Source: Haloarcula sp. CBA1129 (lineage in GTDB: Archaea; Halobacteriota; Halobacteria; Halobacteriales; Haloarculaceae). Taken from it: 64,000 nucleotides of DNA. The translations under genes were made by a program, and so were the position numbers. Location of the stretch: assembly GCF_008729015.1 (NCBI RefSeq), contig NZ_RKSM01000003.1:62001-126000 (forward strand). The letters are read 5' to 3'. Every line of letters begins with the position of its first letter. Position 1 is the first letter of the stretch. Below are positions 1 through 64,000 of this stretch, in pieces. The notes under the pieces were generated by a model, which saw nothing but the letters and a program-made list of their open reading frames with translations, was not told where the DNA came from and ran no database searches.

Positions 1-65
1 GGGTTCGCACCCGGTTGTTCGTCTGGCGCACTATCGACATCAACCTCAAACTTTGTCTCGGGCAT
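1..65 (-). CDS. 5' end of an unidentified gene (partial)
   Basis: An ATG on the minus strand opens a frame that runs off the left edge with no stop. The 21 visible residues begin MPETKFEVDVDSAPDE, an acidic, hydrophilic start typical of a soluble haloarchaeal protein. There is no signal peptide or recognisable domain in what is visible, so no function can be given. The direction places its promoter in the AT-rich gap to the right, shared with the lipoprotein gene that reads the other way. Confidence 0.5.
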   Translation of the reverse strand, partial: MPETKFEVDVDSAPDEQPGAN

Positions 66-478
66 TACGGCCACTATATCGGATAGGTTACACATAAGTG
101 TTCGGCTGGTTGACGTTTAGAAATTACAGTTTTAGCACATATACTACAGTATTTAAAAGAGTATGCTCGGTAGAAGAATCATGTATATACGTATTGTCTG
201 TATAAGTGTACACAGACTTCCTGAAAGAGTCTCACTTGAGGTCGGTTCATTTTATTTATGACACCTGCTCGCCGATTCTGGAAGCCCCTATCGGATTATA
301 CTACATACTATGTCAGTCGTCGTGAATACGGCAATTCTACTCACGGGATTTGTAGCAAGCAGTTGGTCAGTACAGAGTGCGTAGCTACCAACCGACATTT
401 TCACGGGATATTCGGAGGATTCGCCACTACAGAACCGATTCTCACAAGATATTTATCATATCAATTTAGCATGAGAAC
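66..478. other. AT-rich intergenic region, divergent promoters
   Basis: No convincing gene lies here. A 93-codon open frame near its right half has irregular composition and no domain. The stretch is much richer in A+T than the flanking genes and holds the promoters of the two divergent neighbours. Confidence 0.5.
449..457 (+). promoter_or_regulatory. TATA box of the lipoprotein gene
   Basis: The sequence ATATTTATC is centred 26 bases before the next ATG. This predicts a leaderless or nearly leaderless transcript, the usual haloarchaeal arrangement, and it supports the chosen start of the gene at 479. Confidence 0.5.
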
Positions 479-913
479 ATGGAACGCCGTGAGGTACCCG
501 TGTCTGTGTTTTCAGTGGGATTCCTTTCTGGATGTATGAAAGACGGGACCGGTTCAACTACCCCGACCAACACAAGCACTGAATCAACTACCCCGACCAA
601 CACAAGCACAACCACTACATCCACGGATACTTGCTACCCGGAGTTTTGTGAAGGGTCAATTATAGCTGAAGTAGACGTGGACGCTAGTTTTTCAGGTACG
701 GCTGTACTAGAAGCGGCATGTCGTCAGAGAAGCTACGAACTCCAATCAGGCGACTCGGTCACGATTATACGGCAGGTTGACGGCGAGACCTGCGATATTA
801 CGATCTCTGTCGATGGTCAGACAGTGTTTGACCGTAATATCCAAGATTACGTTTCTCTGTCTCTTCGGGTTGGTCCAGATGGCAACGTCTCTGAATCTAT
901 AGTAGAATTGTAA
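479..913 (+). CDS. Small secreted lipoprotein with Thr/Ser/Pro repeat
   Basis: This 144-residue protein has a short N-terminal hydrophobic stretch ending in FLSGC (Cys19), which reads as a lipobox, so it is probably lipid-anchored outside the cell. A low-complexity linker follows with two copies of TTPTNTSTES-like decapeptides, a likely O-glycosylated stalk. The C-terminal 95 residues contain four cysteines (CYPEFC, then two more) and look like a small beta-sandwich. I do not recognise the family. The start is set by a TATA box 26 bases upstream. It stands alone, with gaps of about 300 to 400 bases on both sides. Confidence 0.65.
   Translation: MERREVPVSVFSVGFLSGCMKDGTGSTTPTNTSTESTTPTNTSTTTTSTDTCYPEFCEGSIIAEVDVDASFSGTAVLEAACRQRSYELQSGDSVTIIRQVDGETCDITISVDGQTVFDRNIQDYVSLSLRVGPDGNVSESIVEL
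554..609 (+). repeat. Two-copy in-frame tandem repeat
   Basis: A 26-base unit starting TCAACTACCCCGACC occurs identically at 554-579 and 584-609, with a period of 30 bases (ten codons). It encodes the Thr-rich stalk of the lipoprotein. An exact codon-multiple repeat suggests recent duplication or slippage. Confidence 0.85.
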
Positions 914-1209
914 TTAACGCAATTTGATTGATATTTTGGCCCTGAAGTAGACGGTCAATATGCACGCCCACTGACCGGTTTTTTCAGCCAGTTGGATAAA
1001 TAAAGAAAACGTATTCACAACAACTGATATTGCTGATGTCCGAGAGTCTGTGGTACGCAGACTCACCGGCACCCAGCCAGATCGCAGAAGCAGTCTCGGA
1101 CTGGGGACTCTGGAGTGTTGGTACACACTTACAGCCCGAGATCGTGCCAAAGGCGGTTTACGAGAGTCACACCAGATTCTCCAAATATTCGAGGGTACAA
1201 GTACCGTGT
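914..1209. other. Intergenic region before the SCO1 gene
   Basis: The frame of the following gene stays open upstream to 1030, but the upstream residues do not look like a protein N-terminus, and a proper lipoprotein signal starts only at 1210. A TATA-like AAATATTC at 1183-1190 sits 20 to 27 bases before that ATG, supporting 1210 as the start. Nothing else is recognised. Confidence 0.5.
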
Positions 1210-1887
1210 ATGCGCCGACGGACGGTCCTCAAATCGACTGGTGCGGTTGGAACGATTGTTGGAGTCGCCGGCTGTCTCGGTGGTGGCAGGTCCGGGGATT
1301 CGAACCCCGATGTCGTTCTCGAAGAGCCCGACCGGGAGTTCGAGAGCAGCGACGTTCCGTACCCCGCATGGGGCGAACAGATTCCGGACGTGAGTATCTC
1401 TGTGCCGGCCGACTCGGAGGACATTCGATTGCGAGATGTTGAAACGCCAGCCCTCCTCACGTTCTTCTATAGTCACTGTCAGACCGTGTGTCCCGTTCTC
1501 ATCTCAACGCAACGAAATATCCAGAGCCACGCACAGAACAACGGTTACGCTGATGCGGTCCGGTTTCTCCCGATAACCTTCGACCCCGACCGTGACACTG
1601 CAGACCGGCTCGGGGCGTATGCCGACGAGATGAACGTCGACGCCGATAGCGACAACTGGCAGTTCCTTCGGCCAGCGTCGAAGCAGCGAGCGACGGATGT
1701 CATACAGGACCAGTTCGGGGTTGTGTTCCAGCGTACCGAGCCTGAAAACATGGATATGTACATGTTCACGCACACAGCACTGACGCTACTCGTCAACGCC
1801 GATGGATACGTCGAGCGTGCCTATCGGTCGAAGTCGCCGGACGAAGAAACCATTATTTCCGACCTACAAACGGTGAGAAACGCGTGA
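1210..1887 (+). CDS. SCO1/SenC-type copper chaperone / thiol oxidoreductase lipoprotein
   Basis: The 225-residue protein starts with a twin-arginine-like signal (MRRRTVLKS) and a lipobox at VAGC, so it is exported and lipid-anchored. The mature part is a thioredoxin-like SCO fold with the CxxxC copper or redox motif HCQTVC (Cys90, Cys94) and the distal ligand in FTHTALT (His188). In SCO proteins these three residues bind copper for the CuA site of cytochrome oxidase, or act in thiol exchange. It is the first gene of a cassette: its stop overlaps the next start by four bases, and a thioredoxin and CcdA follow, which supports extracytoplasmic redox maturation. Confidence 0.88.
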   Translation: MRRRTVLKSTGAVGTIVGVAGCLGGGRSGDSNPDVVLEEPDREFESSDVPYPAWGEQIPDVSISVPADSEDIRLRDVETPALLTFFYSHCQTVCPVLISTQRNIQSHAQNNGYADAVRFLPITFDPDRDTADRLGAYADEMNVDADSDNWQFLRPASKQRATDVIQDQFGVVFQRTEPENMDMYMFTHTALTLLVNADGYVERAYRSKSPDEETIISDLQTVRNA

Positions 1888-2411
1888 ACCGCCGGCAGGT
1901 CGTTACGGCGGTTACAGGACTCGGCCTCACTGGGGGGAGTCTGTGGGTTGCCCAGAACGGGCTGTCGGGCATCCAGCCCCGGGACACAGACCAGCTTCCG
2001 GTTCGCGTGGAAACCCTAGATGCACGCGGCTCGTCAGCAGGCGAGACGGCCGTGCCAAGCCCGGGAACCGTCACGGTAGTCGACCTCTTCGCCACATGGT
2101 GTGCGCCCTGTGACGACCAGCTCAAGATACTAGACACGATTCGCCCCGAGTACCCGGAGGCTGAGTTCGTCTCAGTGACGAACGAGCGGCCAAGCGAGAC
2201 ACTGACCCGGACAGAGATCAGCGAGTGGTGGAACCGCAATGGCGGTGCTTGGACCGTCGGACTGGACCCCGGCAGTGAGTTGCTGGCGGCGTTCGGGGCG
2301 GATGGGCTTCCGTACATCGCGATTGCTGATGCAAGCGGAACCATCCAGTTCAGTCACAGCGGACTCGCCGGGGAAGAGGCGCTTCGAAACGAACTCGACG
2401 CACTGGTGTAA
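1884..2411 (+). CDS. TlpA/ResA-like membrane-anchored thioredoxin
   Basis: This 175-residue thioredoxin-fold protein starts at a GTG overlapping the stop of the SCO1-like gene. An uncleaved-looking N-terminal hydrophobic segment (TAVTGLGLTGGSLWVA) anchors it outside the membrane. The active site is FATWCAPC (Cys73, Cys76), and the cis-proline region reads GLPYIAI. TlpA/ResA proteins reduce disulfides in exported substrates such as apocytochromes or SCO/CuA proteins, drawing electrons from CcdA. The next gene is CcdA, one base away, so the electron donor and acceptor are co-encoded. Confidence 0.87.
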   Translation: MNRRQVVTAVTGLGLTGGSLWVAQNGLSGIQPRDTDQLPVRVETLDARGSSAGETAVPSPGTVTVVDLFATWCAPCDDQLKILDTIRPEYPEAEFVSVTNERPSETLTRTEISEWWNRNGGAWTVGLDPGSELLAAFGADGLPYIAIADASGTIQFSHSGLAGEEALRNELDALV

Positions 2412-2412
2412 G

Positions 2413-3072
2413 ATGGCTGGAGTTGCCGTGCTTGGGACACTCGCGTTCGCCGCAAGCGCCGGCGTCGCGACCTTCTTCGCTCCGTGTGCGTTCCCGCTTC
2501 TCCCGGGGTATCTCGGGTACTATCTGCGCGAGAGCGATGGGGATGTCGGTATGCTGCCACCTGCCACTGCCGCTGCTGGCGGGGCGCTTGTCGCGCTTAC
2601 CCTCGTCGCTCTGCTCGTCCTTGCACTCGGGCGACCGCTCAAGACCGCGCTCCCAATGCTCGAACCGATCATCGGACTCGGTCTGATCGTGCTCGGCGTC
2701 GTGATGCTCCGCAACAGGGAGCCTGAACTTCGGGTCCCGCTGCCACAGCGACCGGCGTCTGTAACCGGATTCGGTGTGTTCGGTGCTGTGTACGCGGTCG
2801 CCGCAGCGGGTTGTGTCGTGCCACTGTTCGTTGGCGTGGTCACTCAGGCACTCGCATTGTCGGTCCACGCAAGCATTCTTGTCCTGACAGTGTACGCCCT
2901 CGGGGTAGCGCTTCCGCTTATCGGCGTGACACTGCTTGCGGGCGCTGGCATCGAACTCTGGCGCACCTTCGGCAGGCACCTGCAACGAATGAACCAGATT
3001 GCAGCCATCGTGATGATAGTAGCCGGTGGTGGGCAGATTTACCTCGCAGTGTTCGAACTCGGCGTGTTGTAG
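2413..3072 (+). CDS. ccdA: CcdA-family thiol-reductant transmembrane transporter
   Basis: A 219-residue integral membrane protein with about six hydrophobic helices. It has the two cysteines expected for CcdA/DsbD-beta: Cys25 in FFAPCAFPLLPGY in helix 1 and Cys134 in AAAGCVVPLF in helix 4. CcdA moves reducing equivalents from cytoplasmic thioredoxin across the membrane to extracytoplasmic thioredoxins. The ATG at 2413 is used because it lies one base after the previous stop and begins the first helix; the longer open frame upstream overlaps the thioredoxin gene. It ends the three-gene redox operon. Confidence 0.88.
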   Translation: MAGVAVLGTLAFAASAGVATFFAPCAFPLLPGYLGYYLRESDGDVGMLPPATAAAGGALVALTLVALLVLALGRPLKTALPMLEPIIGLGLIVLGVVMLRNREPELRVPLPQRPASVTGFGVFGAVYAVAAAGCVVPLFVGVVTQALALSVHASILVLTVYALGVALPLIGVTLLAGAGIELWRTFGRHLQRMNQIAAIVMIVAGGGQIYLAVFELGVL

Positions 3073-3306
3073 TGTCATTCGAGTGGTGGCCGGTTTCATA
3101 TTGGGGGCCGAGCGAGCGTATCGAGACAGCCGATTGTCGCGACGGTGAATATCGCGACATCTGTCTCCCCACTCAACAGAAAATGCACAGAGCCAGCGAC
3201 GTACTTGGGTGACGGAGGCACGAACAGCTCGCGCTGTCGCTCACATGGTGGACAGGGCACGACACCACAAGCAATTTATCGGATTATTGATTACTTCGGG
3301 ACAGAA
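3073..3306. other. Intergenic region before a lipoprotein gene
   Basis: No gene is seen. A weak TATA-like AATTTATCGG lies about 28 bases before the next ATG. The upstream extension of the following frame lacks protein-like composition. Confidence 0.4.
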
Positions 3307-4317
3307 ATGCGTTGCTCCCGCCGCCATGCCCTCCGACTCATCGGCGCATCCGGGGTCCTCACCGCAAGCGCCGGCTGTCTAAACCCCGGCAGTCTCGACG
3401 ACTACGCGCTCATCGCCAGCGAACTGGACCTCTCGACAGTAGGCCGGCCGTATCTCTGGCCAGACCCGACCGCTATTGCGGCGACCACCCGGGTCGACTT
3501 CACTCCCGAGACGAAGCAGCGGTATCTCTCCGAACTGTACGACGCCGGCAGTGTTACTGTCCAACAGTGGCCGCTCGTCGGACGGGACCAGTGGGGCCGG
3601 GACACGCGGCCGCGCCCGTCGTTCCTCCGGCAGGACGGCGTCTTTTATCAGGTCCAGATCGGCGCAGAACGGCAACTCGAACGGAAACGCTGGCACTTTG
3701 CGGTCACGCGGACTGACGAGACACCGCCGGAGGGCGCGACGGTCGAGAGGCCACCGTTCGACCGCTCGGCACAGGACAGTCGCGTCCTCGAGGCAGCGCT
3801 CGACGCGGTGTATGCGGGCAACGATGGGTTCCTCGGCGACCCTCAGTTCGAGCAGCTACAGACCGTCGAGTATCACCGGCACCTCGACGCCGGAGCCAGC
3901 GAACTCGTCCCATCACCACCGTTCTCGTACGTCGAGTCCGGAGACGAGTACTTTCGGCCTGTCACGGAGCAACGGACGGTGACTGTGCCGGAGTGGACAT
4001 ACACTATCGACGAGATCACGACCAGTCGGGAGGAGTTCGAGGAGCACGCACGAGCGGCGATTCTGGAACTGGACCTCAGTTCGCGCGACCTCTCGGAGTC
4101 CGCTCGTGGCGTGATAGATGACGCTATCAGCGAGGACCCTCGTCGCTACGAAGAGGGCGCACCGCCCTCTGACGAACTCGCCGAAGTCCTAGACGCGTTC
4201 GGTATCGCGGATGACCTTCAGTCCATAGACAGCTACGATACTCGAGTCGACTTCCGGGGTGTCGTGGCCAAATATCAGGGCACAGTGTATCGGTTTAGCC
4301 TGATTGTGACGCCTTGA
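3307..4317 (+). CDS. Exported lipoprotein of unknown function
   Basis: The 336-residue protein opens with an Arg-rich signal (MRCSRRHALRLIG) and a lipobox TASAGC (Cys23), pointing to Tat or Sec export and lipid anchoring. The mature region is acidic and mixed alpha/beta, with no motif I can name. The start at 3307 is chosen because the signal peptide begins there; the frame is open further upstream but not convincing. It lies 235 bases after the redox operon on the same strand, so joint regulation is possible but not shown. Confidence 0.75.
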   Translation: MRCSRRHALRLIGASGVLTASAGCLNPGSLDDYALIASELDLSTVGRPYLWPDPTAIAATTRVDFTPETKQRYLSELYDAGSVTVQQWPLVGRDQWGRDTRPRPSFLRQDGVFYQVQIGAERQLERKRWHFAVTRTDETPPEGATVERPPFDRSAQDSRVLEAALDAVYAGNDGFLGDPQFEQLQTVEYHRHLDAGASELVPSPPFSYVESGDEYFRPVTEQRTVTVPEWTYTIDEITTSREEFEEHARAAILELDLSSRDLSESARGVIDDAISEDPRRYEEGAPPSDELAEVLDAFGIADDLQSIDSYDTRVDFRGVVAKYQGTVYRFSLIVTP

Positions 4318-4389
4318 TTGGTGGCCAGTCGCTGGAACTCCGCGAGAGAACGCTAGTCGCTGTTGTGCTGGGAAAGACAGGGCGTGAAG

Positions 4390-5217
4390 CTACGGCGACT
4401 GGGACGGTTGTCGCCGGGCGGTGGTCTCGGTCGCGTTCTCGGAAGCGATCTCTCGGGCAGTGTCGACCCAACTGTGGTCCGGGAAGGGCGCGGGACGGAC
4501 CTCGTAGGTGTACCGGTCTACGCGCTCGCCTCTGTCAAACGTGATGTCGAACGCATAGACGATGCCATCCTCAGCCCCGAGTTTGAGCGTGCCGTTGCGA
4601 AGCGGTGGGGCGTCGGCGGCGGCGGTCGCCCGTTTGCCGGTGGCGCGATACGTGATGACGGGGACACCGTGGTGGGTCGTCGTGTTGGTGGCCGTCCACG
4701 TGTACCCGTCGAGGAGGTCTGGGTGTCGACCGATGTTCGTGGGCGCGATCTGTCCGTAGTATGGGTCGTACCGGTAATACGCGTCGGTGGCGCTGTCGTA
4801 GACGTAGCTGTCGTCCGCTTCCAGTTGCTCTCGCTGGTGCTCGCTCGGGAGACTGTCGGCCGGCTGGACAGACGCATACGTCGTCCCGTTCCGATAGACA
4901 GAGGCGTTGTGCCACCGTTTGGCGAGTATCTCGCCCGTGGCGGAATTGATGTAGTAATCGCCCTCCACGAGTCGGCGTTCGGGCGGTGCGGTGTACACGA
5001 GAGCGTAGGAATCCCAGTACGACCGTGGAGTGTGTGAAACGTTCGTATCGTCTGTTTCCAGCGCCGTGAAGTTGATATGGTCCGGTCCTGCCCCTGTAGG
5101 ATATGTCTGTTCAGATATAGGAGCGGTTGTTTGCGGAGACCAGACCGCTGTGAAAGCGACCAGTCCGATACCGACTGCGACGAGCGCGACGAGTCCAATG
5201 ACGTAGCGGCGGTCCAT
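4390..5217 (-). CDS. Membrane-anchored extracellular protein, haloarchaeal type
   Basis: This 275-residue protein has an N-terminal helix (YVIGLVALVAVGIGLVAFTA) and then an extracellular domain rich in Tyr and Asn, with several N-x-S/T sequons. The pattern of short strands (DSYVYDSATDAYYRYD) suggests a beta-rich fold like those of haloarchaeal surface or outer-leaflet proteins of the LolA/LppX type, but I cannot confirm that. It converges with the lipoprotein gene on the other strand. No catalytic motif is visible. Confidence 0.75.
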   Translation of the reverse strand: MDRRYVIGLVALVAVGIGLVAFTAVWSPQTTAPISEQTYPTGAGPDHINFTALETDDTNVSHTPRSYWDSYALVYTAPPERRLVEGDYYINSATGEILAKRWHNASVYRNGTTYASVQPADSLPSEHQREQLEADDSYVYDSATDAYYRYDPYYGQIAPTNIGRHPDLLDGYTWTATNTTTHHGVPVITYRATGKRATAAADAPPLRNGTLKLGAEDGIVYAFDITFDRGERVDRYTYEVRPAPFPDHSWVDTAREIASENATETTARRQPSQSP

Positions 5218-5515
5218 ACCACGTCAAATCACAGCATCAGTAAGTAAGTGCCCAAGACCCAAAACAGAACTTGTGCGTTACGTAGGACCACAGATGTTCC
5301 GCAATCTGTGAACGATACGACTACTGTGCCTGCTCGCATTACCCCGCGAACGACTGGCCGTTTGTTGGTTCGCACCATCGACGATGACACACCAACGACG
5401 TGGATGCGGACACTTCGATACGCAACGGCAAGGCTGTCTGGTGGCAGTTACAACGGTTCTACGCCGAACTACAGCAAAGTCGCGTGGCTCACTGGAACTC
5501 AAGTCAGGTATGAAT
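5218..5515. other. Intergenic region 3' of the 5S gene, with possible decayed reading frame
   Basis: No intact gene is seen. On the plus strand one frame reads DHRCSAICERYDYCACSHY and onward to a TGA at about 5384, and after that stop the same frame continues with protein-like residues (AVWWQLQRFYAELQQSRVAH) to a TGA near 5512. This may be the scrap of a gene broken by a nonsense codon, but neither part is long enough to identify. I see no tRNA gene and no 3' end of 23S rRNA. Confidence 0.3.
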
Positions 5516-5637
5516 GGTGGCGGCGAACCGCGTTTCCCAGAGGCTCGCGCACTCCAGTACTCCCCGGAACGCTGGTGGGCTTATCTTCCGTGTTCGGGAT
5601 GGGTACGGGAGGCAACCCCACCGCTGTGGCCGCCTAT
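5516..5637 (-). rRNA. rrf: 5S ribosomal RNA, orphan copy
   Basis: Read on the minus strand, this 122-base segment begins ATAGGCGGCCACAGCGG and ends GTTCGCCGCCACC, with the conserved core CCCATCCCGAACACGG. The 5' and 3' ends pair (GGCGGC with GCCGCC), as in helix I of 5S rRNA. From memory it matches the Haloarcula marismortui 5S over its full length except for about two bases: the first base or two, and one C-to-G near the 3' end in GGGAAACGCGG. No 16S, 23S or tRNA gene lies on either side, so it is not part of a visible rRNA operon. It has its own promoter 26 bases upstream. It should be functional unless the substitution harms helix V. Confidence 0.95.
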
Positions 5638-5658
5638 ACACTTCCTCTGGCAGCCACA

Positions 5659-5667
5659 CTTATAAGA
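5659..5667 (-). promoter_or_regulatory. TATA box of the orphan 5S rRNA gene
   Basis: On the minus strand the sequence CTTATAAGTG is centred about 26 bases before the first base of the mature 5S RNA. This is the canonical spacing for an archaeal TATA box, so transcription would begin at or within a base or two of the mature 5' end and the gene would not need an rRNA operon. Confidence 0.7.
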
Positions 5668-5850
5668 GTAGCTACTTGGAGACGAGACCTGTCTGAATAT
5701 CGTCCCGTCGCTCAGTGGAACAGCTCTAACCAGCGCACGATGCCACTACATTCGGGTCGCAATCGCGTTCTGATCTCTGTCTACTGCTTGGTACGGAGAA
5801 TTGAGGAGAAAGCCCCGCGAGTCGGGCCGAAGAAGATGTCAATTAAACCA

Positions 5851-6021
5851 TCAAATGCAGACTATTTTGGCAAGCGGCTTCCGACCGCTCGGCTTTTCGC
5901 GCGCTTTGAGTTCCGCAGGCAGCGTCTCGGGATCGGTGCGTTCGCCGACAGCGCCCATCGCCTTGGCATCGAAGTCGTCTTCTGGGACGCCCAGCGCTCC
6001 GTGGACTGGCCACACAGGCAC
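5851..6021 (-). CDS. Small hypothetical protein (56 residues)
   Basis: A GTG-initiated frame reads VPVWPVHGALGVPEDDFDAK and continues acidic then basic, with AELKAREKPSGRK near its end. Residue and codon choice (GC-rich third positions, Asp/Glu-rich) resemble real haloarchaeal proteins far more than the other frames here. It starts nine bases after the stop of the membrane protein gene on the same strand, so it would be co-transcribed with it. No Shine-Dalgarno sequence and no known domain are seen. It could also be the C-terminal piece of a broken gene. Confidence 0.45.
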   Translation of the reverse strand: MPVWPVHGALGVPEDDFDAKAMGAVGERTDPETLPAELKAREKPSGRKPLAKIVCI

Positions 6022-6030
6022 AATTGGTCA

Positions 6031-7350
6031 CTAGCCAGACGATGGCGTCCCGAGGGAGACACCGGCGAGGAAAATCGGCAGGCCAGCGATAGCAACGGCG
6101 GCGGCGATGGCCGCGGTGACGGGGATGAAGAGCACGCCCAGTCCGAACGGCGCAGGCAGTACCGGGAGTACCGGAAGCATCGATAGCACGAACCCGATAG
6201 CGGCCGTTTTCATCGCTAGCCAACGGTTCCCGTGGCCGACTGCGTACCCGGCCGGGAGAAGCACAAACCCGGGTCCAAGAACCAATAGAGTTGACACGGG
6301 GAGCGTGACTCCGTCACTGACGACCATCGGAGCCGCCGCTATTGTCGCTCCGAGGGCGAGACCTGCTCCGACGACTGCACCACCAGCGACTGTCCGATAG
6401 CTTGCGCGCTCACGGACACGCCGTTGCGAAAGTTCGATCCCACACACGAACAGTGCAGAGCCACCACCGAACAGGGGCGCTGCTATGCCACCCAATCGCA
6501 AAACGCCCGTCGCTCCGAGAAGCGACAGGGCAGTCGCTAACGCGCCGAAGCCGGCGAATACGATGCCAGCGGAGTCCCGTACTCGTTTGAGATTCCAATT
6601 CAGCCAGCCGACGCCCCCGGCGGCAGCGCCGATCAAGAGGGTAAACACCGCTGTGGGGAGCGTGATGTATGCGAGCGCCTTCACCGCCATCACGGGGCCG
6701 AGAAGTAATCCGACCGCGAGGAGGCTCAAAAGCGGCCCAAACGCCGTATCACGGGGGACAAACGTCACGACTCGTCCGTCGGTGAGTTCAGTCAGCGTCA
6801 TCCGTTGTCTGTCGTCTGAGATAGTCGCGCCGTCGATGGTCCTCCCGACTCTCATCCCGTCGGGAGCAACGACGACCAACTGATCAGCACCGAGGCCATC
6901 GAGGTTTCGATAGCCGTAGGCTTCAGTAAACTCCCCAGTACGGACCGTCCCACCGACGGACTGCTGGGCGAAGTCGGCCTCGCGGTAGCGTAGCGTTATG
7001 ACGCCGTCTGACACGTTCGCACTCAGGAGTTCCGTGTCCCACATCGCTCTGTCGGCGATAGCGGTCCGAAGACTCTCGTTCGCCTCAAGGCGTGCGGCCC
7101 CAGCCGTGTCAGAAAGGCGGTTATGGACAACCCACGTTGCGCTTCCGTTGTTGTGGACGGCGACAGTTGCGTTGCTTTGAGTGACAGTGACCGACACACC
7201 GCGGGAGTCGACTGTCGATTCGAACGAGTCGCCGCACGCATCACACAGCGGCCGCGGCGGCGGCGCTGCCCCAGCGGGCATGACAGTGCCAAGGAGCATC
7301 ACACAGACTAGACAGAGGAGGGCGAGGTGGTGGAGTCGATGCGGGACCAT
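6031..7350 (-). CDS. Exported polytopic membrane protein with N-terminal extracellular domain
   Basis: The 439-residue protein starts with a cleavable-looking signal (MVPHRLHHLALLCLVCVMLL, ending PAGA). An extracellular domain of about 180 residues follows, with a CDACGDSF motif and N-x-S/T sequons, then about nine hydrophobic helices. The signal-plus-ectodomain-plus-helices layout suggests sensing or transport, but no family is recognised. A start 21 bases further upstream is possible; 7350 is preferred because GGGAG lies about ten bases before it and the signal peptide fits better. Confidence 0.75.
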   Translation of the reverse strand: MVPHRLHHLALLCLVCVMLLGTVMPAGAAPPPRPLCDACGDSFESTVDSRGVSVTVTQSNATVAVHNNGSATWVVHNRLSDTAGAARLEANESLRTAIADRAMWDTELLSANVSDGVITLRYREADFAQQSVGGTVRTGEFTEAYGYRNLDGLGADQLVVVAPDGMRVGRTIDGATISDDRQRMTLTELTDGRVVTFVPRDTAFGPLLSLLAVGLLLGPVMAVKALAYITLPTAVFTLLIGAAAGGVGWLNWNLKRVRDSAGIVFAGFGALATALSLLGATGVLRLGGIAAPLFGGGSALFVCGIELSQRRVRERASYRTVAGGAVVGAGLALGATIAAAPMVVSDGVTLPVSTLLVLGPGFVLLPAGYAVGHGNRWLAMKTAAIGFVLSMLPVLPVLPAPFGLGVLFIPVTAAIAAAVAIAGLPIFLAGVSLGTPSSG

Positions 7351-7495
7351 GTAATATATCTCCCTTGTCATGTCTTAAGAGCTATCGATTACTCAAACAA
7401 CGGTTATACCAACACTGGCGGCGGGAGACACTTCTGGCAATATATCCCTGACAATTATGCCGCGCAATACATAGCGTCCGCTACGCCGGCTGTAT

Positions 7496-8365
7496 TCAAT
7501 TATCGGCGGTGTCAACGTGGTGACTAAGCGGAGCGGCCGCCGTTTGGGCATCGTCAATTACCTCTGACGCCCACTCGACAACCTCGGGGTGCGTGCAGCG
7601 GATAATCTCGAATCCGGTGTCGCGTTCGCGGTCGATGGTCAGAAACACGGTTTCACCGTCGATGAGATCGATACTGCAGGGAACAGGTTCGTCGAGACTG
7701 TAGTATGTCACCGATGACGTCGCCGCCTCGATTGTCTGCCAGCGGCCACGGAGGTCAGCGTCTGAAAGCATCGTCTCGGTCAGGTCGATGTCGAACACGA
7801 CGGTTCCATCCGCTTCGTTGCCTGCCCGGACTGCCTCTTCGTACGTGTACATCGGGAGCGCGATGAACGTTCCGAGGAGCGAACGGAACGACGACGCGTC
7901 CTGAATGGCGTTAGCGACGATGCGAGCCGCGGCGAGCGGGTCGGCGCTCTGGTCGGCCACGAGTCGCCCCTCAGCGAGACACCGAAGGTCGAAGTCGAAC
8001 CAGTCTGTCGGCAGTCGCTGGACGACATCGGGATACTCCTGTCCGATAGAAACGGTCCCGAGTAACTGCGTGAAATCGTCGTAGACAAGCTTTCCCAGCC
8101 CGGTTAGCGTGTACACCCTCTCCCCGTTTTGCCGCGTGATCCAGTCACGGTCTTTCAGGTCGCCGAGAATCCGACTGAGCGTCACGCGCGTCACCCCCGT
8201 CCGGTCGCTCAGCTCGTCACGGCTACAGGCCCCTTCAGACAAGAGTTCGAGGACGCGAAGGCGGTGTTCCGAGCGAGCGAGGAACGCCACCGCTTCGATG
8301 GCATCGCTCGAGAGGCCCCCGGTGGACCGAGCCGCCGTTCCGTTCTCCAGATTTGCGGTCGTCAT
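7496..8365 (-). CDS. Winged-helix transcriptional regulator with C-terminal effector-like domain
   Basis: This 289-residue protein has an ArsR/MarR-like winged helix over roughly residues 20-95 (HRLRVLELLSEGACSRDELS, then GVTRVTLSRILGDLKDRDWI). A 190-residue C-terminal domain, common in haloarchaeal regulators of this type, may bind a ligand. The ATG at 8365 is chosen over one 33 bases upstream because the earlier one would lie inside the promoter and palindrome. It is divergent from an ABC exporter operon, its likely target, and the palindrome just upstream suggests self-regulation. Confidence 0.8.
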   Translation of the reverse strand: MTTANLENGTAARSTGGLSSDAIEAVAFLARSEHRLRVLELLSEGACSRDELSDRTGVTRVTLSRILGDLKDRDWITRQNGERVYTLTGLGKLVYDDFTQLLGTVSIGQEYPDVVQRLPTDWFDFDLRCLAEGRLVADQSADPLAAARIVANAIQDASSFRSLLGTFIALPMYTYEEAVRAGNEADGTVVFDIDLTETMLSDADLRGRWQTIEAATSSVTYYSLDEPVPCSIDLIDGETVFLTIDRERDTGFEIIRCTHPEVVEWASEVIDDAQTAAAPLSHHVDTADN

Positions 8366-8383
8366 TTGGGTATCTAGCGATAG

Positions 8384-8399
8384 TTTAGGCCGGCCCAAA
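8384..8399. promoter_or_regulatory. Near-perfect palindrome upstream of the regulator gene
   Basis: TTTAGGCCGGCCCAAA is a 16-base inverted repeat with one imperfect pair. It lies 19 bases before the regulator start, over its promoter, in the gap shared with the divergent ABC exporter. Its core (TTAGGCCGGCCCAA) differs at only two positions from the palindrome before the iron-binding lipoproteins (TTAGGCCAGCCTAA), so both may be read by the same or related repressors. Confidence 0.55.
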
Positions 8400-8530
8400 A
8401 CAGTTTCTCTCTCGGGTTTTCGCCCGAGTTTTGAGAGATAGTTCGTCGAAACCGGTCTCTGTCCCCCTGAGGTGTTCTGCTTCAGTATAACAACTTATAC
8501 CGACAGAACCACGATGGTCGGCAGAACGCT

Positions 8531-9280
8531 GTGACAGCAATCGAGATCGAGTCGCTCAGGAAGTCATACGGCGACGTGACCGCGATAGCGAACCTCTCGC
8601 TGAGTATCGACGATGGTGAGTTCTTCGGATTGCTCGGTCCGAACGGGGCCGGCAAGACCACCACGATGGAGATACTCACCGGACAGCTCAGTCCGGATAG
8701 CGGGCAGGCAACGGTACTCGGTGTCGACCCGGCGACGGAGCCGACAGCGGTCCGTGAACGGGCTGGGATTCTCCCCGAGAAGGAGTCCCCGCCGAGTTTC
8801 ATGACGCCGCGTGAGTACTTCGATTTCGTCGGTGCGATCCGGGATATGCCCGACCAATCGGTGACCGAGCAGACCGAGTCGTGGGCCGACCGCCTCGGCT
8901 TTACCGCGAAGCTCGACACGCTGTCCTCGGACCTTTCACGGGGTCAACAGCAGAAAGTGATGATCGCCGGAGCGTTCTTCCACGAGCCGGACGTCGTGTT
9001 CATCGACGAACCGCTGGCGAACCTCGACCCGATCGTTCAGGAGCGGGTCAAGCGCTTCCTTCGTTCGTATCAGGACGCCGGCAACACAATCGTCGTCACG
9101 ACACACGACGTAGATGTCGCGGCCGAACTCTGTTCGCGGGTCGGAATCATGTACGAAGGCGACCTCGTCGCCGATGTCCGGCCGGCAGAACTCGACGCTG
9201 ATGTGACGCTCCTCGACGTGTTTCTGGATAACGTCGACCCAACAGTGACTCAGGGAAACAGACCGCTGACACATGAGTGA
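8531..9280 (+). CDS. ABC transporter ATP-binding protein
   Basis: A 249-residue ABC ATPase of the CcmA/Nod-type exporter class. It has Walker A GLLGPNGAGKTTTME, a signature region LSRGQQQKVM, Walker B VVFIDEPLANLD and the H-loop TTHD. The signature is SRGQQ rather than SGGQ, a common variant. The start is a GTG, with TTATACC about 33 bases upstream as a likely TATA box. The last eight bases overlap the permease gene, so the two are translated together and form a transporter of unknown substrate. The divergent HTH gene is a likely regulator. Confidence 0.92.
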   Translation: MTAIEIESLRKSYGDVTAIANLSLSIDDGEFFGLLGPNGAGKTTTMEILTGQLSPDSGQATVLGVDPATEPTAVRERAGILPEKESPPSFMTPREYFDFVGAIRDMPDQSVTEQTESWADRLGFTAKLDTLSSDLSRGQQQKVMIAGAFFHEPDVVFIDEPLANLDPIVQERVKRFLRSYQDAGNTIVVTTHDVDVAAELCSRVGIMYEGDLVADVRPAELDADVTLLDVFLDNVDPTVTQGNRPLTHE

Positions 9281-10706
9281 TGGCCGGGCGCGCAGGGTGT
9301 TTGTCGAGATGCTCCGCGAGGAGTGGCGACTCCACAGCCGGCTCTTCCGGGGCAGCCACTTCTCCCTGTTTCCGGTGTTCATCTGTCTCCTCGCTGGAGG
9401 GGCAGCCAAGCTTCTCGCTGTTACCGGGACCGAACCGAAGACCGTGTTCGCTGGCCTCCACGCACTGGTGTTCGTCTTCGGTCTCCACACGGGGTCTATC
9501 GGCTTTGTGGGACGGGATGCCCTCCGGAATCTCCTCGGTGATGTGACGCTGCTGGTGTTCTCTGCCCGCACGCTCCCGCTATCGCAGAACAAGCTACTGG
9601 GGCTTTTCGTCATCAAGGACAGCGTCTACTACGCGGTGCTGTTTCTGCTGCCACTTTCTCTCGGAACGGTGCTGGCAGTCCGAGGAGCCACCGGACCCAT
9701 CCTCGTAGCTGAGACTGTCTCTCTTCTATGGGCGACTCTGACGATGATGTTCGTCCTCGGGATGGGAACGACGATTGCGGCCCTCGGTCTCGCCGGCCGT
9801 GGCGTACCCGGACTGGCGCTACTCGCGGTCCCACTCGTCGCAGTCGGTACCGCGGTGGCCGGCGGCATCGATGTCGTGTCGTACACTCCTTACGGTCTAT
9901 TCCTTGTACAGACCCCCTTGCGAGCCGGAACGACGGCTGCCAGTCTCGTCGGTGTCTTTGTGCTGGGCGCTAGCACCTTCGATGGGACCGCCCCCCGGCC
10001 CGCTCGGACGGTCGAACCAACCTTTCGCCGGTGGTGGCAGCAGATCGGAGACCCGGTTGCAACGAAGAGCCTCCTCGATATCCACCGAAGCGCTGGCGGG
10101 TTCGGGAAAGTCCTCTTCTCGGCGGCAGTGCTGTTCGGTGTTACCGCTGCCCTCGTCGACTTTGCCGGGCAGATTACGGGTGTGAAGCCGTCCACTGGTA
10201 TCTCATTCGGTGCGATTCTCGGTCTCTCGGGGTTTACGACCTATAACTGGCTCACGCAATCCGACGACGTGTCCCTGTATTTTGCCCACCCGATCTCTGT
10301 GAACGCTGTTTTCGCGGGGAAATTCCGGGCATTTCTCCTGCTTGGTCCACTGGTGGGCCTCGCCTTCTACGGACTCGCGCTGGTCTGGCGTGGCGGGCCA
10401 GTCGCTGAGGCGGTCGTCGGGGCCGTCCTGCTCGTCGGCGTCGCCTGCTACATCTTCGGGACTACCGTCTATCTCACCGGCCTCTCTCCGAACGAGTTCC
10501 TCTTCGATACGGCCCTGTTCGCTGTTTTCGGCGCGGCAATGGTCCTCCCGCTGGTCCCGGTCCTCATCGTCGGATTCGCTATCTCACCGCTGACTGGGTC
10601 CCTGCTTGCCGCCCTCGGTGGGTTTGGTGGCGTCCTCGGCGCTGTCGGCGTCGGCCTCTACCGCCGGTCCTTACCGAAGTGGTCGAGGCGGTACCAACGA
10701 GCGTGA
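9273..10706 (+). CDS. ABC exporter permease protein
   Basis: This 477-residue membrane protein has about ten to twelve hydrophobic segments in two blocks, separated by a cytoplasmic stretch around residues 245-280 (RTVEPTFRRWWQQIGDP). No periplasmic binding protein is encoded nearby, which favours export. It overlaps the ATPase by eight bases. The substrate cannot be read from the sequence. Confidence 0.82.
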   Translation: MSDGRARRVFVEMLREEWRLHSRLFRGSHFSLFPVFICLLAGGAAKLLAVTGTEPKTVFAGLHALVFVFGLHTGSIGFVGRDALRNLLGDVTLLVFSARTLPLSQNKLLGLFVIKDSVYYAVLFLLPLSLGTVLAVRGATGPILVAETVSLLWATLTMMFVLGMGTTIAALGLAGRGVPGLALLAVPLVAVGTAVAGGIDVVSYTPYGLFLVQTPLRAGTTAASLVGVFVLGASTFDGTAPRPARTVEPTFRRWWQQIGDPVATKSLLDIHRSAGGFGKVLFSAAVLFGVTAALVDFAGQITGVKPSTGISFGAILGLSGFTTYNWLTQSDDVSLYFAHPISVNAVFAGKFRAFLLLGPLVGLAFYGLALVWRGGPVAEAVVGAVLLVGVACYIFGTTVYLTGLSPNEFLFDTALFAVFGAAMVLPLVPVLIVGFAISPLTGSLLAALGGFGGVLGAVGVGLYRRSLPKWSRRYQRA

Positions 10707-10874
10707 GCGGTCACCTCAGCCGTCCGTAACGACGAACCGAACACGATTACCCTACCGGTAACGCCGTCGACGCAACCGAATGCGGGCTCCGTGGCACCAC
10801 ACCGGGTTGTTGAACTCCGGCTCTGAATATATTCGCCCAAAGCCTCTCTACGGCAGCTATTAATCGATAGGTGC

Positions 10875-11108
10875 ATGGCAGAACAGCAACTCGATCTTCG
10901 AGAGATCCCACCGCCGAAGCGACATCCGAAGATCTTCGACGCGTTCGAAAAACTGGACCGCGGAGAGGCACTGACGATAGTCAACGACCACGAACCGACG
11001 CCACTCTACCACCAGATGGCCGCGGAGCGACAATCGTTCGATGCCGAGGGGTACACTGTCGACCGCATCGGTCCGAACGAGTTCATCGCGACACTGCCGA
11101 AGAAGTAG
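10875..11108 (+). CDS. DUF2249 domain protein (TusA-like fold)
   Basis: A complete 77-residue protein made almost entirely of a DUF2249 domain: the LDLREIPPPKRHPKIF start, a central NDHEPTPLYHQM motif and a C-terminal strand pair. DUF2249 proteins share a TusA/SirA-like fold and often sit beside nitrogen-oxide or redox genes; their biochemical role is not settled. It has its own short upstream region with a weak TATA-like GAATATATTC about 50 bases before the start. Confidence 0.8.
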   Translation: MAEQQLDLREIPPPKRHPKIFDAFEKLDRGEALTIVNDHEPTPLYHQMAAERQSFDAEGYTVDRIGPNEFIATLPKK

Positions 11109-11169
11109 CCACCAGTGCTCGTATCGAGCTTTCCGAATAGCTTTTGCTGGTCGGTATCAGCACACCGAT

Positions 11170-11979
11170 ATGGACCGCCGTACCGCGAGGCTACTCAACG
11201 GTGTGTTGGCGCTGTGCTGCCTCGCGCTTGTCTTCGCAGCCGTGTTCCCGTTCACAACTGTCGACCCGCATTCGAAGAAGCCCGTCGATGAACGGTTCAC
11301 GGTGCCGGACGCCGATGAATACCGGGCGACGGGAGTGATTGTCGCAGATAATGAGACCGCGCTCGAGTTCGAAGGCGCTGTGACCGCTGGCGGCGGGCGT
11401 TACCTGTCCGTTGACGAAGGTGATGTCCGAACTGAACGGTATCAGGCGTCGCCGGGCGACCCGGTCTACAGGCGTCTCGTTGTCGAGGACGACAGCAGTA
11501 CCGACCGGCGACGGGACCAGATTCAGAGCGATTCCGATTTGGAACTTCTTCGGACGAACCGGACTGATGGGGCCGTCACGTTCATCAGCAAGCAGGATTC
11601 AGACGATCTGGCTGGCGATGTTTCCGGAACGGCGTCGGTAGTCGTCATGAACTTGTATCTCGTCGGATACGAACAGGAAGCCACCTCCTCTCAGGCAGCG
11701 ACCGTCTACACGCCGAAAAACGGCTGGTACGAGGGACGGGAGGCGTACCACGTCACCGGGGCTACAGGGACCGTGCGAACAGTCGGTGAGACGACTGCCG
11801 TTCGCTCCGCGACAGTTACGTGGGACCAGACGAGGCCTGCAGGGACGTATGCAGAATTCGCCTTGGTCAGACTGACAGGTGATGGGCCGAAAACGTACGA
11901 CCTCTCCTTCGAGTTCGAGTCGGGCGAGACGACAGTGAACCGGCCGGCGTGGGTCACCGACGTCCGTACTGGAGCGTAG
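11170..11979 (+). CDS. Membrane-anchored extracellular protein of unknown function
   Basis: The 269-residue protein has one N-terminal helix (LLNGVLALCCLALVFAAVFP) and an acidic extracellular region with a few N-x-S/T sequons. Its layout is like that of the protein encoded near 5 kb, but I see no clear sequence match. The start at 11170 places the Arg-rich MDRRTARLL before the helix; the frame is open further upstream but overlaps the DUF2249 gene. No enzymatic motif is seen. Confidence 0.7.
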   Translation: MDRRTARLLNGVLALCCLALVFAAVFPFTTVDPHSKKPVDERFTVPDADEYRATGVIVADNETALEFEGAVTAGGGRYLSVDEGDVRTERYQASPGDPVYRRLVVEDDSSTDRRRDQIQSDSDLELLRTNRTDGAVTFISKQDSDDLAGDVSGTASVVVMNLYLVGYEQEATSSQAATVYTPKNGWYEGREAYHVTGATGTVRTVGETTAVRSATVTWDQTRPAGTYAEFALVRLTGDGPKTYDLSFEFESGETTVNRPAWVTDVRTGA

Positions 11980-12146
11980 CCAGCCAGTCACGGAACGCGT
12001 CGCACCGGAGGGCGGTCGTGTAGGGTCCGTGTGGAGCCGGCAGCCCCCGCGAACTTCGTTTCGGCACATCCACCACAGGCTGTAAGTGCCATGTGTGGCG
12101 AGTGTATGGTCGGTTTTATTTCCGTCCCCGTGAACGTTCGGACAGA

Positions 12147-12698
12147 ATGGCATCCTACGACGCGTTTGACCCGGCTGTCGAAATCAACGGGCAAACGGTA
12201 CTCACGATAGTCGAGGCGGCGATGGGGAAGTTCTCAGACGAGTACCGGGAACGGGCGCTAACGGCGCTCGCTGCGGAGGGGATCACCGACCCGGCGGCCG
12301 ACGAGTGGTACCCACAACAAGCTTGGCTGAACGCGTTCGAGACGATTGCCGATGACCTGCAACCGCATGTCCTCGACCGACTCGGCGAACAGATTCCCCG
12401 CGTCGCGGACTGGCCGAACGATTTTGATACTGTTCCGGAGGGTCTCCAGTCGATAGATGAGGCCTACCAGCGAAATCACCGTGGCGGAGACATCGGGTAC
12501 TACCGCTTCGAACCTTTGGGGAACCAGACCGGCGAGGTGACGTGTGAGAACCCGTATCCGTGTCCGTTCGACCGTGGCCTCATCCGTGGGGTTGCCCAGC
12601 AGTACGCGCCGGTCGACGCGTTCGTGTTCATCGAGGAGACGGGCGAGGCGTGTCGCCGGAACGGGGACGACGCGTGTACATATACGGTCTACTGGTAG
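12147..12698 (+). CDS. Haloarchaeal hypothetical protein with V4R-like Cys motif
   Basis: A 183-residue soluble protein. The C-terminal third has two cysteine pairs, CENPYPC and CRRNGDDAC followed by TYTVYW. The ending G-x-D-x-C-x-Y-x-V is like the metal-binding end of V4R (4-vinyl reductase-like) sensor domains and related haem/NO-binding folds, so a small-molecule or metal-binding role is possible. This is inference from the motif only. The ATG at 12147 is chosen because the upstream residues are basic and lie over the promoter. It converges with the GbsR-like gene eight bases away. Confidence 0.7.
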   Translation: MASYDAFDPAVEINGQTVLTIVEAAMGKFSDEYRERALTALAAEGITDPAADEWYPQQAWLNAFETIADDLQPHVLDRLGEQIPRVADWPNDFDTVPEGLQSIDEAYQRNHRGGDIGYYRFEPLGNQTGEVTCENPYPCPFDRGLIRGVAQQYAPVDAFVFIEETGEACRRNGDDACTYTVYW

Positions 12699-12706
12699 TG
12701 CGGGAA

Positions 12707-13210
12707 CTACCGTTCGTAGGTCTCAAGCGCCTCGCGGAGTTCGGCGGCCGAGTACTCCGACGCAAGCTGTACGATCTCCTCGAGGTCTTCGTACGTCTCG
12801 CGGAGGTCTCGAACGCGCTCTTGCTCGCGAGTATCTGCTCGCACCTGCTCTTCCGCCCGGCGGATGGTCCTGAGCGTCGTCTGGACTTCCCGCTGGATGT
12901 ATTGCTGGAACACGTCCTGCAGGATGAACCAGACCTCGCGTTCGGCCTTGAACCGGACTCGCCTGCCACCTCCTGTAGATGACCGACGGTGGATGAGCCC
13001 GACACGCGACAGCGTCCGCGTGACGTTACTCACGGTTGATTTTGCGTACCCCGTTTCTTCGACGAGCTCTGGGATGGAGAGCGGGTCTGCTGCGAAGTAC
13101 AGCACGCCGTAGATGCGCCCGGCACTTCGACTGAGACCGTACACCTCAGCCGATTGTTCCATCGACTCGATGACGCGTTCGCGTGCGACCGCGCTGTCGT
13201 CATCACTCAT
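12707..13210 (-). CDS. GbsR/MarR-family transcriptional regulator
   Basis: The 167-residue protein has a winged helix (GRIYGVLYFAADPLSIPELV, then GYAKSTVSNVTRTLSRVGLI) and a long C-terminal amphipathic helix region (QREVQTTLRTIRRAEEQVRA) for dimerisation. This is the layout of GbsR-type repressors, which in bacteria and several haloarchaea control compatible-solute genes. No choline or betaine gene is visible nearby. It is divergent from an ArsR-like gene, with a strong inverted repeat between them. Confidence 0.85.
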   Translation of the reverse strand: MSDDDSAVARERVIESMEQSAEVYGLSRSAGRIYGVLYFAADPLSIPELVEETGYAKSTVSNVTRTLSRVGLIHRRSSTGGGRRVRFKAEREVWFILQDVFQQYIQREVQTTLRTIRRAEEQVRADTREQERVRDLRETYEDLEEIVQLASEYSAAELREALETYER

Positions 13211-13299
13211 ACATCCGAACTGGCTGCCCTGTTTGCCGCGTGCCCTGCTGCGTCATACCTCTGGCTATTAATCCGTAAGTATTAAATTGTTTGATTGAT

Positions 13300-13321
13300 T
13301 TGTTCGGATTGAGCCGAACAA
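13300..13321. promoter_or_regulatory. Perfect inverted repeat between divergent regulator genes
   Basis: TTGTTCGG and CCGAACAA form perfect 8-base arms around a 6-base spacer. A TATA-like TATTAAAT lies at 13280-13287, so the repeat covers the likely transcription start of the ArsR-like gene and would block its promoter when bound. It is the best operator candidate in the window. Confidence 0.65.
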
Positions 13322-13353
13322 ACAGAAACAGTCGTCGATACCCCCTACAATCC

Positions 13354-13707
13354 ATGGCAAGTGTCTTCCCCCACCAGCCGCCGGTTGACTATGCACCCCG
13401 AGAGCAGACGAACGTCGTAGTCAACGGTACCGAACCAACTGACGTGCTTCAGATCCTCTCGTCCGAGGCCGCACAAGAGATACTGGGGACGGTCAGAGAC
13501 GAACCGAAGACCGCCTCGGACATCGCGGACGCAGTCGACCGCTCGCTCCAGAGCGTCTCCTATCACCTTGACCGCCTCTGTGAAGCTGACCTTATCGAAC
13601 CTGCCGAAACGTGGTACTCTGAAAAGGGGACGGAGATGACGGTGTACGCCCTCGCCACAGAACGACTCGTGGTGCAGTTAGGTGACAGCGCTGACCGCTC
13701 CGTGTAG
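13354..13707 (+). CDS. ArsR-like HTH regulator
   Basis: This 117-residue protein has a winged helix over residues 25-95 (EILGTVRDEPKTASDIADAV, then SLQSVSYHLDRLCEADLIEP). There are no metal-binding cysteines in the recognition region, so it is not a classical metal sensor; it belongs to the large group of short haloarchaeal ArsR-like proteins. The ATG at 13354 follows the palindrome by 33 bases. It ends about 100 bases before the kinase-like gene on the same strand. Confidence 0.8.
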   Translation: MASVFPHQPPVDYAPREQTNVVVNGTEPTDVLQILSSEAAQEILGTVRDEPKTASDIADAVDRSLQSVSYHLDRLCEADLIEPAETWYSEKGTEMTVYALATERLVVQLGDSADRSV

Positions 13708-13804
13708 GGAACCAACTGCTTCGAGCACTGCCTGTAATCCGTGTTTGCAGTCGGGTTCTGGCAGCGACGAACAGACCTATTGGAACCCCTCTCGTACGTC
13801 GAAT

Positions 13805-14680
13805 ATGGACGAGGGAGCGAGCGCGGAACAGGAGACGGCGACAGTGCTACAGCGGGTTTCGAGCGTACTAAGCGCCGATGCTCGCGATGCACTGGAACTC
13901 GACGGCGGGGAAGTCGGGTCGGTCTACCGCGTGTCGTTTCGCGACCGTTCTGACGTAGCGGCGAAGGTCGATGACTCGCCACTCGGAATCGAGGCGGCAA
14001 TGCTTCAGTACCTCGACCGTAACACGCCGCTGCCCGTGCCGAAAGTCCTCCACGTCGAACCGGAACTGCTCGTGATGTCGTTCATCGGTGGCGACGACCG
14101 GTTCGACGAGCGGGCTGAACGCGACCTCGCGCGCCACGTCGCGTCTCTCCACGATATCTCGGCTGACGCGTTCGGTTTTCCGTTCGATACTCTTTCGGGC
14201 CCGTTCAGCCAGTCGAACCCGTGGACCGATTCATGGATCGACTTCTTCCGCGAGCGACGGCTACTCCCGTTCGCAACGGCTGCACGGAACGATGGAGTCC
14301 TGCCAGCCACTGAGTTCGACCGGGTGCAGCGACTGGCGGACACGCTCGACACCCGACTCGTCGAACCGGCCACGCCGTCGCTGCTACACGGCGACATCCA
14401 TCCCGGAAACGCTGTCGTGGCTGACGGAACCGTTCGAGCCGTTCTCGACCCAGCGATATATTTCGGCCACGCTGAAGTGGACTTAGCGTACGTCAGCCGG
14501 CTGGAGTCAATCGGTGACGCCTTCTTCGATGAATACTGCCGGCACCGTGACATTTCTGCGGGATACTTCGAAGAACGACGCGACGTGTACGTTGCTTTCC
14601 ACGCGCTAGAGAACGTCCGGTTTTTCGGCGACGACGGACTTCCGAGACTCGACAGTGCATTAGACCGTCTCGGAGTCTAG
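13805..14680 (+). CDS. Fructosamine kinase-like / aminoglycoside phosphotransferase family protein
   Basis: The 291-residue protein belongs to the FN3K family of the protein-kinase-like fold. It has the nucleotide-binding sequence YRVSFRDRSDVAAKV, the catalytic loop LLHGDIHPGNAVV (Asp and Asn of the HGD-x-x-x-x-N motif) and the metal-binding VLDPAIYFGHAEVDLAY, close to the IDPAVYYGHREADLA type of fructosamine kinases. Such enzymes phosphorylate sugars attached to amines and so remove glycation. A ribulosamine or other small-molecule substrate is also possible. The start is supported by a TATA-like CCTATTGG region about 30 bases upstream. It converges with the sugar-porter gene. Confidence 0.83.
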   Translation: MDEGASAEQETATVLQRVSSVLSADARDALELDGGEVGSVYRVSFRDRSDVAAKVDDSPLGIEAAMLQYLDRNTPLPVPKVLHVEPELLVMSFIGGDDRFDERAERDLARHVASLHDISADAFGFPFDTLSGPFSQSNPWTDSWIDFFRERRLLPFATAARNDGVLPATEFDRVQRLADTLDTRLVEPATPSLLHGDIHPGNAVVADGTVRAVLDPAIYFGHAEVDLAYVSRLESIGDAFFDEYCRHRDISAGYFEERRDVYVAFHALENVRFFGDDGLPRLDSALDRLGV

Positions 14681-14721
14681 AACCGAAGGCGGTGGATTCG
14701 CCTGCCGTTCGAAGAACCGGT

Positions 14722-16101
14722 TCAGTCAGCCAACGAGATGTTCTGCCGGAGGTCGTCTTCGATTGCCTCCAGCGTCCGACCCTTTGTTTCGGGGACGTAG
14801 CGGTAGACAAACACCAGTCCCACGAGACTGCAGAGGCCGAACAGCCAGAACGTCGCAGAGGTTCCGACGCCGTCAGTCAGGATGGGGAACGTCAGCGACA
14901 CGAGGAGATTCGCACCCCAGTTAGCGACGGTGACGACGCCCATCGCGGACCCGCGAACGGAAAGCGGGTATATCTCTGAGATCAGGAGCCAGAAGACCGG
15001 CCCGAGACCGATTGCGAAGAAGGACACGAATAGCATCAGACTGATTGTGGCGATGACGCCGAGGCCCCCACCAAGACCGGGGAGGTAGAACACGGTACCG
15101 AGGACGGCGAGCGTCGCAACCATCCCACCGACCCCGACAAGCAGGAGTCGGCGACGACCAACGCGGTCGACGAGCATAATCGCCACGACGGTCATCACCA
15201 CGTTGATTGTCCCGATACCAACTGTCGCAAGGATCGAGGCGACGTTTCCTAAGCCAGTGGATTCGAGAATTGTCGGGGCGTAGTAGATGACCGCGTTGAT
15301 ACCAGTGATCTGCTGGAAGACGGCGAGCCCTAGACCGACGACGAGCGCCGGGCGGAGCCACGATGCCAGCAGATCACGAACGCCGGTTTCGGACTGCGTC
15401 TCGACAGTCTCCTCGATTTCGCTGAGCTCCTCATCGACACCGCCGGAACGCGTCCGTTTGAGGACCGCTCTGGCCTCGTCTTTCCGCCCGTGTTCGAAGA
15501 GCCAGCGCGGGCTTTCGGGCATCTTCAGGATGCCAATGGCGAGGATGACAGCTGGGACCATCCCGGCACCGAGCATCCACCGCCATGCGCCCGCATCGGC
15601 GAACGCGTAATTGACGAAATACGAGAGCAGGATTCCGGTAGTCACCATGAGCTGATTGAGCGAGGTGAGTCCGCCGCGAATGCTGGGCGGCGCGATTTCG
15701 GAGATGTACAGCGGCCCAACGATCGAGGCGAAGCCGATGGCGACGCCGTCGATAAGCCGACCGGCGACGAGGACGGGGACGTTCGGCGCGACGGCCATCG
15801 TGAACGACCCGATGAAGAACACGATGGCCGCAATGAGGATGAGGCGACGGCGACCGAGGCGGTCGGCTAACTGGCCACCCACGGCCGCACCGGCCGCGGC
15901 CCCGGCCATCGCGCCACTGACGATGATCCCCTCGACGAGCGGCGACATGACGAACGAGTCCTGAATGAACAGGAACGCGCCCGAGATGATCCCGGTGTCG
16001 AACCCGAACAACAGTCCGTTCAGCGCGGCTAACGCGGAGACGACGTAGACGAATCGGTCGCCGTCACCGCGGAGGACGTTACGTATGGTGGCTGTGGACA
16101 T
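14722..16101 (-). CDS. MFS sugar transporter (sugar porter family)
   Basis: A 459-residue major facilitator with twelve helices and all the sugar-porter signatures: GLLFGFDTGIISGA in helix 1, DRLGRRRLIL after helix 2, PESPRWL before the central loop, a second DRVGRRRLLL after helix 8, and PETKGRT at the C-terminus. These proteins import hexoses or pentoses with H+ or Na+. The ATG at 16101 is chosen because TTTTACAC lies about 30 bases upstream and the residues before it do not fit. It stands alone, convergent with the fructosamine-kinase-like gene. Confidence 0.93.
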   Translation of the reverse strand: MSTATIRNVLRGDGDRFVYVVSALAALNGLLFGFDTGIISGAFLFIQDSFVMSPLVEGIIVSGAMAGAAAGAAVGGQLADRLGRRRLILIAAIVFFIGSFTMAVAPNVPVLVAGRLIDGVAIGFASIVGPLYISEIAPPSIRGGLTSLNQLMVTTGILLSYFVNYAFADAGAWRWMLGAGMVPAVILAIGILKMPESPRWLFEHGRKDEARAVLKRTRSGGVDEELSEIEETVETQSETGVRDLLASWLRPALVVGLGLAVFQQITGINAVIYYAPTILESTGLGNVASILATVGIGTINVVMTVVAIMLVDRVGRRRLLLVGVGGMVATLAVLGTVFYLPGLGGGLGVIATISLMLFVSFFAIGLGPVFWLLISEIYPLSVRGSAMGVVTVANWGANLLVSLTFPILTDGVGTSATFWLFGLCSLVGLVFVYRYVPETKGRTLEAIEDDLRQNISLAD

Positions 16102-16247
16102 CCGTATAAAATTGAACTCGAATCTGTGTAAAAGTCTTTCCAAGTCTCTTCGCACGACGGCGGAGCCTCGGGAGTGACCTGCTTTCAGTGCGGTACTGAT
16201 ATTCAGCTACAGCCGTCAGCGCACGGGTCTGCGATGAGTGAGCATTC
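16102..16247. promoter_or_regulatory. Promoter region of the sugar porter gene
   Basis: On the minus strand a TTTTACAC element about 30 bases before the ATG, and an AATTTTATAC element about 6 bases before it, are both TATA-like. The first has the right distance for a leaderless transcript. No operator palindrome is obvious. Confidence 0.4.
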
Positions 16248-17456
16248 CTATTCCGCAACTGCACCTTCTGTGATGATTTTCGCGAGGTGCTCCCGATCGA
16301 ACAGATTCGTCTCTGTAAACTTTTCAGGGAAGTAGCGCTTCGCGTATCGTTCGATCATGAATAGATTGTGCAGCGGGCCGGTGTAGATCGGGCCGCCACG
16401 AAACACTCTGTCATTCTGGACGGCCCGCAACTGACTGCCCACTTCGTGGTCTTTCATGTACGCGAGTACTGAGTTCTCGAACTCTTCGCGGGTCTTCCCT
16501 TCGCGATGGTATCGCAAAAGGAGTGAATCCGGATCCACCTCCAGTAACATCTCGTAATCGAGCGACTCCGAGCCCGAATACCCCTCGACTCCGGTATCGG
16601 CAAAGGCGTCGGAAATTCCGAGTGTGTGGAAGTGTTCCTTGTTGGTCCCGTTTCCACTTATTCGATACGGCGTGAACTCCTCTGGTTCCTCGCCGGCGAA
16701 CATGAGCGCGGCGTTCGGTCGCTCTTCCGGAGCCGGGAGCCGAGCCTGAACCGTTGCAACAAGTTCGTCGTGGATTGAGCGGATTGCCTCGAAGCGTGCC
16801 CGTTCCTGAACCATTTCAGCCACCTTCTCGAAAGCCCCGTACAGGCTGTAGTACCGGTAGTCGTGCCAGTCGTCAGTCTGTCGGAAAATGAGATTCCCGA
16901 GAAACGGTGCGACGTTCTCCCGAATCTCTGTGAGGTCAGACTGGTCCCATGCTTTGAGCCAGTCTGTCAACGCATACGGGTCAATGAGGTGCAGGTCCGC
17001 GTCCATCTCGTAGAACGGCTCCTTGGAGACGCCGTCGTTCCAGAGCTGTGTGAGCGCGTCGAGGTCGATAGAGACTCCCTCAAGGTCCTCGTAATGGAGC
17101 GTCTTGTACCGCCCACGGTACCAGATCGACTGCACTGCGTCGCCGTGACCGAGCGCGACCAGCATATCGATGTAGTCCGCGGTGAACGGGGCGATTGTCT
17201 CGGGAACAGAGTCGAACTCGACGGTCCCGACCGGTTCCATCGTCACGGAGTACGATTCGTCGGAAGTCGCTGGGGCGGTCGCAGTAGCGCTCGTTTCGGC
17301 ATCCGTAGCAGTGTCGCTGGCCGCAGTCACTGAAGACTCCTGACCGCTGTCGCCCAAGCATCCGGCGAACACTCCGCCACCGACGAGTGCCCCACTACCT
17401 TTCACAACGTCTCTCCGTGTCAGTCGCTCGAACGGTGCGGTATCCGAGTCCGTCAT
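16248..17456 (-). CDS. Iron/siderophore ABC transporter substrate-binding lipoprotein (copy 3)
   Basis: The 402-residue protein has a Tat motif (RLTRRDVVKG) and lipobox FAGC (Cys33), then a Ser/Thr/Ala-rich linker. The class III binding-protein fold follows, seen in VEFDSVPETIAPF, ADYIDMLVALGHG and the C-terminal AVQNDRVFRGGPIYTGPLHN. It shares long conserved stretches with the middle copy (WHDYRYY-LYGAFEKVAEM against WHDYRYYTLYQAFEKVAEV). It would deliver an iron chelate, haem or corrinoid to an importer encoded elsewhere. It is the last gene of a three-copy operon, with a four-base overlap with the copy before it. Confidence 0.87.
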   Translation of the reverse strand: MTDSDTAPFERLTRRDVVKGSGALVGGGVFAGCLGDSGQESSVTAASDTATDAETSATATAPATSDESYSVTMEPVGTVEFDSVPETIAPFTADYIDMLVALGHGDAVQSIWYRGRYKTLHYEDLEGVSIDLDALTQLWNDGVSKEPFYEMDADLHLIDPYALTDWLKAWDQSDLTEIRENVAPFLGNLIFRQTDDWHDYRYYSLYGAFEKVAEMVQERARFEAIRSIHDELVATVQARLPAPEERPNAALMFAGEEPEEFTPYRISGNGTNKEHFHTLGISDAFADTGVEGYSGSESLDYEMLLEVDPDSLLLRYHREGKTREEFENSVLAYMKDHEVGSQLRAVQNDRVFRGGPIYTGPLHNLFMIERYAKRYFPEKFTETNLFDREHLAKIITEGAVAE

Positions 17457-18643
17457 TCGAACTCACCCGTGACGATATCGGCGATTTGCTGCCGGTCGAA
17501 GAGTTCGGCGTCGGAAGTCACGTCGCCGAAGATATCGGGATAGAGCTGTTGGGCCGCCCGTTCGGTCAAGAAGAAGTTGTGGATCGGACCTTGGCGGAGG
17601 TAGCCGCCGCGATACACGCGTCCGTTCTGTACGGCGGTCAATTGACTGCCGACGCTGTGGTCCTGCATGAACTGCAGGACGGTCTCCCGGAACTCGGTCG
17701 CTGATTTTCGTTCGTGGCCGCGGACGAGGATAACGTCTGGATCGACCGACAGAAGGGTTTCGTAGTCGTATTCGCCCCGATTGGTCGTACTGAGATTGTC
17801 AATATCGGTTCCGGCAAGCGCATCAGTAACGCCGAGGTCACGCCATTGTTTCTTGCTCGTGCCCTTGTCGTTCAGTCGATAGGGCGAGAACGACTCCGGT
17901 TCGTCAGTGCCCTCAAACGTAAGGAGGACGTTCGGACGCTCCGCAGCCGGCGGGAGTTGATTCTGCAGGTCGGCGATATACTCGTCGTGTAGCTGCTTGA
18001 ACGCCTCGTACCGCTCCCGTTCCTGAAAGACCTCCGCGACCTTCTCAAAGGCCTGATAGAGTGTGTAATACCGGTAGTCGTGCCATTCATCGGAGCGACG
18101 GAAGATCATGTTTCCGACGAACGGAGCGACGTTCTCGGTGATTTCGTCGACGTCTGACTGGGACCAGTCGAACCAGTTGACGAGCATCTGTGGATCATAG
18201 AGGTGTACGTCGCTGTCGAGTTCGTAGAACTCCTCTTTCGTTCGGACCTCTGGATTCGCGTTGATCGTCTCCTGATCGACGGAAACACCGGGGAGCTCGT
18301 CGTAGACGTACGTGTAGTAGCGGTCCGCCCCGCCGATACCTGTGAGGCTATCGGCCTGCCCGAGGGCCACACCCATGTCGGCGTAGGCGCCACCGTAGGG
18401 AAGCCATCGCTCGGGAACCGTCTGGAACGTAACTTCGCCCACTGGCTCCATGGAGACGGTATATGACTCCGTTTCGGTCGCTGTGGCTGTCTCAGTCGGC
18501 TCTCTATTCTCGGTAGCAGTGGTTTCTGTAGCAGTATCGCCTGAACACCCAGCGAGTAAACTGCTGCCCACAATAACCCCTCCAGCTTTAATGTACTCCC
18601 TGCGCGTCGGCCGTTCGAGCGGCGTTCCTTCGGTATCAGTCAC
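17453..18643 (-). CDS. Iron/siderophore ABC transporter substrate-binding lipoprotein (copy 2)
   Basis: A 396-residue paralogue of its two neighbours, with Tat motif (RPTRREYIKA), lipobox LLAGC (Cys33), a Thr-rich linker and the same class III binding fold (VTFQTVPERWLPYGGAYADM). Conserved blocks such as APFVGNMIFRRSDEW and GSQLTAVQNGRVYRGGYLRQ make it closest to copy 3. It overlaps both neighbours by four bases, so the three are translated in chain. Divergence in the middle of the proteins suggests different ligands rather than simple dosage. Confidence 0.87.
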   Translation of the reverse strand: MTDTEGTPLERPTRREYIKAGGVIVGSSLLAGCSGDTATETTATENREPTETATATETESYTVSMEPVGEVTFQTVPERWLPYGGAYADMGVALGQADSLTGIGGADRYYTYVYDELPGVSVDQETINANPEVRTKEEFYELDSDVHLYDPQMLVNWFDWSQSDVDEITENVAPFVGNMIFRRSDEWHDYRYYTLYQAFEKVAEVFQERERYEAFKQLHDEYIADLQNQLPPAAERPNVLLTFEGTDEPESFSPYRLNDKGTSKKQWRDLGVTDALAGTDIDNLSTTNRGEYDYETLLSVDPDVILVRGHERKSATEFRETVLQFMQDHSVGSQLTAVQNGRVYRGGYLRQGPIHNFFLTERAAQQLYPDIFGDVTSDAELFDRQQIADIVTGEFE

Positions 18644-19884
18644 TGTGTCTCACCCGTGATTATGTCAGCGACCCGCTGGCGGTCAAAGAGCTGTTCCTCG
18701 GCGGGGATTTCGGGGCATGGGTCGCCGTCGACGTAGCCCGGCCACGTACCGAACTGCTCGGGATACAATTGCTTCGCGGTCATCTCAGTCTGGAACAGGT
18801 TCAGGATCGGACCCTGTCGACGAGCACCTTGCGCGTATATCTGCCCTTCTTGGACAGCAGTGATGTCTCTTGTCACCTCGTTGTGCTCCAATTGTGACCG
18901 AATATCGTCGAGATTGTGAGATCCCGTCATTGGGCCCAGAACGAGCAATACGTCCGGATCAGCTTCGAGAAGCAATTCGGAGTCGAGTGTGATGTTCCGC
19001 CCGTCGTCGCCGTACCCGTCACCGACGGCATCGGCTAACGCATCGGTCGCACCCAGCGGACGGGTGTGGGCAGCGTAGTAGCCCGGGTAGTTCATCTTAT
19101 AGCCCCAGATTGTCTCGTCGGAGGTGGAAAACAGGACCAGAGCCGCGCTCGGCCGCTCACTTTTCGACGGCAGGCCCGCCCTGATCGTCTGCAGCATCGA
19201 CTCGCGGACGGCTCTGAGTGCCTCGTACCGGTCGGCCTCCCGAAACACCCGCGCGACCTTTCCGAAGAGGTCCCAGAGCGTGTAGTATTCGTACGTATCG
19301 GCCCAGCCCGACGGTGGTTTCTGGTGAGTGCCGCTGAGCGTGTTCCCGAACCACGGACCCACGTGCGACGCTATTTCTTCGAGGCTGTTGTCGTCCCATC
19401 CCTCAGCTGTGGCAACCTTCGCTGGGTCCGCTATATGGACATCGCTATCGAGTTCGTACAGTTTCTCTTTTGACGGCGGCCACGAAGAGTACAGACCGTC
19501 CCAGTCGACTGCGACTCCCTCGAGTCGCTGGAGGAACTTCCGATACAACGACTGGTGGTATTCGGGCGCGTGCATCGCGTTGATCGCGTCACCTCGCCCA
19601 AGCGCGACCAGCATGTCGACGTGGTGGCCCAGTATTGTGAACACGTCCTGTGGAACCGATTCGAACTCGACGGGTCCCATCGGCGACAGTGTAACCGAGT
19701 AGCCGCTGTCAGCCGCCGTCGGTTCAGCCCTTGTGGGTGACTCGTCTCCTGTGCTTGTTTCAGTCGGGGGTAATTCGGACTGCCCGACACAGCCCGCGAA
19801 TAAGCTTCCGCCCACCACCGCGCCGCCGTACTTCATGTAGTCCCGTCTCGTTGGGGCCTCTCGGCTCGTGTCATCTCTCGACAT
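18640..19884 (-). CDS. Iron/siderophore ABC transporter substrate-binding lipoprotein (copy 1)
   Basis: The promoter-proximal copy (414 residues) has Tat motif (APTRRDYMKYG), lipobox LFAGC (Cys32) and the binding fold. It is the most diverged of the three: the WHDYRYY segment is replaced by WADTYEYYTLWDLFGKVARV, and it carries a longer C-terminal insertion (GTWPGYVDGDPCPE). No permease or ATPase gene is adjacent. A TATA box lies about 25 bases before the ATG, and a DtxR-like palindrome sits between them, so expression is probably shut off when iron is plentiful. Confidence 0.87.
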   Translation of the reverse strand: MSRDDTSREAPTRRDYMKYGGAVVGGSLFAGCVGQSELPPTETSTGDESPTRAEPTAADSGYSVTLSPMGPVEFESVPQDVFTILGHHVDMLVALGRGDAINAMHAPEYHQSLYRKFLQRLEGVAVDWDGLYSSWPPSKEKLYELDSDVHIADPAKVATAEGWDDNSLEEIASHVGPWFGNTLSGTHQKPPSGWADTYEYYTLWDLFGKVARVFREADRYEALRAVRESMLQTIRAGLPSKSERPSAALVLFSTSDETIWGYKMNYPGYYAAHTRPLGATDALADAVGDGYGDDGRNITLDSELLLEADPDVLLVLGPMTGSHNLDDIRSQLEHNEVTRDITAVQEGQIYAQGARRQGPILNLFQTEMTAKQLYPEQFGTWPGYVDGDPCPEIPAEEQLFDRQRVADIITGETQ

Positions 19885-19889
19885 AATTG

Positions 19890-19903
19890 TTAGGCCAGCC
19901 TAA
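19890..19903. promoter_or_regulatory. DtxR/SirR-like palindromic operator
   Basis: TTAGGCCAGCCTAA has perfect 6-base arms (TTAGGC/GCCTAA). It resembles the TTAGG-TNAG-CCTAA core bound by DtxR/IdeR iron repressors, which have haloarchaeal relatives (SirR/Idr). It lies six bases before the ATG of the first iron-binding lipoprotein, between the TATA box and the likely transcription start, an ideal blocking position. Confidence 0.6.
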
Positions 19904-19906
19904 AAT

Positions 19907-19914
19907 TATATAAC
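19907..19914 (-). promoter_or_regulatory. TATA box of the binding-protein operon
   Basis: TTATATAA on the minus strand is centred 26 bases before the ATG of the first lipoprotein gene, predicting a leaderless mRNA. The DtxR-like palindrome follows immediately downstream. Confidence 0.6.
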
Positions 19915-19924
19915 TGCTTCGACT

Positions 19925-19939
19925 TTAGGCGCACCTGAA
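19925..19939. promoter_or_regulatory. Second, imperfect DtxR-like half-palindrome
   Basis: TTAGGCGCACCTGAA has the same TTAGG left arm and a degenerate right arm. It lies about 20 bases upstream of the first palindrome, on the far side of the TATA box, so two repressor dimers could flank the promoter. Confidence 0.4.
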
Positions 19940-20234
19940 AACAGGATCTTGAAACATCCATACAGTGTCGGCTATACGTCTGTCAAGAACGATACCATCT
20001 CGGGGTAGCAAATATCTTACAATAGGTACAGCCGACAGTATTAGCTCAGTCACCCGTTTGCTGTTCGAGTGCTGAGTTTTCATTCCAGACCTGTTCATGG
20101 GAAGTGATATCTCTGTGCTGTCCTATCAGAGCCAGATTTGTACCAGCGATTCACAACTGTCTCGGGAGCGGTCGAAACCGCTCCGGTACCGCTGACAACT
20201 CCAACAGCGGAACCGGGTAACGTACAACAGTAAA

Positions 20235-20253
20235 GTGTCCTTGCTGTGGACAC
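20235..20253. promoter_or_regulatory. Inverted repeat directly before the Lrp gene
   Basis: GTGTCC and GGACAC form perfect arms around a 7-base spacer, ending six bases before the ATG. Lrp-type regulators often bind such repeats at their own promoters, so self-regulation is likely. Confidence 0.5.
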
Positions 20254-20259
20254 ACTAGT

Positions 20260-20733
20260 ATGGCTGACGAGGAGATCGACGACGTGGACAGAGCGATTCT
20301 GTACGCGTTACAGGAGGATGCTCGAAACATGTCGTCCGGTGACATCGCAGCGCGAACGGATACGTCCGACAGCACCGTCCGCAAGCGCATCAACCATCTC
20401 GAATCCAGCGAGATTATCAAAGGGTACAGTGCTGATGTCGACTATCAGCAGGCGGGCTATCCGCTCCGGATGTTGCTCTACTGCACTGCGTCGATTCCCG
20501 AGCGAGGTGATTTAATCCCCGAAATTCTCGATATAGACGGTGTGGTATCGGTACAGGAACTGGTCACCGGCGAGGAGAATCTTCTCGTGACGGTTGTTGG
20601 CGAATCGGATAGCGATATCACGCCCGTCGCGCAGGCACTTCTCGATATGGGGCTGACGGTTGCCGACGAAGTGCTCGTTCGGAGCCACGAGACGACGCCT
20701 TTCGGTAAGTTTGATTCCGGAAACGGGACATAG
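20260..20733 (+). CDS. Lrp/AsnC-family transcriptional regulator
   Basis: The 157-residue protein has the Lrp helix-turn-helix (DRAILYALQEDARNMSSGDI, then STVRKRINHLESSEIIKGYS) and a RAM-type alpha/beta ligand domain (LRMLLYCTASIPERGDL, then VVSVQELVTGEENLLVTVVG). It is full length for a single-RAM Lrp protein. It lies upstream of dabB-dabA in the same direction, about 440 bases away. Some haloarchaeal Lrp proteins control metabolic genes beside them, so control of the inorganic-carbon pump is a reasonable guess. Confidence 0.88.
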   Translation: MADEEIDDVDRAILYALQEDARNMSSGDIAARTDTSDSTVRKRINHLESSEIIKGYSADVDYQQAGYPLRMLLYCTASIPERGDLIPEILDIDGVVSVQELVTGEENLLVTVVGESDSDITPVAQALLDMGLTVADEVLVRSHETTPFGKFDSGNGT

Positions 20734-21169
20734 CTGACCACAGAGTCGCTGCCCCAGAGTTGTAGTCTGGATAACTGCGTGTGCGGGACTACACGGCTGG
20801 ACAAGTCATCGGTGTGGCTGATCCATGTGCAGCAACGATGTGATTCTCTGAGCAATCCTACCGAACAGTTTGGTAATACCGTCCCATCTCAACAGCCACT
20901 TCGTCCCCAATACTCGAGCCAGTGTCCATGTGAGTAGAGATTCGTCTTCGAAGAGTTTTGCCGGCAGAGGTCGCGAAACACCTGTCTGATCCCCTGACAG
21001 TGTTTTCGCTGGAAGGTCAATCGTAGGATCATAATGTTCTACCATTCACTATTTTAGGAACAAATTGGTAGTATAGAAGGATTTAATAACCAGTCCGTTC
21101 GCACTAGGTGTGAAGACAACCAGATCGGCCAATCACAGTCTGTGGTTACCGTGACCGGTTACGAAAACG
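20734..21169. promoter_or_regulatory. Intergenic region and promoter of dabB-dabA
   Basis: The right end carries a TATA-like ATTTAATAAC at 21081-21090, about 80 bases before the dabB start, giving a leader of roughly 55 bases. That leader contains a direct repeat GGTTAC (in GTGGTTACCG and CCGGTTACG). The left part may hold a small minus-strand gene, listed separately. Confidence 0.4.
20806..21045 (-). CDS. Possible small protein (79 residues)
   Basis: The frame begins MVEHYDPTIDLPAKTLSG and contains a hydrophobic, Trp-rich middle (LTWTLARVLGTKWLLRW). Third-position GC is lower than in neighbouring genes, so it is either an acquired or decaying gene or a chance frame. No domain or good promoter is seen. 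It faces away from dabB. Confidence 0.35.
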   Translation of the reverse strand: MVEHYDPTIDLPAKTLSGDQTGVSRPLPAKLFEDESLLTWTLARVLGTKWLLRWDGITKLFGRIAQRITSLLHMDQPHR

Positions 21170-22657
21170 ATGTCAGGACGCAACTCAACGACGACGGTTG
21201 GATCACTCCCGGACACGACGGTTGAATCGCCGCTCGTGCCCGTCGCACTCACATGGCTCGTGTGGTCGATGTTCGCCGCGAGCATCGCTGTGCTTGCCGC
21301 CCGGGTCCGAGCTGGGTTCACGTGGGAGATACCCGGCGTTGTCGCTGTCGACGGGCTGACAGTTCTGCTATGGGTGGTCGTCACCTTCTTCAGCGGGATC
21401 GTTCACAGCTACTCGCGCCGCTACATGGCTGGCAGTCGTCTCAAAACGTCCTTTTTCGGTGCTGTATTCGGATTCACGGTGACTGTGATGGGGCTGGTCG
21501 CGGCTGACCACCTCGCGCTGTTCGGGGCGCTGTGGCTCGCGATGGGGCTGCTGATGGCGAAACTCATCGGTATCGTCAGCGGCTGGGAGCAGGCACAGGC
21601 GGCTGCGGCGGTCGCCCGCAAGTACTTCATCGCCAGCAGCGGACTTCTCGCCGTCGCGCTGACGACACTGTGGTGGACGACCGGTGCGACCACGGTTTCC
21701 GGAATTACGGCGGCTGCCGACACACTTGCTGGCCCGATGTGGCTGGTCGCCGCTGGCGCGCTCGTGCTCGCGGCGATGATTCAGTCCGCCCTGATCCCGT
21801 TCCACGGCTGGCTCCTCTCCTCGATGACAGCGCCGACGCCTGCCTCCGCGCTGATGCACGCCGGGTTCGTCAACGCGGGCGGCATTCTGCTGACCCGCTT
21901 CGCGCCGGTTATCACCGTTGACCCCACGCTCATGCTCACAATCGTCGCTATCGGCGGTGCCAGTGCTATCGGCGGGAAGCTCCTGAAATCAGTTCAGACG
22001 GACATCAAGGGCAAGCTCGGCTGTTCGACCGTCGGCCAGATGGGTTTCATGATCATGCAGGTCGGTCTCGGCTTCTTCGGGGCCGCTATCACCCACCTCA
22101 TCCTGCACGGCTTCTACAAAGCCTACCAGTTCCTCAGCGCAGGCGGACAGGTCGAACACATGAGCCCGAGTGAGGAGACACCACACACGATAGGAACGAC
22201 GACGACCATCCTCGGTATCGTCGTGACGCTGCTGACCGGTCTTGCCGGTGGCGCGCTGTTCGCGGTCCTGACAGGGAAGGGGGCGAAGGTCGATGGCGGC
22301 CTCCTGTTGACCTTCTTCGTGGTGTTCACGACGCTCCACGCGGCCCGGGACGCTGTCCAGCACACCTCGCTTCCGGCAGCGGCCCGCTACGGGGCTGTCC
22401 CGGTGGTCTTTTTCCCGGCTATCGTCATCTACGCCGCGGTCTATACAGGCGTTGCGGGGCTCATGCCTGTCGGCCCGGCAACGACCGAACTGACGCTACT
22501 ACACGGCATCATCGCCGTCGTTTTCGCCGGTATCTACACCGGCATCGAGACTGGTGTCCATGAGCGCAGCCAGCGCCTCTACGTGGCGCTGCTGAACGCC
22601 GGCCAACCGGCAGCCGACACTGTCCTGACCACGACGGAGGAGTACAATGAGTACTGA
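21170..22657 (+). CDS. dabB: DabB: NuoL/MrpA-like membrane subunit of an inorganic-carbon pump
   Basis: The 495-residue protein has about 13 hydrophobic helices and belongs to the proton-translocating NuoL/MrpA antiporter family. Family motifs are visible: HSYSRRYMAG after helix 3, the broken-helix region SALIPFHGWLLSSM, and ALMHAGFVNAGGILLTRFAP. On its own this could be read as a complex I or Mrp subunit. However, no other nuo or mrp gene is present, and it overlaps a DUF2309 gene by eleven bases, the defining layout of the DAB system. There the membrane subunit couples the cation gradient to CO2 capture by DabA. Confidence 0.9.
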   Translation: MSGRNSTTTVGSLPDTTVESPLVPVALTWLVWSMFAASIAVLAARVRAGFTWEIPGVVAVDGLTVLLWVVVTFFSGIVHSYSRRYMAGSRLKTSFFGAVFGFTVTVMGLVAADHLALFGALWLAMGLLMAKLIGIVSGWEQAQAAAAVARKYFIASSGLLAVALTTLWWTTGATTVSGITAAADTLAGPMWLVAAGALVLAAMIQSALIPFHGWLLSSMTAPTPASALMHAGFVNAGGILLTRFAPVITVDPTLMLTIVAIGGASAIGGKLLKSVQTDIKGKLGCSTVGQMGFMIMQVGLGFFGAAITHLILHGFYKAYQFLSAGGQVEHMSPSEETPHTIGTTTTILGIVVTLLTGLAGGALFAVLTGKGAKVDGGLLLTFFVVFTTLHAARDAVQHTSLPAAARYGAVPVVFFPAIVIYAAVYTGVAGLMPVGPATTELTLLHGIIAVVFAGIYTGIETGVHERSQRLYVALLNAGQPAADTVLTTTEEYNEY

Positions 22658-25052
22658 ACCCACCGTCCACGACAGTATCGAGACCGCAGCGACCACCGTC
22701 GGCTCCCTCTGGCCCATCCACTCGTTCGTGACGGCAAACCCACTCTCGGGGTTCGAGAACCAGCCTTTCAGTGAGGCGGTCACGCAGGCAGCCGACTTGT
22801 TGGGCGGCCGCGGCTACCCCAGCGAGGAGACGTTCCGTGCGGCGCTGCAGCGCGGCCAGATAGACCCGGCGGTTCTCGACACCGAACTCTCTGAGATCGG
22901 CTACGAGGATGACCCCGAGATACTGCTCGATCACATGGCCAACGCGGCCGAGACAACGGACAGCGATTCCGACACCGCCACCGACCACGTCGACCAAGTG
23001 TTGACGAAATGGCTGTCGGCGTTTCTCGACGAGGGCAGTGCTCACTGGTCGATGCCGAACCGCGAAGCAGGGTTCTACACTGCCTTCCGCGGGGTCGCTG
23101 AGCACGACGGCGAAATCCCCGACGAGGGGATCATTGCCGATCTGCCTGAAACGCCGAGTGAAGCCATCAGGGACGTGCTTGAGCCGTTCCCGGAGAGCCA
23201 GTGGGAGCCTATTTTCGAGGCAGAACTGGCCGCTCTCCCGGGCTGGACAGGACTCATCAAGCAGCGTGCCGACGACGACGGCGCGTGGCAGTCGGCGCAC
23301 CCGATTTCGCTGGCCGGGTACCTCGCTGCGCGTCTGGCCCTGCTGGATGCCGTCGGTGCTGACATCGCTCCCTCGGATGACAGTCTCGACCCGCATCCAG
23401 CCGCCGAACTCGCCGGAGCGTTCTTGCGTGCTTGGGAAGCGAGCTACCGCAGTGATCTGGTCGAAACCGTCGCCGCGGAGAGCCAGTCACTCGCGGACGG
23501 CAGCAGTTCGGGCCGCCCGGACGCGCAGATGGTCTTCTGTATCGACACCCGCTCGGAGATCATCCGTCGCCACATCGAGGCCGCGGGCGACTACGAGACC
23601 CACGGGTATGCCGGTTTCTTCGGCATTCCGATGGAGTATCAGGGCTACGACGCCGACGTGTCGGTCGACGCCTGCCCGCCGATTCTCGAACCGCAGCACC
23701 GCATCACCGACGTTCCGACCGACGACGACACCAAGGAGAGCCACGACCGCTTATCGGGAATCCGTGAAACCGCTGACGAAATTATCGAGACGTTGGAGGC
23801 CAACGCCGCCACGGCCTACGGCTTTGTCGAGACTGCTGGAAGCGGGTACGGCCTCGCGCTCGCGGCCCGCACGCTTGTCCCCGGACGCGTGCATGACTTA
23901 TTTGACGCAGCTGACGGCTCGGTGCCCGACGAACACGAGTTCTGTGACCCGCTCGTTCACCACCAGCACACCTACGCCGGTGATCTGCCGGTGGGGCTGA
24001 CCACTGATGAGAAAGTCGAGTATGCCGCCACTGCATTCGACCTGATGGGCTGGGAGACGTTCAGTCGCCTCGTCGTCTTCACCGGCCACGCCAGCGAAAC
24101 GACCAACAACCCCTACGATTCGAGTCTGGACTGTGGTGCCTGTGCCGGCAACCCCGGCGGTCCGAACGCTCGCGTGCTGGCGGCGATCTGCAACGACACA
24201 GAAGTCAGGACCGCGCTCCGCGACCGCGGCTTCGACATCCCCGAAGACACTGTCTTCCTCGCCGGCGAACACAACACGACGACCGACGAGGTGGAACTGT
24301 ACGACAGCGACGTTCCAGAGACCCACGCCGCCGATATCGAGCAGTTGCGCGCCGACCTCGCTACCGCCCGCGACAACGCGGCTGCCGAGCGCGTCGGGTC
24401 GATGGGTGCCGACGTATCGTCGGGGGTCAGTGAGACGGAGCGCCGCGCCGCCGACTGGGCCGAGACCCGCCCCGAATGGGGGCTGGCCGGTAACGCCGGG
24501 TTCGTCGTCGGCCCCCGCGAACTGACGAGCGATGTCGACCTCGACGGCCGCGCGTTCCTCCATTCCTACGACTGGTCGACCGACCCTGACGGCGAGGCGC
24601 TGGAGGCGATACTCACCGGGCCGATGGTCGTCACGCAGTGGATCAACACCCAGTACTACTTCTCGACGGTCGACAACGCTGTCTACGGCAGCGGGTCGAA
24701 GGTGACACACAACCCCGTCGGCAACGTCGGCGTCTATCAGGGCAACGGCGGCGATCTGATGACCGGCCTCCCGCTGCAGTCGCTGATGGCCGCTGACGAC
24801 GAACCGCACCACCAGCCGCTTCGCCTCTCGACAGTCGTCCATGCTCCGGTCGACCGCGTCAACGGCGCTCTCGCTGACCACGCGGAGCTAACGGACCTGC
24901 TCGACAACAACTGGCTCTCGCTGACAGTCGTCGATCCAACGCAGGACCACCGTGCCTTCGAGTACGAACAGGACTTGGAGTGGTCGCCTCTGTCGGGGCT
25001 ATCCGAAGCCGACCTTGCGGAATCGACCGCTCCGGCGGTCGCAGACGACTGA
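22647..25052 (+). CDS. dabA: DabA: DUF2309 carbonic-anhydrase-like subunit of an inorganic-carbon pump
   Basis: An 801-residue DUF2309/UPF0753 protein. The zinc site of the beta-carbonic-anhydrase-like core is intact: Cys298 and Asp300 in MVFCIDTRSE, and His481 and Cys496 in FTGHASETTNN and SLDCGACAG. The Cys-x-Asp and His-14-Cys spacing equals that described for bacterial DabA. DabA is cytoplasmic but bound to DabB; together they convert incoming CO2 to bicarbonate one way, energised by the membrane gradient. In a heterotroph this would supply bicarbonate for carboxylases in alkaline or CO2-poor brine. The start overlaps dabB. Confidence 0.93.
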   Translation: MSTEPTVHDSIETAATTVGSLWPIHSFVTANPLSGFENQPFSEAVTQAADLLGGRGYPSEETFRAALQRGQIDPAVLDTELSEIGYEDDPEILLDHMANAAETTDSDSDTATDHVDQVLTKWLSAFLDEGSAHWSMPNREAGFYTAFRGVAEHDGEIPDEGIIADLPETPSEAIRDVLEPFPESQWEPIFEAELAALPGWTGLIKQRADDDGAWQSAHPISLAGYLAARLALLDAVGADIAPSDDSLDPHPAAELAGAFLRAWEASYRSDLVETVAAESQSLADGSSSGRPDAQMVFCIDTRSEIIRRHIEAAGDYETHGYAGFFGIPMEYQGYDADVSVDACPPILEPQHRITDVPTDDDTKESHDRLSGIRETADEIIETLEANAATAYGFVETAGSGYGLALAARTLVPGRVHDLFDAADGSVPDEHEFCDPLVHHQHTYAGDLPVGLTTDEKVEYAATAFDLMGWETFSRLVVFTGHASETTNNPYDSSLDCGACAGNPGGPNARVLAAICNDTEVRTALRDRGFDIPEDTVFLAGEHNTTTDEVELYDSDVPETHAADIEQLRADLATARDNAAAERVGSMGADVSSGVSETERRAADWAETRPEWGLAGNAGFVVGPRELTSDVDLDGRAFLHSYDWSTDPDGEALEAILTGPMVVTQWINTQYYFSTVDNAVYGSGSKVTHNPVGNVGVYQGNGGDLMTGLPLQSLMAADDEPHHQPLRLSTVVHAPVDRVNGALADHAELTDLLDNNWLSLTVVDPTQDHRAFEYEQDLEWSPLSGLSEADLAESTAPAVADD

Positions 25053-25085
25053 ACCGGTCCGAACAGGGCCATCGTGAAAAGCGTA

Positions 25086-25976
25086 TCACTGCAACGGGAC
25101 ACAACAGACCGGAACAGCCGCATTACGCACAACTGTCTCGGTGACACTTCCGATAAGGTAGCGTCTGAGGCCGGATCGGCCGTGTGTTCCCATCACGACG
25201 AGGTCGATATCGTGCTCCTCGATGTAAGAGAGAATCGTGCGCGCAGCCGGCCCGCTTGCGAGACTGCCTGCGACGCTGACATCCGCTGCTCGGGCACGTT
25301 CACGGACTCTCCCAAGTGCCTCCTGTCCGGTTTGTTCGAGTGAGTCGTGAATCTCAGCTGTGCCCTCAACACTGTCGAACCGACCCGTATCGACAGAATA
25401 GACCGTGTGTACCGTTGCGTCATACAACTCAGCTATCGTCACGCCCCATTCGATCGCCAGTTCTGCTCCCTGACTGCCGTCAGTCGGGACGAGAATGTTT
25501 TCATACCGCTGGTCGCCGATTTCGACGATGTCCCCGTCCGGAGTTACCGTGACGATTGGAACGTCTGCGGTCCGGAGCGTCTTTTCTGCAACACTCCCGA
25601 GAACAGCCCGTTCGAACCCTGTCCGCCCTTGTGTCCCCATAAAGATGAGATCGATGTCATGGGTCTCGACGTAGTCGTTGATCGTCTGGAACGGGATCCC
25701 AGATTCAACAGCAGTAGTGATCGGACCAGAGAGGTGGGAACGGCCGAGTCCCGCAATGGAATCGACCGCCTGTTGTGCCTCTTCCTCGAAAAGACGCTCT
25801 CGTTCGGTCTGAGCACGCGAGTCCAGATCGGGTTCGATGTCACGGGAGTCAATTACTGACAATACATGGAGGTCCGCCCCGACTGTAGCGGCGAGATCGA
25901 TACCTCGCAGTGCTCCTATCCGTGCCCCATCACTGCCGTCGGTCGGCACGAGAATCGAATTAATTGTCCGGCTCAT
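25086..25976 (-). CDS. Tandem UspA-domain universal stress protein
   Basis: The 296-residue protein holds two UspA domains (about residues 1-145 and 150-296). Each has the start of a first strand (SILVPTDGSDGA; NILVPTDGSQGA) and the ATP-binding loop G-2x-G-9x-G-S/T (GTQGRTGFERAVLGSV; GTHGRSGLRRYLIGSV). ATP binding is therefore expected. The ATG at 25976 is chosen because the first strand begins a few residues later. It converges with dabA, 33 bases away. Confidence 0.92.
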   Translation of the reverse strand: MSRTINSILVPTDGSDGARIGALRGIDLAATVGADLHVLSVIDSRDIEPDLDSRAQTERERLFEEEAQQAVDSIAGLGRSHLSGPITTAVESGIPFQTINDYVETHDIDLIFMGTQGRTGFERAVLGSVAEKTLRTADVPIVTVTPDGDIVEIGDQRYENILVPTDGSQGAELAIEWGVTIAELYDATVHTVYSVDTGRFDSVEGTAEIHDSLEQTGQEALGRVRERARAADVSVAGSLASGPAARTILSYIEEHDIDLVVMGTHGRSGLRRYLIGSVTETVVRNAAVPVCCVPLQ

Positions 25977-26399
25977 GGGCGCAGTTTGGCACACCATTGA
26001 TATAACGTTACGTTCGATTCTCACCACACTGTCGCACAGTGAACTCGGTTTTATTGTGCCACCCGTCCGTATTGACCTCTGAGAGAGCGTCTACGTACAA
26101 TCCAACCTGAGAACCACTGCATCTCTACTGTCGACGCGCTTCGTTTCCCTCGGATCATTTCGAGCGCGGTCTCAAATTGACGGCAAATTCAATGCTTACC
26201 CCCTTTCCGGGACGGCTCACAACCGTTAGTAAAACGCGACGTGAATCGTTGCAAAACGCCCATAGAGCCAGTTCGAGTACATCACGGTGCAGCGAGAACA
26301 CACATAGAAGTCGCCATACTCCACCCGACGGGCCAGCATCAGCCCAGCAGTAACTGCGCCGTCGTCGCGCCACACTCCGTGTTTTCGGAGGGGTGCCGT
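25977..26399. other. Intergenic region with a possible kinase remnant
   Basis: No intact gene is seen. In the left-middle part, minus-strand residues SRPGKGVSIEFAVNLRPRSK resemble the last strand of a histidine-kinase ATPase domain. The rest is unremarkable. Confidence 0.4.
26155..26226 (-). pseudogene. Possible histidine kinase C-terminal remnant
   Basis: The last 24 or so codons of a minus-strand frame read LLTVVSRPGKGVSIEFAVNL then a basic tail and stop, like the end of HATPase domains (V-x-S-x-P-G-x-G-x-x-F). Upstream codons in the same frame are not kinase-like, so at best this is the end of a decayed gene. A chance match cannot be excluded. Confidence 0.25.
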
Positions 26400-27428
26400 T
26401 TAGCGTGGTTTGAGCCCAATATCCTCTGCCAGTAACTCGTGTGACCGGAGTGCGTCAGCGTGGTCGCCGACGACGTGCTGAATCATCACCTCATCGACCC
26501 CGACACGATCAGACAGTTGTTCGAGAAGGTCGCTGAGCGTGTCCGGGCTGCCGGAGATTGCCCGCGGCCACTCACCGACATCCAGCGTGGCAGGCGTCGG
26601 TTCGGGCACGGCCCCAAGCTCGTCGATAGCTTCCTCGACAGATGGAGTCGTTCCAATGACCCCTCGCTCCATCCGCTTGAACGATGCTTCGGCCACGGCA
26701 CGGAGCCGTGCCGCTTTCTCGTCGGTCTCGGCACAGACCGCGTTCACCGCGACCATTCCCTGTGGCTCGCCGACGCCGCCGGCCAACTGCGACGATTCGA
26801 AGTGGTCCCGGTATTCCTCGAACGAACGGGTAGCCAAGTTCGGTCGAATGAACGCGGCGAAACAGTAGCGCAGTCCGAGTTCGCCGGCCAGCGCCGCGCT
26901 TGACGGGCTTGACCCCAGAACCCATGGGACAGGTGTTTCCGCATCTGAACGAGGGATTTCGAGATCACTGTAGGCATGACCGTCCGGGTAGCTGTCATAG
27001 AGGTGCGAGACGACAGCCTCGATTTTTTCGGCGTGGTCTTCGTCGGGGTTCCGGACACGGCGATCTGTCCCGAGTGCGCGGTCGACAGCCGGCGAACCGT
27101 TGGCCCGTCCAAGCCCCGCGTCGATGCGTCCCGGAGCGAGCGCGTCGAGAGAGCCGAACAGTTCTGCAACTTTGAACGGGCTGTAGTGATTGAGCAGGAC
27201 CGCCCCCGATCCGAGCCGAATTGAGTCGGTTTCGGCGGCGAGGTTGCCGAGCAGTACCTCGGGTGTTGTTCCTGCGAGCGTGTTCCCCATCCCGTGATGT
27301 TCCGCCACCCAGAATCGGGAATAGCCGAGACGTTCGGCCTGCTGGGCGGCATCGATGGTGTTTGCATACGCGTCAGTCGCAGTTCCGTCATCCGGGACCG
27401 GAGAGAGATCAACGATTGAGAGGTCCAT
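26400..27428 (-). CDS. LLM-class flavin-dependent oxidoreductase
   Basis: A 342-residue bacterial-luciferase-like TIM-barrel protein. It starts MDLSIVDLSPVPDDG and has the family blocks RFWVAEHHGMGNTLAGTTPEV, IRLGSGAVLLNHYSPFKVAE, GRIDAGLGRANGSP and PWVLGSSPSSAALA. The AEHH block is typical of the YhbW/MsnO8 type group of flavin (FMN) monooxygenases. The substrate is unknown. The ATG at 27428 is used because the first barrel strand follows at once. It is monocistronic as far as can be seen. Confidence 0.9.
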   Translation of the reverse strand: MDLSIVDLSPVPDDGTATDAYANTIDAAQQAERLGYSRFWVAEHHGMGNTLAGTTPEVLLGNLAAETDSIRLGSGAVLLNHYSPFKVAELFGSLDALAPGRIDAGLGRANGSPAVDRALGTDRRVRNPDEDHAEKIEAVVSHLYDSYPDGHAYSDLEIPRSDAETPVPWVLGSSPSSAALAGELGLRYCFAAFIRPNLATRSFEEYRDHFESSQLAGGVGEPQGMVAVNAVCAETDEKAARLRAVAEASFKRMERGVIGTTPSVEEAIDELGAVPEPTPATLDVGEWPRAISGSPDTLSDLLEQLSDRVGVDEVMIQHVVGDHADALRSHELLAEDIGLKPR

Positions 27429-27556
27429 ATCCGCCCACAACGGTTGTGAGCTATAACCGTTCGGCTACTAACAGTGTGAGAGTATCTCATACGGAGCGAT
27501 CACTCTGATCCGCGGCGGCCCTGTTGTTTGCCACCACTACCCGACCGACTGTGTAC

Positions 27557-28561
27557 TTACAGCGGTGTGCCACAGCCCGGACACAGCGGGGGGCTGGCGT
27601 CGGGGAGTGAAAGCCCGCAGTGTGGGCACTCGCCCTCGCCTTCTGGCGTCCGGATTTCCGAGACAATGTCGGCTGTCTGGGTACGGATTGCATTTTTCGT
27701 GGCTATTCCTGTGACCGCATCAGACGGGTCCTCCCCACGATACTGAGACAGGGCGAACTGGGCCCGCTCTGCAACAAACTCCTCGTCTGCGGTGAGAGCG
27801 TCGAGCCGTGCTCGCGGGACCGACTCAACGGAATCAACACCTGCAAGCAAACCCAGCGCTTCGGCCGCCCGGCCACGGACGTATCTGCTTTCGTCTTCGA
27901 GACATGAGACGAGCGCCTCCATCGCGTCTGTAAGCTGTTCGGGACACGCACAGCCAACAACGACGAGAGCTGTGCTCAGGTGATAGCGGATCAGTTCGCT
28001 ATCTGCTCGAAGGTGGTCGGCGAGCGAGTCGACTTGATAGCGGAGTCTCTCGGGACTTCCCAAGGCGACGTGTGCCAGAGCCTTCGCTAATTTCTCTTTT
28101 ACTTCTGGCTTGTCGAACTCCAAGCCAATGCGCAGATCCGCTACGACTTCAGGCGACGTGACAGCATCGGGGTGGTCGACGGCGACGTAGCCCAGCGCCT
28201 CTGCACACCGGGCGCGAACGTAGTAGAACTCTGACTCATCCGCCAGTCGCTCAGCAAGCGTCGAGACGACCGGAACGACACTGTCCGGCGCATCCTCGCT
28301 GACTGTGACGAACAATTTCGCCGCTGTGAGTCGTGTTGGCCGCTCGCTGTTCTCTACAAACTCGGTGAGCGACGGCAGTACGCCGTCGAACAGTTCCGGC
28401 TGTTCGTCAGCAGCCGCTTTGAGTGACCGCAAGCACGCCTGTTGGTCAGCTGGTCCGGCTGTCGAAAGCCGCTCAAGTGCTGTCAGTGCAGCAGCTTTCT
28501 GTCCCTGTTCGAGTAGTGTCGCAATCTCTGTCTCTGGAGGGGCACTGGGTTGGTCGTCCAT
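27557..28561 (-). CDS. HEAT-repeat protein with C-terminal zinc ribbon
   Basis: The 334-residue protein is built of HEAT-like helical repeats through residues 1-285 (for example VRARCAEALGYVAVDHPDAV and VRGRAAEALGLLAGVDSVES). It ends in a zinc ribbon with two CxxC pairs, CPHCGLSLPD and CPGCGTPL. HEAT arrays bind protein partners and the ribbon is probably structural, so this is likely a scaffold or assembly factor. The start is uncertain: an in-frame ATG at 28594 has GGAGG upstream, but TTTTATGG 30-odd bases before 28561 favours the later one. Confidence 0.78.
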   Translation of the reverse strand: MDDQPSAPPETEIATLLEQGQKAAALTALERLSTAGPADQQACLRSLKAAADEQPELFDGVLPSLTEFVENSERPTRLTAAKLFVTVSEDAPDSVVPVVSTLAERLADESEFYYVRARCAEALGYVAVDHPDAVTSPEVVADLRIGLEFDKPEVKEKLAKALAHVALGSPERLRYQVDSLADHLRADSELIRYHLSTALVVVGCACPEQLTDAMEALVSCLEDESRYVRGRAAEALGLLAGVDSVESVPRARLDALTADEEFVAERAQFALSQYRGEDPSDAVTGIATKNAIRTQTADIVSEIRTPEGEGECPHCGLSLPDASPPLCPGCGTPL

Positions 28562-29014
28562 CGGTTCGTTGCCGGTGGTTCCTAGAGAACCCATAAAACC
28601 CCTTGCCTCCCGGCTATTGCTCGGATCGAACACAATCGCCAACTGTTGAAGCGATTATAGCATTGCTGGCTCAACATTTGGGTATTAATATGCTACTAAT
28701 GAACCCATATATTGATTTATGGTTAGATAATGGTGTGGTTTGGACTTATCTTGGAGCTATATGAGACATTAAACACGGCATTCGACTCTAGCCGTTAACA
28801 TCGAAGCCGGTCGGTCCATCTGTCGCGTCGCATTTTAGTATAATCCGCTCACATCGGGAGGGTCGAAATATGAGTAAACACCGTACATCTCTGTGCATCT
28901 GGTAAAATAATGCTCAGCGTAACGGGTATGCGCATCGGTCCACTGGACCTGTCGAACTTACAGCCGCTGCAGACAAAAACTAAATGATGATGTAGGTTTT
29001 CGATTCGCATATAG
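28562..29014. other. AT-rich intergenic region between divergent genes
   Basis: Apart from the promoters of the HEAT protein gene and of lutC, nothing is recognised. The middle (28680-28780) is strikingly AT-rich, with ATTAATATGC and CATATATTGATTTATGG, but shows no open frame or repeat. Confidence 0.45.
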
Positions 29015-29536
29015 ATGGAAAGCAAACGCGCGTCGTTCGAGGGGGCTCTCGAAGCATTGGGTGTGACAGTTTCCACCACTACCAAGTCCGAACTCGAAGC
29101 CGCTGTTACGGAGGCGGTCACGGAGCCTGCAGTCGGGATCGCGCTCGACGAGACGGTTGGGGACGAGGCGGTTTCACTGACGGAGACGCCGGTAACGGTC
29201 GACCCCACCCCGGTCGCGCTTCGCGAGGCGGCCACCGGCGTCACCGGTGCCGAACTCGGTGTCGGCGACTACGGTTCACTCGTCCTTTCGATGACTGAAA
29301 CGGCCAGCGAACTCGTGAGCCTGTTTGTCGAGCGGCATGTCGCCATTCTTCACGAGGACGATATCAAGCCCGACATGGACGCAGCGGTGGCAGAACTTGA
29401 CGAGCGGTTCACCGAAACTAACGGGAGTGCGATTATCGCAACAGGACCGAGTGCAACGGCCGACATGGGGGCACTCGTCAAAGGGGCACACGGAGCCAAA
29501 GAGGTCCACGTCATCATCGTGGAGGAGGGGGCGTGA
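29015..29536 (+). CDS. lutC: LutC-like LUD-domain protein
   Basis: This 173-residue LUD-domain protein has the family pattern TGAELGVGDYGSLVLS, RHVAILHEDDIKPDMDAAVA and ATGPSATADMGALVKGAHGA near its end. LutC is a subunit of the LutABC iron-sulfur complex that oxidises L-lactate to pyruvate. It overlaps the next gene, a LutB-LutA fusion, by four bases, so both subunits are made together. The frame is full length. Confidence 0.88.
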   Translation: MESKRASFEGALEALGVTVSTTTKSELEAAVTEAVTEPAVGIALDETVGDEAVSLTETPVTVDPTPVALREAATGVTGAELGVGDYGSLVLSMTETASELVSLFVERHVAILHEDDIKPDMDAAVAELDERFTETNGSAIIATGPSATADMGALVKGAHGAKEVHVIIVEEGA

Positions 29537-31719
29537 CGATGGCGACGGCCGACGAACTCCGTGAACTGATGCGAACCGAAGGAGCGGCAATCGCGGAGAA
29601 CACGCAGGGGTTCAACGCGGGGCGCTACGACTCTGTTGGGGACCTAGAAGACTACGAAGCGCTCAAACAAGCCGCACGCAGTATCAAGGAGGACGCCATC
29701 GCGGAGCTTCCGGATCTCCTCGACCAACTAACGGAAACCATCGAAGCGAACGGGGGGACGGTGTACATCGCCGATGACGCCGCTGACGCGAACGAGTACA
29801 TCCGCAACGTCGTCGATGACCGAGCGGCTGACCGGGTCGTCAAGAGCAAGTCGATGACGAGCGAGGAGATCGAGGTCAACGACGCGCTCGAAGCGGACGG
29901 CGTTGACGTGGTCGAGACGGATCTGGGCGAGTGGGTGTTGCAGGTCGCCGACGAAGCCCCCTCCCACATCGTCGCGCCGGCGATCCACAAGTCCCGCGAG
30001 AGCATCGCAGAGCTATTCAACGAACGGTTCGATCCCGACGAGCCGTTGGAGACGGCCGAAGAACTCACCCACTTCGCCCGCGAGAAACTGGGCGAGCAGA
30101 TCATCAACGCGGAGGTCGGCCTCACCGGCGCGAACTTCATCGCGGCCGATACCGGGACGATGGCACTAGTCACTAGCGAGGGCAACGCCCGCAAGACGGT
30201 GGCCGCGACAGACACGCACGTCGCCGTCGCTGGCGTCGAGAAGGTCATTCCGACGGTCGCAGACCTCCATCCGTTCATCGAACTTATCGGTCGGTCGGGC
30301 ACTGGGCAGGATATCACGTCGTACGTCTCGCTATTGACGCCACCGGTTGACACGCCGGTCGTCGATTTCACCGACGACGAAACGCCGCTGTCGGAATTCG
30401 ATTCCGACCGTGACTTCCACCTCGTACTCATCGACAACGGTCGGCTGGACATGCGGGACGACGAACACCTCCGGGAGACGCTTTACTGCATCCGGTGTTC
30501 TGCCTGTTCGAACTCCTGTGCGAACTTCCAGAGCGTCGGCGGCCACGCGTTCGGCGGAGAGACGTATTCGGGTGGCATTGCGACCGGGTGGGAAGCCGGC
30601 ATCGAAGGGCTAGACGTGGCCGAGGAGTTCAACGACCTCTGTACCGGGTGTACGCGCTGTGTAAACGCCTGCCCGGTCGGCATCGACATCCCTTGGATCA
30701 ACACGGTCGTCCGCGACCGCATCAACCGCGGCAAAGACACGCCCGGGGACTGGCTCGTCGACGGCCTCACGCCCGACGAAGAAGACGATGGTGCGCCCCT
30801 GCAAAAACGCTTTTTCGGCAACTTCGAGACCGTCGCAAAGCTCGGGAGCGCCACTGCGCCCGTGTCGAACTGGCTTGCCGACACCGGCGTCTCGCGGCAG
30901 GTCATGGAGCGAGTGCTTGGCATCGACCCACGACGGGACCTGCCGGCGTTCGAGCGAGAGACGCTCGTCGATTGGGCCGCTGCCCGTGACTCACAGGTGG
31001 ACGACCCCGAACGCCGGGCGGTGCTCTATCCGGACCTGTACACGAACCATGTGCAGGTCGAGCGTGGCAAAGCCGCCGTGAAGGTGCTCGAATCGCTGGG
31101 CGTCGACGTGGTGGTTCCGCCGGCCCCGTCCAGCGGCCGCGCGCCGCTGTCTCAGGGAATGGTTGCGACGGCGACAGACCATGCCGAACGGGTCACCGAA
31201 GCCCTCGAACCATACACGGCAGACGGTCGCGACGTGGTCGTTATCGAACCGAGCGACCACGCGATGTTCACACGGGAGTACGAGCGTCTCCTTGACGAGT
31301 CGGCGTTTACTGACATTGCGGAGAACAGTTACGAGGTGTTCGAATACGTCTTCGGATTGCTCGATAACGGAGCGTCCATCGAAGCACTCTCGACTGTCGC
31401 TGGCGCTGAAATCGCCTACCACAGCCACTGCCAGCAACGGACACTCGGGCTTGAAGCCCACACTGTCGCTGTGCTCGAAGAGTGTGGCTACGACGTCGTC
31501 ACCTCTGACGTTGAGTGTTGTGGCATGGCCGGGAGCTTCGGCTACAAGTCCGACTACTACGAGCTGAGCATGGACGTTGGCGACCGACTCCGGACGCAGT
31601 TGCGTGACGACGGCGTACAAAATCGACCCGTCGTCGCTAGCGGGACCTCCTGTCTGGAGCAGATCGACGCCTTGCTGGAGCGACAGCCACGCCACCCCAT
31701 AGAGCTCCTAGCGACATAA
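29533..31719 (+). CDS. LutB-LutA fusion: iron-sulfur lactate oxidation protein
   Basis: A 728-residue fusion of two proteins that are separate in bacteria. Residues 1-300 are a LUD domain (AEVGLTGANFIAADTGTMAL). Residues 319-385 hold two 4Fe-4S motifs, CIRCSACSNSC and CTGCTRCVNACP. The C-terminal half is LutA-like with cysteine-rich CCG segments, including HSHCQQRTLG and VECCGMAGSFGY (Cys662/663). It should transfer electrons from lactate (or glycolate) to the respiratory chain, working with LutC. Start codon is GTG at 29533 or ATG at 29539. Only one clear CCG copy is seen; the usual first copy is degenerate. Confidence 0.88.
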   Translation: MTMATADELRELMRTEGAAIAENTQGFNAGRYDSVGDLEDYEALKQAARSIKEDAIAELPDLLDQLTETIEANGGTVYIADDAADANEYIRNVVDDRAADRVVKSKSMTSEEIEVNDALEADGVDVVETDLGEWVLQVADEAPSHIVAPAIHKSRESIAELFNERFDPDEPLETAEELTHFAREKLGEQIINAEVGLTGANFIAADTGTMALVTSEGNARKTVAATDTHVAVAGVEKVIPTVADLHPFIELIGRSGTGQDITSYVSLLTPPVDTPVVDFTDDETPLSEFDSDRDFHLVLIDNGRLDMRDDEHLRETLYCIRCSACSNSCANFQSVGGHAFGGETYSGGIATGWEAGIEGLDVAEEFNDLCTGCTRCVNACPVGIDIPWINTVVRDRINRGKDTPGDWLVDGLTPDEEDDGAPLQKRFFGNFETVAKLGSATAPVSNWLADTGVSRQVMERVLGIDPRRDLPAFERETLVDWAAARDSQVDDPERRAVLYPDLYTNHVQVERGKAAVKVLESLGVDVVVPPAPSSGRAPLSQGMVATATDHAERVTEALEPYTADGRDVVVIEPSDHAMFTREYERLLDESAFTDIAENSYEVFEYVFGLLDNGASIEALSTVAGAEIAYHSHCQQRTLGLEAHTVAVLEECGYDVVTSDVECCGMAGSFGYKSDYYELSMDVGDRLRTQLRDDGVQNRPVVASGTSCLEQIDALLERQPRHPIELLAT

Positions 31720-31927
31720 CCGAGCCGCGATACGCGTTCGCGCGATGAGGAATCATCTAACGCGTGTACGTCCGTTATTTATACCGCTTTTATATCCGCC
31801 ACATGTGTTGCGGCCGCGCATTGCGGTGACACCCCCGGTCCGAGATGTCGCGGGTGCCACCTGACACGTGCACATTGTGCCTTGTCCTGTCAGCGGTCTG
31901 CAATGAGAATACGCCTCCTACCGACAG
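31720..31927. other. Convergent intergenic region
   Basis: The region between the lut operon and the LarA-like gene contains GC-rich repeats of simple type (ACGCGTTCGCGCG) and TTATTTATACCGC. No gene is seen and no clear terminator is visible. Confidence 0.35.
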
Positions 31928-33277
31928 CTACTCGCGCAGCGACGGGGCAACAAACTGTCCGTTGTCGAACTCGATCGGAGATGGCTCCTCGACGACGCGC
32001 AGGTCCTCGCGGCCGCGCGCCTCCTCGACCAGCGCCGGCGACGCGTAGAGTCGGTGGAGATGCATCGTGTCGGCCGCACGGAGCACACGAACGGTGTCGG
32101 TGTCGACGACCCCTATCGTCGACAGCGTGGCGACGATGCCAGCCCGGTCAGTTTCGACCACTGGCGGTAGTTTCACCCCGCGAATCGTGCTCGCAGTGAG
32201 CGCATTGATAAGCGACGTCTGTGCGTCGAGGTCTGCGACGATGTCCTCGTGGATGACATCCGCCGAGCCGACGCCCATCGCGTTCCCGTGGGTCTTCTCT
32301 GTCAGCCCGCGTGTGAAGATACGCTTAATATCCGGCGTCTCGGGAGCCGGCTCGTTAATCGAGAACGGTCGGCGACCGATGACGTTGGTATCGAGTCCCT
32401 GACCGCTGATTTCCTTTCCTTGGCGGTCGAATATCACGAGATCGATATCTTCGAACGGGAGCGTCGGCATCCGTTCGTAGGCGGTCTCTAACAGTTCTGC
32501 CTCACGGTCGAGGAAGCCACTCGGCGGCACGCCCTCTATCAGCGTTGTCTCGTCGTGTTGGTCCTCGACGATTGCGACGCCGCCGACGATGGGCAGTTCT
32601 TCGAGCAACTGGCCGGTAATCTCTGGGATCATCCGCCGGAACGACCAGTCGACGGCCCACTTGTGAGCGATCTGTGCGCCGCGCTGCTTGCCCATGCCGA
32701 TGACGAGCATCTTCGAGAGCCCGCTCTCGACGGGTCCGTCGAAGTCCGTGTGTGGCTTGACGCGGTTGATGGGGATGATTGCATCAGCCGCCACAGCGTT
32801 GTCGTCGGCGACGACGGGCACGTCACGGTCAGGCGTTCGCCCGACTTCAACCACGTCCATAGTCGACCGGATTTCACAGCCGATGGCTGACTCGGTGACG
32901 CCGAGTTCGTTCAGCATCGTTCGCTGGCCCTCGCCGGTAGCGCCACCGTGGCTCCCCATCGCCGGGAAGACGAACGGCTCGTAGCCAGCGTCCGAGACCG
33001 CGTCGACGACGCCGGCGACAATCGTTGGAAGGTTCGCGATACCGCGGCTTCCGACCCCGAGTGCAACCTCACCGCCGTCGGGGACGTCGGCGAAGGAAAG
33101 CGACTCAATTGCGCGGGCCGCGTGTGTTGCGACATCATCCGGCGCTATCGGGTCCGTCTCCCAGTTCTGTTCGATGACACCGAGTTCGGGGAGTGGCGGG
33201 TCGCCGCAGGCGTCGACGATTGTCTCTTCGGGAACGGAGAGTGCGTCCGCCGCGATCTGTTGATCGCTTGTGTTCAT
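31928..33277 (-). CDS. LarA-like (DUF2088) protein, lactate racemase family
   Basis: The 449-residue protein has the N-terminal LarA/DUF2088 domain: VGSRGIANLPTIVAGVVDAV, the block FPAMGSHGGATGEGQ, and INRVKPHTDFDGPVESGLSK. LarA uses a nickel-pincer cofactor to interconvert hydroxy-acid enantiomers. Whether this protein is a true racemase is uncertain because many relatives have other substrates, and no larBCE cofactor genes are visible. Its place beside the lactate oxidation genes and a glycerate kinase fits hydroxy-acid catabolism. The ATG at 33277 is chosen over several close in-frame ATGs at the CATATG cluster. Confidence 0.78.
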   Translation of the reverse strand: MNTSDQQIAADALSVPEETIVDACGDPPLPELGVIEQNWETDPIAPDDVATHAARAIESLSFADVPDGGEVALGVGSRGIANLPTIVAGVVDAVSDAGYEPFVFPAMGSHGGATGEGQRTMLNELGVTESAIGCEIRSTMDVVEVGRTPDRDVPVVADDNAVAADAIIPINRVKPHTDFDGPVESGLSKMLVIGMGKQRGAQIAHKWAVDWSFRRMIPEITGQLLEELPIVGGVAIVEDQHDETTLIEGVPPSGFLDREAELLETAYERMPTLPFEDIDLVIFDRQGKEISGQGLDTNVIGRRPFSINEPAPETPDIKRIFTRGLTEKTHGNAMGVGSADVIHEDIVADLDAQTSLINALTASTIRGVKLPPVVETDRAGIVATLSTIGVVDTDTVRVLRAADTMHLHRLYASPALVEEARGREDLRVVEEPSPIEFDNGQFVAPSLRE

Positions 33278-33395
33278 ATGCGGCATATCAACCCATCTGT
33301 TCATAAACGTGACCCACGGCTCGGCTGAACTGTCTCCGCCTCCCGTCACAGTCCAGCAATCCGGCAGCCGTGCCTGAGAACAGTCGCGTGTAAAA

Positions 33396-34730
33396 TCACT
33401 CGCTCGTGTCCGGGATAACGAGTACGGCCACATCGTTGACGTTGGTGCCGGTCGATCCAGTCTCGACTGTCGCCTCTATCTCAGAGAGGTACGAGCCGGC
33501 ATCGTTTGCGAGAAGTGCCTCGTGGGCCCGTTTGCGGTCGTCGATGGCGCTCGCGTCAGCGATAGCCCCGGCCACGTCGGAGCTCCCGTCTTCGCCGTCA
33601 GTGTCGACAGCAGCGATGACTGCGTTGCCGTCGTGGGACAGTGCGCCGGAGAGGACGAACTCCTGATTGGGGCCGCCTCGCCCTCCGTCCCCTGTTACGG
33701 TCACGGTCGTCTCGCCGCCGGCAAGGAGGACAGCCGGTGGCTCGACCGGCGTTCCCGTCGCCGCAGATTCCTCGGCAATAGCGACGAGCGGCTTCGCAAC
33801 CTCCCGGGCTTCCCCGCGCAGGCGAGACGTGAGCACGAGTGGTTCGTATCCGGCTTCTCGCGCGACAGCAGCGGCAGCGTCGAGTGCGGTCGCGTTGTCA
33901 CTGATGAGATGGTTCGTGACCCGGTCAAAGACTGAATCATCGGGAAACGGTGTCTCCGCTAGTTGGCCGTCTCGTCCAACTTTGAGGTGGTCACGAACGG
34001 CTGGCGGCGGGGTGAGATCGTACTGGTCAAACACACGAAGGGCGTCCTCGTATGTGGTTTCGTCCGGAACTGAGGGACCGCTACCGATGGTCGAGAGGTC
34101 GTTTCCGACGACGTCGCTGATCAGTAACCCGGCGACAGTAGCGGGAGCCGCACGCCGCGCTATCCGCCCACCTTTCAGCTCCGAGAGGTGCTTCCGGACC
34201 GCGTTGATCTCCGCAATCGGAACGCCGCCACTGAGGAGCCTATCGGTCGTCGTCTGGAGGTCCTCCAGTGTCAGGTCTCCGATCGGAGCCGACAGAAGCG
34301 CGCTGGCTCCGCCAGTCAGGACAAACAGGACGAGCGTGTCCGCGTCGGCAGCATCGACCGTGTCGAGAATATCGGCCGTCGCTTCGACGTTTCGCTCCGA
34401 CGGTAGTGGGTGGTCGCCTACCGTACTCCGGACGGTTTCGGTGTCGATAGCTTGCTTGACGACAACGTGGCCGCCGCTGATGCTGTCACCGAGAACGGAT
34501 TCGAGTACGCGTGTCACGCCGCCAGCGGCTTTCCCGCCGCCGACAATGACGACATCGGTGTAGGTGCCGAGGTCGTACGTTGTCTCACCGACCGTCAGCG
34601 TCTCGCCGTCACGGCTGACGGTTGACATGGTTGCGGCCTCTGGCGCAGCCGCGTCCACGGCGGCTTCGATGCAATTGAGTGCTATCTCGCGTGCAGCGCT
34701 GCCAGCCAGTGCGGCCCGGTTATGAATCAT
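33396..34730 (-). CDS. Glycerate 2-kinase (MOFRL/GckA family)
   Basis: A 444-residue class II glycerate kinase. It has the N-terminal Rossmann-like domain (VVIVGGGKAAGGVTRVLE), the GGASALLSAP block, the ELKGGRIA segment and the C-terminal MOFRL domain (LLAGGETTVTVTGDGGRGGPNQEF, ending AAVDTDGEDGSSDVAG). It phosphorylates D-glycerate, feeding glycolysis from glycerate or, in haloarchaea, sugar-acid breakdown. It lies 118 bases upstream of the LarA-like gene on the same strand, so the two may be co-transcribed. Confidence 0.92.
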   Translation of the reverse strand: MIHNRAALAGSAAREIALNCIEAAVDAAAPEAATMSTVSRDGETLTVGETTYDLGTYTDVVIVGGGKAAGGVTRVLESVLGDSISGGHVVVKQAIDTETVRSTVGDHPLPSERNVEATADILDTVDAADADTLVLFVLTGGASALLSAPIGDLTLEDLQTTTDRLLSGGVPIAEINAVRKHLSELKGGRIARRAAPATVAGLLISDVVGNDLSTIGSGPSVPDETTYEDALRVFDQYDLTPPPAVRDHLKVGRDGQLAETPFPDDSVFDRVTNHLISDNATALDAAAAVAREAGYEPLVLTSRLRGEAREVAKPLVAIAEESAATGTPVEPPAVLLAGGETTVTVTGDGGRGGPNQEFVLSGALSHDGNAVIAAVDTDGEDGSSDVAGAIADASAIDDRKRAHEALLANDAGSYLSEIEATVETGSTGTNVNDVAVLVIPDTSE

Positions 34731-34894
34731 ACCACTGCTTCCATCCGAATCGGTAAAAATCTCCCTCAGAACAGTGGCACCTCAGAGGAACTATCACTGA
34801 AGCGATGGCTCAGGTGAGTATTTGTCCCTTTACTATCAGGCGCAAATAACCGGTCTCAATGTGGCTTTGCTGTTCTATCAGCAACTGGAGATGC

Positions 34895-35824
34895 TTATTT
34901 CCCTTCAACACTGAGCGTTGATTCCAGCCCTCTTCGGAGGGGTACCGTTGGTTCATATCCAAGCAGTGTGCGTGCGTCACTGAGATCTGCTTCGCTCTCT
35001 CTGATATCATTCGTACGCTCGGGAACGTGCTTTATCGCTACATCCGCACCCACGACATCACGGACGGTTTTGGCGAGTTCGTTGATACTGACACTTCGTC
35101 CAGTTCCGACGTTGAACGGCCTGCCGATGGTATCTGTTGTAGCTGCAAGCAGGTTTGCACGTACGACATCATCGACGTAGACGAAATCCCGTGTCTGTTT
35201 CCCGTCACCTTCGATTGTGAGGGGGTTGCCGGCTTGTGCCTGACGAATGAAGGTTCCGATTACGCCGGCGTACTCCCCGTCAAGCCCACGCGGCCCATAG
35301 ACGTTGAAGTAACGCAACGGGACTGTTGGCAGGCCGTATCGCTCTGTATAAAACCGTGCATACTGTTCACCGAGATGCTTCTCGATTCCATATGGTGTGC
35401 GTGGATCGGTTGGTTCCGCTTCTTTAATTGGGACTGTATCGGGATTGCCGTATACGGCGGCACTGGAGGCGAGGACTACCCGTGCATCCTGCTGTCGAGC
35501 GCAGTCAAAGACGGTGACGGTCGCAGATCCATTAACTTCGTGACAGTTGACTGGCTGCTCAATTGACTCGGGGACACTAACCATCGCAGCCTCATGAAAG
35601 ACTATGTCAACGTCGTCCATCGCCTCACTGACTGTATCCCTTTCTCGTATATCTCCCTCAATGACCGTTACATTCTCTGGGAGGTTTGCCTGCTGTCCCG
35701 TTGAGAAGTCATCAAGGACTCGCACATGGTTTTCCTCCGCTAGCGCTGACGTTAGATGGCTTCCAATGAACCCAGCACCGCCGGTAACTAGCACCCGACA
35801 ATTGCGGACATCATTCGTCGACAT
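34895..35824 (-). CDS. NAD-dependent nucleotide-sugar epimerase (UDP-glucose 4-epimerase type)
   Basis: The 309-residue extended short-chain dehydrogenase has the NAD motif VTGGAGFIGSHL, catalytic Ser/Tyr-Lys (ASSAAVYGNP and YGIEKHLGE) and the substrate block RYFNVYGPRGL. It likely converts UDP-glucose/UDP-galactose or the N-acetyl forms for the glycan cluster that starts here. An earlier ATG at 35848 is possible, but TTAAAAG about 28 bases before 35824 makes the later start better. It is divergent from the glycosyltransferase with the odd N-terminus. Confidence 0.9.
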   Translation of the reverse strand: MSTNDVRNCRVLVTGGAGFIGSHLTSALAEENHVRVLDDFSTGQQANLPENVTVIEGDIRERDTVSEAMDDVDIVFHEAAMVSVPESIEQPVNCHEVNGSATVTVFDCARQQDARVVLASSAAVYGNPDTVPIKEAEPTDPRTPYGIEKHLGEQYARFYTERYGLPTVPLRYFNVYGPRGLDGEYAGVIGTFIRQAQAGNPLTIEGDGKQTRDFVYVDDVVRANLLAATTDTIGRPFNVGTGRSVSINELAKTVRDVVGADVAIKHVPERTNDIRESEADLSDARTLLGYEPTVPLRRGLESTLSVEGK

Positions 35825-36175
35825 GTCATTCGGAGACGGGGTTTTCATCTTTTAAGTTATTCGTAGACATACGTCGCGTTTTCGGAGCGCATAACATTTG
35901 TATCGCAGGGTATTGGCCGGATTAAATCTATCAGGGATCATAGCTATGACGCGTTGTATCCTCACGCGTCAGATTATACTTTGTTACCTACTTTTTGCGG
36001 ATAATACAGGATTGGGGCGATCTCGGAAAGCTGGGAATAACAATATGATAACTCGTTCACAGCAGAGCACAACGGAGTCCACCACTTGCCACAATGATAC
36101 CACTATACGTACTGGAGCGTGTGGACGACCACACCGAACGACCGCTATCGAGAGCGGTTCCGGAGTGGGACTGAA
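35825..36175. other. AT-rich divergent intergenic region
   Basis: The gap has low GC and no credible gene. It carries the TATA-like CTTAAAAG (minus strand) for the epimerase. Promoter elements for the plus-strand gene are not clear. It marks the left edge of the variable-composition glycan region. Confidence 0.45.
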
Positions 36176-37495
36176 ATGTCGGATAGAGTACAGCAATCGC
36201 CCGCGAATGACGGTATCCGTGAGGTCTCAAAGAACTTGCCTGCAGTGGGACTCGTGGCAACCGAGTCAAACGCCGAGTGGATCGCGGCCGAGATTCTCCG
36301 CATACACTCGCGGGCACATCAGGCAATCGTTACCGCTGCTGTCGACGCGGACCCGCAGGCACTCGCTTTCGCCCGCTGGCTCGATGCAGAGGTGGTCGAC
36401 CCGTCCGGGAGTCAGATCGAAACCGATACCCCCCGCGAGCGGTTGCGGCTGCACGCCAAGCAGTCCGGCTATCCGGGACTTGTGTACCACGGCGGGGAGG
36501 AAGGGTCGGTCAATCTCCCGGCAAGCCGCGAAGCGTTGAAGACTGCCGAGAAGTTCGCCATCGACGCCCGTATCGAACCGGTCACTGACCCAGAGCCGAC
36601 TGTTATGGTCGGAATCCCGGCGTACAACGAGGCAGGGACAATTGGGAGCGTGGTGGAGTCGGCCATGGAGTACGCCGACACCGTCTTGGTAGTCGACGAC
36701 GGGAGCACTGACGACACTGTCGAGGTCGCGGAGGCGGCCGGGGCAACAGTGTACGAACACGACCGCAACGTCGGGTACGGCGGTGCGCTCAACAGTATCT
36801 TCGAGCAGGCCGACCGGAGCGATACCGACTACTTGGTGGTGCTTGACGCGGACGGGCAACACGACCCGAGCGATATCCCGGAGTTGATCGAACAGCAACG
36901 GGAGTCAGACGCGGAAATCGTCATCGGGAACCGCTTCGATGACGGTGCCGAGACCGAGATGCCGCTATACAGACGATTCGGGCTGTTTACAGTCAATCTC
37001 ATGACCAACCTCAGCCTTGGAGTCCTCACGCCGACCAAACGGATCAGCGACACGCAGAGCGGCTTCCGGGCGTACAGTCAAGCGGCGATAAGCTCGCTCG
37101 CGACGGACAACTCAATCGGTGACCGGATGGACGCAAGCACGAACATTCTGTACCACGCGCACTCGAACGACTACCAGATCGCGGAGGTGCCAACCACGAT
37201 AGATTACGACGTGGAAACGTCCAACAACCTCGGTCCGGTCGAGCACGGACTGACGCTCGTTGGGAACATTATTCGAACAGTCGAGCGGGAACATCCGATC
37301 ATGTTGCTCGGCGTTCCCGGAGTCTTCTTCGTTCTCGTCGGGTTTGTGTTCACCTACCTCACGATGTTCAACTATCTACAGACTGGGAGCTTCCCGCTAG
37401 GCCACGCGTTGGCAAGCACTACCTTCACGATCACCGGTATCCTCGCGTCTTTCACCGGAATTATTCTCCACTCGCTTGAACTGTACCGCCAGTAG
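36176..37495 (+). CDS. Membrane-bound family 2 glycosyltransferase with extra N-terminal domain
   Basis: The 439-residue protein has three parts. Residues 1-135 form an alpha/beta domain with GLVATESNAEW and VTAAVDADPQALAFARWLDA that I do not recognise. Residues 140-345 are a GT-A domain of family 2, with VMVGIPAYNEAGTIGSVVE, VVDDGSTDDTVEVA and the metal-binding VLDADGQHDPSD. The C-terminus has two helices (LLGVPGVFFVLVGFVFTYLT, then TITGILASFTGIIL). This resembles dolichol-phosphate sugar synthases such as AglJ/AglD of archaeal N-glycosylation. ATG at 36176 chosen as the first sensible start. Confidence 0.88.
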   Translation: MSDRVQQSPANDGIREVSKNLPAVGLVATESNAEWIAAEILRIHSRAHQAIVTAAVDADPQALAFARWLDAEVVDPSGSQIETDTPRERLRLHAKQSGYPGLVYHGGEEGSVNLPASREALKTAEKFAIDARIEPVTDPEPTVMVGIPAYNEAGTIGSVVESAMEYADTVLVVDDGSTDDTVEVAEAAGATVYEHDRNVGYGGALNSIFEQADRSDTDYLVVLDADGQHDPSDIPELIEQQRESDAEIVIGNRFDDGAETEMPLYRRFGLFTVNLMTNLSLGVLTPTKRISDTQSGFRAYSQAAISSLATDNSIGDRMDASTNILYHAHSNDYQIAEVPTTIDYDVETSNNLGPVEHGLTLVGNIIRTVEREHPIMLLGVPGVFFVLVGFVFTYLTMFNYLQTGSFPLGHALASTTFTITGILASFTGIILHSLELYRQ

Positions 37496-37714
37496 CCGGG
37501 ATCATAAAAGCGCACCAGTTGTATTACCGTGTGCATCACTTTCGGTCAGGTAGGGTTTACCCTATTTCTGTGGTTGCTGACTATACACAACTGCTGCATA
37601 ACAAAGAGTACCGTATCTCATTTGGAGGCTAATGAGAGACGAACCCAAATCGAACTCTTGGGAACGTGGACAGCGCCGTGAATCACTCGGAGAACCGCTG
37701 GGTGCGTGGGAAGC
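37496..37714. other. Intergenic region between glycan genes
   Basis: No gene is seen. It contains a small perfect inverted repeat, AGGGTTTACCCT near 37553-37564, too short to interpret, and AT-rich sequence. Confidence 0.35.
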
Positions 37715-38995
37715 ATGACTATCTGCGTCCACGGACTCGGATACATCGGGCTTGCGACGGCATCGTTGTTTGCCAACGATGGCACCGAAGTCATCGGTTT
37801 CGATGTCGACGAAGACGTGATCGAGCGGCTTCGCGAGGGGGAGCCAAAGGTCAGCGAACCCGACTTCGAATCGTACGTCCAGAACGCACTAGAAGGGAAT
37901 CTGACGCTAAGCCGCCAGCCGCGACCGGCCGATGTACACATAATCTGTGTTCCAACACCCTACGACGAGGTGAACGGCGAAGCAGACCTCACCTACGTGA
38001 AAGACGCCGGACGGAACGTAGCTACTGTTCTCAGGCCGGGCGACACCGTAATTCTGGAATCGACAGTCCCACCGGGGACGACCACCGGAATCCTAGCCCC
38101 GATTCTATCCGACGAGGGTCTCGATGTCGGAGACGACGTGGAGTTGGGGTATACGCCGGAAACGGTGATGCCGGGGAATACACTCGCCGAACTCCGGACC
38201 AACGACCGAATCGTCGGCGGTGTCGACGAGGCGTCGCTCAGAGCAATCAAATCCCTCTACAAGCCACTCACCTCCGGGGATATCCACGTCGCCGCAGACC
38301 CGACGACCGCCGAGTTCGTGAAACTCGCGCAAAACGCAGAGCGAAATGTCAGTATTGCATACGCTAACACGCTGGCACTACTGGCAGAGAACTACGGCGT
38401 CGACGTGCGGTCCGCCATCAGTCTCGCAAACAACCATCCCCGGGTCGACATTCTGAACCCGGGCGCCGGCGTCGGCGGGCACTGTCTCCCCGTAGACCCA
38501 CATTTCCTGAGCGACGGGACGGGTGCGACGGAGCTACTCGACGTAGCGAGCCAAGTCAACGACCGGATGCCGGAGCACGTCGTCAGAATGCTCGAGGACG
38601 CTGTCGGGTCACTGCACGGTAAGACCGTGGCAGTCCTCGGAATCACGTACAAAGGTAATGTCAGCGACACTCGGAACAGTCCCGGCCTAGAGGTCGCGAA
38701 ACTGCTCGGAGATGTCACAACAGAGGCACGCACGGCCATGGACGGCGGCTGGGGCGAGAGTTCAGTTACCATCCACGACCCGCGAGCGACGGATGCGAGG
38801 CTGCAGCTCGTTTCGCTCGATACCGCAGTTGACGATGCCGATGCAGTGATATTCGGGGCGGCACACGACGAGTTCGCGGACCTCGACCCGGAGGCTATCG
38901 GTTCGAAAATGTCAGGCCGAACCGTGGTTGATCCGGTCGACGTTATTGACGTGGAGCAATGGGCCGACCATGGGTTCGATGTCCGGACAATCTGA
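37715..38995 (+). CDS. UDP-N-acetyl-D-mannosamine / UDP-glucose 6-dehydrogenase
   Basis: A 426-residue nucleotide-sugar dehydrogenase. It has NAD motif VHGLGYIGLATASLFA, the STVPPGTT block, the central FVKLAQNAERNVSIAYAN and the catalytic cysteine Cys257 in AGVGGHCLPVDP. The wording of the active-site block is closer to WecC (UDP-ManNAc dehydrogenase) than to UDP-glucose dehydrogenase. With the following epimerase gene it would make UDP-ManNAcA from UDP-GlcNAc. ATG at 37715 preferred to an in-frame GTG nine bases earlier. Confidence 0.9.
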   Translation: MTICVHGLGYIGLATASLFANDGTEVIGFDVDEDVIERLREGEPKVSEPDFESYVQNALEGNLTLSRQPRPADVHIICVPTPYDEVNGEADLTYVKDAGRNVATVLRPGDTVILESTVPPGTTTGILAPILSDEGLDVGDDVELGYTPETVMPGNTLAELRTNDRIVGGVDEASLRAIKSLYKPLTSGDIHVAADPTTAEFVKLAQNAERNVSIAYANTLALLAENYGVDVRSAISLANNHPRVDILNPGAGVGGHCLPVDPHFLSDGTGATELLDVASQVNDRMPEHVVRMLEDAVGSLHGKTVAVLGITYKGNVSDTRNSPGLEVAKLLGDVTTEARTAMDGGWGESSVTIHDPRATDARLQLVSLDTAVDDADAVIFGAAHDEFADLDPEAIGSKMSGRTVVDPVDVIDVEQWADHGFDVRTI

Positions 38996-39154
38996 GTCGG
39001 ATAGTTCTCCGCTGATCAATGCAGCGACGAGCGGGACCAACGCCAACAGCGTAGGAAGTTTATAACAAATCCCGTTGGTCGCACACGGACCGGGTATGGA
39101 ATCGACTGGGTTCGACCGGTATGGGACGTTTGACTTGCGAAATCGGGGACGACA

Positions 39155-40270
39155 ATGACTGTCAGTACCGCTGGCTTCGTTCTCGGAACGCGTCCTGAGA
39201 TAATCAAGCTAGCACCGGTAATCCAAGAGTGCCACCGGCGTGGCCTCGACACGCACGTAATCCACACTGGGCAGCACTACTCGGACTCGCTGGATACGGT
39301 CTTCTTCCGACAGCTCGGGCTATCACCGCCGGACACGAACCTCGAAGTCGGCTCTGACGACCATGGGGCCCAGACCGGTGCGATGCTCGCTGGTATCGAG
39401 GAAGAACTCCACGATGCCGAGCCGGCGGTCGTGTTTGTTCAGGGTGATACAAACTCGACGCTTGCAGGCGCACTGGCGGGGAGTAAGATGGATGTCGACG
39501 TGGCTCACGTCGAGGCTGGACTCCGGAGCTTCGATGACGACATGCCCGAGGAGACGAACCGGGTGATCATCGACCATATTTCCGATCACCTCTTCCCACC
39601 GACCGAGGAGACAGCGGCACTACTTCGAGACGAAGGGATCTCTGAGGACCGCATCACAGTCACCGGAAACACGGTTGTGGATGCAGTCGAGACCTACGAC
39701 GACAAAGCCGCGAGCGAGAGCCGGATCCTGAGTGAACTCGGCGTCGCTGAAGGGCAGTTCGATCTCTTGACTGCTCACCGGGCAGAGACAGTTGATGATC
39801 AGAACGCATTCGAACGGATTCTCAGCGGCGTTTCGCAGGCGAGCGCTCAGGCGGACCGAGAGGTCATCTACCCGATACACCCCCGGGCGGAGGACCGACT
39901 CGAAGAGTTCGGTATCGCGGTCCCCGATCAAATCCGCCCTATCGAGCCGCTGGGGTTCTTCGATTTCCTCCGACTGGAAAGCACAGCGGACGTGGTATTC
40001 ACCGATTCCGGCGGCGTTCAGGAAGAGACGAGCATCCTCGGGACTCCGTGTGTGACACTGAGGTACGGAACTGAACGGCCCGAAACGGCCTTTGCCGGTG
40101 CGAACTGTGTCGCCGGTCGAGACCCAGTTGACATCATCACAGCAGCGATGAAAATGCGGGGAAAGTCCGACGATTGGACGACACCGTTCGGCGATGGGAG
40201 AGCTGCCGTTCATATCCTCGATGCGATTCCGGCACTCGCCGTCGAGGAACCAATCAAACCGACCGAGTGA
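39155..40270 (+). CDS. wecB: UDP-N-acetylglucosamine 2-epimerase (non-hydrolysing)
   Basis: The 371-residue protein is of WecB/MnaA type: GTRPEIIKLAPVI at the N-terminus, HTGQHYSDSLD, VFVQGDTNSTLAGALAG, HVEAGLRSFDDDMPEE(TN)R and the late VFTDSGGVQEETSILGTP. It converts UDP-GlcNAc to UDP-ManNAc. The neighbouring WecC-like gene would then oxidise this to UDP-ManNAcA. Gap to that gene is about 160 bases. Confidence 0.94.
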   Translation: MTVSTAGFVLGTRPEIIKLAPVIQECHRRGLDTHVIHTGQHYSDSLDTVFFRQLGLSPPDTNLEVGSDDHGAQTGAMLAGIEEELHDAEPAVVFVQGDTNSTLAGALAGSKMDVDVAHVEAGLRSFDDDMPEETNRVIIDHISDHLFPPTEETAALLRDEGISEDRITVTGNTVVDAVETYDDKAASESRILSELGVAEGQFDLLTAHRAETVDDQNAFERILSGVSQASAQADREVIYPIHPRAEDRLEEFGIAVPDQIRPIEPLGFFDFLRLESTADVVFTDSGGVQEETSILGTPCVTLRYGTERPETAFAGANCVAGRDPVDIITAAMKMRGKSDDWTTPFGDGRAAVHILDAIPALAVEEPIKPTE

Positions 40271-40473
40271 CCGAATTTCGACGCGGGTTTTCGAGAGCAG
40301 TTCACCCGAACCTCTGTGTGAACAGTGTTTCAGTGGCTTAGAGGCCGTCGAGTACGACCGGAAGTCTGTTTTTGCTCAGTGGCAGTCCATCGACGGAAAA
40401 TAAGTCTGTCCGACAGGCTCGAAATATGTCGGCCCCCCGTTACAAAGTGAGCGCATACACCAGTAGCAACTGT

Positions 40474-40484
40474 CTTATTTTATT
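40474..40484 (+). promoter_or_regulatory. TATA box of the DUF1616 gene
   Basis: CTTATTTTATT is centred about 28 bases before the next ATG, so the gene probably has its own leaderless transcript within the glycan cluster. This also supports 40507 over the longer upstream frame. Confidence 0.5.
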
Positions 40485-40506
40485 ACTACACCCGCATCAG
40501 CCGGTA

Positions 40507-41481
40507 ATGGCATCTGATGCAGATACGGGTATCGAGGTGGATACGCTCCCGGTCGATCTGCTACTGGTCGGATTCCTCGGTCTCTGGCAGACCTCCGCTG
40601 TTCAGAGCCATGCCGGACAGCCGTCCGTGCAGGCCGTTCTGGGGCTGGGAGCGGTACTCATCGCGCCGGGGTACGCTCTGGTTTCCCTTCTGTTCCCACG
40701 TTGTGCCCCCGAAACGGGACTGTTTGATGACTGCGGGGGACGGATCGCTCCCGGTGAGCGACTCGTTCTCGCGATTGGAGTCAGTATCTGTTTAGTTCCG
40801 CTGCTGGGACTTGGGTTGGTCCTGCTGTCGTTCGGTGCGACAACTGGGCTGTTCCAGTTCTCTATCGGAGTCACGACCGTACTTCTCTCGGTTGTTGCAG
40901 CGGGCCGACGGCTGCGCGTGCCACCAGCCGAGCGGTTCAGTCCCATGCGGTGGGTAACGACCGCATGGTCCCAAGCGTCTCTGCGGCCACCCGACGGCGT
41001 CCCGGTGCTTCACGTTCTGCTCGTACTCGGGCTTCTCCTCTCCGGAACCGGAATCGGTTACGCGGCCATGTCGGCGGAACGAGGCGAACAGTTCACGGAG
41101 TTCGCGCTGGTAGCTGAATCCGACAACGGAGAGCTCGTCGCATCGGAGTACCCGTCACAGATTCCACTCGGAAGTTCTGCGACGATACAGGTCACTATCG
41201 GCAACCACGAGGGACAGGGCTTGAACTACACGGTAGTCGTTATCGCTCAGCGAATCGACAACGGCACTGTTCTGAGCACTGCACGGATCGATCGGTTCAG
41301 GACCCGTGTCACAGCAGGCGAGACGCTCACGCGCCCCCACGAAATGACGCCCCCGTTGGTCGGGGAACATGTTCGAGTGTCATACCTTCTCTATCGCGGT
41401 GAAGCACCGGTTGGGTCGAACCCTCGTCCCGAGAGCGCGTACCGACGCACTCACATCTGGATCAATGTCACTCGTGGCTGA
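40507..41481 (+). CDS. DUF1616 family membrane protein
   Basis: The 324-residue protein has four to five hydrophobic helices in its first 190 residues (LLLVGFLGLWQTSAVQ, VLGLGAVLIAPGYALVSLLF and others). An extracellular beta-rich domain follows with N-x-S/T sequons (LNYTVVVIAQRIDNGTVL, NVTRG at the end). This is the layout of DUF1616 proteins, common in archaeal surface-glycan and gas-vesicle-like neighbourhoods, with unknown activity. Its ATG follows a TATA box by about 25 bases. Confidence 0.8.
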   Translation: MASDADTGIEVDTLPVDLLLVGFLGLWQTSAVQSHAGQPSVQAVLGLGAVLIAPGYALVSLLFPRCAPETGLFDDCGGRIAPGERLVLAIGVSICLVPLLGLGLVLLSFGATTGLFQFSIGVTTVLLSVVAAGRRLRVPPAERFSPMRWVTTAWSQASLRPPDGVPVLHVLLVLGLLLSGTGIGYAAMSAERGEQFTEFALVAESDNGELVASEYPSQIPLGSSATIQVTIGNHEGQGLNYTVVVIAQRIDNGTVLSTARIDRFRTRVTAGETLTRPHEMTPPLVGEHVRVSYLLYRGEAPVGSNPRPESAYRRTHIWINVTRG

Positions 41482-42113
41482 CGCGAGGGTTCACGCTGGA
41501 TAAGGACAAGGTTATTCCGGGCCCGCTACCGCGCGGCGTGTGTGGTCTGTCCCACACCGAACACAGCTATATTTATAGCACTTATAACATCGGAAAGCCA
41601 GTGGCACAAAGCACACCAAGCGGAGAAGAACTGCTACTCAGGTTTCTAATGAGTTATGAATCGCTACCTTTCGCGAATAGTTCGATTGATGCAGTCACAA
41701 TTGTTGCATTATCGATCAGGACACCATCCCATGAGCTGTTTTAGACAGAAATTCGAAGGTACTGAAGGCAAAAGATATACTTCTATCCAAAAGTAATACG
41801 TTTTCCCCTCCAAAAATTGTAGTTGAGAAAATAAAGTGCGTAGGACATCCTCACCAGTACCATTTCTCTCCCCGAAGACCGAAAAGAACTCATGGACTAT
41901 GTGTTTCGTATCGGTCCTAAATCAGTCCACCCAAATTGTTCGGTAAAAGTCATGGCGTCTGGGATATAAAATAGGTCGTCGCCGCGACCGCATTGGGCCT
42001 GAGCACTTACTACTTCAAGTGTTTCATCGATTGATTCAGTCGACTGTTAGACAGCAGACAAAGGAGATGTAATCGAGAGTGCTGTCCGAGTCAACGACTG
42101 CCAGTCATTGCAA
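41482..42113. other. AT-rich region with gene remnants
   Basis: GC content falls well below the surrounding genes. No intact gene is present; a methyltransferase-like scrap is listed separately. The rest has stop codons in all frames. Such a base-composition trough next to glycan genes fits past insertion or deletion of cluster genes. I could not identify transposase residues or terminal repeats. Confidence 0.5.
41646..41744 (+). pseudogene. Remnant of a SAM-dependent methyltransferase (possible)
   Basis: One plus-strand frame reads MSYESLPFANSSIDAVTIVA before ending 13 residues later. ESLPF-NSSIDAVTI matches the acidic-loop to motif II region of class I methyltransferases (E-x-L-P-F-x-D-x-S-F-D-x-V). 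Neither the SAM-binding glycine loop before it nor motif III after it is present, so this is at most a short relic. Confidence 0.35.
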
Positions 42114-42416
42114 CTACTGAATAACGCTACTGACCCTCTCAAAGAGGAGGTAAAGAGTGACGAGCCAGCCGGCGAGTTTAAACAGTTGCAGCCAGCGCCA
42201 CCACTGCTTGTCCGCCAGCGGAGGGAAGAGTTCGCTGGTTACGAGCAAGACCAGAAACATCGCAACGAGGTATATCTGACCGCTAGTGATACCAACGACC
42301 CAGAGGGCCACTGACGAGCATATACCAAGGGTGACGAACGAGACGAGAAACCACTGGAATCGACTCTGTGTAGGTACTGGCATCGACATAGATGAGACCC
42401 ACTCGTTCATCGACAT
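42114..42416 (-). CDS. Small membrane protein of unknown function
   Basis: The 100-residue protein has three hydrophobic helices (FLVSFVTLGICSSVALWVVG, IYLVAMFLVLLVTSE, LAGWLVTLYLLFERV) and a Trp-rich connection DKQWWRWLQL. It looks like a real haloarchaeal small membrane protein and is better composed than the DNA around it. The start could also be one of the in-frame ATGs nine to eleven codons later. It lies within the AT-rich trough. Confidence 0.6.
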   Translation of the reverse strand: MSMNEWVSSMSMPVPTQSRFQWFLVSFVTLGICSSVALWVVGITSGQIYLVAMFLVLLVTSELFPPLADKQWWRWLQLFKLAGWLVTLYLLFERVSSVIQ

Positions 42417-42684
42417 GGATTACGTGCCAGAGTATCGTGGAAGCGGGTCAATAGTAATGACCCTGTATACCTGTCCCTATCGTCGATAATACCCGACTAA
42501 CGCATATCAATTCGGGTGGCTGCGTGTTATCTGTCCTGTAATCCGGGTGTTTCATCTGTTGTAGCATTTCTTCCCGAACATACCGAATCGAGGTTTCGTA
42601 TCCGGCCACGAGGCGCTCCCCACTGCATCCAGTAGTGATGTTGTACTTAAATGTAGTAGCCACAAAGTGTAAATTAAGATCGAT

Positions 42685-43650
42685 ATGCCGGAGGCAGGAA
42701 ACACCGATGATGGAACCCCGCTCGTGAGTGTGATTATTCCTACGTACGGGCGAGACGAAGACTTGCCGTCCGCCATTCAGAGCGTGTTCGACCAGCAGTA
42801 CGAGCGTGTCGAACTTCTCGTCGTCGACGACGGCTCGCCGACGCCTGTAGCGACGACGCTACCGGAGCGGTTGCTGAGCGACGAACGAATGACGGTCATC
42901 CGACACGAGAGGAACAAGGGGGCGAACGTTGCCCGTAATACGGGTATCCGGACCGCAAACGGAGATTACATTGCGTTTCTTGACGACGATGACCGGTGGG
43001 ACGAGACGAAACTCCGAAAGCAGGTCGATACTTTTTCGCGGTCTCCGGCCGAGACAGGAGTCGTCTACACGTGGGTCAAACGGGAGCACCCGTCCGGAAC
43101 GACGGTTTCGACCCCGACCGCGGCGGGCGACGCGGTCACCGACCTGTTGACGGGATCGAACTTCGGACAGTTCTCTTCGGTGCTGGTCGACACTGATGTG
43201 ATTGCTGAGGCCGGACTACCTGACGAGCGATTTCCCGCGTGGCAGGACCGTGAGTGGTTCTTCCGCCTCGCCCAGTCCTGCGAGTTCCAGCCAGTCGAGG
43301 AGTCGCTTACGTATCGACAAACTGGGCAAGATGACAGCATCACGTCGAAATTTCAACAGAAACGCGATGTGGCCTATCCGCTGTTCGTCGAGAAGCATGG
43401 CAGCCTCGCAGCGGAGTACGGTCGATACTACAAGCGAACCTTCCTCGCGTCCATGCGACGCTCACTCGCACGGTCAGCGATACGTGCCGGGCAGTACGGC
43501 GAAGCCCGTAAGTACTTTCTACTGGCCTTCTTTGCTAACCCGCTTCACCGCCCTGTCTACCCCCACCTGCTACCTTCGCTTGGCGGGAAATGGACCTACG
43601 AATCGATTGCATCCCTGCGCCGGAGGTTCGCTGAGACAGCACCTTTGTAG
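42685..43650 (+). CDS. Family 2 glycosyltransferase
   Basis: A 321-residue inverting GT-A enzyme: VSVIIPTYGRDEDLPSAIQS, VVDDGSPTPVA, and the acceptor-proximal ARNTGIRTANGDYIAFLDDD with the DDD metal site. The C-terminal part has no membrane helix, so it probably acts on a lipid-linked glycan at the inner membrane face. It precedes two GT4 genes and is likely part of the same glycan assembly pathway; the sugar cannot be read. Confidence 0.92.
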   Translation: MPEAGNTDDGTPLVSVIIPTYGRDEDLPSAIQSVFDQQYERVELLVVDDGSPTPVATTLPERLLSDERMTVIRHERNKGANVARNTGIRTANGDYIAFLDDDDRWDETKLRKQVDTFSRSPAETGVVYTWVKREHPSGTTVSTPTAAGDAVTDLLTGSNFGQFSSVLVDTDVIAEAGLPDERFPAWQDREWFFRLAQSCEFQPVEESLTYRQTGQDDSITSKFQQKRDVAYPLFVEKHGSLAAEYGRYYKRTFLASMRRSLARSAIRAGQYGEARKYFLLAFFANPLHRPVYPHLLPSLGGKWTYESIASLRRRFAETAPL

Positions 43651-43951
43651 CGGGAAGCGGTGTGGCATTCAATTGTCGAACGCCTCTCTCAACAGGGCAT
43701 CATTGACTTTCTGAGTTTATCTCCCGAATGAAGTGGCTTATACGGCGCTGAAACAGTTGAAGAATCACCTGTTGCCCATTGAGACACTGCACAGCGAAAA
43801 GCAACGCTCGCCGCCAGTTGACTCGAACCGACACCTTCCGGATAGAATCACCGTGATAGGTCCTGTCACATGATAGTTAACAGGAGAATCTGCGTTGTCA
43901 CTGAACGAATCCAGTGACTAACAAAGACTATCGGACCGCACTGCGACGGTA
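43651..43951. other. Intergenic region between glycosyltransferase genes
   Basis: About 300 bases without a credible gene, RNA or repeat. Composition is more AT-rich than the flanking genes. No clear promoter element near 43920. Confidence 0.4.
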
Positions 43952-45178
43952 ATGGATGCGCCGACGCGTTCCGACGATGAGAGTCTCGCCCCGACGAGGG
44001 CGGAACAACGTAGCTCGGTTGCGACGGGTAGCGATCGACCGCTACTAGCGTTTTTTATACCGGACCTCTCCGTCGGCGGCGCGGAGCAAGTCGCAATCAC
44101 AATCGTGAACGGACTGGCGGAGCGCGGATACGATATCGACTTACTCCTGTCACGCGCGAGTGGGGAGCTCCAGTCGGAACTATCTGAACAGGTCTCCGTC
44201 GTTGAACTGCCACCGTCCAAGACGCCGGCAGTCGGGGTGGCCGCACATCTTCCGTCTCTCGTTTCATACTTACACAGAGAGAAACCGGCAGCGTTGTTCC
44301 CCCATCTCGAACATCCGAGTATCGTCTGTCTCACTATCAACAGGCTCCTCGACACCGATACCACCGTGATCCCGACCCAGCACTCCGCGTTCGGACACGG
44401 GGTCGAATCGACGCCGAAGGATCGGGTCGTCGAACGAGTCGTTCCACATCTCTATCCCGCTTCGGATCAAATAATCAGTGTCTCGGAAGGTGTCGCCGAC
44501 AGCCTCGTTAACCAGACACCGGTCGACAGGGGTGACGTGTCGGTTCTCCATAACCCCGTAGACGTTGAGCGCATCCGTGAGCGAGCCAGCCAGCCAGTTG
44601 ACCACGACTGGGTGGAAAACAGCGACCGAGACGTGGTCCTGTTTGTCGGCCGACATGCAGGCCAAAAGAACCTAAACGGATGGGTCCGTGCGTTCGAGCA
44701 AGTCGTCGACAGGAACCCAGACGTACGCGCGATAATCGCAGGCAAGGGGCAGTGCCGGGAGGACGTAGTGGCAACAGTTGAGCAACGTGGACTCTCGGAC
44801 GTGGTTTCACTCCCTGGATACGTCGATAACCCGTACCGGTATATGTCCAAGGCCGATACCTTCCTCCTCTCTTCGCGGTACGAGGGGCTGCCGACGGTGC
44901 TGATAGAGTGCTTGTCGGTCGGCTGTCCGGTCGTGTCGACGGACTGTCCGAGCGGTCCCCGCGAAATCCTCTCCGACGGGGAGTACGGAACACTGGTGCC
45001 AGTTGGTGACGTGGACGGATTGGCCAATGCAGTCTGTGACACGCTTGCTTCCCCACCCGACCCGGAGCGGTTACGGTCCCGCGCCGGCGATTTCTCGCCA
45101 CAACCCGTGTTTGATGAGTACGAGCGGTTCCTCACCGAATACGTCTTTGCAACCGAGTCAGCCGCGACCGTGCACTAG
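43952..45178 (+). CDS. Family 4 glycosyltransferase
   Basis: The 408-residue GT-B enzyme has the N-terminal FFIPDLSVGGAEQVAITIVN, the central VLFVGRHAGQKNLNGWVRAF, and the C-terminal sugar-nucleotide site ADTFLLSSRYEGLPTVLIEC with the E-x7-E motif. It is typical of GT4 galactosyl- or N-acetylhexosaminyltransferases of polysaccharide clusters. Its stop shares bases with the stop of the convergent GT4 gene, so the two genes end on the same bases. Confidence 0.93.
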   Translation: MDAPTRSDDESLAPTRAEQRSSVATGSDRPLLAFFIPDLSVGGAEQVAITIVNGLAERGYDIDLLLSRASGELQSELSEQVSVVELPPSKTPAVGVAAHLPSLVSYLHREKPAALFPHLEHPSIVCLTINRLLDTDTTVIPTQHSAFGHGVESTPKDRVVERVVPHLYPASDQIISVSEGVADSLVNQTPVDRGDVSVLHNPVDVERIRERASQPVDHDWVENSDRDVVLFVGRHAGQKNLNGWVRAFEQVVDRNPDVRAIIAGKGQCREDVVATVEQRGLSDVVSLPGYVDNPYRYMSKADTFLLSSRYEGLPTVLIECLSVGCPVVSTDCPSGPREILSDGEYGTLVPVGDVDGLANAVCDTLASPPDPERLRSRAGDFSPQPVFDEYERFLTEYVFATESAATVH

Positions 45179-46392
45179 TTCAGGACTTCACTCGACGGAA
45201 GTTCACCGCCGTCAATGATTGCTTCGTGGAGGGTTCTGAGTCGTCGACCGTGTGCTTCCCACGTCCATCCTTTCGACACCAGCCGTGTCTTGCCGTTTGC
45301 GCCCATTTGCTCTCGTTTTACAGGGTCATCGATGAGACTGTTCAGGGCGGTAACAAGCGCATCAGGGTCTTTCTCCGGAATCAGGAGGCCCGTCTCTCCA
45401 TCCTCAACCTGTTCTGGAATACCGGACACGGCAGAGGCGACGACTGCGGTCTCGCTGGCCATTGACTCGTAAATCGTGTTCGGTCGACCCTCAGCGTGGC
45501 TCGGCAGCATGAAGATGTCGGCGGCGGCGAACCAACGTCGGAGTCCTAGGGGAGGGACTTCCCAGAGGACCCGATAGTTATCGTGGTTGCTAGCTTTGAG
45601 CGCGCCGATAAGCTCCGTACGTAGGTCACCGTAATGGCCAACGAAAACGAACGCTACGTCGTCGCTACGGATATCGTCTAGAGCCTCGCATATCTCGTTG
45701 ATTCCCTTCCGCTCCGTGTACCCACCGCAGAACATGACGACAGTGGTATCCCGGTCGATACCCAGTTCTTGCCGAATCGCCCGTTCGTTGTCCGTCGGAT
45801 ACCGCGATGGATCCGCCCCGTTTGGAAGTACAGTCGCTTTCGGCGTGTCAGTGATTTCGTTTGCGATGCGGGCGAGTGACTCGCTGACACAGAAAACCCC
45901 GTCCGCGTAATCGAGCGTTCGCCTGATCTTTCTCCGACTGATCTGCGAGAGGTCGTAGAAATTGTTCAGAATCTTCCCGCGTCCCATTACCGTCAGCGGT
46001 ACGTCGTTGCTCCGGCAGTACGACGCTAACCCGTATCCGTCGTAATGAATGTGGCCGGCGTGGCAGATATCCGGGGTCTCGAAGTGCGTCGAGATGTACT
46101 CCGGGAGCATGTCCGCGAACGACCGCGACGAGAGCGTGTATTTAAACAGTTGTTGCGGCAATAGGTAGAGAAATCTGGGATAGTGGACTTCGTGGGAGTC
46201 GTAGTTGTGTCGACTCGGAATCTCGCCGAACTCTGAGTACGGGCCGGCTGGGGGGGCTCTCGGGCGCGGTGTGACGACGTCTACCTCGGTTTCTGTCCTA
46301 CTCAGTGCCCTGATGGAACGGAAATTGAACAGCCCCATGTAGGGATTGAACGGGTCAGGATGGTTCATCGCGCTTACGACCGCACGGTACAT
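45175..46392 (-). CDS. Family 4 glycosyltransferase
   Basis: This 405-residue GT-B enzyme begins with an N-terminal NPYMGLFNFRSIRAL acceptor-side block. It then has CHAGHIHYDGYGLASYC, VMFCGGYTERKGINEICEAL, and the donor site AADIFMLPSHAEGRPNTIYE. It belongs to GT4. Several in-frame ATGs lie upstream; 46392 is chosen because the first strand starts just after it. It is the only gene of this stretch on the minus strand, and its 3' end overlaps the plus-strand GT4 by four bases. Confidence 0.9.
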   Translation of the reverse strand: MYRAVVSAMNHPDPFNPYMGLFNFRSIRALSRTETEVDVVTPRPRAPPAGPYSEFGEIPSRHNYDSHEVHYPRFLYLLPQQLFKYTLSSRSFADMLPEYISTHFETPDICHAGHIHYDGYGLASYCRSNDVPLTVMGRGKILNNFYDLSQISRRKIRRTLDYADGVFCVSESLARIANEITDTPKATVLPNGADPSRYPTDNERAIRQELGIDRDTTVVMFCGGYTERKGINEICEALDDIRSDDVAFVFVGHYGDLRTELIGALKASNHDNYRVLWEVPPLGLRRWFAAADIFMLPSHAEGRPNTIYESMASETAVVASAVSGIPEQVEDGETGLLIPEKDPDALVTALNSLIDDPVKREQMGANGKTRLVSKGWTWEAHGRRLRTLHEAIIDGGELPSSEVLN

Positions 46393-46575
46393 GAACGATA
46401 GCTGGCAGGGTTGCTCATTAAGTATGCATCTGATACTCACCGTCCTGCTTGCTGCCGACATCGCCGAAACTAGCCAGCCGAGGATACCTTTGTACGCGTC
46501 TCTGAGAGAGAAGAGAGACGAGACACTGCATAGCTGATGTTCGGATGGTCCGTTCAGGGGGGTTCCAAGTAGAAG

Positions 46576-46584
46576 ATATATAAC
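46576..46584 (+). promoter_or_regulatory. TATA box of the sulfatase-like gene
   Basis: ATATATAAC lies about 33 bases before the GTG at 46613 and only about 12 bases before the TTG at 46592. Transcription would begin near 46606, so the GTG is the usable start. Confidence 0.5.
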
Positions 46585-46612
46585 TATACTATTGACTCCA
46601 AATGTCCGTGCC

Positions 46613-47605
46613 GTGAAGACTAATATACGCGATTGGCTGCGAACTCTGACGGGGGGCCAAGTCGACGGGAGCGAGGAAGGGCTCCGGTATTTTTTAGGCG
46701 GAGGTTACAACGGCATTTATTTTTCGCTGACTACGCAGCACCCGCTCGGCACGAACATCTACGAAAAGGAGTGGGACTTGCTTATTGTGTTGGACGCCTG
46801 CCGGGTAGACGCTTTGCGGGAAGTCGCGCCCGAGTTCGAGTTCATCAACGGGGTCGATAGCATCTGGTCCTTGGGGAGCTCTTCACACGAGTGGCTGTGT
46901 AAGACTTTTACTGAGGAGTATGCCAACGAGATATCCGAGACGGCATACATCTCCACGAACCCACATACACAGCCGACGTTCGAAGAAGGCAAACGGCCGC
47001 CCCGAAAGTATATCACGCCGGTTACGTGGGCAGACTGGAGTGTGGTGGACGAAAGCCAGTTCAAGCTCCTGAAACAGCTCTCTCGGCACCATCGGTATGA
47101 GGATCACTTCGATACAATTCCGCCGAACGTCGTGACCGATCAGGCGATTTCAGCGGGACGGGACCTCGAATACGAGCGAATGATACTCCATTACTATCAG
47201 CCCCATCGTCCGCATGTAGCGTCTGCGTATAGGGACCAGCGGGATATATCCGACGCTGAAGATCATCCGTGGGAAGCTATCCAGCGCGGGGAGATATCTA
47301 AACAGGACGCTTGGGAGAACTATTTGGATAATCTGCGACTGGTTCTCGGTTCGATCCGTCGGCTGCTCGAGAACATCGACGCGGAGCGGGTCGCCATCAC
47401 TGCCGATCACGGCGAGCTATTCGGAGAGATGAAACAGTACGGACATCCCGAGGGAATACCACATCCCAATCTCAAGAAAGTCCCGTGGGCCGTTACGTCT
47501 GCCACAGATCGAGAAACGAGTACGCCACGTGTAGCCGTCACAGAACAGGAGAAGCCTTCGAAGGCGGATGTAGAGGACCGACTGGAGCATCTCGGTTACA
47601 TATAG
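46613..47605 (+). CDS. Sulfatase-like hydrolase of the alkaline phosphatase superfamily
   Basis: A 330-residue protein with DLLIVLDACRVDALREV (first metal-binding Asp), a serine-rich candidate nucleophile site SLGSSSHEWL, HYYQPHRPHV, and the metal-binding VAITADHGELFGE. The Cys-x-Pro-x-Arg motif of true sulfatases is absent, so it more likely transfers or removes phosphoryl groups such as phosphoglycerol on a glycan or lipid. No signal peptide is seen, so it acts inside the cell or uses an unknown route. The start is GTG at 46613, set by the TATA box. Confidence 0.82.
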   Translation: MKTNIRDWLRTLTGGQVDGSEEGLRYFLGGGYNGIYFSLTTQHPLGTNIYEKEWDLLIVLDACRVDALREVAPEFEFINGVDSIWSLGSSSHEWLCKTFTEEYANEISETAYISTNPHTQPTFEEGKRPPRKYITPVTWADWSVVDESQFKLLKQLSRHHRYEDHFDTIPPNVVTDQAISAGRDLEYERMILHYYQPHRPHVASAYRDQRDISDAEDHPWEAIQRGEISKQDAWENYLDNLRLVLGSIRRLLENIDAERVAITADHGELFGEMKQYGHPEGIPHPNLKKVPWAVTSATDRETSTPRVAVTEQEKPSKADVEDRLEHLGYI

Positions 47606-47781
47606 TGTTCTCATCGCCTCCGACTGTAGTGGCACCTACTGCAAGCCACTCTCAGTGGCTAGTCGGCAGTAGAGAAGATGAACTGGTACGTATATTGCTT
47701 TCAAGAAGCTACATCGAACAATCAAATACCTATATAAAGTAACAATTTATAATACCGTACTCGGGTCGAATTCGGTAGAGT
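47606..47781. promoter_or_regulatory. Intergenic region with promoter for the beta-helix locus
   Basis: TTTATAATAC at about 47746-47755 lies near 30 bases before the ATG at 47782. The expected transcript therefore starts just before the small frame and runs into the beta-helix gene. Confidence 0.4.
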
Positions 47782-48048
47782 ATGTTAAGACCGAATTACT
47801 TTTCGAAGGAAGCTGCTACTGGGGCGAGAAGAAAGGTTGCAACGCACGAGACAGAGTCACGGAAAGGCGGGGAAACTGGGACTATAACGGTAATTAGGAA
47901 GCAGTTTACCGTGTGTAAACAAATAACGGCAGACACGGTTTCGGCTGCTATCCTCGAAGAGAACGCACCCACCGTCGCCGGAACGTGGGCCGCTCGGAAG
48001 ACTGGGATGGACACGTTCGACGAGTCGCGTCAGGGAGGTTTCCAATGA
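47782..48048 (+). CDS. Possible small leader protein before the beta-helix gene (88 residues)
   Basis: The frame reads MLRPNYFSKEAATGARRKVA at its start and has no hydrophobic segment or known domain. It follows the only good TATA box here, and its stop TGA overlaps the ATG of the beta-helix gene (ATGA), a classic coupled pair. That favours expression, although codon use is indifferent. It may be what is left of the original N-terminal exporting part of the downstream protein after frameshift or replacement. Confidence 0.4.
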   Translation: MLRPNYFSKEAATGARRKVATHETESRKGGETGTITVIRKQFTVCKQITADTVSAAILEENAPTVAGTWAARKTGMDTFDESRQGGFQ

Positions 48049-50912
48049 CCAGACCAGACTACGTGCCCGACAGTGCTGAGGACATTACCAGTCACGGAAT
48101 TGGTAGCGACCACAATCCCAGCGATCCGGACCTCTCGTCTGCACGGGAGGTTTTAAACGCGATTCACAGCGCAATGGAGGCTGCTGGGCCCAACGGGTCG
48201 ATATTCGTTCCGGCAGGAACCTACTACTTCGGCAGTGAGGACGTCTACAGCCTCATCGAACTGGGTGGCAGCCAACCGCGTGGTATCTCAGTGTACGGTG
48301 AGGGGCCCGATACGTCCACACTTGCAGTGACCGAACACATGGACCCTGCGGTCATCTCGAACCAGACGGCGTTCATCTACGATGGGGACGCAGACCACGG
48401 GGACGTCGAAGTCCGCGGGTTTACACTGGATGTAAATGCCCCGAATCTGGGCAATTTGAATCAGCACAGTGGCGGAGCAGACGGGTTCTCGCTTGCCGGT
48501 GATCCCCTGTCGTTCTCGCTGTACAATGTTCGGATTACGGACACTTATACACGAGGTATTAGATGTCGGCAGTTCCTCTCATCGGCGAGATACTGTACCC
48601 TCGAGCAAATCGGGATCGAATATCACAAGGACAGCGGTTCGAACACTCATCCGTTTGACTCGCTACAGACGCCGAAAGGCAACACCACCGTCATCGAAAA
48701 CTGTAAAATAAAGAACTGTCCGGGAAGCGCAATAAATATCCGCTACAACGACGGAACGTATCGGATCAGAAATGTGTACGCCGCTGGCACGGGTAGTCAG
48801 TTCCTCAAACTCTCTGCAGGGGAGACGGTTGAGCTGCGCCGCATCAACCACACAGCGTACACGTCGGAACTGGAATCACTGCTCCCGGATGAACCGAACG
48901 ACGGGTTCCTCGGACGCCACTTCATCCAGAGTCTGGGTGATCGCGGAGACGCCAACGTGACTCTGGATATGGAGCAGATATCGACGAAGAACCACACGTC
49001 CTACGCGTTCCAAGTTCGTGATACGGTGGGTGGTCCATCGGATCTCACCTGGGTCGGCGACAGGATCGCATTCGCCGGCTCGAATATGTACACCGACGAC
49101 GAGGTCATCCGCGATCGACAGGGTGTGGCGTTCCGGAACGTTGACGTGGGCGAAATGTCGGTTCACGACAGCGATGCGAAGGTGTTCGAAACTGAGGACT
49201 CGGATGGGTCTATTGCCACGCTTTCGACGGGCAATGTCGATGACCTCGGAAACACGGGAGGTATCGATATCGGCAGCCATCTGTCGGGCGGAAGTCCATT
49301 GAACGTAGACGTTCCAGCCGAGGACGAGGTAGGAGCACAGGGTCAGCGCAGCACCGAAGAAGAGACGACCCAGACCGAAACCGAGGAAGAGTCACAGAGC
49401 AGTCTTCCAGACTGGACAGCCCGGTGGGATGGCGACCCATCAGAGTGGTCGGTCGTTTCTGGCGATTCGAACACCGGCAACGCGTACGTCGAATTCAGTG
49501 CCAGTTCGGCTGACTCACACGCACTGTCTTGGGACGCCGTCAGCGAGCACACTGACACTGAGGTTCTCGGGCTGGTTCGCGTCGGGTCGGAAAACAGCGG
49601 CAATGATGGTTGGGGCCGCCTAATCGGACGTGGAGGCGTCGACACCAACGGAAACATGCTCGGCTATTCGGCGTGGTTCGTTCGACACGATGGCGACATC
49701 AAGCTCCGAGTCGAGAAGGATGTCGGCGGGTCACAGACCACACTCGCCGAAACCGCGGCCACTGCCAACCCCCTTGACGAATGGAGCTATCTCCGGCTTC
49801 GCATCGAGGGCTCGTCCGTGAAAGCCAAGAACTGGAGCTATGGAACCACAGAGCCGGACTCGTGGGATATCGAGGTAACCGATAGGGATGTCACTGACCC
49901 TGGATGGACCGGGATCGGGTCTTGGTCGGGCGATGTACAACTGTTTGACTTCTTCAGCGTCGGTACAAACGGTGAACCGGCGAGGCTCGATAACGCCAGA
50001 CCGGAGATAACGTGGCGACAACCGCTCTCTGAGGAGACAGTCGACGGCACAGTCACCCTGAAAATCGCTGCGACCGACGCCGAAGACGCTGCCGGCTCCC
50101 TCGATGTGGAGTACCGCGTTGACGGGAACGCTTGGTCGACTGCGTCGTACAACTCTAACACGGGGCACTACGAGGACTCTTGGGACACCGCTGCGCTGTC
50201 GGATGGTACTCATACGCTTGACGCCAGAGTGACCGACTCAGTCGGGAATACTGATTCGAGCAGCATTACAGTCACCACTGATAACGGTGGGGCCGGCCCT
50301 GCTGTCGACAGTCTCTCGGTTTCGGAGGTCGAGACCGACACCGCGGATGCAGGATTCGCAATCGACTGGGGTGTCAGCGACCCGGACGGAGACCTCTCGA
50401 CCGTCGACGTCGGCCTGTATGACGAAACCGACAACGAGCAGGAAGACGTCAACAGTGTCGATATCTCCGGTAATTCGGCAACCGGTACAACCGAACTGAC
50501 GGCGAGCGGAGACAGTGGCTCCGGAAACGAGTACACCATCGTACTGACTGCGACGGACACCAAGGGGAACGGTACGTCCGCTACCGAGGAGGCGTCCGCG
50601 TCGGGAGACAACTCGAAACCACAGATCGGTCGGTTCAGCGTTTCGGAGTCACAACAAGGCGACGGCAGAGCTGACATCACCGTCGTGTGGGACGTGTATA
50701 GCAACGATAGCGACCTTCAGTCGGTTACGATCGATGTCGCCGACTCGAATGCCACAGTCGAGGGTGTTCAGTGGAACGTCAGCGGGAATACGGCCTCGGA
50801 CATCGATATGTTCAACATCGACCAAGTGAGCGTGACCAACTACGACATCGCGCTTACCGTGGTCAATAGTAACGGAGAATCAGTTTCCGCAACCAAGTCC
50901 GTGACCGTCTGA
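48045..50912 (+). CDS. Right-handed beta-helix protein with LamG-like and Ig-like C-terminal domains
   Basis: The 955-residue acidic protein starts as a pectate-lyase-superfamily beta-helix over residues 1-430 (NGSIFVPAGTYYFGSEDVYS, ISVYGEGPDTSTLAV, VIENCKIKNCPGSAINIRYN). A Glu/Thr linker near residue 440 and a concanavalin/LamG-like domain at 455-645 follow. Then comes an Ig-like domain (ITWRQPLSEETVDGTVTLKI) and two related C-terminal repeats (VDSLSVSEVETDTADAGFAI and IGRFSVSESQQGDGRADITV). It probably binds or trims surface glycan. Unlike its paralogue 2.3 kb downstream, it has no signal peptide at the chosen start. Confidence 0.82.
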   Translation: MTRPDYVPDSAEDITSHGIGSDHNPSDPDLSSAREVLNAIHSAMEAAGPNGSIFVPAGTYYFGSEDVYSLIELGGSQPRGISVYGEGPDTSTLAVTEHMDPAVISNQTAFIYDGDADHGDVEVRGFTLDVNAPNLGNLNQHSGGADGFSLAGDPLSFSLYNVRITDTYTRGIRCRQFLSSARYCTLEQIGIEYHKDSGSNTHPFDSLQTPKGNTTVIENCKIKNCPGSAINIRYNDGTYRIRNVYAAGTGSQFLKLSAGETVELRRINHTAYTSELESLLPDEPNDGFLGRHFIQSLGDRGDANVTLDMEQISTKNHTSYAFQVRDTVGGPSDLTWVGDRIAFAGSNMYTDDEVIRDRQGVAFRNVDVGEMSVHDSDAKVFETEDSDGSIATLSTGNVDDLGNTGGIDIGSHLSGGSPLNVDVPAEDEVGAQGQRSTEEETTQTETEEESQSSLPDWTARWDGDPSEWSVVSGDSNTGNAYVEFSASSADSHALSWDAVSEHTDTEVLGLVRVGSENSGNDGWGRLIGRGGVDTNGNMLGYSAWFVRHDGDIKLRVEKDVGGSQTTLAETAATANPLDEWSYLRLRIEGSSVKAKNWSYGTTEPDSWDIEVTDRDVTDPGWTGIGSWSGDVQLFDFFSVGTNGEPARLDNARPEITWRQPLSEETVDGTVTLKIAATDAEDAAGSLDVEYRVDGNAWSTASYNSNTGHYEDSWDTAALSDGTHTLDARVTDSVGNTDSSSITVTTDNGGAGPAVDSLSVSEVETDTADAGFAIDWGVSDPDGDLSTVDVGLYDETDNEQEDVNSVDISGNSATGTTELTASGDSGSGNEYTIVLTATDTKGNGTSATEEASASGDNSKPQIGRFSVSESQQGDGRADITVVWDVYSNDSDLQSVTIDVADSNATVEGVQWNVSGNTASDIDMFNIDQVSVTNYDIALTVVNSNGESVSATKSVTV

Positions 50913-51182
50913 AAGCGACTTCCTGTCTGTCGATTTCGGCATCAGCAAGTGACCACGGTTCGAGCGGACCTCGCTTTTCGGTCTTGTATTTGCGAGGTGG
51001 AATAGAGCGACCAGACGGATCGATAGCGACGGTGACGCAGACGGTGATCGGGTTAGGAGCGTCCTAACAATGATATGGACTATTCTACGGATATAGTACG
51101 AATGATGGGGGCGCTCTCTACGGTTACCAGACCGGTCTGTACAAATAATAGGTGGTTGAGCGGTGTCTTTGGGTGAGAATTT
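50913..51182. other. Intergenic region between beta-helix and membrane protein genes
   Basis: No gene is seen. TAATAGGTGG-type AT-rich sequence lies 30-40 bases before the next ATG, but there is no strong TATA match. Confidence 0.35.
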
Positions 51183-52988
51183 ATGAACGAAAACTCCGAA
51201 CACGCTGGGTTCGTTCACTCGCGATCCTCCGGAGCCATCGCAGTCATCGGCGTCTTGCTACTCGTGGTATCGACGGCAATCGTGCTGACGACACCACCGG
51301 CCACCGAGTACGAGATATCCCTCTATGAATCGTACCCTGCTCCGTTCTGGGGCTGTGTCATCGGGTCGCTGTTCGCCGGTTCGCTGCTGATATTCGGGAG
51401 CATCGGGAACCCGGACGAACGGTCGTGGGTCTTCGGCACCTTGCTGATGTTGGCGACCGATGCGTTGTTGCTACTGATGCCTCTCATACGGGGCTACGTC
51501 ATGTACGGTGACGCCGACCCCCTGACACACCTAGGGTACGTACAGGACATCGTCAACACCGGAACCACCGGGGCGAACATCTATCCGCTCGCCCATCTGC
51601 TCGTGTTCGCCACCGCCGACGCGACCGGACTGGAGGCTATGACACTGGCGATGCTGACACCGGTGTTTTTTTCCGCAGTGTATTTCGGTGGGATGATTTA
51701 CCTTCTGTTTCAGGTGACGGATTCCCGACAGGGGTTCCTCTTGGGCCTCCCCTTCGTTTTGCTCCCGATACTCGGATACAGCCATCTGCTGTTTCGCCCA
51801 TTCGACTTCAGCATCCTGCTCATACCGGTCGTCCTGTATCTGTTTTTCAAGAGCCAGCGACATCCAACTCCTGCAATCAGAGCGATGCTTGTACTCACGC
51901 TCTTGAGCCTCCTCCTGTATCACCCGCTGACCGCCGTGTTCGTCACGGGAATATTCCTGCTGTACTACGTCGTGCAGTACGTACCACAAATAAAGACAAT
52001 ATATCGGAGTCCAACGAGCAGTTTCGGGCTATCGCTTGCAATAATCGTGAGTTGGTACTCCAACTTCCCCGGGGTCATATTGCGGTTCGACACCATCTAT
52101 CGGGTCCTGTTCGGAACCGGAAACAGCGATGCACCCGTCCAAGCGTACGCCCAGACCGCAACTGAAGCGACGCCTGCCCTGATCGACATTGTTTGGTTCA
52201 TTACGTTCCGGTTCGGGACCGAGTTGGTACTGTTTTTCCTCGGAGGGGGACTGTTCGGGGTCGCGCTCCTTCTTAGCGTCAGGAAACGGTACGGACTGAA
52301 TACGCGGACGACCGTGATGGGTGCGGTCATGGGTGTGTTCGGAATTGTTGGGCTTTTGTTCCTCCTTCTCGACTTGATCGTCACACAGGAACGACCTTGG
52401 CAAGTGGCCAAGATCGGTGCGGTGCTCCTGCTTGGCCCCTTATTTCGCATCTTCTGGAGTCGGCACAAGCAGCGTAGTCAATCGATTGCCCGCGGTGCGA
52501 AGTCGGCCGTCACCGTCACAATACTGGTACTCGTCGTGCTGTCTACGCTCACCCTGTACCCGTCACCTCTGTCGGGGATGACCAACGACCAAGTCACGGC
52601 GATGGAGGTCGAGGGGAGCCAGTGGCTGACCGAACGCGAGACCGGGGATAGGGAACTCTATCACTTTGATATAGAGTACCGGCGATTCCACCACGCAGAG
52701 CACGGCGTCAGCGGGGAGTTGCCGTTCTGGGAACAGTTCCTCCCGCCACATTTCAATTACACTACCAACCGATACTTCGGTCAGAACTACGACACCGAGA
52801 AGTACGTAATGATCAATAGAAAAGGGCGCATCTTCTACCAGAAGACGTACCCGGATTACCCGGAAAGATGGAAGTACACCTCGCAGGACTTCCAACGGTT
52901 TAACCGGGACAGAACCGTTGACCGCTCCTACGACAACGGCGATATCAGGATTTACTTGGCCAACGGAACCAGAGCGCAAGGAGCGTAA
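51183..52988 (+). CDS. Large polytopic membrane protein, GT-C glycosyltransferase-like
   Basis: The 601-residue protein has about twelve to thirteen hydrophobic helices in its first 470 residues, with the loop RGYVMYGDADPLTHLGYVQD after the third helix. A C-terminal extracytoplasmic domain (about 120 residues) is rich in Tyr and Arg. The acidic first large loop (D-A-D) and the many helices match the layout of lipid-phosphate-sugar-dependent GT-C transferases or of membrane glycan polymerases, but I cannot place it in a named family. It sits between two paralogous beta-helix genes. Confidence 0.78.
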   Translation: MNENSEHAGFVHSRSSGAIAVIGVLLLVVSTAIVLTTPPATEYEISLYESYPAPFWGCVIGSLFAGSLLIFGSIGNPDERSWVFGTLLMLATDALLLLMPLIRGYVMYGDADPLTHLGYVQDIVNTGTTGANIYPLAHLLVFATADATGLEAMTLAMLTPVFFSAVYFGGMIYLLFQVTDSRQGFLLGLPFVLLPILGYSHLLFRPFDFSILLIPVVLYLFFKSQRHPTPAIRAMLVLTLLSLLLYHPLTAVFVTGIFLLYYVVQYVPQIKTIYRSPTSSFGLSLAIIVSWYSNFPGVILRFDTIYRVLFGTGNSDAPVQAYAQTATEATPALIDIVWFITFRFGTELVLFFLGGGLFGVALLLSVRKRYGLNTRTTVMGAVMGVFGIVGLLFLLLDLIVTQERPWQVAKIGAVLLLGPLFRIFWSRHKQRSQSIARGAKSAVTVTILVLVVLSTLTLYPSPLSGMTNDQVTAMEVEGSQWLTERETGDRELYHFDIEYRRFHHAEHGVSGELPFWEQFLPPHFNYTTNRYFGQNYDTEKYVMINRKGRIFYQKTYPDYPERWKYTSQDFQRFNRDRTVDRSYDNGDIRIYLANGTRAQGA

Positions 52989-53179
52989 CTGTAGTAGTAA
53001 GCGAAAGCCGCCGCAAACGGATCATATCACGTCGTACAGTCAGTGAGTCCACGCTCACTCGTTACTGTAGAGCGTTTGACCCGGGCTGTGCGTCGGCGGT
53101 CGGCCCGCGTGCATAACCTAGTTGGTAATCAACTGTAGAGCAGTGGACTCGTAATCAGCCAATTGACGAAGGGCCACTG

Positions 53180-54715
53180 TTATTTGCTGTCGAGGCCCAC
53201 AGTTGTGTTCTCATTCGGGACGAGCGAGCCCACACCGACCTCTTCGATGGTGGGTACCGTTGGATGGATCCGGTCTTGCCCCGGTTTGCTCACATTGATC
53301 GAGACCCCTCCTGCGTTCCCGAGTCCGCCGGTGTTGGTGTAACTGAACGTCTCTATGGTTCCCTGAGAATTCTCCAACATGAACACTTTGGCAGCCGAAT
53401 TGTGTATTGACAGTCGGGAAATATCGATAGTCGAGAATCGCCCGGTGCCGTGGTCTCGAATGACCGCATCATCCCGAGCACGGTTGGTGTTGTAGATCTC
53501 GATTACATCCCCTTTCCAGATTACGTTCATTGGTCCGTCCCCGATCACACTCTGTGCTTGGAACGCGTAGTCGGCCATATCTCTGGAAAGTACGTTTTCC
53601 ATAATCACGGTGGTCGGGGTTGTTCCTCGGTTCCCGAGGTTGTTGATGAAAAACCGGCCATGGAAGTTGGGACCGATGTCTCGTTTGTCGACCTTCCGTT
53701 CAAGCGAAGGAGTGTTCGCTCTGTGGTAGATATTCTTCAGTTCTATGATTTTCCCGGCGGACATTTTGCACAATCCGGATCCTGTACCACTGACATAGCA
53801 GTTGTGCAGTTTCGTGACCCCGTCGCCGAACCGGATATTGAGCGCGTTCCCGGCACAGTCAAGGAAGCAACTGTTCTCGACGAGTAATTCGTCGCCCGCT
53901 TGCGGTCGGACCGAGATGTGATGAGAAGTCGATCGCCCATTGGTTTCGTTGTGTCGCCCGATACCGTTGTCTTGGAACGTGCAGTTTTTGACCGACCTGA
54001 GGACGGCGCGGCCGCGAACGCCCGCCAAATGCCATCCTCGTATCCATGCTCGTTTGAGATGGAAGTTCCCGGTCTTCGACATCTGCAGCCCCCAAGAACC
54101 ACCGCCGTTCTCGGCGAGCCCAGCGACGTTTTCGTAGTTACCGTCCAGTTTGATGTCTCTGATCTCGACAGACCCGTGGTCGTACCCGTCGTACCAGATG
54201 AACCCGCTCTGATTCGGCCGGTTTTCGGCAGAAGCGTGTCTGGTAATCGCCAGCGTGGATTTGTTGGCTCCCTCACCGACAATAGAGATACCCGGTGGTC
54301 CGGTCTTCCCAAACGCCACGTACGGACTAAAGCCTGTATCGTCGCTACCAAAGTAGTACTCGCCCTCTGGAACGTATATTGTTCCCCCCTTGCCCGCGGC
54401 CTCCGCAGCCTTGATGATGGCGTCGAGGTTCCGCCTCGCCGCAGCCAAACTATGGTCGTTCGGGTTCGGCTTCGAGCCGTAGTCGCTGATGCTCTCAGCG
54501 TTACGCGGCATGTCTGGCTCTTCGGTTGATTCTGTGGGCGTCGCGGTTGCCCGGACTGACACTCCTGCCGAGCCGGTAGTCCCGTTGGGAGGGTTGCTAT
54601 CACCCGTGTCGATACCCGGGAGCCACCCGTAGAGGACGCCCGAAACAACGGTCACGATACTGCCGACGAGAGCGATAAGTTTCCGACGGCTGAGCACCCC
54701 AGAGCCAGCGGTCAT
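53180..54715 (-). CDS. Tat/Sec-exported beta-helix protein, paralogue of the 48-kb gene
   Basis: The 511-residue protein has an N-terminal export signal (VLSRRKLIALVGSIVTVVSG) and a Thr/Ser/Pro linker (RATATPTESTEEPD). A beta-helix of about 430 residues follows, matching the other protein along its whole length (GTIYVPEGEYYFGSDDTGF against GSIFVPAGTYYFGSEDVYS; NALNIRFGDG against SAINIRYNDG). It lacks the LamG and Ig-like additions. It probably acts on extracellular polysaccharide. The start overlaps the stop of a small upstream frame. Confidence 0.85.
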   Translation of the reverse strand: MTAGSGVLSRRKLIALVGSIVTVVSGVLYGWLPGIDTGDSNPPNGTTGSAGVSVRATATPTESTEEPDMPRNAESISDYGSKPNPNDHSLAAARRNLDAIIKAAEAAGKGGTIYVPEGEYYFGSDDTGFSPYVAFGKTGPPGISIVGEGANKSTLAITRHASAENRPNQSGFIWYDGYDHGSVEIRDIKLDGNYENVAGLAENGGGSWGLQMSKTGNFHLKRAWIRGWHLAGVRGRAVLRSVKNCTFQDNGIGRHNETNGRSTSHHISVRPQAGDELLVENSCFLDCAGNALNIRFGDGVTKLHNCYVSGTGSGLCKMSAGKIIELKNIYHRANTPSLERKVDKRDIGPNFHGRFFINNLGNRGTTPTTVIMENVLSRDMADYAFQAQSVIGDGPMNVIWKGDVIEIYNTNRARDDAVIRDHGTGRFSTIDISRLSIHNSAAKVFMLENSQGTIETFSYTNTGGLGNAGGVSINVSKPGQDRIHPTVPTIEEVGVGSLVPNENTTVGLDSK

Positions 54716-55005
54716 GACAGCGATGTACAGGTCGTGCTGTCCCGTGTGTTAGATCGGATAACGTGGTACCGTCGACGGATGGAGGGAATCATGTCTATCG
54801 TCTCAAACTGAGATGCTCGGAACATTAGTATAGGCTTCTTACAGAGAACCTCGAACAGAGTTCCCGGATTCGTCCCGTCGTACCCTTCCTCAGGCGGGAA
54901 AACCGATTGCTCAATATCTGTCATCCCGATTTCAAGGACGTACCGTTCCACCAGCTCAGATCTCAGGTATAGGTTAGGCCAGAACAGTTCGCATTTACCG
55001 TGCAC
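54712..55005 (-). CDS. Small unidentified frame upstream of the beta-helix gene (97 residues)
   Basis: The frame begins MHGKCELFWPNLYLRSELVE; its stop (TCATGA) overlaps the next start, which suggests coupling. No signal, helix or known domain is seen, and composition differs from neighbouring genes. It may be a decayed part of the gene that carried the stranded Tat signal further upstream. Treated as uncertain. Confidence 0.3.
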   Translation of the reverse strand: MHGKCELFWPNLYLRSELVERYVLEIGMTDIEQSVFPPEEGYDGTNPGTLFEVLCKKPILMFRASQFETIDMIPSIRRRYHVIRSNTRDSTTCTSLS

Positions 55006-55171
55006 ATCAACTGTAATTGGCTTTGAATATCGGTTCCAGATACAATTCAGTCTCCCGCTCCTCTCGAACGTTTCCCCTCAGTTTCAACGACACTCGTGAA
55101 CCCCGACTTCCCAACGAGGAGTTAATCTATCTTAGTCCTGACTGCCAGTCCGAACCAGATACCAGTACCCG
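55006..55171. other. Short AT-rich gap in the decayed beta-helix region
   Basis: No gene is seen. It lies between the stop of a stranded Tat signal and a small unidentified frame, and may be the deletion scar of a lost gene. Confidence 0.3.
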
Positions 55172-55393
55172 CTACACGTACTCGCTGAAATCCGTCATAT
55201 GGGTGTTGGTCTCTTTCCCGGAAATACTCGCACCCAGACTTCCGACACCGGCGGCCGCGGTTACCACTGCCAGTCCGAACTGGAAGAAACTCCGCCTGTT
55301 AAGATGTGCTTTACCCCGTTCGTTTGAAGTTAGAGTATCTGAACGGCTAGATTTGTTGTGATCGCTGTCAGCCGGCCTGTGCTTATCGAGCAT
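55172..55393 (-). pseudogene. Stranded Tat signal peptide (73-residue truncated gene)
   Basis: The frame has a basic N-region and a convincing twin-arginine signal, LNRRSFFQFGLAVVTAAAGV, ending near GASISGK. The protein stops only fifteen or so residues later (HMTDFSEYV). A signal peptide with almost no mature part cannot be a normal exported protein, so this is most simply the 5' end of a truncated gene. It could also be a source of recombination for the beta-helix genes nearby. Confidence 0.6.
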
Positions 55394-55863
55394 ACATGTA
55401 TTTGCAGTAGGTATATGCTAATTAGCCGTTCTTACACTGTATCAGCGGATTAGATGGTGGTCGATTACTTATATGAATATAATAGTCACCAGATAATCTC
55501 TTCTGGATGCAGGCTTGCTACGTAAGACAATCAAATATGATATAGTAAGCATTCAATAGCCGACACAAATAGGGAACTCAGGGTATCCAGACCAAGCTGA
55601 GACGGGTTAGATTGCGAACCATCTTGATGGTCAGAAAAATCACACACGGGGGCCACACATCGGCATCAAATACAGATGGGGGTCAAGAGATCGCATAACC
55701 TGCTCGACTGTAGACCGCCACGGGAGTATCAGACGCATACTAATATTCTTCTCATGGATACGGTGCAATGGTCCAATGAATAGCGACAGGCCAACAGACA
55801 CAGTGTCACCGTCGTACGAGAATTATTTGCAAGTGGGACAGTTGCGGCACATATTTCGCTCCG
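55394..55863. other. AT-rich intergenic region
   Basis: About 470 bases of low-GC DNA with stops in every frame. No gene, tRNA or repeat is recognised. Many TATA-like stretches (TATATGAATATAATAG) occur, so the promoter of the following glycosyltransferase cannot be singled out. Confidence 0.45.
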
Positions 55864-57114
55864 ATGACGACTAACTGCGTCATTGTCTCTCAGCGATACC
55901 CACCTGAAAAAGGCGGCAATGCGTCAAGAATCCACGACACAGCCGTCAACCTCGACGACGATATCGACGTAACAGTCCTCGCACCGTCGCCGTGTTACCC
56001 GCCAGGAAACTTCGAGAGGACGTGGAAGCGCAGGCGGACGGAACACGACGGCGGGGTGGTCGTCCACCGTCTCTGGACATGGCAGCCAAAGAAAGAAAAC
56101 CCTTCTCTGCTCCGGCGACTCCCGTACTATCTCCTCTTCGCAATCCATGCGGCGTTCTGGCTGGTGGTGAATTTCCGTCGGTACGACGTTGTCATGACAT
56201 CGACGCCGCCGATTACCACCGGCCTGCCCGGACTTGTGGCTGTCGCCATCGGGAAACCGTGGGTGATCGACGTGCGCGACCTGTGGATCGAGAACTCAAT
56301 CGCGTTGGGGTACATCTCAGGTGACAGCCTGCTGGTGAAAGCCGGACGTGCGTTCCAATCGGTCGCGTTACACACTGCGGATCGCATTACCGTGACGACC
56401 GAGACACTCGGCGATGCCGTCGCCGACACGTACGGCAGCGAACTCAGGAATCGGGTTCGTGTCATCCCGAACGGCGTCGACACCGACCGGTTCACACCGA
56501 AAGCTGGGGCTGACGACGAGGGTGACCGAATCGTGTACACGGGGAACATCGGGAGTGCGCAGGCACTCGAACCATGTATCCGGGCGATGCAACACGTTTC
56601 GAGCGACAACGCCGAACTCCGACTGGTCGGCGATGGGGACGAAGTGTCCCGACTCGAAACGGTTACAGACCGCCTTGGCCTCGAAGACAGTGTGAAGTTC
56701 GTCGGACTGGTCGACCGTGAGCGAGTCCCGGAGATTCTCAACGACGCGACTGTCGGACTGGCCCCGATAAAAGACAGCGCCGAGCTCGATTACGCGATGC
56801 CCACGAAACTCTACGAGTATCTGGCGTGCTCGCTGCCGGTCGTGGTCACCGGAAGAGGGGAAATCAAACGGTTTGTCACAGATACCACGGCGGGCAGACA
56901 CACAGAACCCGACCCGGAACGTATCGCGGCGGCAATCGATACCCTCCTCGAAAACCCCGATCAGCGGACGACAATGGGTCAGGACGGACACCAGCTCGTA
57001 GTCGACGAATACGACCGACAGGCTATCGCGGCCCGACTCGGTGAAGAACTCAGGGAAGTGACAGCGAGCGAACAACAGGTGCCACACACAACCCCGAGCC
57101 CCAACGATGACTGA
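55864..57114 (+). CDS. WbuB-like family 4 glycosyltransferase
   Basis: The 416-residue GT-B enzyme starts CVIVSQRYPPEKGGNASRIH. It has the WbuB-type block VVHRLWTWQPKKENP, the VMTSTPPITTGLPGLVAVAI membrane-associated stretch, VIDVRDLWIENSIALGY, and donor-site residues IVYTGNIGSAQALEPCIRAM and MPTKLYEYLACSLPVV. WbuB-type enzymes add N-acetyl-L-fucosamine or related sugars in surface glycans. Its end overlaps the heparinase-like gene by eight bases, so both act in one pathway. Confidence 0.92.
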   Translation: MTTNCVIVSQRYPPEKGGNASRIHDTAVNLDDDIDVTVLAPSPCYPPGNFERTWKRRRTEHDGGVVVHRLWTWQPKKENPSLLRRLPYYLLFAIHAAFWLVVNFRRYDVVMTSTPPITTGLPGLVAVAIGKPWVIDVRDLWIENSIALGYISGDSLLVKAGRAFQSVALHTADRITVTTETLGDAVADTYGSELRNRVRVIPNGVDTDRFTPKAGADDEGDRIVYTGNIGSAQALEPCIRAMQHVSSDNAELRLVGDGDEVSRLETVTDRLGLEDSVKFVGLVDRERVPEILNDATVGLAPIKDSAELDYAMPTKLYEYLACSLPVVVTGRGEIKRFVTDTTAGRHTEPDPERIAAAIDTLLENPDQRTTMGQDGHQLVVDEYDRQAIAARLGEELREVTASEQQVPHTTPSPNDD

Positions 57115-58987
57115 GCCGATTCGGGCGCTCCCGGCAGCAGCTAGGCTGTACGGGCACACGCTTACACAGTTGGAGCCGGCCCAAGTTCTCGGGATGGCCG
57201 AACGAACCGCGCGTAACGCTGTGTTCGCTCGACTCCCGGTCGACTTCGACGGGCGGTACGACGAAGCGGTCCCCGAGCACCTCTCGGTTGCAACCGGTCC
57301 GGTCGAAGCGGACCTCGACGTGCTCCGGGCGGCACTCTCCGAGTCGACTGTCCGGTCGTTCCAGCGGCGGAGCCGTCTTGCGGCCGACGGCGAACTGACG
57401 TTTCTCAATAGGACGGTCCAGCTCGATTCGCCGGCCCGCCCGGACTGGTACGACCATCGGGCTGACGGCTATCCGCTGCTCTGGTCACTGAAACTGTACG
57501 CGTTTGAACCGCTCCGGTGGGCGGTACTGGGGTTCGAGGACCCACAGGCGGCACCCGACGCGGTCGTCGAGGTATTCGACCAGTGGGTACGGGACTGGAC
57601 CGACAGCGTCGACATCGGCCGACCCGGCTACCTTCGAACCGCGTGGACGCCGTGGGCAGTGTCGCTCCGGATTCAGACGCTCGCGCGGTATCTGGCGTGG
57701 CGAACCGGCGGCTCGCAAGAAGGCGTCCCGGAGGGACTCACCGAAGCGCTCGCCGGAGAAATATATCGGAATTCGCTCTTCCTCGCGAACCACGTGGAGG
57801 GTGACGTCGGCGGGAACCACCTCGTCGAGAACGGGCTCGCACTGCTCATGGCCGGGTTGCTCTTCCCGGGCACCGACGAGCCTTGGTTTTCCACAGGGCG
57901 CTCGATACTCGCTCGCACCGGGGCCAAGCAGTTCCTCCCCGATGGCGGACACTACGAGCGGTCGCCGATGTATCACTCGATTGTAACGACGCGGTACGTG
58001 ACAGCGTGCTCGCTACTGGCGGCCAGTGAGCGGACGGCCCCAACTTGGCTAACGGCGATGACGAAACAGGCCGTGGCGTACCTAAGATACATCTCTCCAC
58101 CGGACGGGCGGCTTCCGCTCTACAACGACGCCGTGTTCGGCCAGTCACTCCCCCTTGCGGACTGCCTAAGATACGCTGGGGCCCTCGGGTTTACGGCCGA
58201 AGACCGGCCGGTCCCGTCACACAGTCCGATGGGCGGCGAGACAGGGTACTACTGGCTCGACACCGACCACGGACGGCTACTGGTAGACGGTGGCCCGGTC
58301 GGGCCATCCCATCTGCCCGGGCACTCCCACAACGACATGCTGAGCGTTCTGGTCTGGGTCGACGGGCAACGTGTACTCACCGACACCGGAGTATACGATT
58401 ATGCTAACAACGAGCGGCGGCAGTACGCCAGAAGCGTCGCCGGACACAACACCGTTCAAGTCGGCGAGACGGAGCCTATCGAAATCGGTGGCAAGTACCT
58501 GATGGGGGCGCGGACGGAACCGACAGTCGATTATCAGGGAGCGGACCCGGCCCTGTTCAGAGGCGGGTACGAGACAGCCGCCGTCGCACCAGCGTCGTAC
58601 CGGCACGACAGGACGATTCTCGCAAGCGACGACTGGTGGCTGGTCCGGGACGAACTCCGAGGACCCGACACGGAGACCGATCCGAGCGTCTCCCGACTCC
58701 ATTTCCATCCGGGTATCGACGTCACGGTCGATGAATCCGGGACGGTACGGGCATCGTCCCGAGCAGCCAGTGACGACGACTCGGCCCTACTCCACGTCCA
58801 TCCGCTCGGCGTCAGTGACGTTCGAACGACGACGACCGAGTACTTCCCCGAGTTCGGCATCGCCAAAGAGCGGCAGACAGTGGAACTGCAGGCGGACCCC
58901 GAACCGGGAACGACGGCCTTCGGGTACCTTCTCGTCCCGGCGACCAGAGGAAAGGGACTGTCCGGCCACCCAAACGATGACAGGTAA
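57107..58987 (+). CDS. Heparinase II/III-family polysaccharide lyase-like protein
   Basis: The 626-residue protein has an N-terminal alpha/alpha toroid (WTPWAVSLRIQTLARYLAWR, GGNHLVENGLALLMAGLLF, LPDGGHYERSPMYHSIVTTR) and a C-terminal beta domain with SHLPGHSHNDMLSVLVWVDG. This is the heparinase II/III layout, with Asn-His and Tyr-His active-site pairs. No signal peptide is present, as in many polysaccharide-cluster members, where it may trim or epimerise uronic acids during assembly. That would suit a glycan containing ManNAcA, whose precursor genes lie in the same cluster. Confidence 0.9.
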   Translation: MTEPIRALPAAARLYGHTLTQLEPAQVLGMAERTARNAVFARLPVDFDGRYDEAVPEHLSVATGPVEADLDVLRAALSESTVRSFQRRSRLAADGELTFLNRTVQLDSPARPDWYDHRADGYPLLWSLKLYAFEPLRWAVLGFEDPQAAPDAVVEVFDQWVRDWTDSVDIGRPGYLRTAWTPWAVSLRIQTLARYLAWRTGGSQEGVPEGLTEALAGEIYRNSLFLANHVEGDVGGNHLVENGLALLMAGLLFPGTDEPWFSTGRSILARTGAKQFLPDGGHYERSPMYHSIVTTRYVTACSLLAASERTAPTWLTAMTKQAVAYLRYISPPDGRLPLYNDAVFGQSLPLADCLRYAGALGFTAEDRPVPSHSPMGGETGYYWLDTDHGRLLVDGGPVGPSHLPGHSHNDMLSVLVWVDGQRVLTDTGVYDYANNERRQYARSVAGHNTVQVGETEPIEIGGKYLMGARTEPTVDYQGADPALFRGGYETAAVAPASYRHDRTILASDDWWLVRDELRGPDTETDPSVSRLHFHPGIDVTVDESGTVRASSRAASDDDSALLHVHPLGVSDVRTTTTEYFPEFGIAKERQTVELQADPEPGTTAFGYLLVPATRGKGLSGHPNDDR

Positions 58988-59147
58988 CAATCACTAGCTA
59001 GCCGAAATCGCTACCGACCTGAGACAGCCACTTCGGCGACTCCGGTCGCGTTCAATTCGGCATCGGCCCGGACCGGTCACCGCCTGTTCAGTGCCGTAGA
59101 CGGTGAAAGCGGCTAGACGAGAAACCCGTGGAGAAACTGATCGGAGC
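58988..59147. other. Convergent intergenic region
   Basis: A 160-base gap between the heparinase-like gene and ptfB. No gene or clear terminator hairpin is recognised. Confidence 0.35.
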
Positions 59148-59582
59148 TCAGCTGAACAGGCGCTTCAGCCGGGCAAGGAGGCTCTTCGAACGGTCACCGC
59201 CGCGGCGGCGCTGCTGGTCGGACCCGGAATCCGTAGTGTCGTTCCCACCGGATTCACCCTCAGTGTCCGGCGCGTCGCCGTCGGCCGCCTCAATAGCGTC
59301 GGCGATCATCCCTTCGGCGTCGTTAACGGCGTCTTTGACGGTTCCTTTGAGCAGCGGGACACCGCTGAACCGGTCCTGACTAACTGACGTATCCGAGGCG
59401 ATGATGGCGGCGTCAGCGGCTTCGATGTCCGCCGCGGAGAGTTCGTTCTCCGCCCCCATCGCGCCTTGGACTTCCACTTTGATGTCGTGTCCTAGTTCTT
59501 CGGCTGTCTGTTCGAGGTTCTCGGCTGCCATCTGACTGTGTGCGATCCCAGTCGGGCAGGACGTGACTGCGACGAGTTTCAT
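59148..59582 (-). CDS. ptfB: PTS fructose transporter subunit IIB
   Basis: The 144-residue protein is a fructose-class EIIB with the phosphorylated cysteine Cys9 in VTSCPTGIAHSQMAAE. It accepts phosphate from EIIA and passes it to fructose during uptake through EIIC. A 45-residue Gly/Ser and then Arg/Lys-rich tail (SDQQRRRGGDRSKSLLARL) extends beyond the normal domain and may contact the membrane. It is the last gene of the operon and overlaps ptsI by four bases. Confidence 0.93.
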   Translation of the reverse strand: MKLVAVTSCPTGIAHSQMAAENLEQTAEELGHDIKVEVQGAMGAENELSAADIEAADAAIIASDTSVSQDRFSGVPLLKGTVKDAVNDAEGMIADAIEAADGDAPDTEGESGGNDTTDSGSDQQRRRGGDRSKSLLARLKRLFS

Positions 59583-61264
59583 GTGTCTATGGTGGTGTGG
59601 ACTTCGCTACGTGTTGCGGCGAGTCGGGCGCGGTCCGCGCGCTCGCTCGCAGAGCTGTACTCGGTTTCGCTGATGGCTGTCTTGACTTCGGGGATCGTCA
59701 CGGCACTCATGCTGAGTTCGTCCAAGCCGAGCCCAACGAGCAGGTTCGTCAGCTCGGGGTCGCCGGCCATCTCACCGCACATCCCGACCCAAGTGTCTTC
59801 CGCGTGGGCCGCCGTGACCGTCCGGTGGATCGCACGGAGGACGCCCGGATGCGTCGGGTCGTGCAGGTCGCCGACGCGTTCGTTCTCGCGGTCAGCGGCC
59901 ATGACGTACTGGGTGAGGTCGTTCGTCCCGATAGAGAGGAAATCGATGCGTGCGGCGAGTTCGTCGGCCATGAAGACGGCGCTTGGCGTCTCTATCATGA
60001 CACCGACTTCGGGATCTGCGGCCTCGGCTTCACGACTTTCGAGAGCGGCCGCCGCTGCGTCTAGCGCGTCGAGCGCGGCGTCGAGTTCCTCGACCGTGGC
60101 GACCAGCGGGAACATGATAGCGAGGTCGCCAGCCCCGTCCGCACCAGCGCGCAGGAGCGCACGGAGCTGTGTGGCGAACAGGTCCGAATCGGGGTCGAGC
60201 GAGCGCCGGATTCCTCGCTCCCCGAGGAAGGGGTTTTCCTCCTCGGGCAGGTCGAGATAGGGGATGCGCTTGTCGCCCCCGATATCCAGCGTCCGGACGA
60301 CGACGCGGCCGTCCGGGAACGTATCGAGGGCTTCGCGAACGGCCTCGTACTGTTCGTCTTCCGACGGCGGCGTCTCCCGGTTGAGAAAGAGGAACTCGGT
60401 CCGGTAGAGGCCGACGCCGTCGGCCCCCCGCTCCGCAGCGGGGTCCAGTTCCGCCGGCCGACCAACGTTCGCTGCGACCTCGACGTGCCGTCCGTCAGTG
60501 GTCTCGACGGACTCGTCGACGATGGCTGCCCCCGAATCGGACGCTGCAGCCGCCCACTCGGCATCGGCAGGACCGACCAGCACCGTTCCGTTGTCGCCGT
60601 CGACCACGACTTCATCGCCGCCCTCGACGGTTTCTAGATCTTCGCCGACACCGACGACGGCTGGTAGCGCCAGCGAACGGGCGAAAATCGCCGCGTGAGA
60701 TGTCCGGCCACCAGTGACCGTGGCGAAGCCGGCGACGCGTTCGGGGTCGAGTTGCGCCGTGTCGCTCGGAGTCAACCGCTCGGCGAGAACGACGGTTCCC
60801 TCGGGCAGGTCACCAAGGTCGACCCGCTCACCGTCGGTCAATAGACGGAGGAGGCGGTCACGCACGTCACGAAGGTCGTCCGCGCGTTCGGACATTCGGC
60901 CGTCCATCCCCTCGAACTGCTCGATGTGTTCGCCGAACGCGGCGTCGACGGCGTTCGGTGCGGGGAGCCCATCGCCGATCATCGTCTCGACGGCGTCCTC
61001 GATGGTCGGGTCTTCGAGGAACTGGATATGGGCATCGAATACGGCAGCCTCGTCTTCCCCGACGCGTTCGGCGGTCGCCTCGCGTTCAGACTCCAGTTCG
61101 GCACGGGCGGTATCGACGGCGTCGGCAAACCGCTCGACCTCCGTCTCAGGATCGATGTCCACGTCGTCCGGCTCTGGGAGCGTGATGTCTCGGCCGTACC
61201 AGACGACCGAGCCGACACCTGCGCGCGGCGTCGCGCCGGTTCCATGAAGCGTGTGTTCAGCCAT
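59579..61264 (-). CDS. ptsI: PTS enzyme I (phosphoenolpyruvate-protein phosphotransferase)
   Basis: The 561-residue enzyme takes phosphate from phosphoenolpyruvate and passes it to HPr. The active histidine is His190 in TVTGGRTSHAAIFARS. The PEP-binding C-terminal barrel shows IDFLSIGTNDLTQYVMAADR and the catalytic cysteine in MCGEMAGDP. The N-terminal HPr-binding helical domain is present and the length is normal. The start overlaps ptsH by eight bases. Confidence 0.95.
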   Translation of the reverse strand: MAEHTLHGTGATPRAGVGSVVWYGRDITLPEPDDVDIDPETEVERFADAVDTARAELESEREATAERVGEDEAAVFDAHIQFLEDPTIEDAVETMIGDGLPAPNAVDAAFGEHIEQFEGMDGRMSERADDLRDVRDRLLRLLTDGERVDLGDLPEGTVVLAERLTPSDTAQLDPERVAGFATVTGGRTSHAAIFARSLALPAVVGVGEDLETVEGGDEVVVDGDNGTVLVGPADAEWAAAASDSGAAIVDESVETTDGRHVEVAANVGRPAELDPAAERGADGVGLYRTEFLFLNRETPPSEDEQYEAVREALDTFPDGRVVVRTLDIGGDKRIPYLDLPEEENPFLGERGIRRSLDPDSDLFATQLRALLRAGADGAGDLAIMFPLVATVEELDAALDALDAAAAALESREAEAADPEVGVMIETPSAVFMADELAARIDFLSIGTNDLTQYVMAADRENERVGDLHDPTHPGVLRAIHRTVTAAHAEDTWVGMCGEMAGDPELTNLLVGLGLDELSMSAVTIPEVKTAISETEYSSASERADRARLAATRSEVHTTIDT

Positions 61265-61544
61265 CGTCGGTGTCCAATTCGTCCTCCGGTGTCGTCAGTA
61301 TCCGTTCCAGCTCATCGAGCACGGCCTCTGCATCGGAACCGTCGGCGACCAGTTTGATGTCGTCGCCCTGTCCGACGCCGAGGCTGGTGACAGCAATCAT
61401 ACTCGCCGCCTGAACGAGGTCTCCATCCGGACGACCGGCCGAAACATCGGCCTCGTGGTCGTTGACGGCCTGAACGAACGCCGACGCCGGCCGGGCGTGC
61501 AGACCCGCTTCCGGGACAATCGTTACAGTGCGCTCGACCGTCAT
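61257..61544 (-). CDS. ptsH: PTS phosphocarrier protein HPr
   Basis: The 95-residue protein has the active-site histidine His16 in AGLHARPAS and the regulatory-site serine Ser48 in QAASMIAVTSLGVGQGD. Phosphate goes from enzyme I to His16 and then to EIIA. No HPr kinase is seen, so Ser48 phosphorylation is not implied. The C-terminus is acidic. It overlaps ptsI and ptfA (four bases). Confidence 0.95.
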   Translation of the reverse strand: MTVERTVTIVPEAGLHARPASAFVQAVNDHEADVSAGRPDGDLVQAASMIAVTSLGVGQGDDIKLVADGSDAEAVLDELERILTTPEDELDTDDG

Positions 61545-62017
61545 GCGATAGCCTCCCGGAGTGCATCCTGTACGGTCGCTTCGTCCGCCGCCTCGTGGAG
61601 TCGGTCCCGGACGTCGTCGTGCATCAGGGCACGAGAGAGGGAGCTGAGGATGCTGAGGTGCTCCTCGCCGCCGGATTCCGGGACGAGAATCATGAAGATG
61701 AGCGTTGCTGGCTCACCGTCCATGGAGCCGAAGTCCACGCCTTTCTCGGAGCGAGCGAAGGCAAGCGACGGGCGGCTCACAGCGTCAGTTTTCGCGTGTG
61801 GGATACCGATACCCATACCGACTCCCGTTGTGGTCTCCGATTCACGCTCTAGAAGCGCTTCGAGTGCTTGCTCTCGGTTCTCGACCCTGTCGCCTTCGAC
61901 CAGCAGGTCAAGCAGATATTCGATGCACGCTTCCTTTTGTGCGGGCGGCTCGGACAGCGAGATGTGGTTCGCCGGAATCAGCTCGTCGATGTCGTCCGCT
62001 GAGATTGCGTCTGTCAT
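61541..62017 (-). CDS. ptfA: PTS fructose transporter subunit IIA
   Basis: The 158-residue fructose/mannitol-class EIIA has the phosphorylated histidine His74 in GMGIGIPHAKTDAV and the family LPESGG-like turn LVPESGGEEHLSILSSLSRA. It relays phosphate from HPr to EIIB. It lies 14 bases after ptfC and overlaps ptsH by four. Confidence 0.95.
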   Translation of the reverse strand: MTDAISADDIDELIPANHISLSEPPAQKEACIEYLLDLLVEGDRVENREQALEALLERESETTTGVGMGIGIPHAKTDAVSRPSLAFARSEKGVDFGSMDGEPATLIFMILVPESGGEEHLSILSSLSRALMHDDVRDRLHEAADEATVQDALREAIA

Positions 62018-62031
62018 TGTCGTCAGTTTAG

Positions 62032-63171
62032 TTAGTCGTTCGTCGGTTGCGCGCTGCTCGTCTCTGCCCCGGTGTCGACACGGTCCTCGAAGTCCGGTTT
62101 GATAACCGTCGCGATGACGGCCGTCACGAGCGATCCCAGCAGGATACTGCCGAGGAACGCGAGTGGCCGGTTCGACAGCAGGACAACGAAGATACCGCCG
62201 TGAGGGGCGGGCATCGTGACACCAAGAGCCATCGAGGTCGCACCGCCGACGGCGCTGCCGGCGACGATAGCCGGGATGACACGGAGCGGGTCCGCGGCCC
62301 CGTACGGAATCGCACCCTCAGTGATGAACGACAGGCCGAGCAAGATACCGCTTTTTCCGTTCTCGTACATCTCGGCCGCGTACTTGTGCGGGGCGATGAA
62401 ATTCGAAAGTGCGAGGCCGATCGGCGGGATCATGCCGCCGATCATCACCGCGGCCATCGGCGCGTATATCCCCTCGGTGATGAGTCCGGTCGCGAACACG
62501 TAGGCGACCTTATTGACCGGACCGCCCATGTCAAAGGCCATCATCCCACCGAGGATGAGGCCGACGACGATAGCCTGACCGCCCTGCATCGACTGCAGGA
62601 AGGAGGTCAAGGCCTCGTTGGCGAGTGCGACGGGAACACCCAGCACGAACAGCATGATGGGCGTCAGGACGGCCATTGTCGCGACAGGGATGAGCAACAC
62701 TGGCATCATCGGCTGGATGAACTCAGGGACGTCGAGGTTCTTGAAGAAACGCGCGACGTACCCGGCCAGTAGGCCAGCGACGATGGCTCCGAGGTAGCCG
62801 GCCCCAGCCTCACCGCCAGAAATGCCGATAACTGTCGCCGCCTCAGCGACGACGTTGCCCTGCTGGAGGATGTACGCCAGCAGGAACCCCGGCGCGAGTC
62901 CCGGTCGGTCAGCGATGGCGTACGCGATGTAGCCACCGAGGATGGGCACCATAATCGTCAGCCCGGCGGTGCCAACCTGTGCGAGGAACCAGCCTGCTGA
63001 GCCGGTGTTGTCGAACACTGTCTGTGTATCCCCGACCAGGTACGCGACGGCGAGGAAGATGCCGCCGATGGTCACGAAGGGGATCATGAACGATACGCCC
63101 GTCATCAGGTCCTCCTTGACGGAGGTTACGTGAGAGCGAAGCGCACTCTCGGCCCGGTTTTGATCTGTCAT
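62032..63171 (-). CDS. ptfC: PTS fructose transporter subunit IIC
   Basis: A 379-residue membrane permease with about nine to ten helices and the fructose-class blocks GVSFMIPFVTIGGIFLAVAY, MAFDMGGPVNKVAYVFATGL and FITEGAIPYGAADP. It carries fructose across the membrane while EIIB phosphorylates it to fructose 1-phosphate. It is the first gene of the ptfC-ptfA-ptsH-ptsI-ptfB operon, the order known from Haloferax volcanii. The ATG at 63171 is preferred to one 12 bases earlier. The associated fructose-1-phosphate kinase and aldolase genes are not in this window. Confidence 0.94.
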   Translation of the reverse strand: MTDQNRAESALRSHVTSVKEDLMTGVSFMIPFVTIGGIFLAVAYLVGDTQTVFDNTGSAGWFLAQVGTAGLTIMVPILGGYIAYAIADRPGLAPGFLLAYILQQGNVVAEAATVIGISGGEAGAGYLGAIVAGLLAGYVARFFKNLDVPEFIQPMMPVLLIPVATMAVLTPIMLFVLGVPVALANEALTSFLQSMQGGQAIVVGLILGGMMAFDMGGPVNKVAYVFATGLITEGIYAPMAAVMIGGMIPPIGLALSNFIAPHKYAAEMYENGKSGILLGLSFITEGAIPYGAADPLRVIPAIVAGSAVGGATSMALGVTMPAPHGGIFVVLLSNRPLAFLGSILLGSLVTAVIATVIKPDFEDRVDTGAETSSAQPTND

Positions 63172-63204
63172 GGTCAACGACACCGACAGCTACGCCCATT
63201 GTGT

Positions 63205-63212
63205 GATATAAA
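63205..63212 (-). promoter_or_regulatory. TATA box of the fructose PTS operon
   Basis: TTTATATC on the minus strand is about 38 bases before the ptfC ATG. This gives a leader of roughly ten bases. The surrounding GTGT and ACAC ends (63201-63219) make a weak inverted repeat across it. Confidence 0.5.
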
Positions 63213-63383
63213 GGTACACGTTTGAGTGTGTTATTTATTGGAATTGTTTGCTATCTGGATTTGGGCGATTGTTTCTGCATGGAACTAGGTCCACAGATTC
63301 GATGGAATAACAGACATATGCTTGTTATCCGCCGGCACCTATTGGGATGAAAATCCGAATGGGCGGTGCCGTGCGCGTCATAG

Positions 63384-63392
63384 TACTTATGC
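63384..63392 (+). promoter_or_regulatory. TATA-like box of the SMC-related gene
   Basis: TACTTATGC is centred about 28 bases before the ATG, giving a leaderless transcript that diverges from the PTS operon. Confidence 0.45.
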
Positions 63393-63415
63393 CCGTCACT
63401 CGCCCACACCGGAAT

Positions 63416-64000
63416 ATGGATTCATTCTCGGTATCCGGGGAGGTGGCGACTGTCACCGTCGAGAAGATCGGGGGGATCGACGAGACGACAGTTGAGGTCC
63501 CAGCAGGGGTGACAGTGCTCCGAGGCCGAAACGCGACTAATCGGACATCGTTTCTTCAGGCGGTGATGGCCGCTCACGGGAGCGAGTGGGCGAGCGTCAA
63601 AGGTGACGCCGACCAAGGGCACGTCGAACTCTCACTGGGGGCGGAGACGTACACCCGAACACTGACCAGAACCGCCGACGGGGTTGCTGGGTCGGGTCTC
63701 GGCCTGCTTTCCGACTCGACTGTTGCGGACCTGTTTGCGTTCCTGCTCGAAGACAACGAAGCCAGACGAGCCGTCGAGCGGGGTGAGGACCTTCGAGAGA
63801 TCATTATGCGGCCCGTCGATGTGGCGTCTATCCACCGACAGATACGGACAGCCGAACAGCGCAAGGAAGAGATCGACGAGGAACTCGACCGTATCGCGTC
63901 ACTCAAGCGCGACCTCCCTGATCTCGAACAGCAACAGGCAGCTCTGCGCGACGAGATCGCTGAGACCAGAGACGAACTCCAGCGCGTGGAGGAACGGATC
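63416..64000 (+). CDS. Archaeal SMC-related ATPase-like protein (5' part)
   Basis: The frame stays open to the right edge; 195 residues are visible. It has an SMC/Rad50-like head: an N-terminal beta strand set (VATVTVEKIGGIDETTVEVP) followed by a P-loop-like GRNATNRTSF (residues 37-46) in which the usual GKS/T lysine is replaced by Arg43. From residue 140 on there is a long heptad-rich coiled coil (RTAEQRKEEIDEELDRIASL). This matches the haloarchaeal SMC-related proteins linked to cell shape and rod formation, as I recall. ATP binding may be altered. The start is set by the TATA box 28 bases upstream. Confidence 0.85.
   Translation, partial: MDSFSVSGEVATVTVEKIGGIDETTVEVPAGVTVLRGRNATNRTSFLQAVMAAHGSEWASVKGDADQGHVELSLGAETYTRTLTRTADGVAGSGLGLLSDSTVADLFAFLLEDNEARRAVERGEDLREIIMRPVDVASIHRQIRTAEQRKEEIDEELDRIASLKRDLPDLEQQQAALRDEIAETRDELQRVEERI

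Follow-up and report, generated by a model that had tools for sequence, protein, structure and literature searches.

The locus lies in a window of 64 kb, by which we mean the whole stretch of DNA that was analyzed; it corresponds to positions 62001-126000 of contig C3 (528,641 bases), one of the five contigs of a 4.05 Mb genome. The central feature is a lone 5S rRNA gene on the minus strand, which matches the Rfam model RF00001 over its full length (model positions 1-120) at window positions 5637-5515, with 80.5 bits and an E value of 1.6e-15, against a cut-off of 38. On the contig the gene occupies positions 67515-67637. The features of the locus, all on the minus strand, are the following:

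4390 to 5217, minus strand: gene for a 275-aa protein, downstream of the 5S gene; syntenic in H. marismortui and two others.
5506 to 5514, minus strand: 3' trailer TTCATACCT, also found in the operon 5S copies.
5516 to 5637, minus strand: lone 5S rRNA gene, 122 nt in its mature form, with gene base 1 at 5637; assigned with Rfam RF00001 and by comparison with the operons.
5637 to 5638, minus strand: initiator T(-1)/A(+1), at the start of the mature RNA; operon copies have G/T there.
5653 to 5658, minus strand: TGTGGC, next to the TATA box on its downstream side, conserved according to the mask of 14 orthologues.
5660 to 5665, minus strand: TATA box TTATAA, beginning with a T at -28 relative to the mature 5' end, from the sequence and the spacing in orthologues.
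5668 to 5675, minus strand: palindrome GTAGCTAC, adjoining the TATA box on its upstream side.
5857 to 6006, minus strand: C-terminal remnant of a nitroreductase gene, about 50 codons, recognized by comparison with the whole gene in relatives.
6031 to 7371, minus strand: gene for a 446-aa protein, the upstream neighbor, syntenic and whole in 12 of 14 species.

The initial annotation had described a complete, free-standing 5S gene of 122 bases, and the description holds: the Rfam and tRNA searches returned no further Rfam match and no tRNA gene in the rest of the window, 16S and 23S genes are absent from it, and the closest rRNA operon is 57 kb off on the same contig. Seven 5S genes were counted in the genome, six of which adjoin 23S and 16S genes. 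The lone copy has no linkage to either, as expected of a free-standing archaeal 5S unit, and the 23S gene that would lie shortly upstream of an operon 5S on the same strand was found neither in the window nor at any orthologous locus. The replicon that carries the gene appears to be megaplasmid-like. Two small contigs of the assembly (G000), C4 with 13,353 bp and C5 with 19,142 bp, hold one rRNA operon each, and in both of them flanks that belong to distinct C1 and C3 operons are joined; they are residues of the assembly process or else genuine rearrangements produced by recombination between operons. Because these two contigs are mosaics of other rRNA regions, four operons are certain in this genome and six are nominal.

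Orthologues of the lone gene were sought with a DNA search of 32 genomes of the genus, which include those of H. marismortui, H. hispanica, H. sebkhae, H. amylolytica, and H. mannanilytica, together with a 5S search whose results were cross-checked against 23S genes. The unit is present in 14 Haloarcula species of the set. In two of them the replicon that bears it is a finished megaplasmid, NC_015944.1 (pHH400) in H. hispanica and NC_006395.1 (pNG700) in H. marismortui; the two are collinear in a published comparison (PMC3528665). The rpoB' tree, built from about 4.1 kb of sequence, groups the 14 carriers into exactly one clade, with a support of 100/100. The lone 5S unit was thus gained once and has not been lost within the 14-species clade.

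The genes around the unit decay or change, and the unit itself persists. The nitroreductase gene, reduced to a remnant here, is whole between the 446-aa gene and the 5S gene in 7 of the 12 species that keep the former in synteny, including H. hispanica and H. marismortui. H. mannanilytica (G012) keeps both the promoter and the lone 5S gene, and none of the compared neighbors is present there.

The survey was extended to 392 genomes of the order, which were scanned for TTATA located 18-32 bases before a 5S start, a pattern that could miss other TATA forms. The output consisted of 13 lone genes of the clade and one operon gene with an adjacent 23S; with this single TATA form, a lone 5S gene bearing its own promoter was found only in the 14-species clade. 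Plasmid-borne 5S genes of Halorussus, Halomicrobium, and Natrinema were considered as parallels, and each of the six that were examined belongs to an operon, next to a 23S gene. Similarly, lone-looking 5S genes in G016, G019, G022, and G023 (C1, C4) were set aside, as all of them lie at contig ends of draft assemblies.

A separate observation concerns a second, divergent lone 5S gene outside the 14-species clade (L093, about 1375-1497; near position 135376 of contig C5 of G023, a contig of 404 kb). Its terminal stem carries a paired change, from G-C to A-T at pair 5-118. The 42 bases upstream of it match the promoter consensus of the lone genes at 19 positions in one register and at 8-11 in the other registers tried. 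This gene may be an older or a transferred relative.

Upstream of the lone gene, a promoter block of about 30 bases, running from TAGCTACnCTTATA to TGTGGC, is conserved together with the 5S gene in the 14 orthologues, while the flanks diverge. Mean pairwise identity is 0.89 at -44 to -31 and 0.82 at -30 to -15; outside the block it is 0.33-0.54 further upstream and 0.50 at -14 to -4. The roughly 15 bases between the block and the gene vary in sequence and are constant in number in the alignment of the 14 orthologues. Likewise, the spacing from TTATA to the gene is identical in all of them (13 by pattern and the 14th by alignment). The placement of a TATA box some 26 bases ahead of the mature 5' end, made in the initial annotation, agrees with this anatomy, since TTATAA at 5660-5665 is centered about 26 bases before 5637. 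The element TAGCTACnCTTATA occurs once per genome in 13 carriers, always at the lone 5S gene, and the 14th carrier has GTAGCCAC. The only other match in the genus, a TAGCTAC element in the non-carrier G015, has no 5S gene nearby and is unrelated.

The bases flanking the mature 5' end also set the lone copies apart: position -1 is T in all 14, and position +1 carries a purine, A in 13 cases and G in the remaining one, whereas all operon copies that were read completely have G/T at -1/+1. The archaeal polymerase prefers to initiate at a purine preceded by a pyrimidine, at a distance of about 25 bases from the center of the TATA box. Given this preference and the T/purine pair at -1/+1, transcription most likely starts at the mature 5' end itself; the literature yielded no start-site map of the locus. 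The initial annotation had also held that this 5S could be made alone, and the constant spacing, the conserved element, the purine at +1, and the single gain with no loss in 14 species strongly favor a functional promoter and support this.

On the 3' side, most species have a trailer of the form TTCATA(C/T)CT at the lone gene as well as in the operons, and the TTCATACCT trailer is possibly a 3'-end processing signal or a relic of the duplication. The strong hairpin found on the 3' side of the operons is missing at the lone 5S gene. A conserved terminator hairpin downstream of the gene was considered and rejected, as the candidate folds with -0.75 kcal/mol and shows no paired changes in the orthologues. 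The segment 20-50 bases past the gene (window about 5463-5495, minus strand), GAGCGACGCG..GCTGTAG, is moderately conserved and has no conserved stem. In two genomes (loci L081 and L084, of G004 and G012), the lone 5S gene has an additional CA at its 3' end (CGCCACACCATTCAT), absent from the operon copies of the same genomes.

Compared with the chromosomal operon 5S, the lone gene has a single difference, A instead of T at base 1; base 12 differs as well when the comparison is made with the operon copies of C3. A C-to-G change near the 3' end had been proposed as a variant of the lone gene, but G stands at position 107 in seven of seven 5S copies here, and in two of three operon copies of H. 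marismortui. Looking for this base in ribosomes would therefore be uninformative about the lone gene. Other markers serve better: the lone copy of H. hispanica has TC at 106-107 where the operon 5S has CG, and A versus U at base 1, and that of H. marismortui is marked by C18/T41/G62. In these two species the lone 5S RNA differs from the operon 5S at no fewer than two internal bases (at least 2 in each), so the share of the lone copy in ribosomes is directly readable.

The secondary structure is preserved too. In none of the 40 sequences compared is pair 18-62 broken: it is either T-A or C-G, and few other pairs vary; it is through this pair that the stems of RF00001 are kept by paired change. 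In four genomes (G004, G014, G025, and G030), the pair differs between the lone and the operon copy of the same genome. The body of the 5S gene has an identity of 0.97.

These data are best accommodated by the lone gene being a functional accessory gene, which probably supplements the 5S pool derived from the operons. According to the proposed sequence of events, the 5S gene of an rRNA operon, along with some 10 bases on its 3' side, would have been duplicated onto a megaplasmid in the ancestor of one Haloarcula clade, where the copy would have come under a TATA promoter. Initiation by RNA polymerase, assisted by TBP and TFB, would take place at the purine that replaces U1; for the pHH400 copy of H. 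hispanica, the start is expected at the A of AUAGGCGGCC. The 5' end of such a transcript would already be mature and only 3' trimming would be required, and the product would be an ordinary 5S rRNA that joins the operon-derived pool. What the data show directly is an intact and isolated gene whose promoter anatomy is conserved and which was gained once and retained; we infer that it is transcribed from this start, and that its product enters ribosomes and contributes to 5S dosage.

The need for an extra copy is not obvious, as the operons supply 5S already. The completeness of the rRNA operons would suit a duplicate that is transcribed weakly or not at all, whose resemblance to 5S is maintained by gene conversion with the operons and which travels as a passenger of the megaplasmid. 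Within a genome, bases 106/107 of the lone gene mostly vary together with those of the operon 5S, a pattern that suggests gene conversion between them and makes the identity of the 5S body, taken by itself, weak evidence of selection. The promoter is better evidence: the operon 5S copies do not have it, so that gene conversion with the operons cannot explain why it is conserved, with a fixed spacing and a purine at +1. Furthermore, the lone gene was never lost in 14 species, while its nitroreductase neighbor decayed here. A weak or silent duplicate is for these reasons an unlikely explanation.

A different role has been considered for the RNA, namely that of a mainly regulatory 5S-like molecule, which would titrate the 5S-binding proteins uL5/uL18 or serve one particular stress instead of the ribosome. 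The palindrome GTAGCTAC, unique and conserved upstream of the TATA box, suggests a dedicated regulation, yet the RNA is essentially identical to the ribosomal 5S and has no distinguishing sequence mark, so that its entry into ribosomes is to be expected; we consider this role improbable. Within the preferred reading of an accessory 5S gene, the same palindrome could place the gene under dedicated control, and 5S supply could be set separately from that of 16S and 23S, for instance by temperature, an example chosen because the use of the Haloarcula operons is temperature-dependent. It would amount to a split supply even though every operon of the organism is complete. Such independent regulation is plausible, but rather less likely than not.

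The rRNA regions of the assembly are recombined with one another, which invites the idea that the lone 5S gene is a site of recombination or integration of the megaplasmid through its homology to the chromosomal rRNA operons; this is very improbable, given that the homology spans only about 130 bp, that the whole operons of C3 are far better targets, and that the conservation of the promoter would be left unexplained. An assembly artefact, with a 23S gene beyond a wrong join as the initial annotation had cautioned, is excluded by the same layout in the independent assemblies of 13 other species, including the complete plasmids pHH400 and pNG700, even if the state of C4 and C5 makes plain that rRNA regions are hard to assemble.

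An accessory 5S gene matters because the operons make 5S, 16S, and 23S equally, so that an additional source of 5S with its own promoter could let one rRNA be produced out of step with the other two, if the lone gene is active. For H. hispanica, one of the carriers, strains that lack one or two of the rRNA operons already exist (PMC5368182). In such strains the number of 5S genes falls less than proportionally to that of 16S and 23S, which affects how they are interpreted.

No description of orphan or additional 5S genes in haloarchaea was found in the openly accessible literature; the locus tags RR_RS02515 and HAH_RS17870, unlisted and situated at the site, suggest that automatic annotation already lists the lone gene. 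The accessible parts of the work on Haloarcula rRNA report two or three rRNA operons, H. hispanica included, each with a 5S gene, and mention no further 5S beyond them (PMC5368182, PMC6373231). The 5S of rrnA/B/C is nearly identical to the lone copy and shares the first bases of its 3' trailer, but it is released by processing of a long precursor, with G/T at -1/+1, and lacks a promoter of its own, which the lone gene has. Methanococcus species are reported to have an additional 5S copy unlinked from their rRNA operons, which sits with tRNA genes, whereas tRNA genes are absent near the lone gene of Haloarcula. The stand-alone 5S of the bacterium Desulfallas gibsoniae is likewise a single displaced gene outside an operon; however, it bears an expansion segment and appears to be a one-off displacement (PMC7812874), in contrast to the Haloarcula gene with its 14 species and conserved promoter. 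A free-standing 5S gene is the norm among TACK archaea and is found in Thermoplasma as well, where, as at this locus, such genes are unlinked from 16S and 23S, and where they are separately transcribed (PMC8339473). In those archaea this is the sole arrangement, whereas the lone 5S of Haloarcula is an extra gene, on a plasmid-like replicon, beside complete 16S-23S-5S operons.
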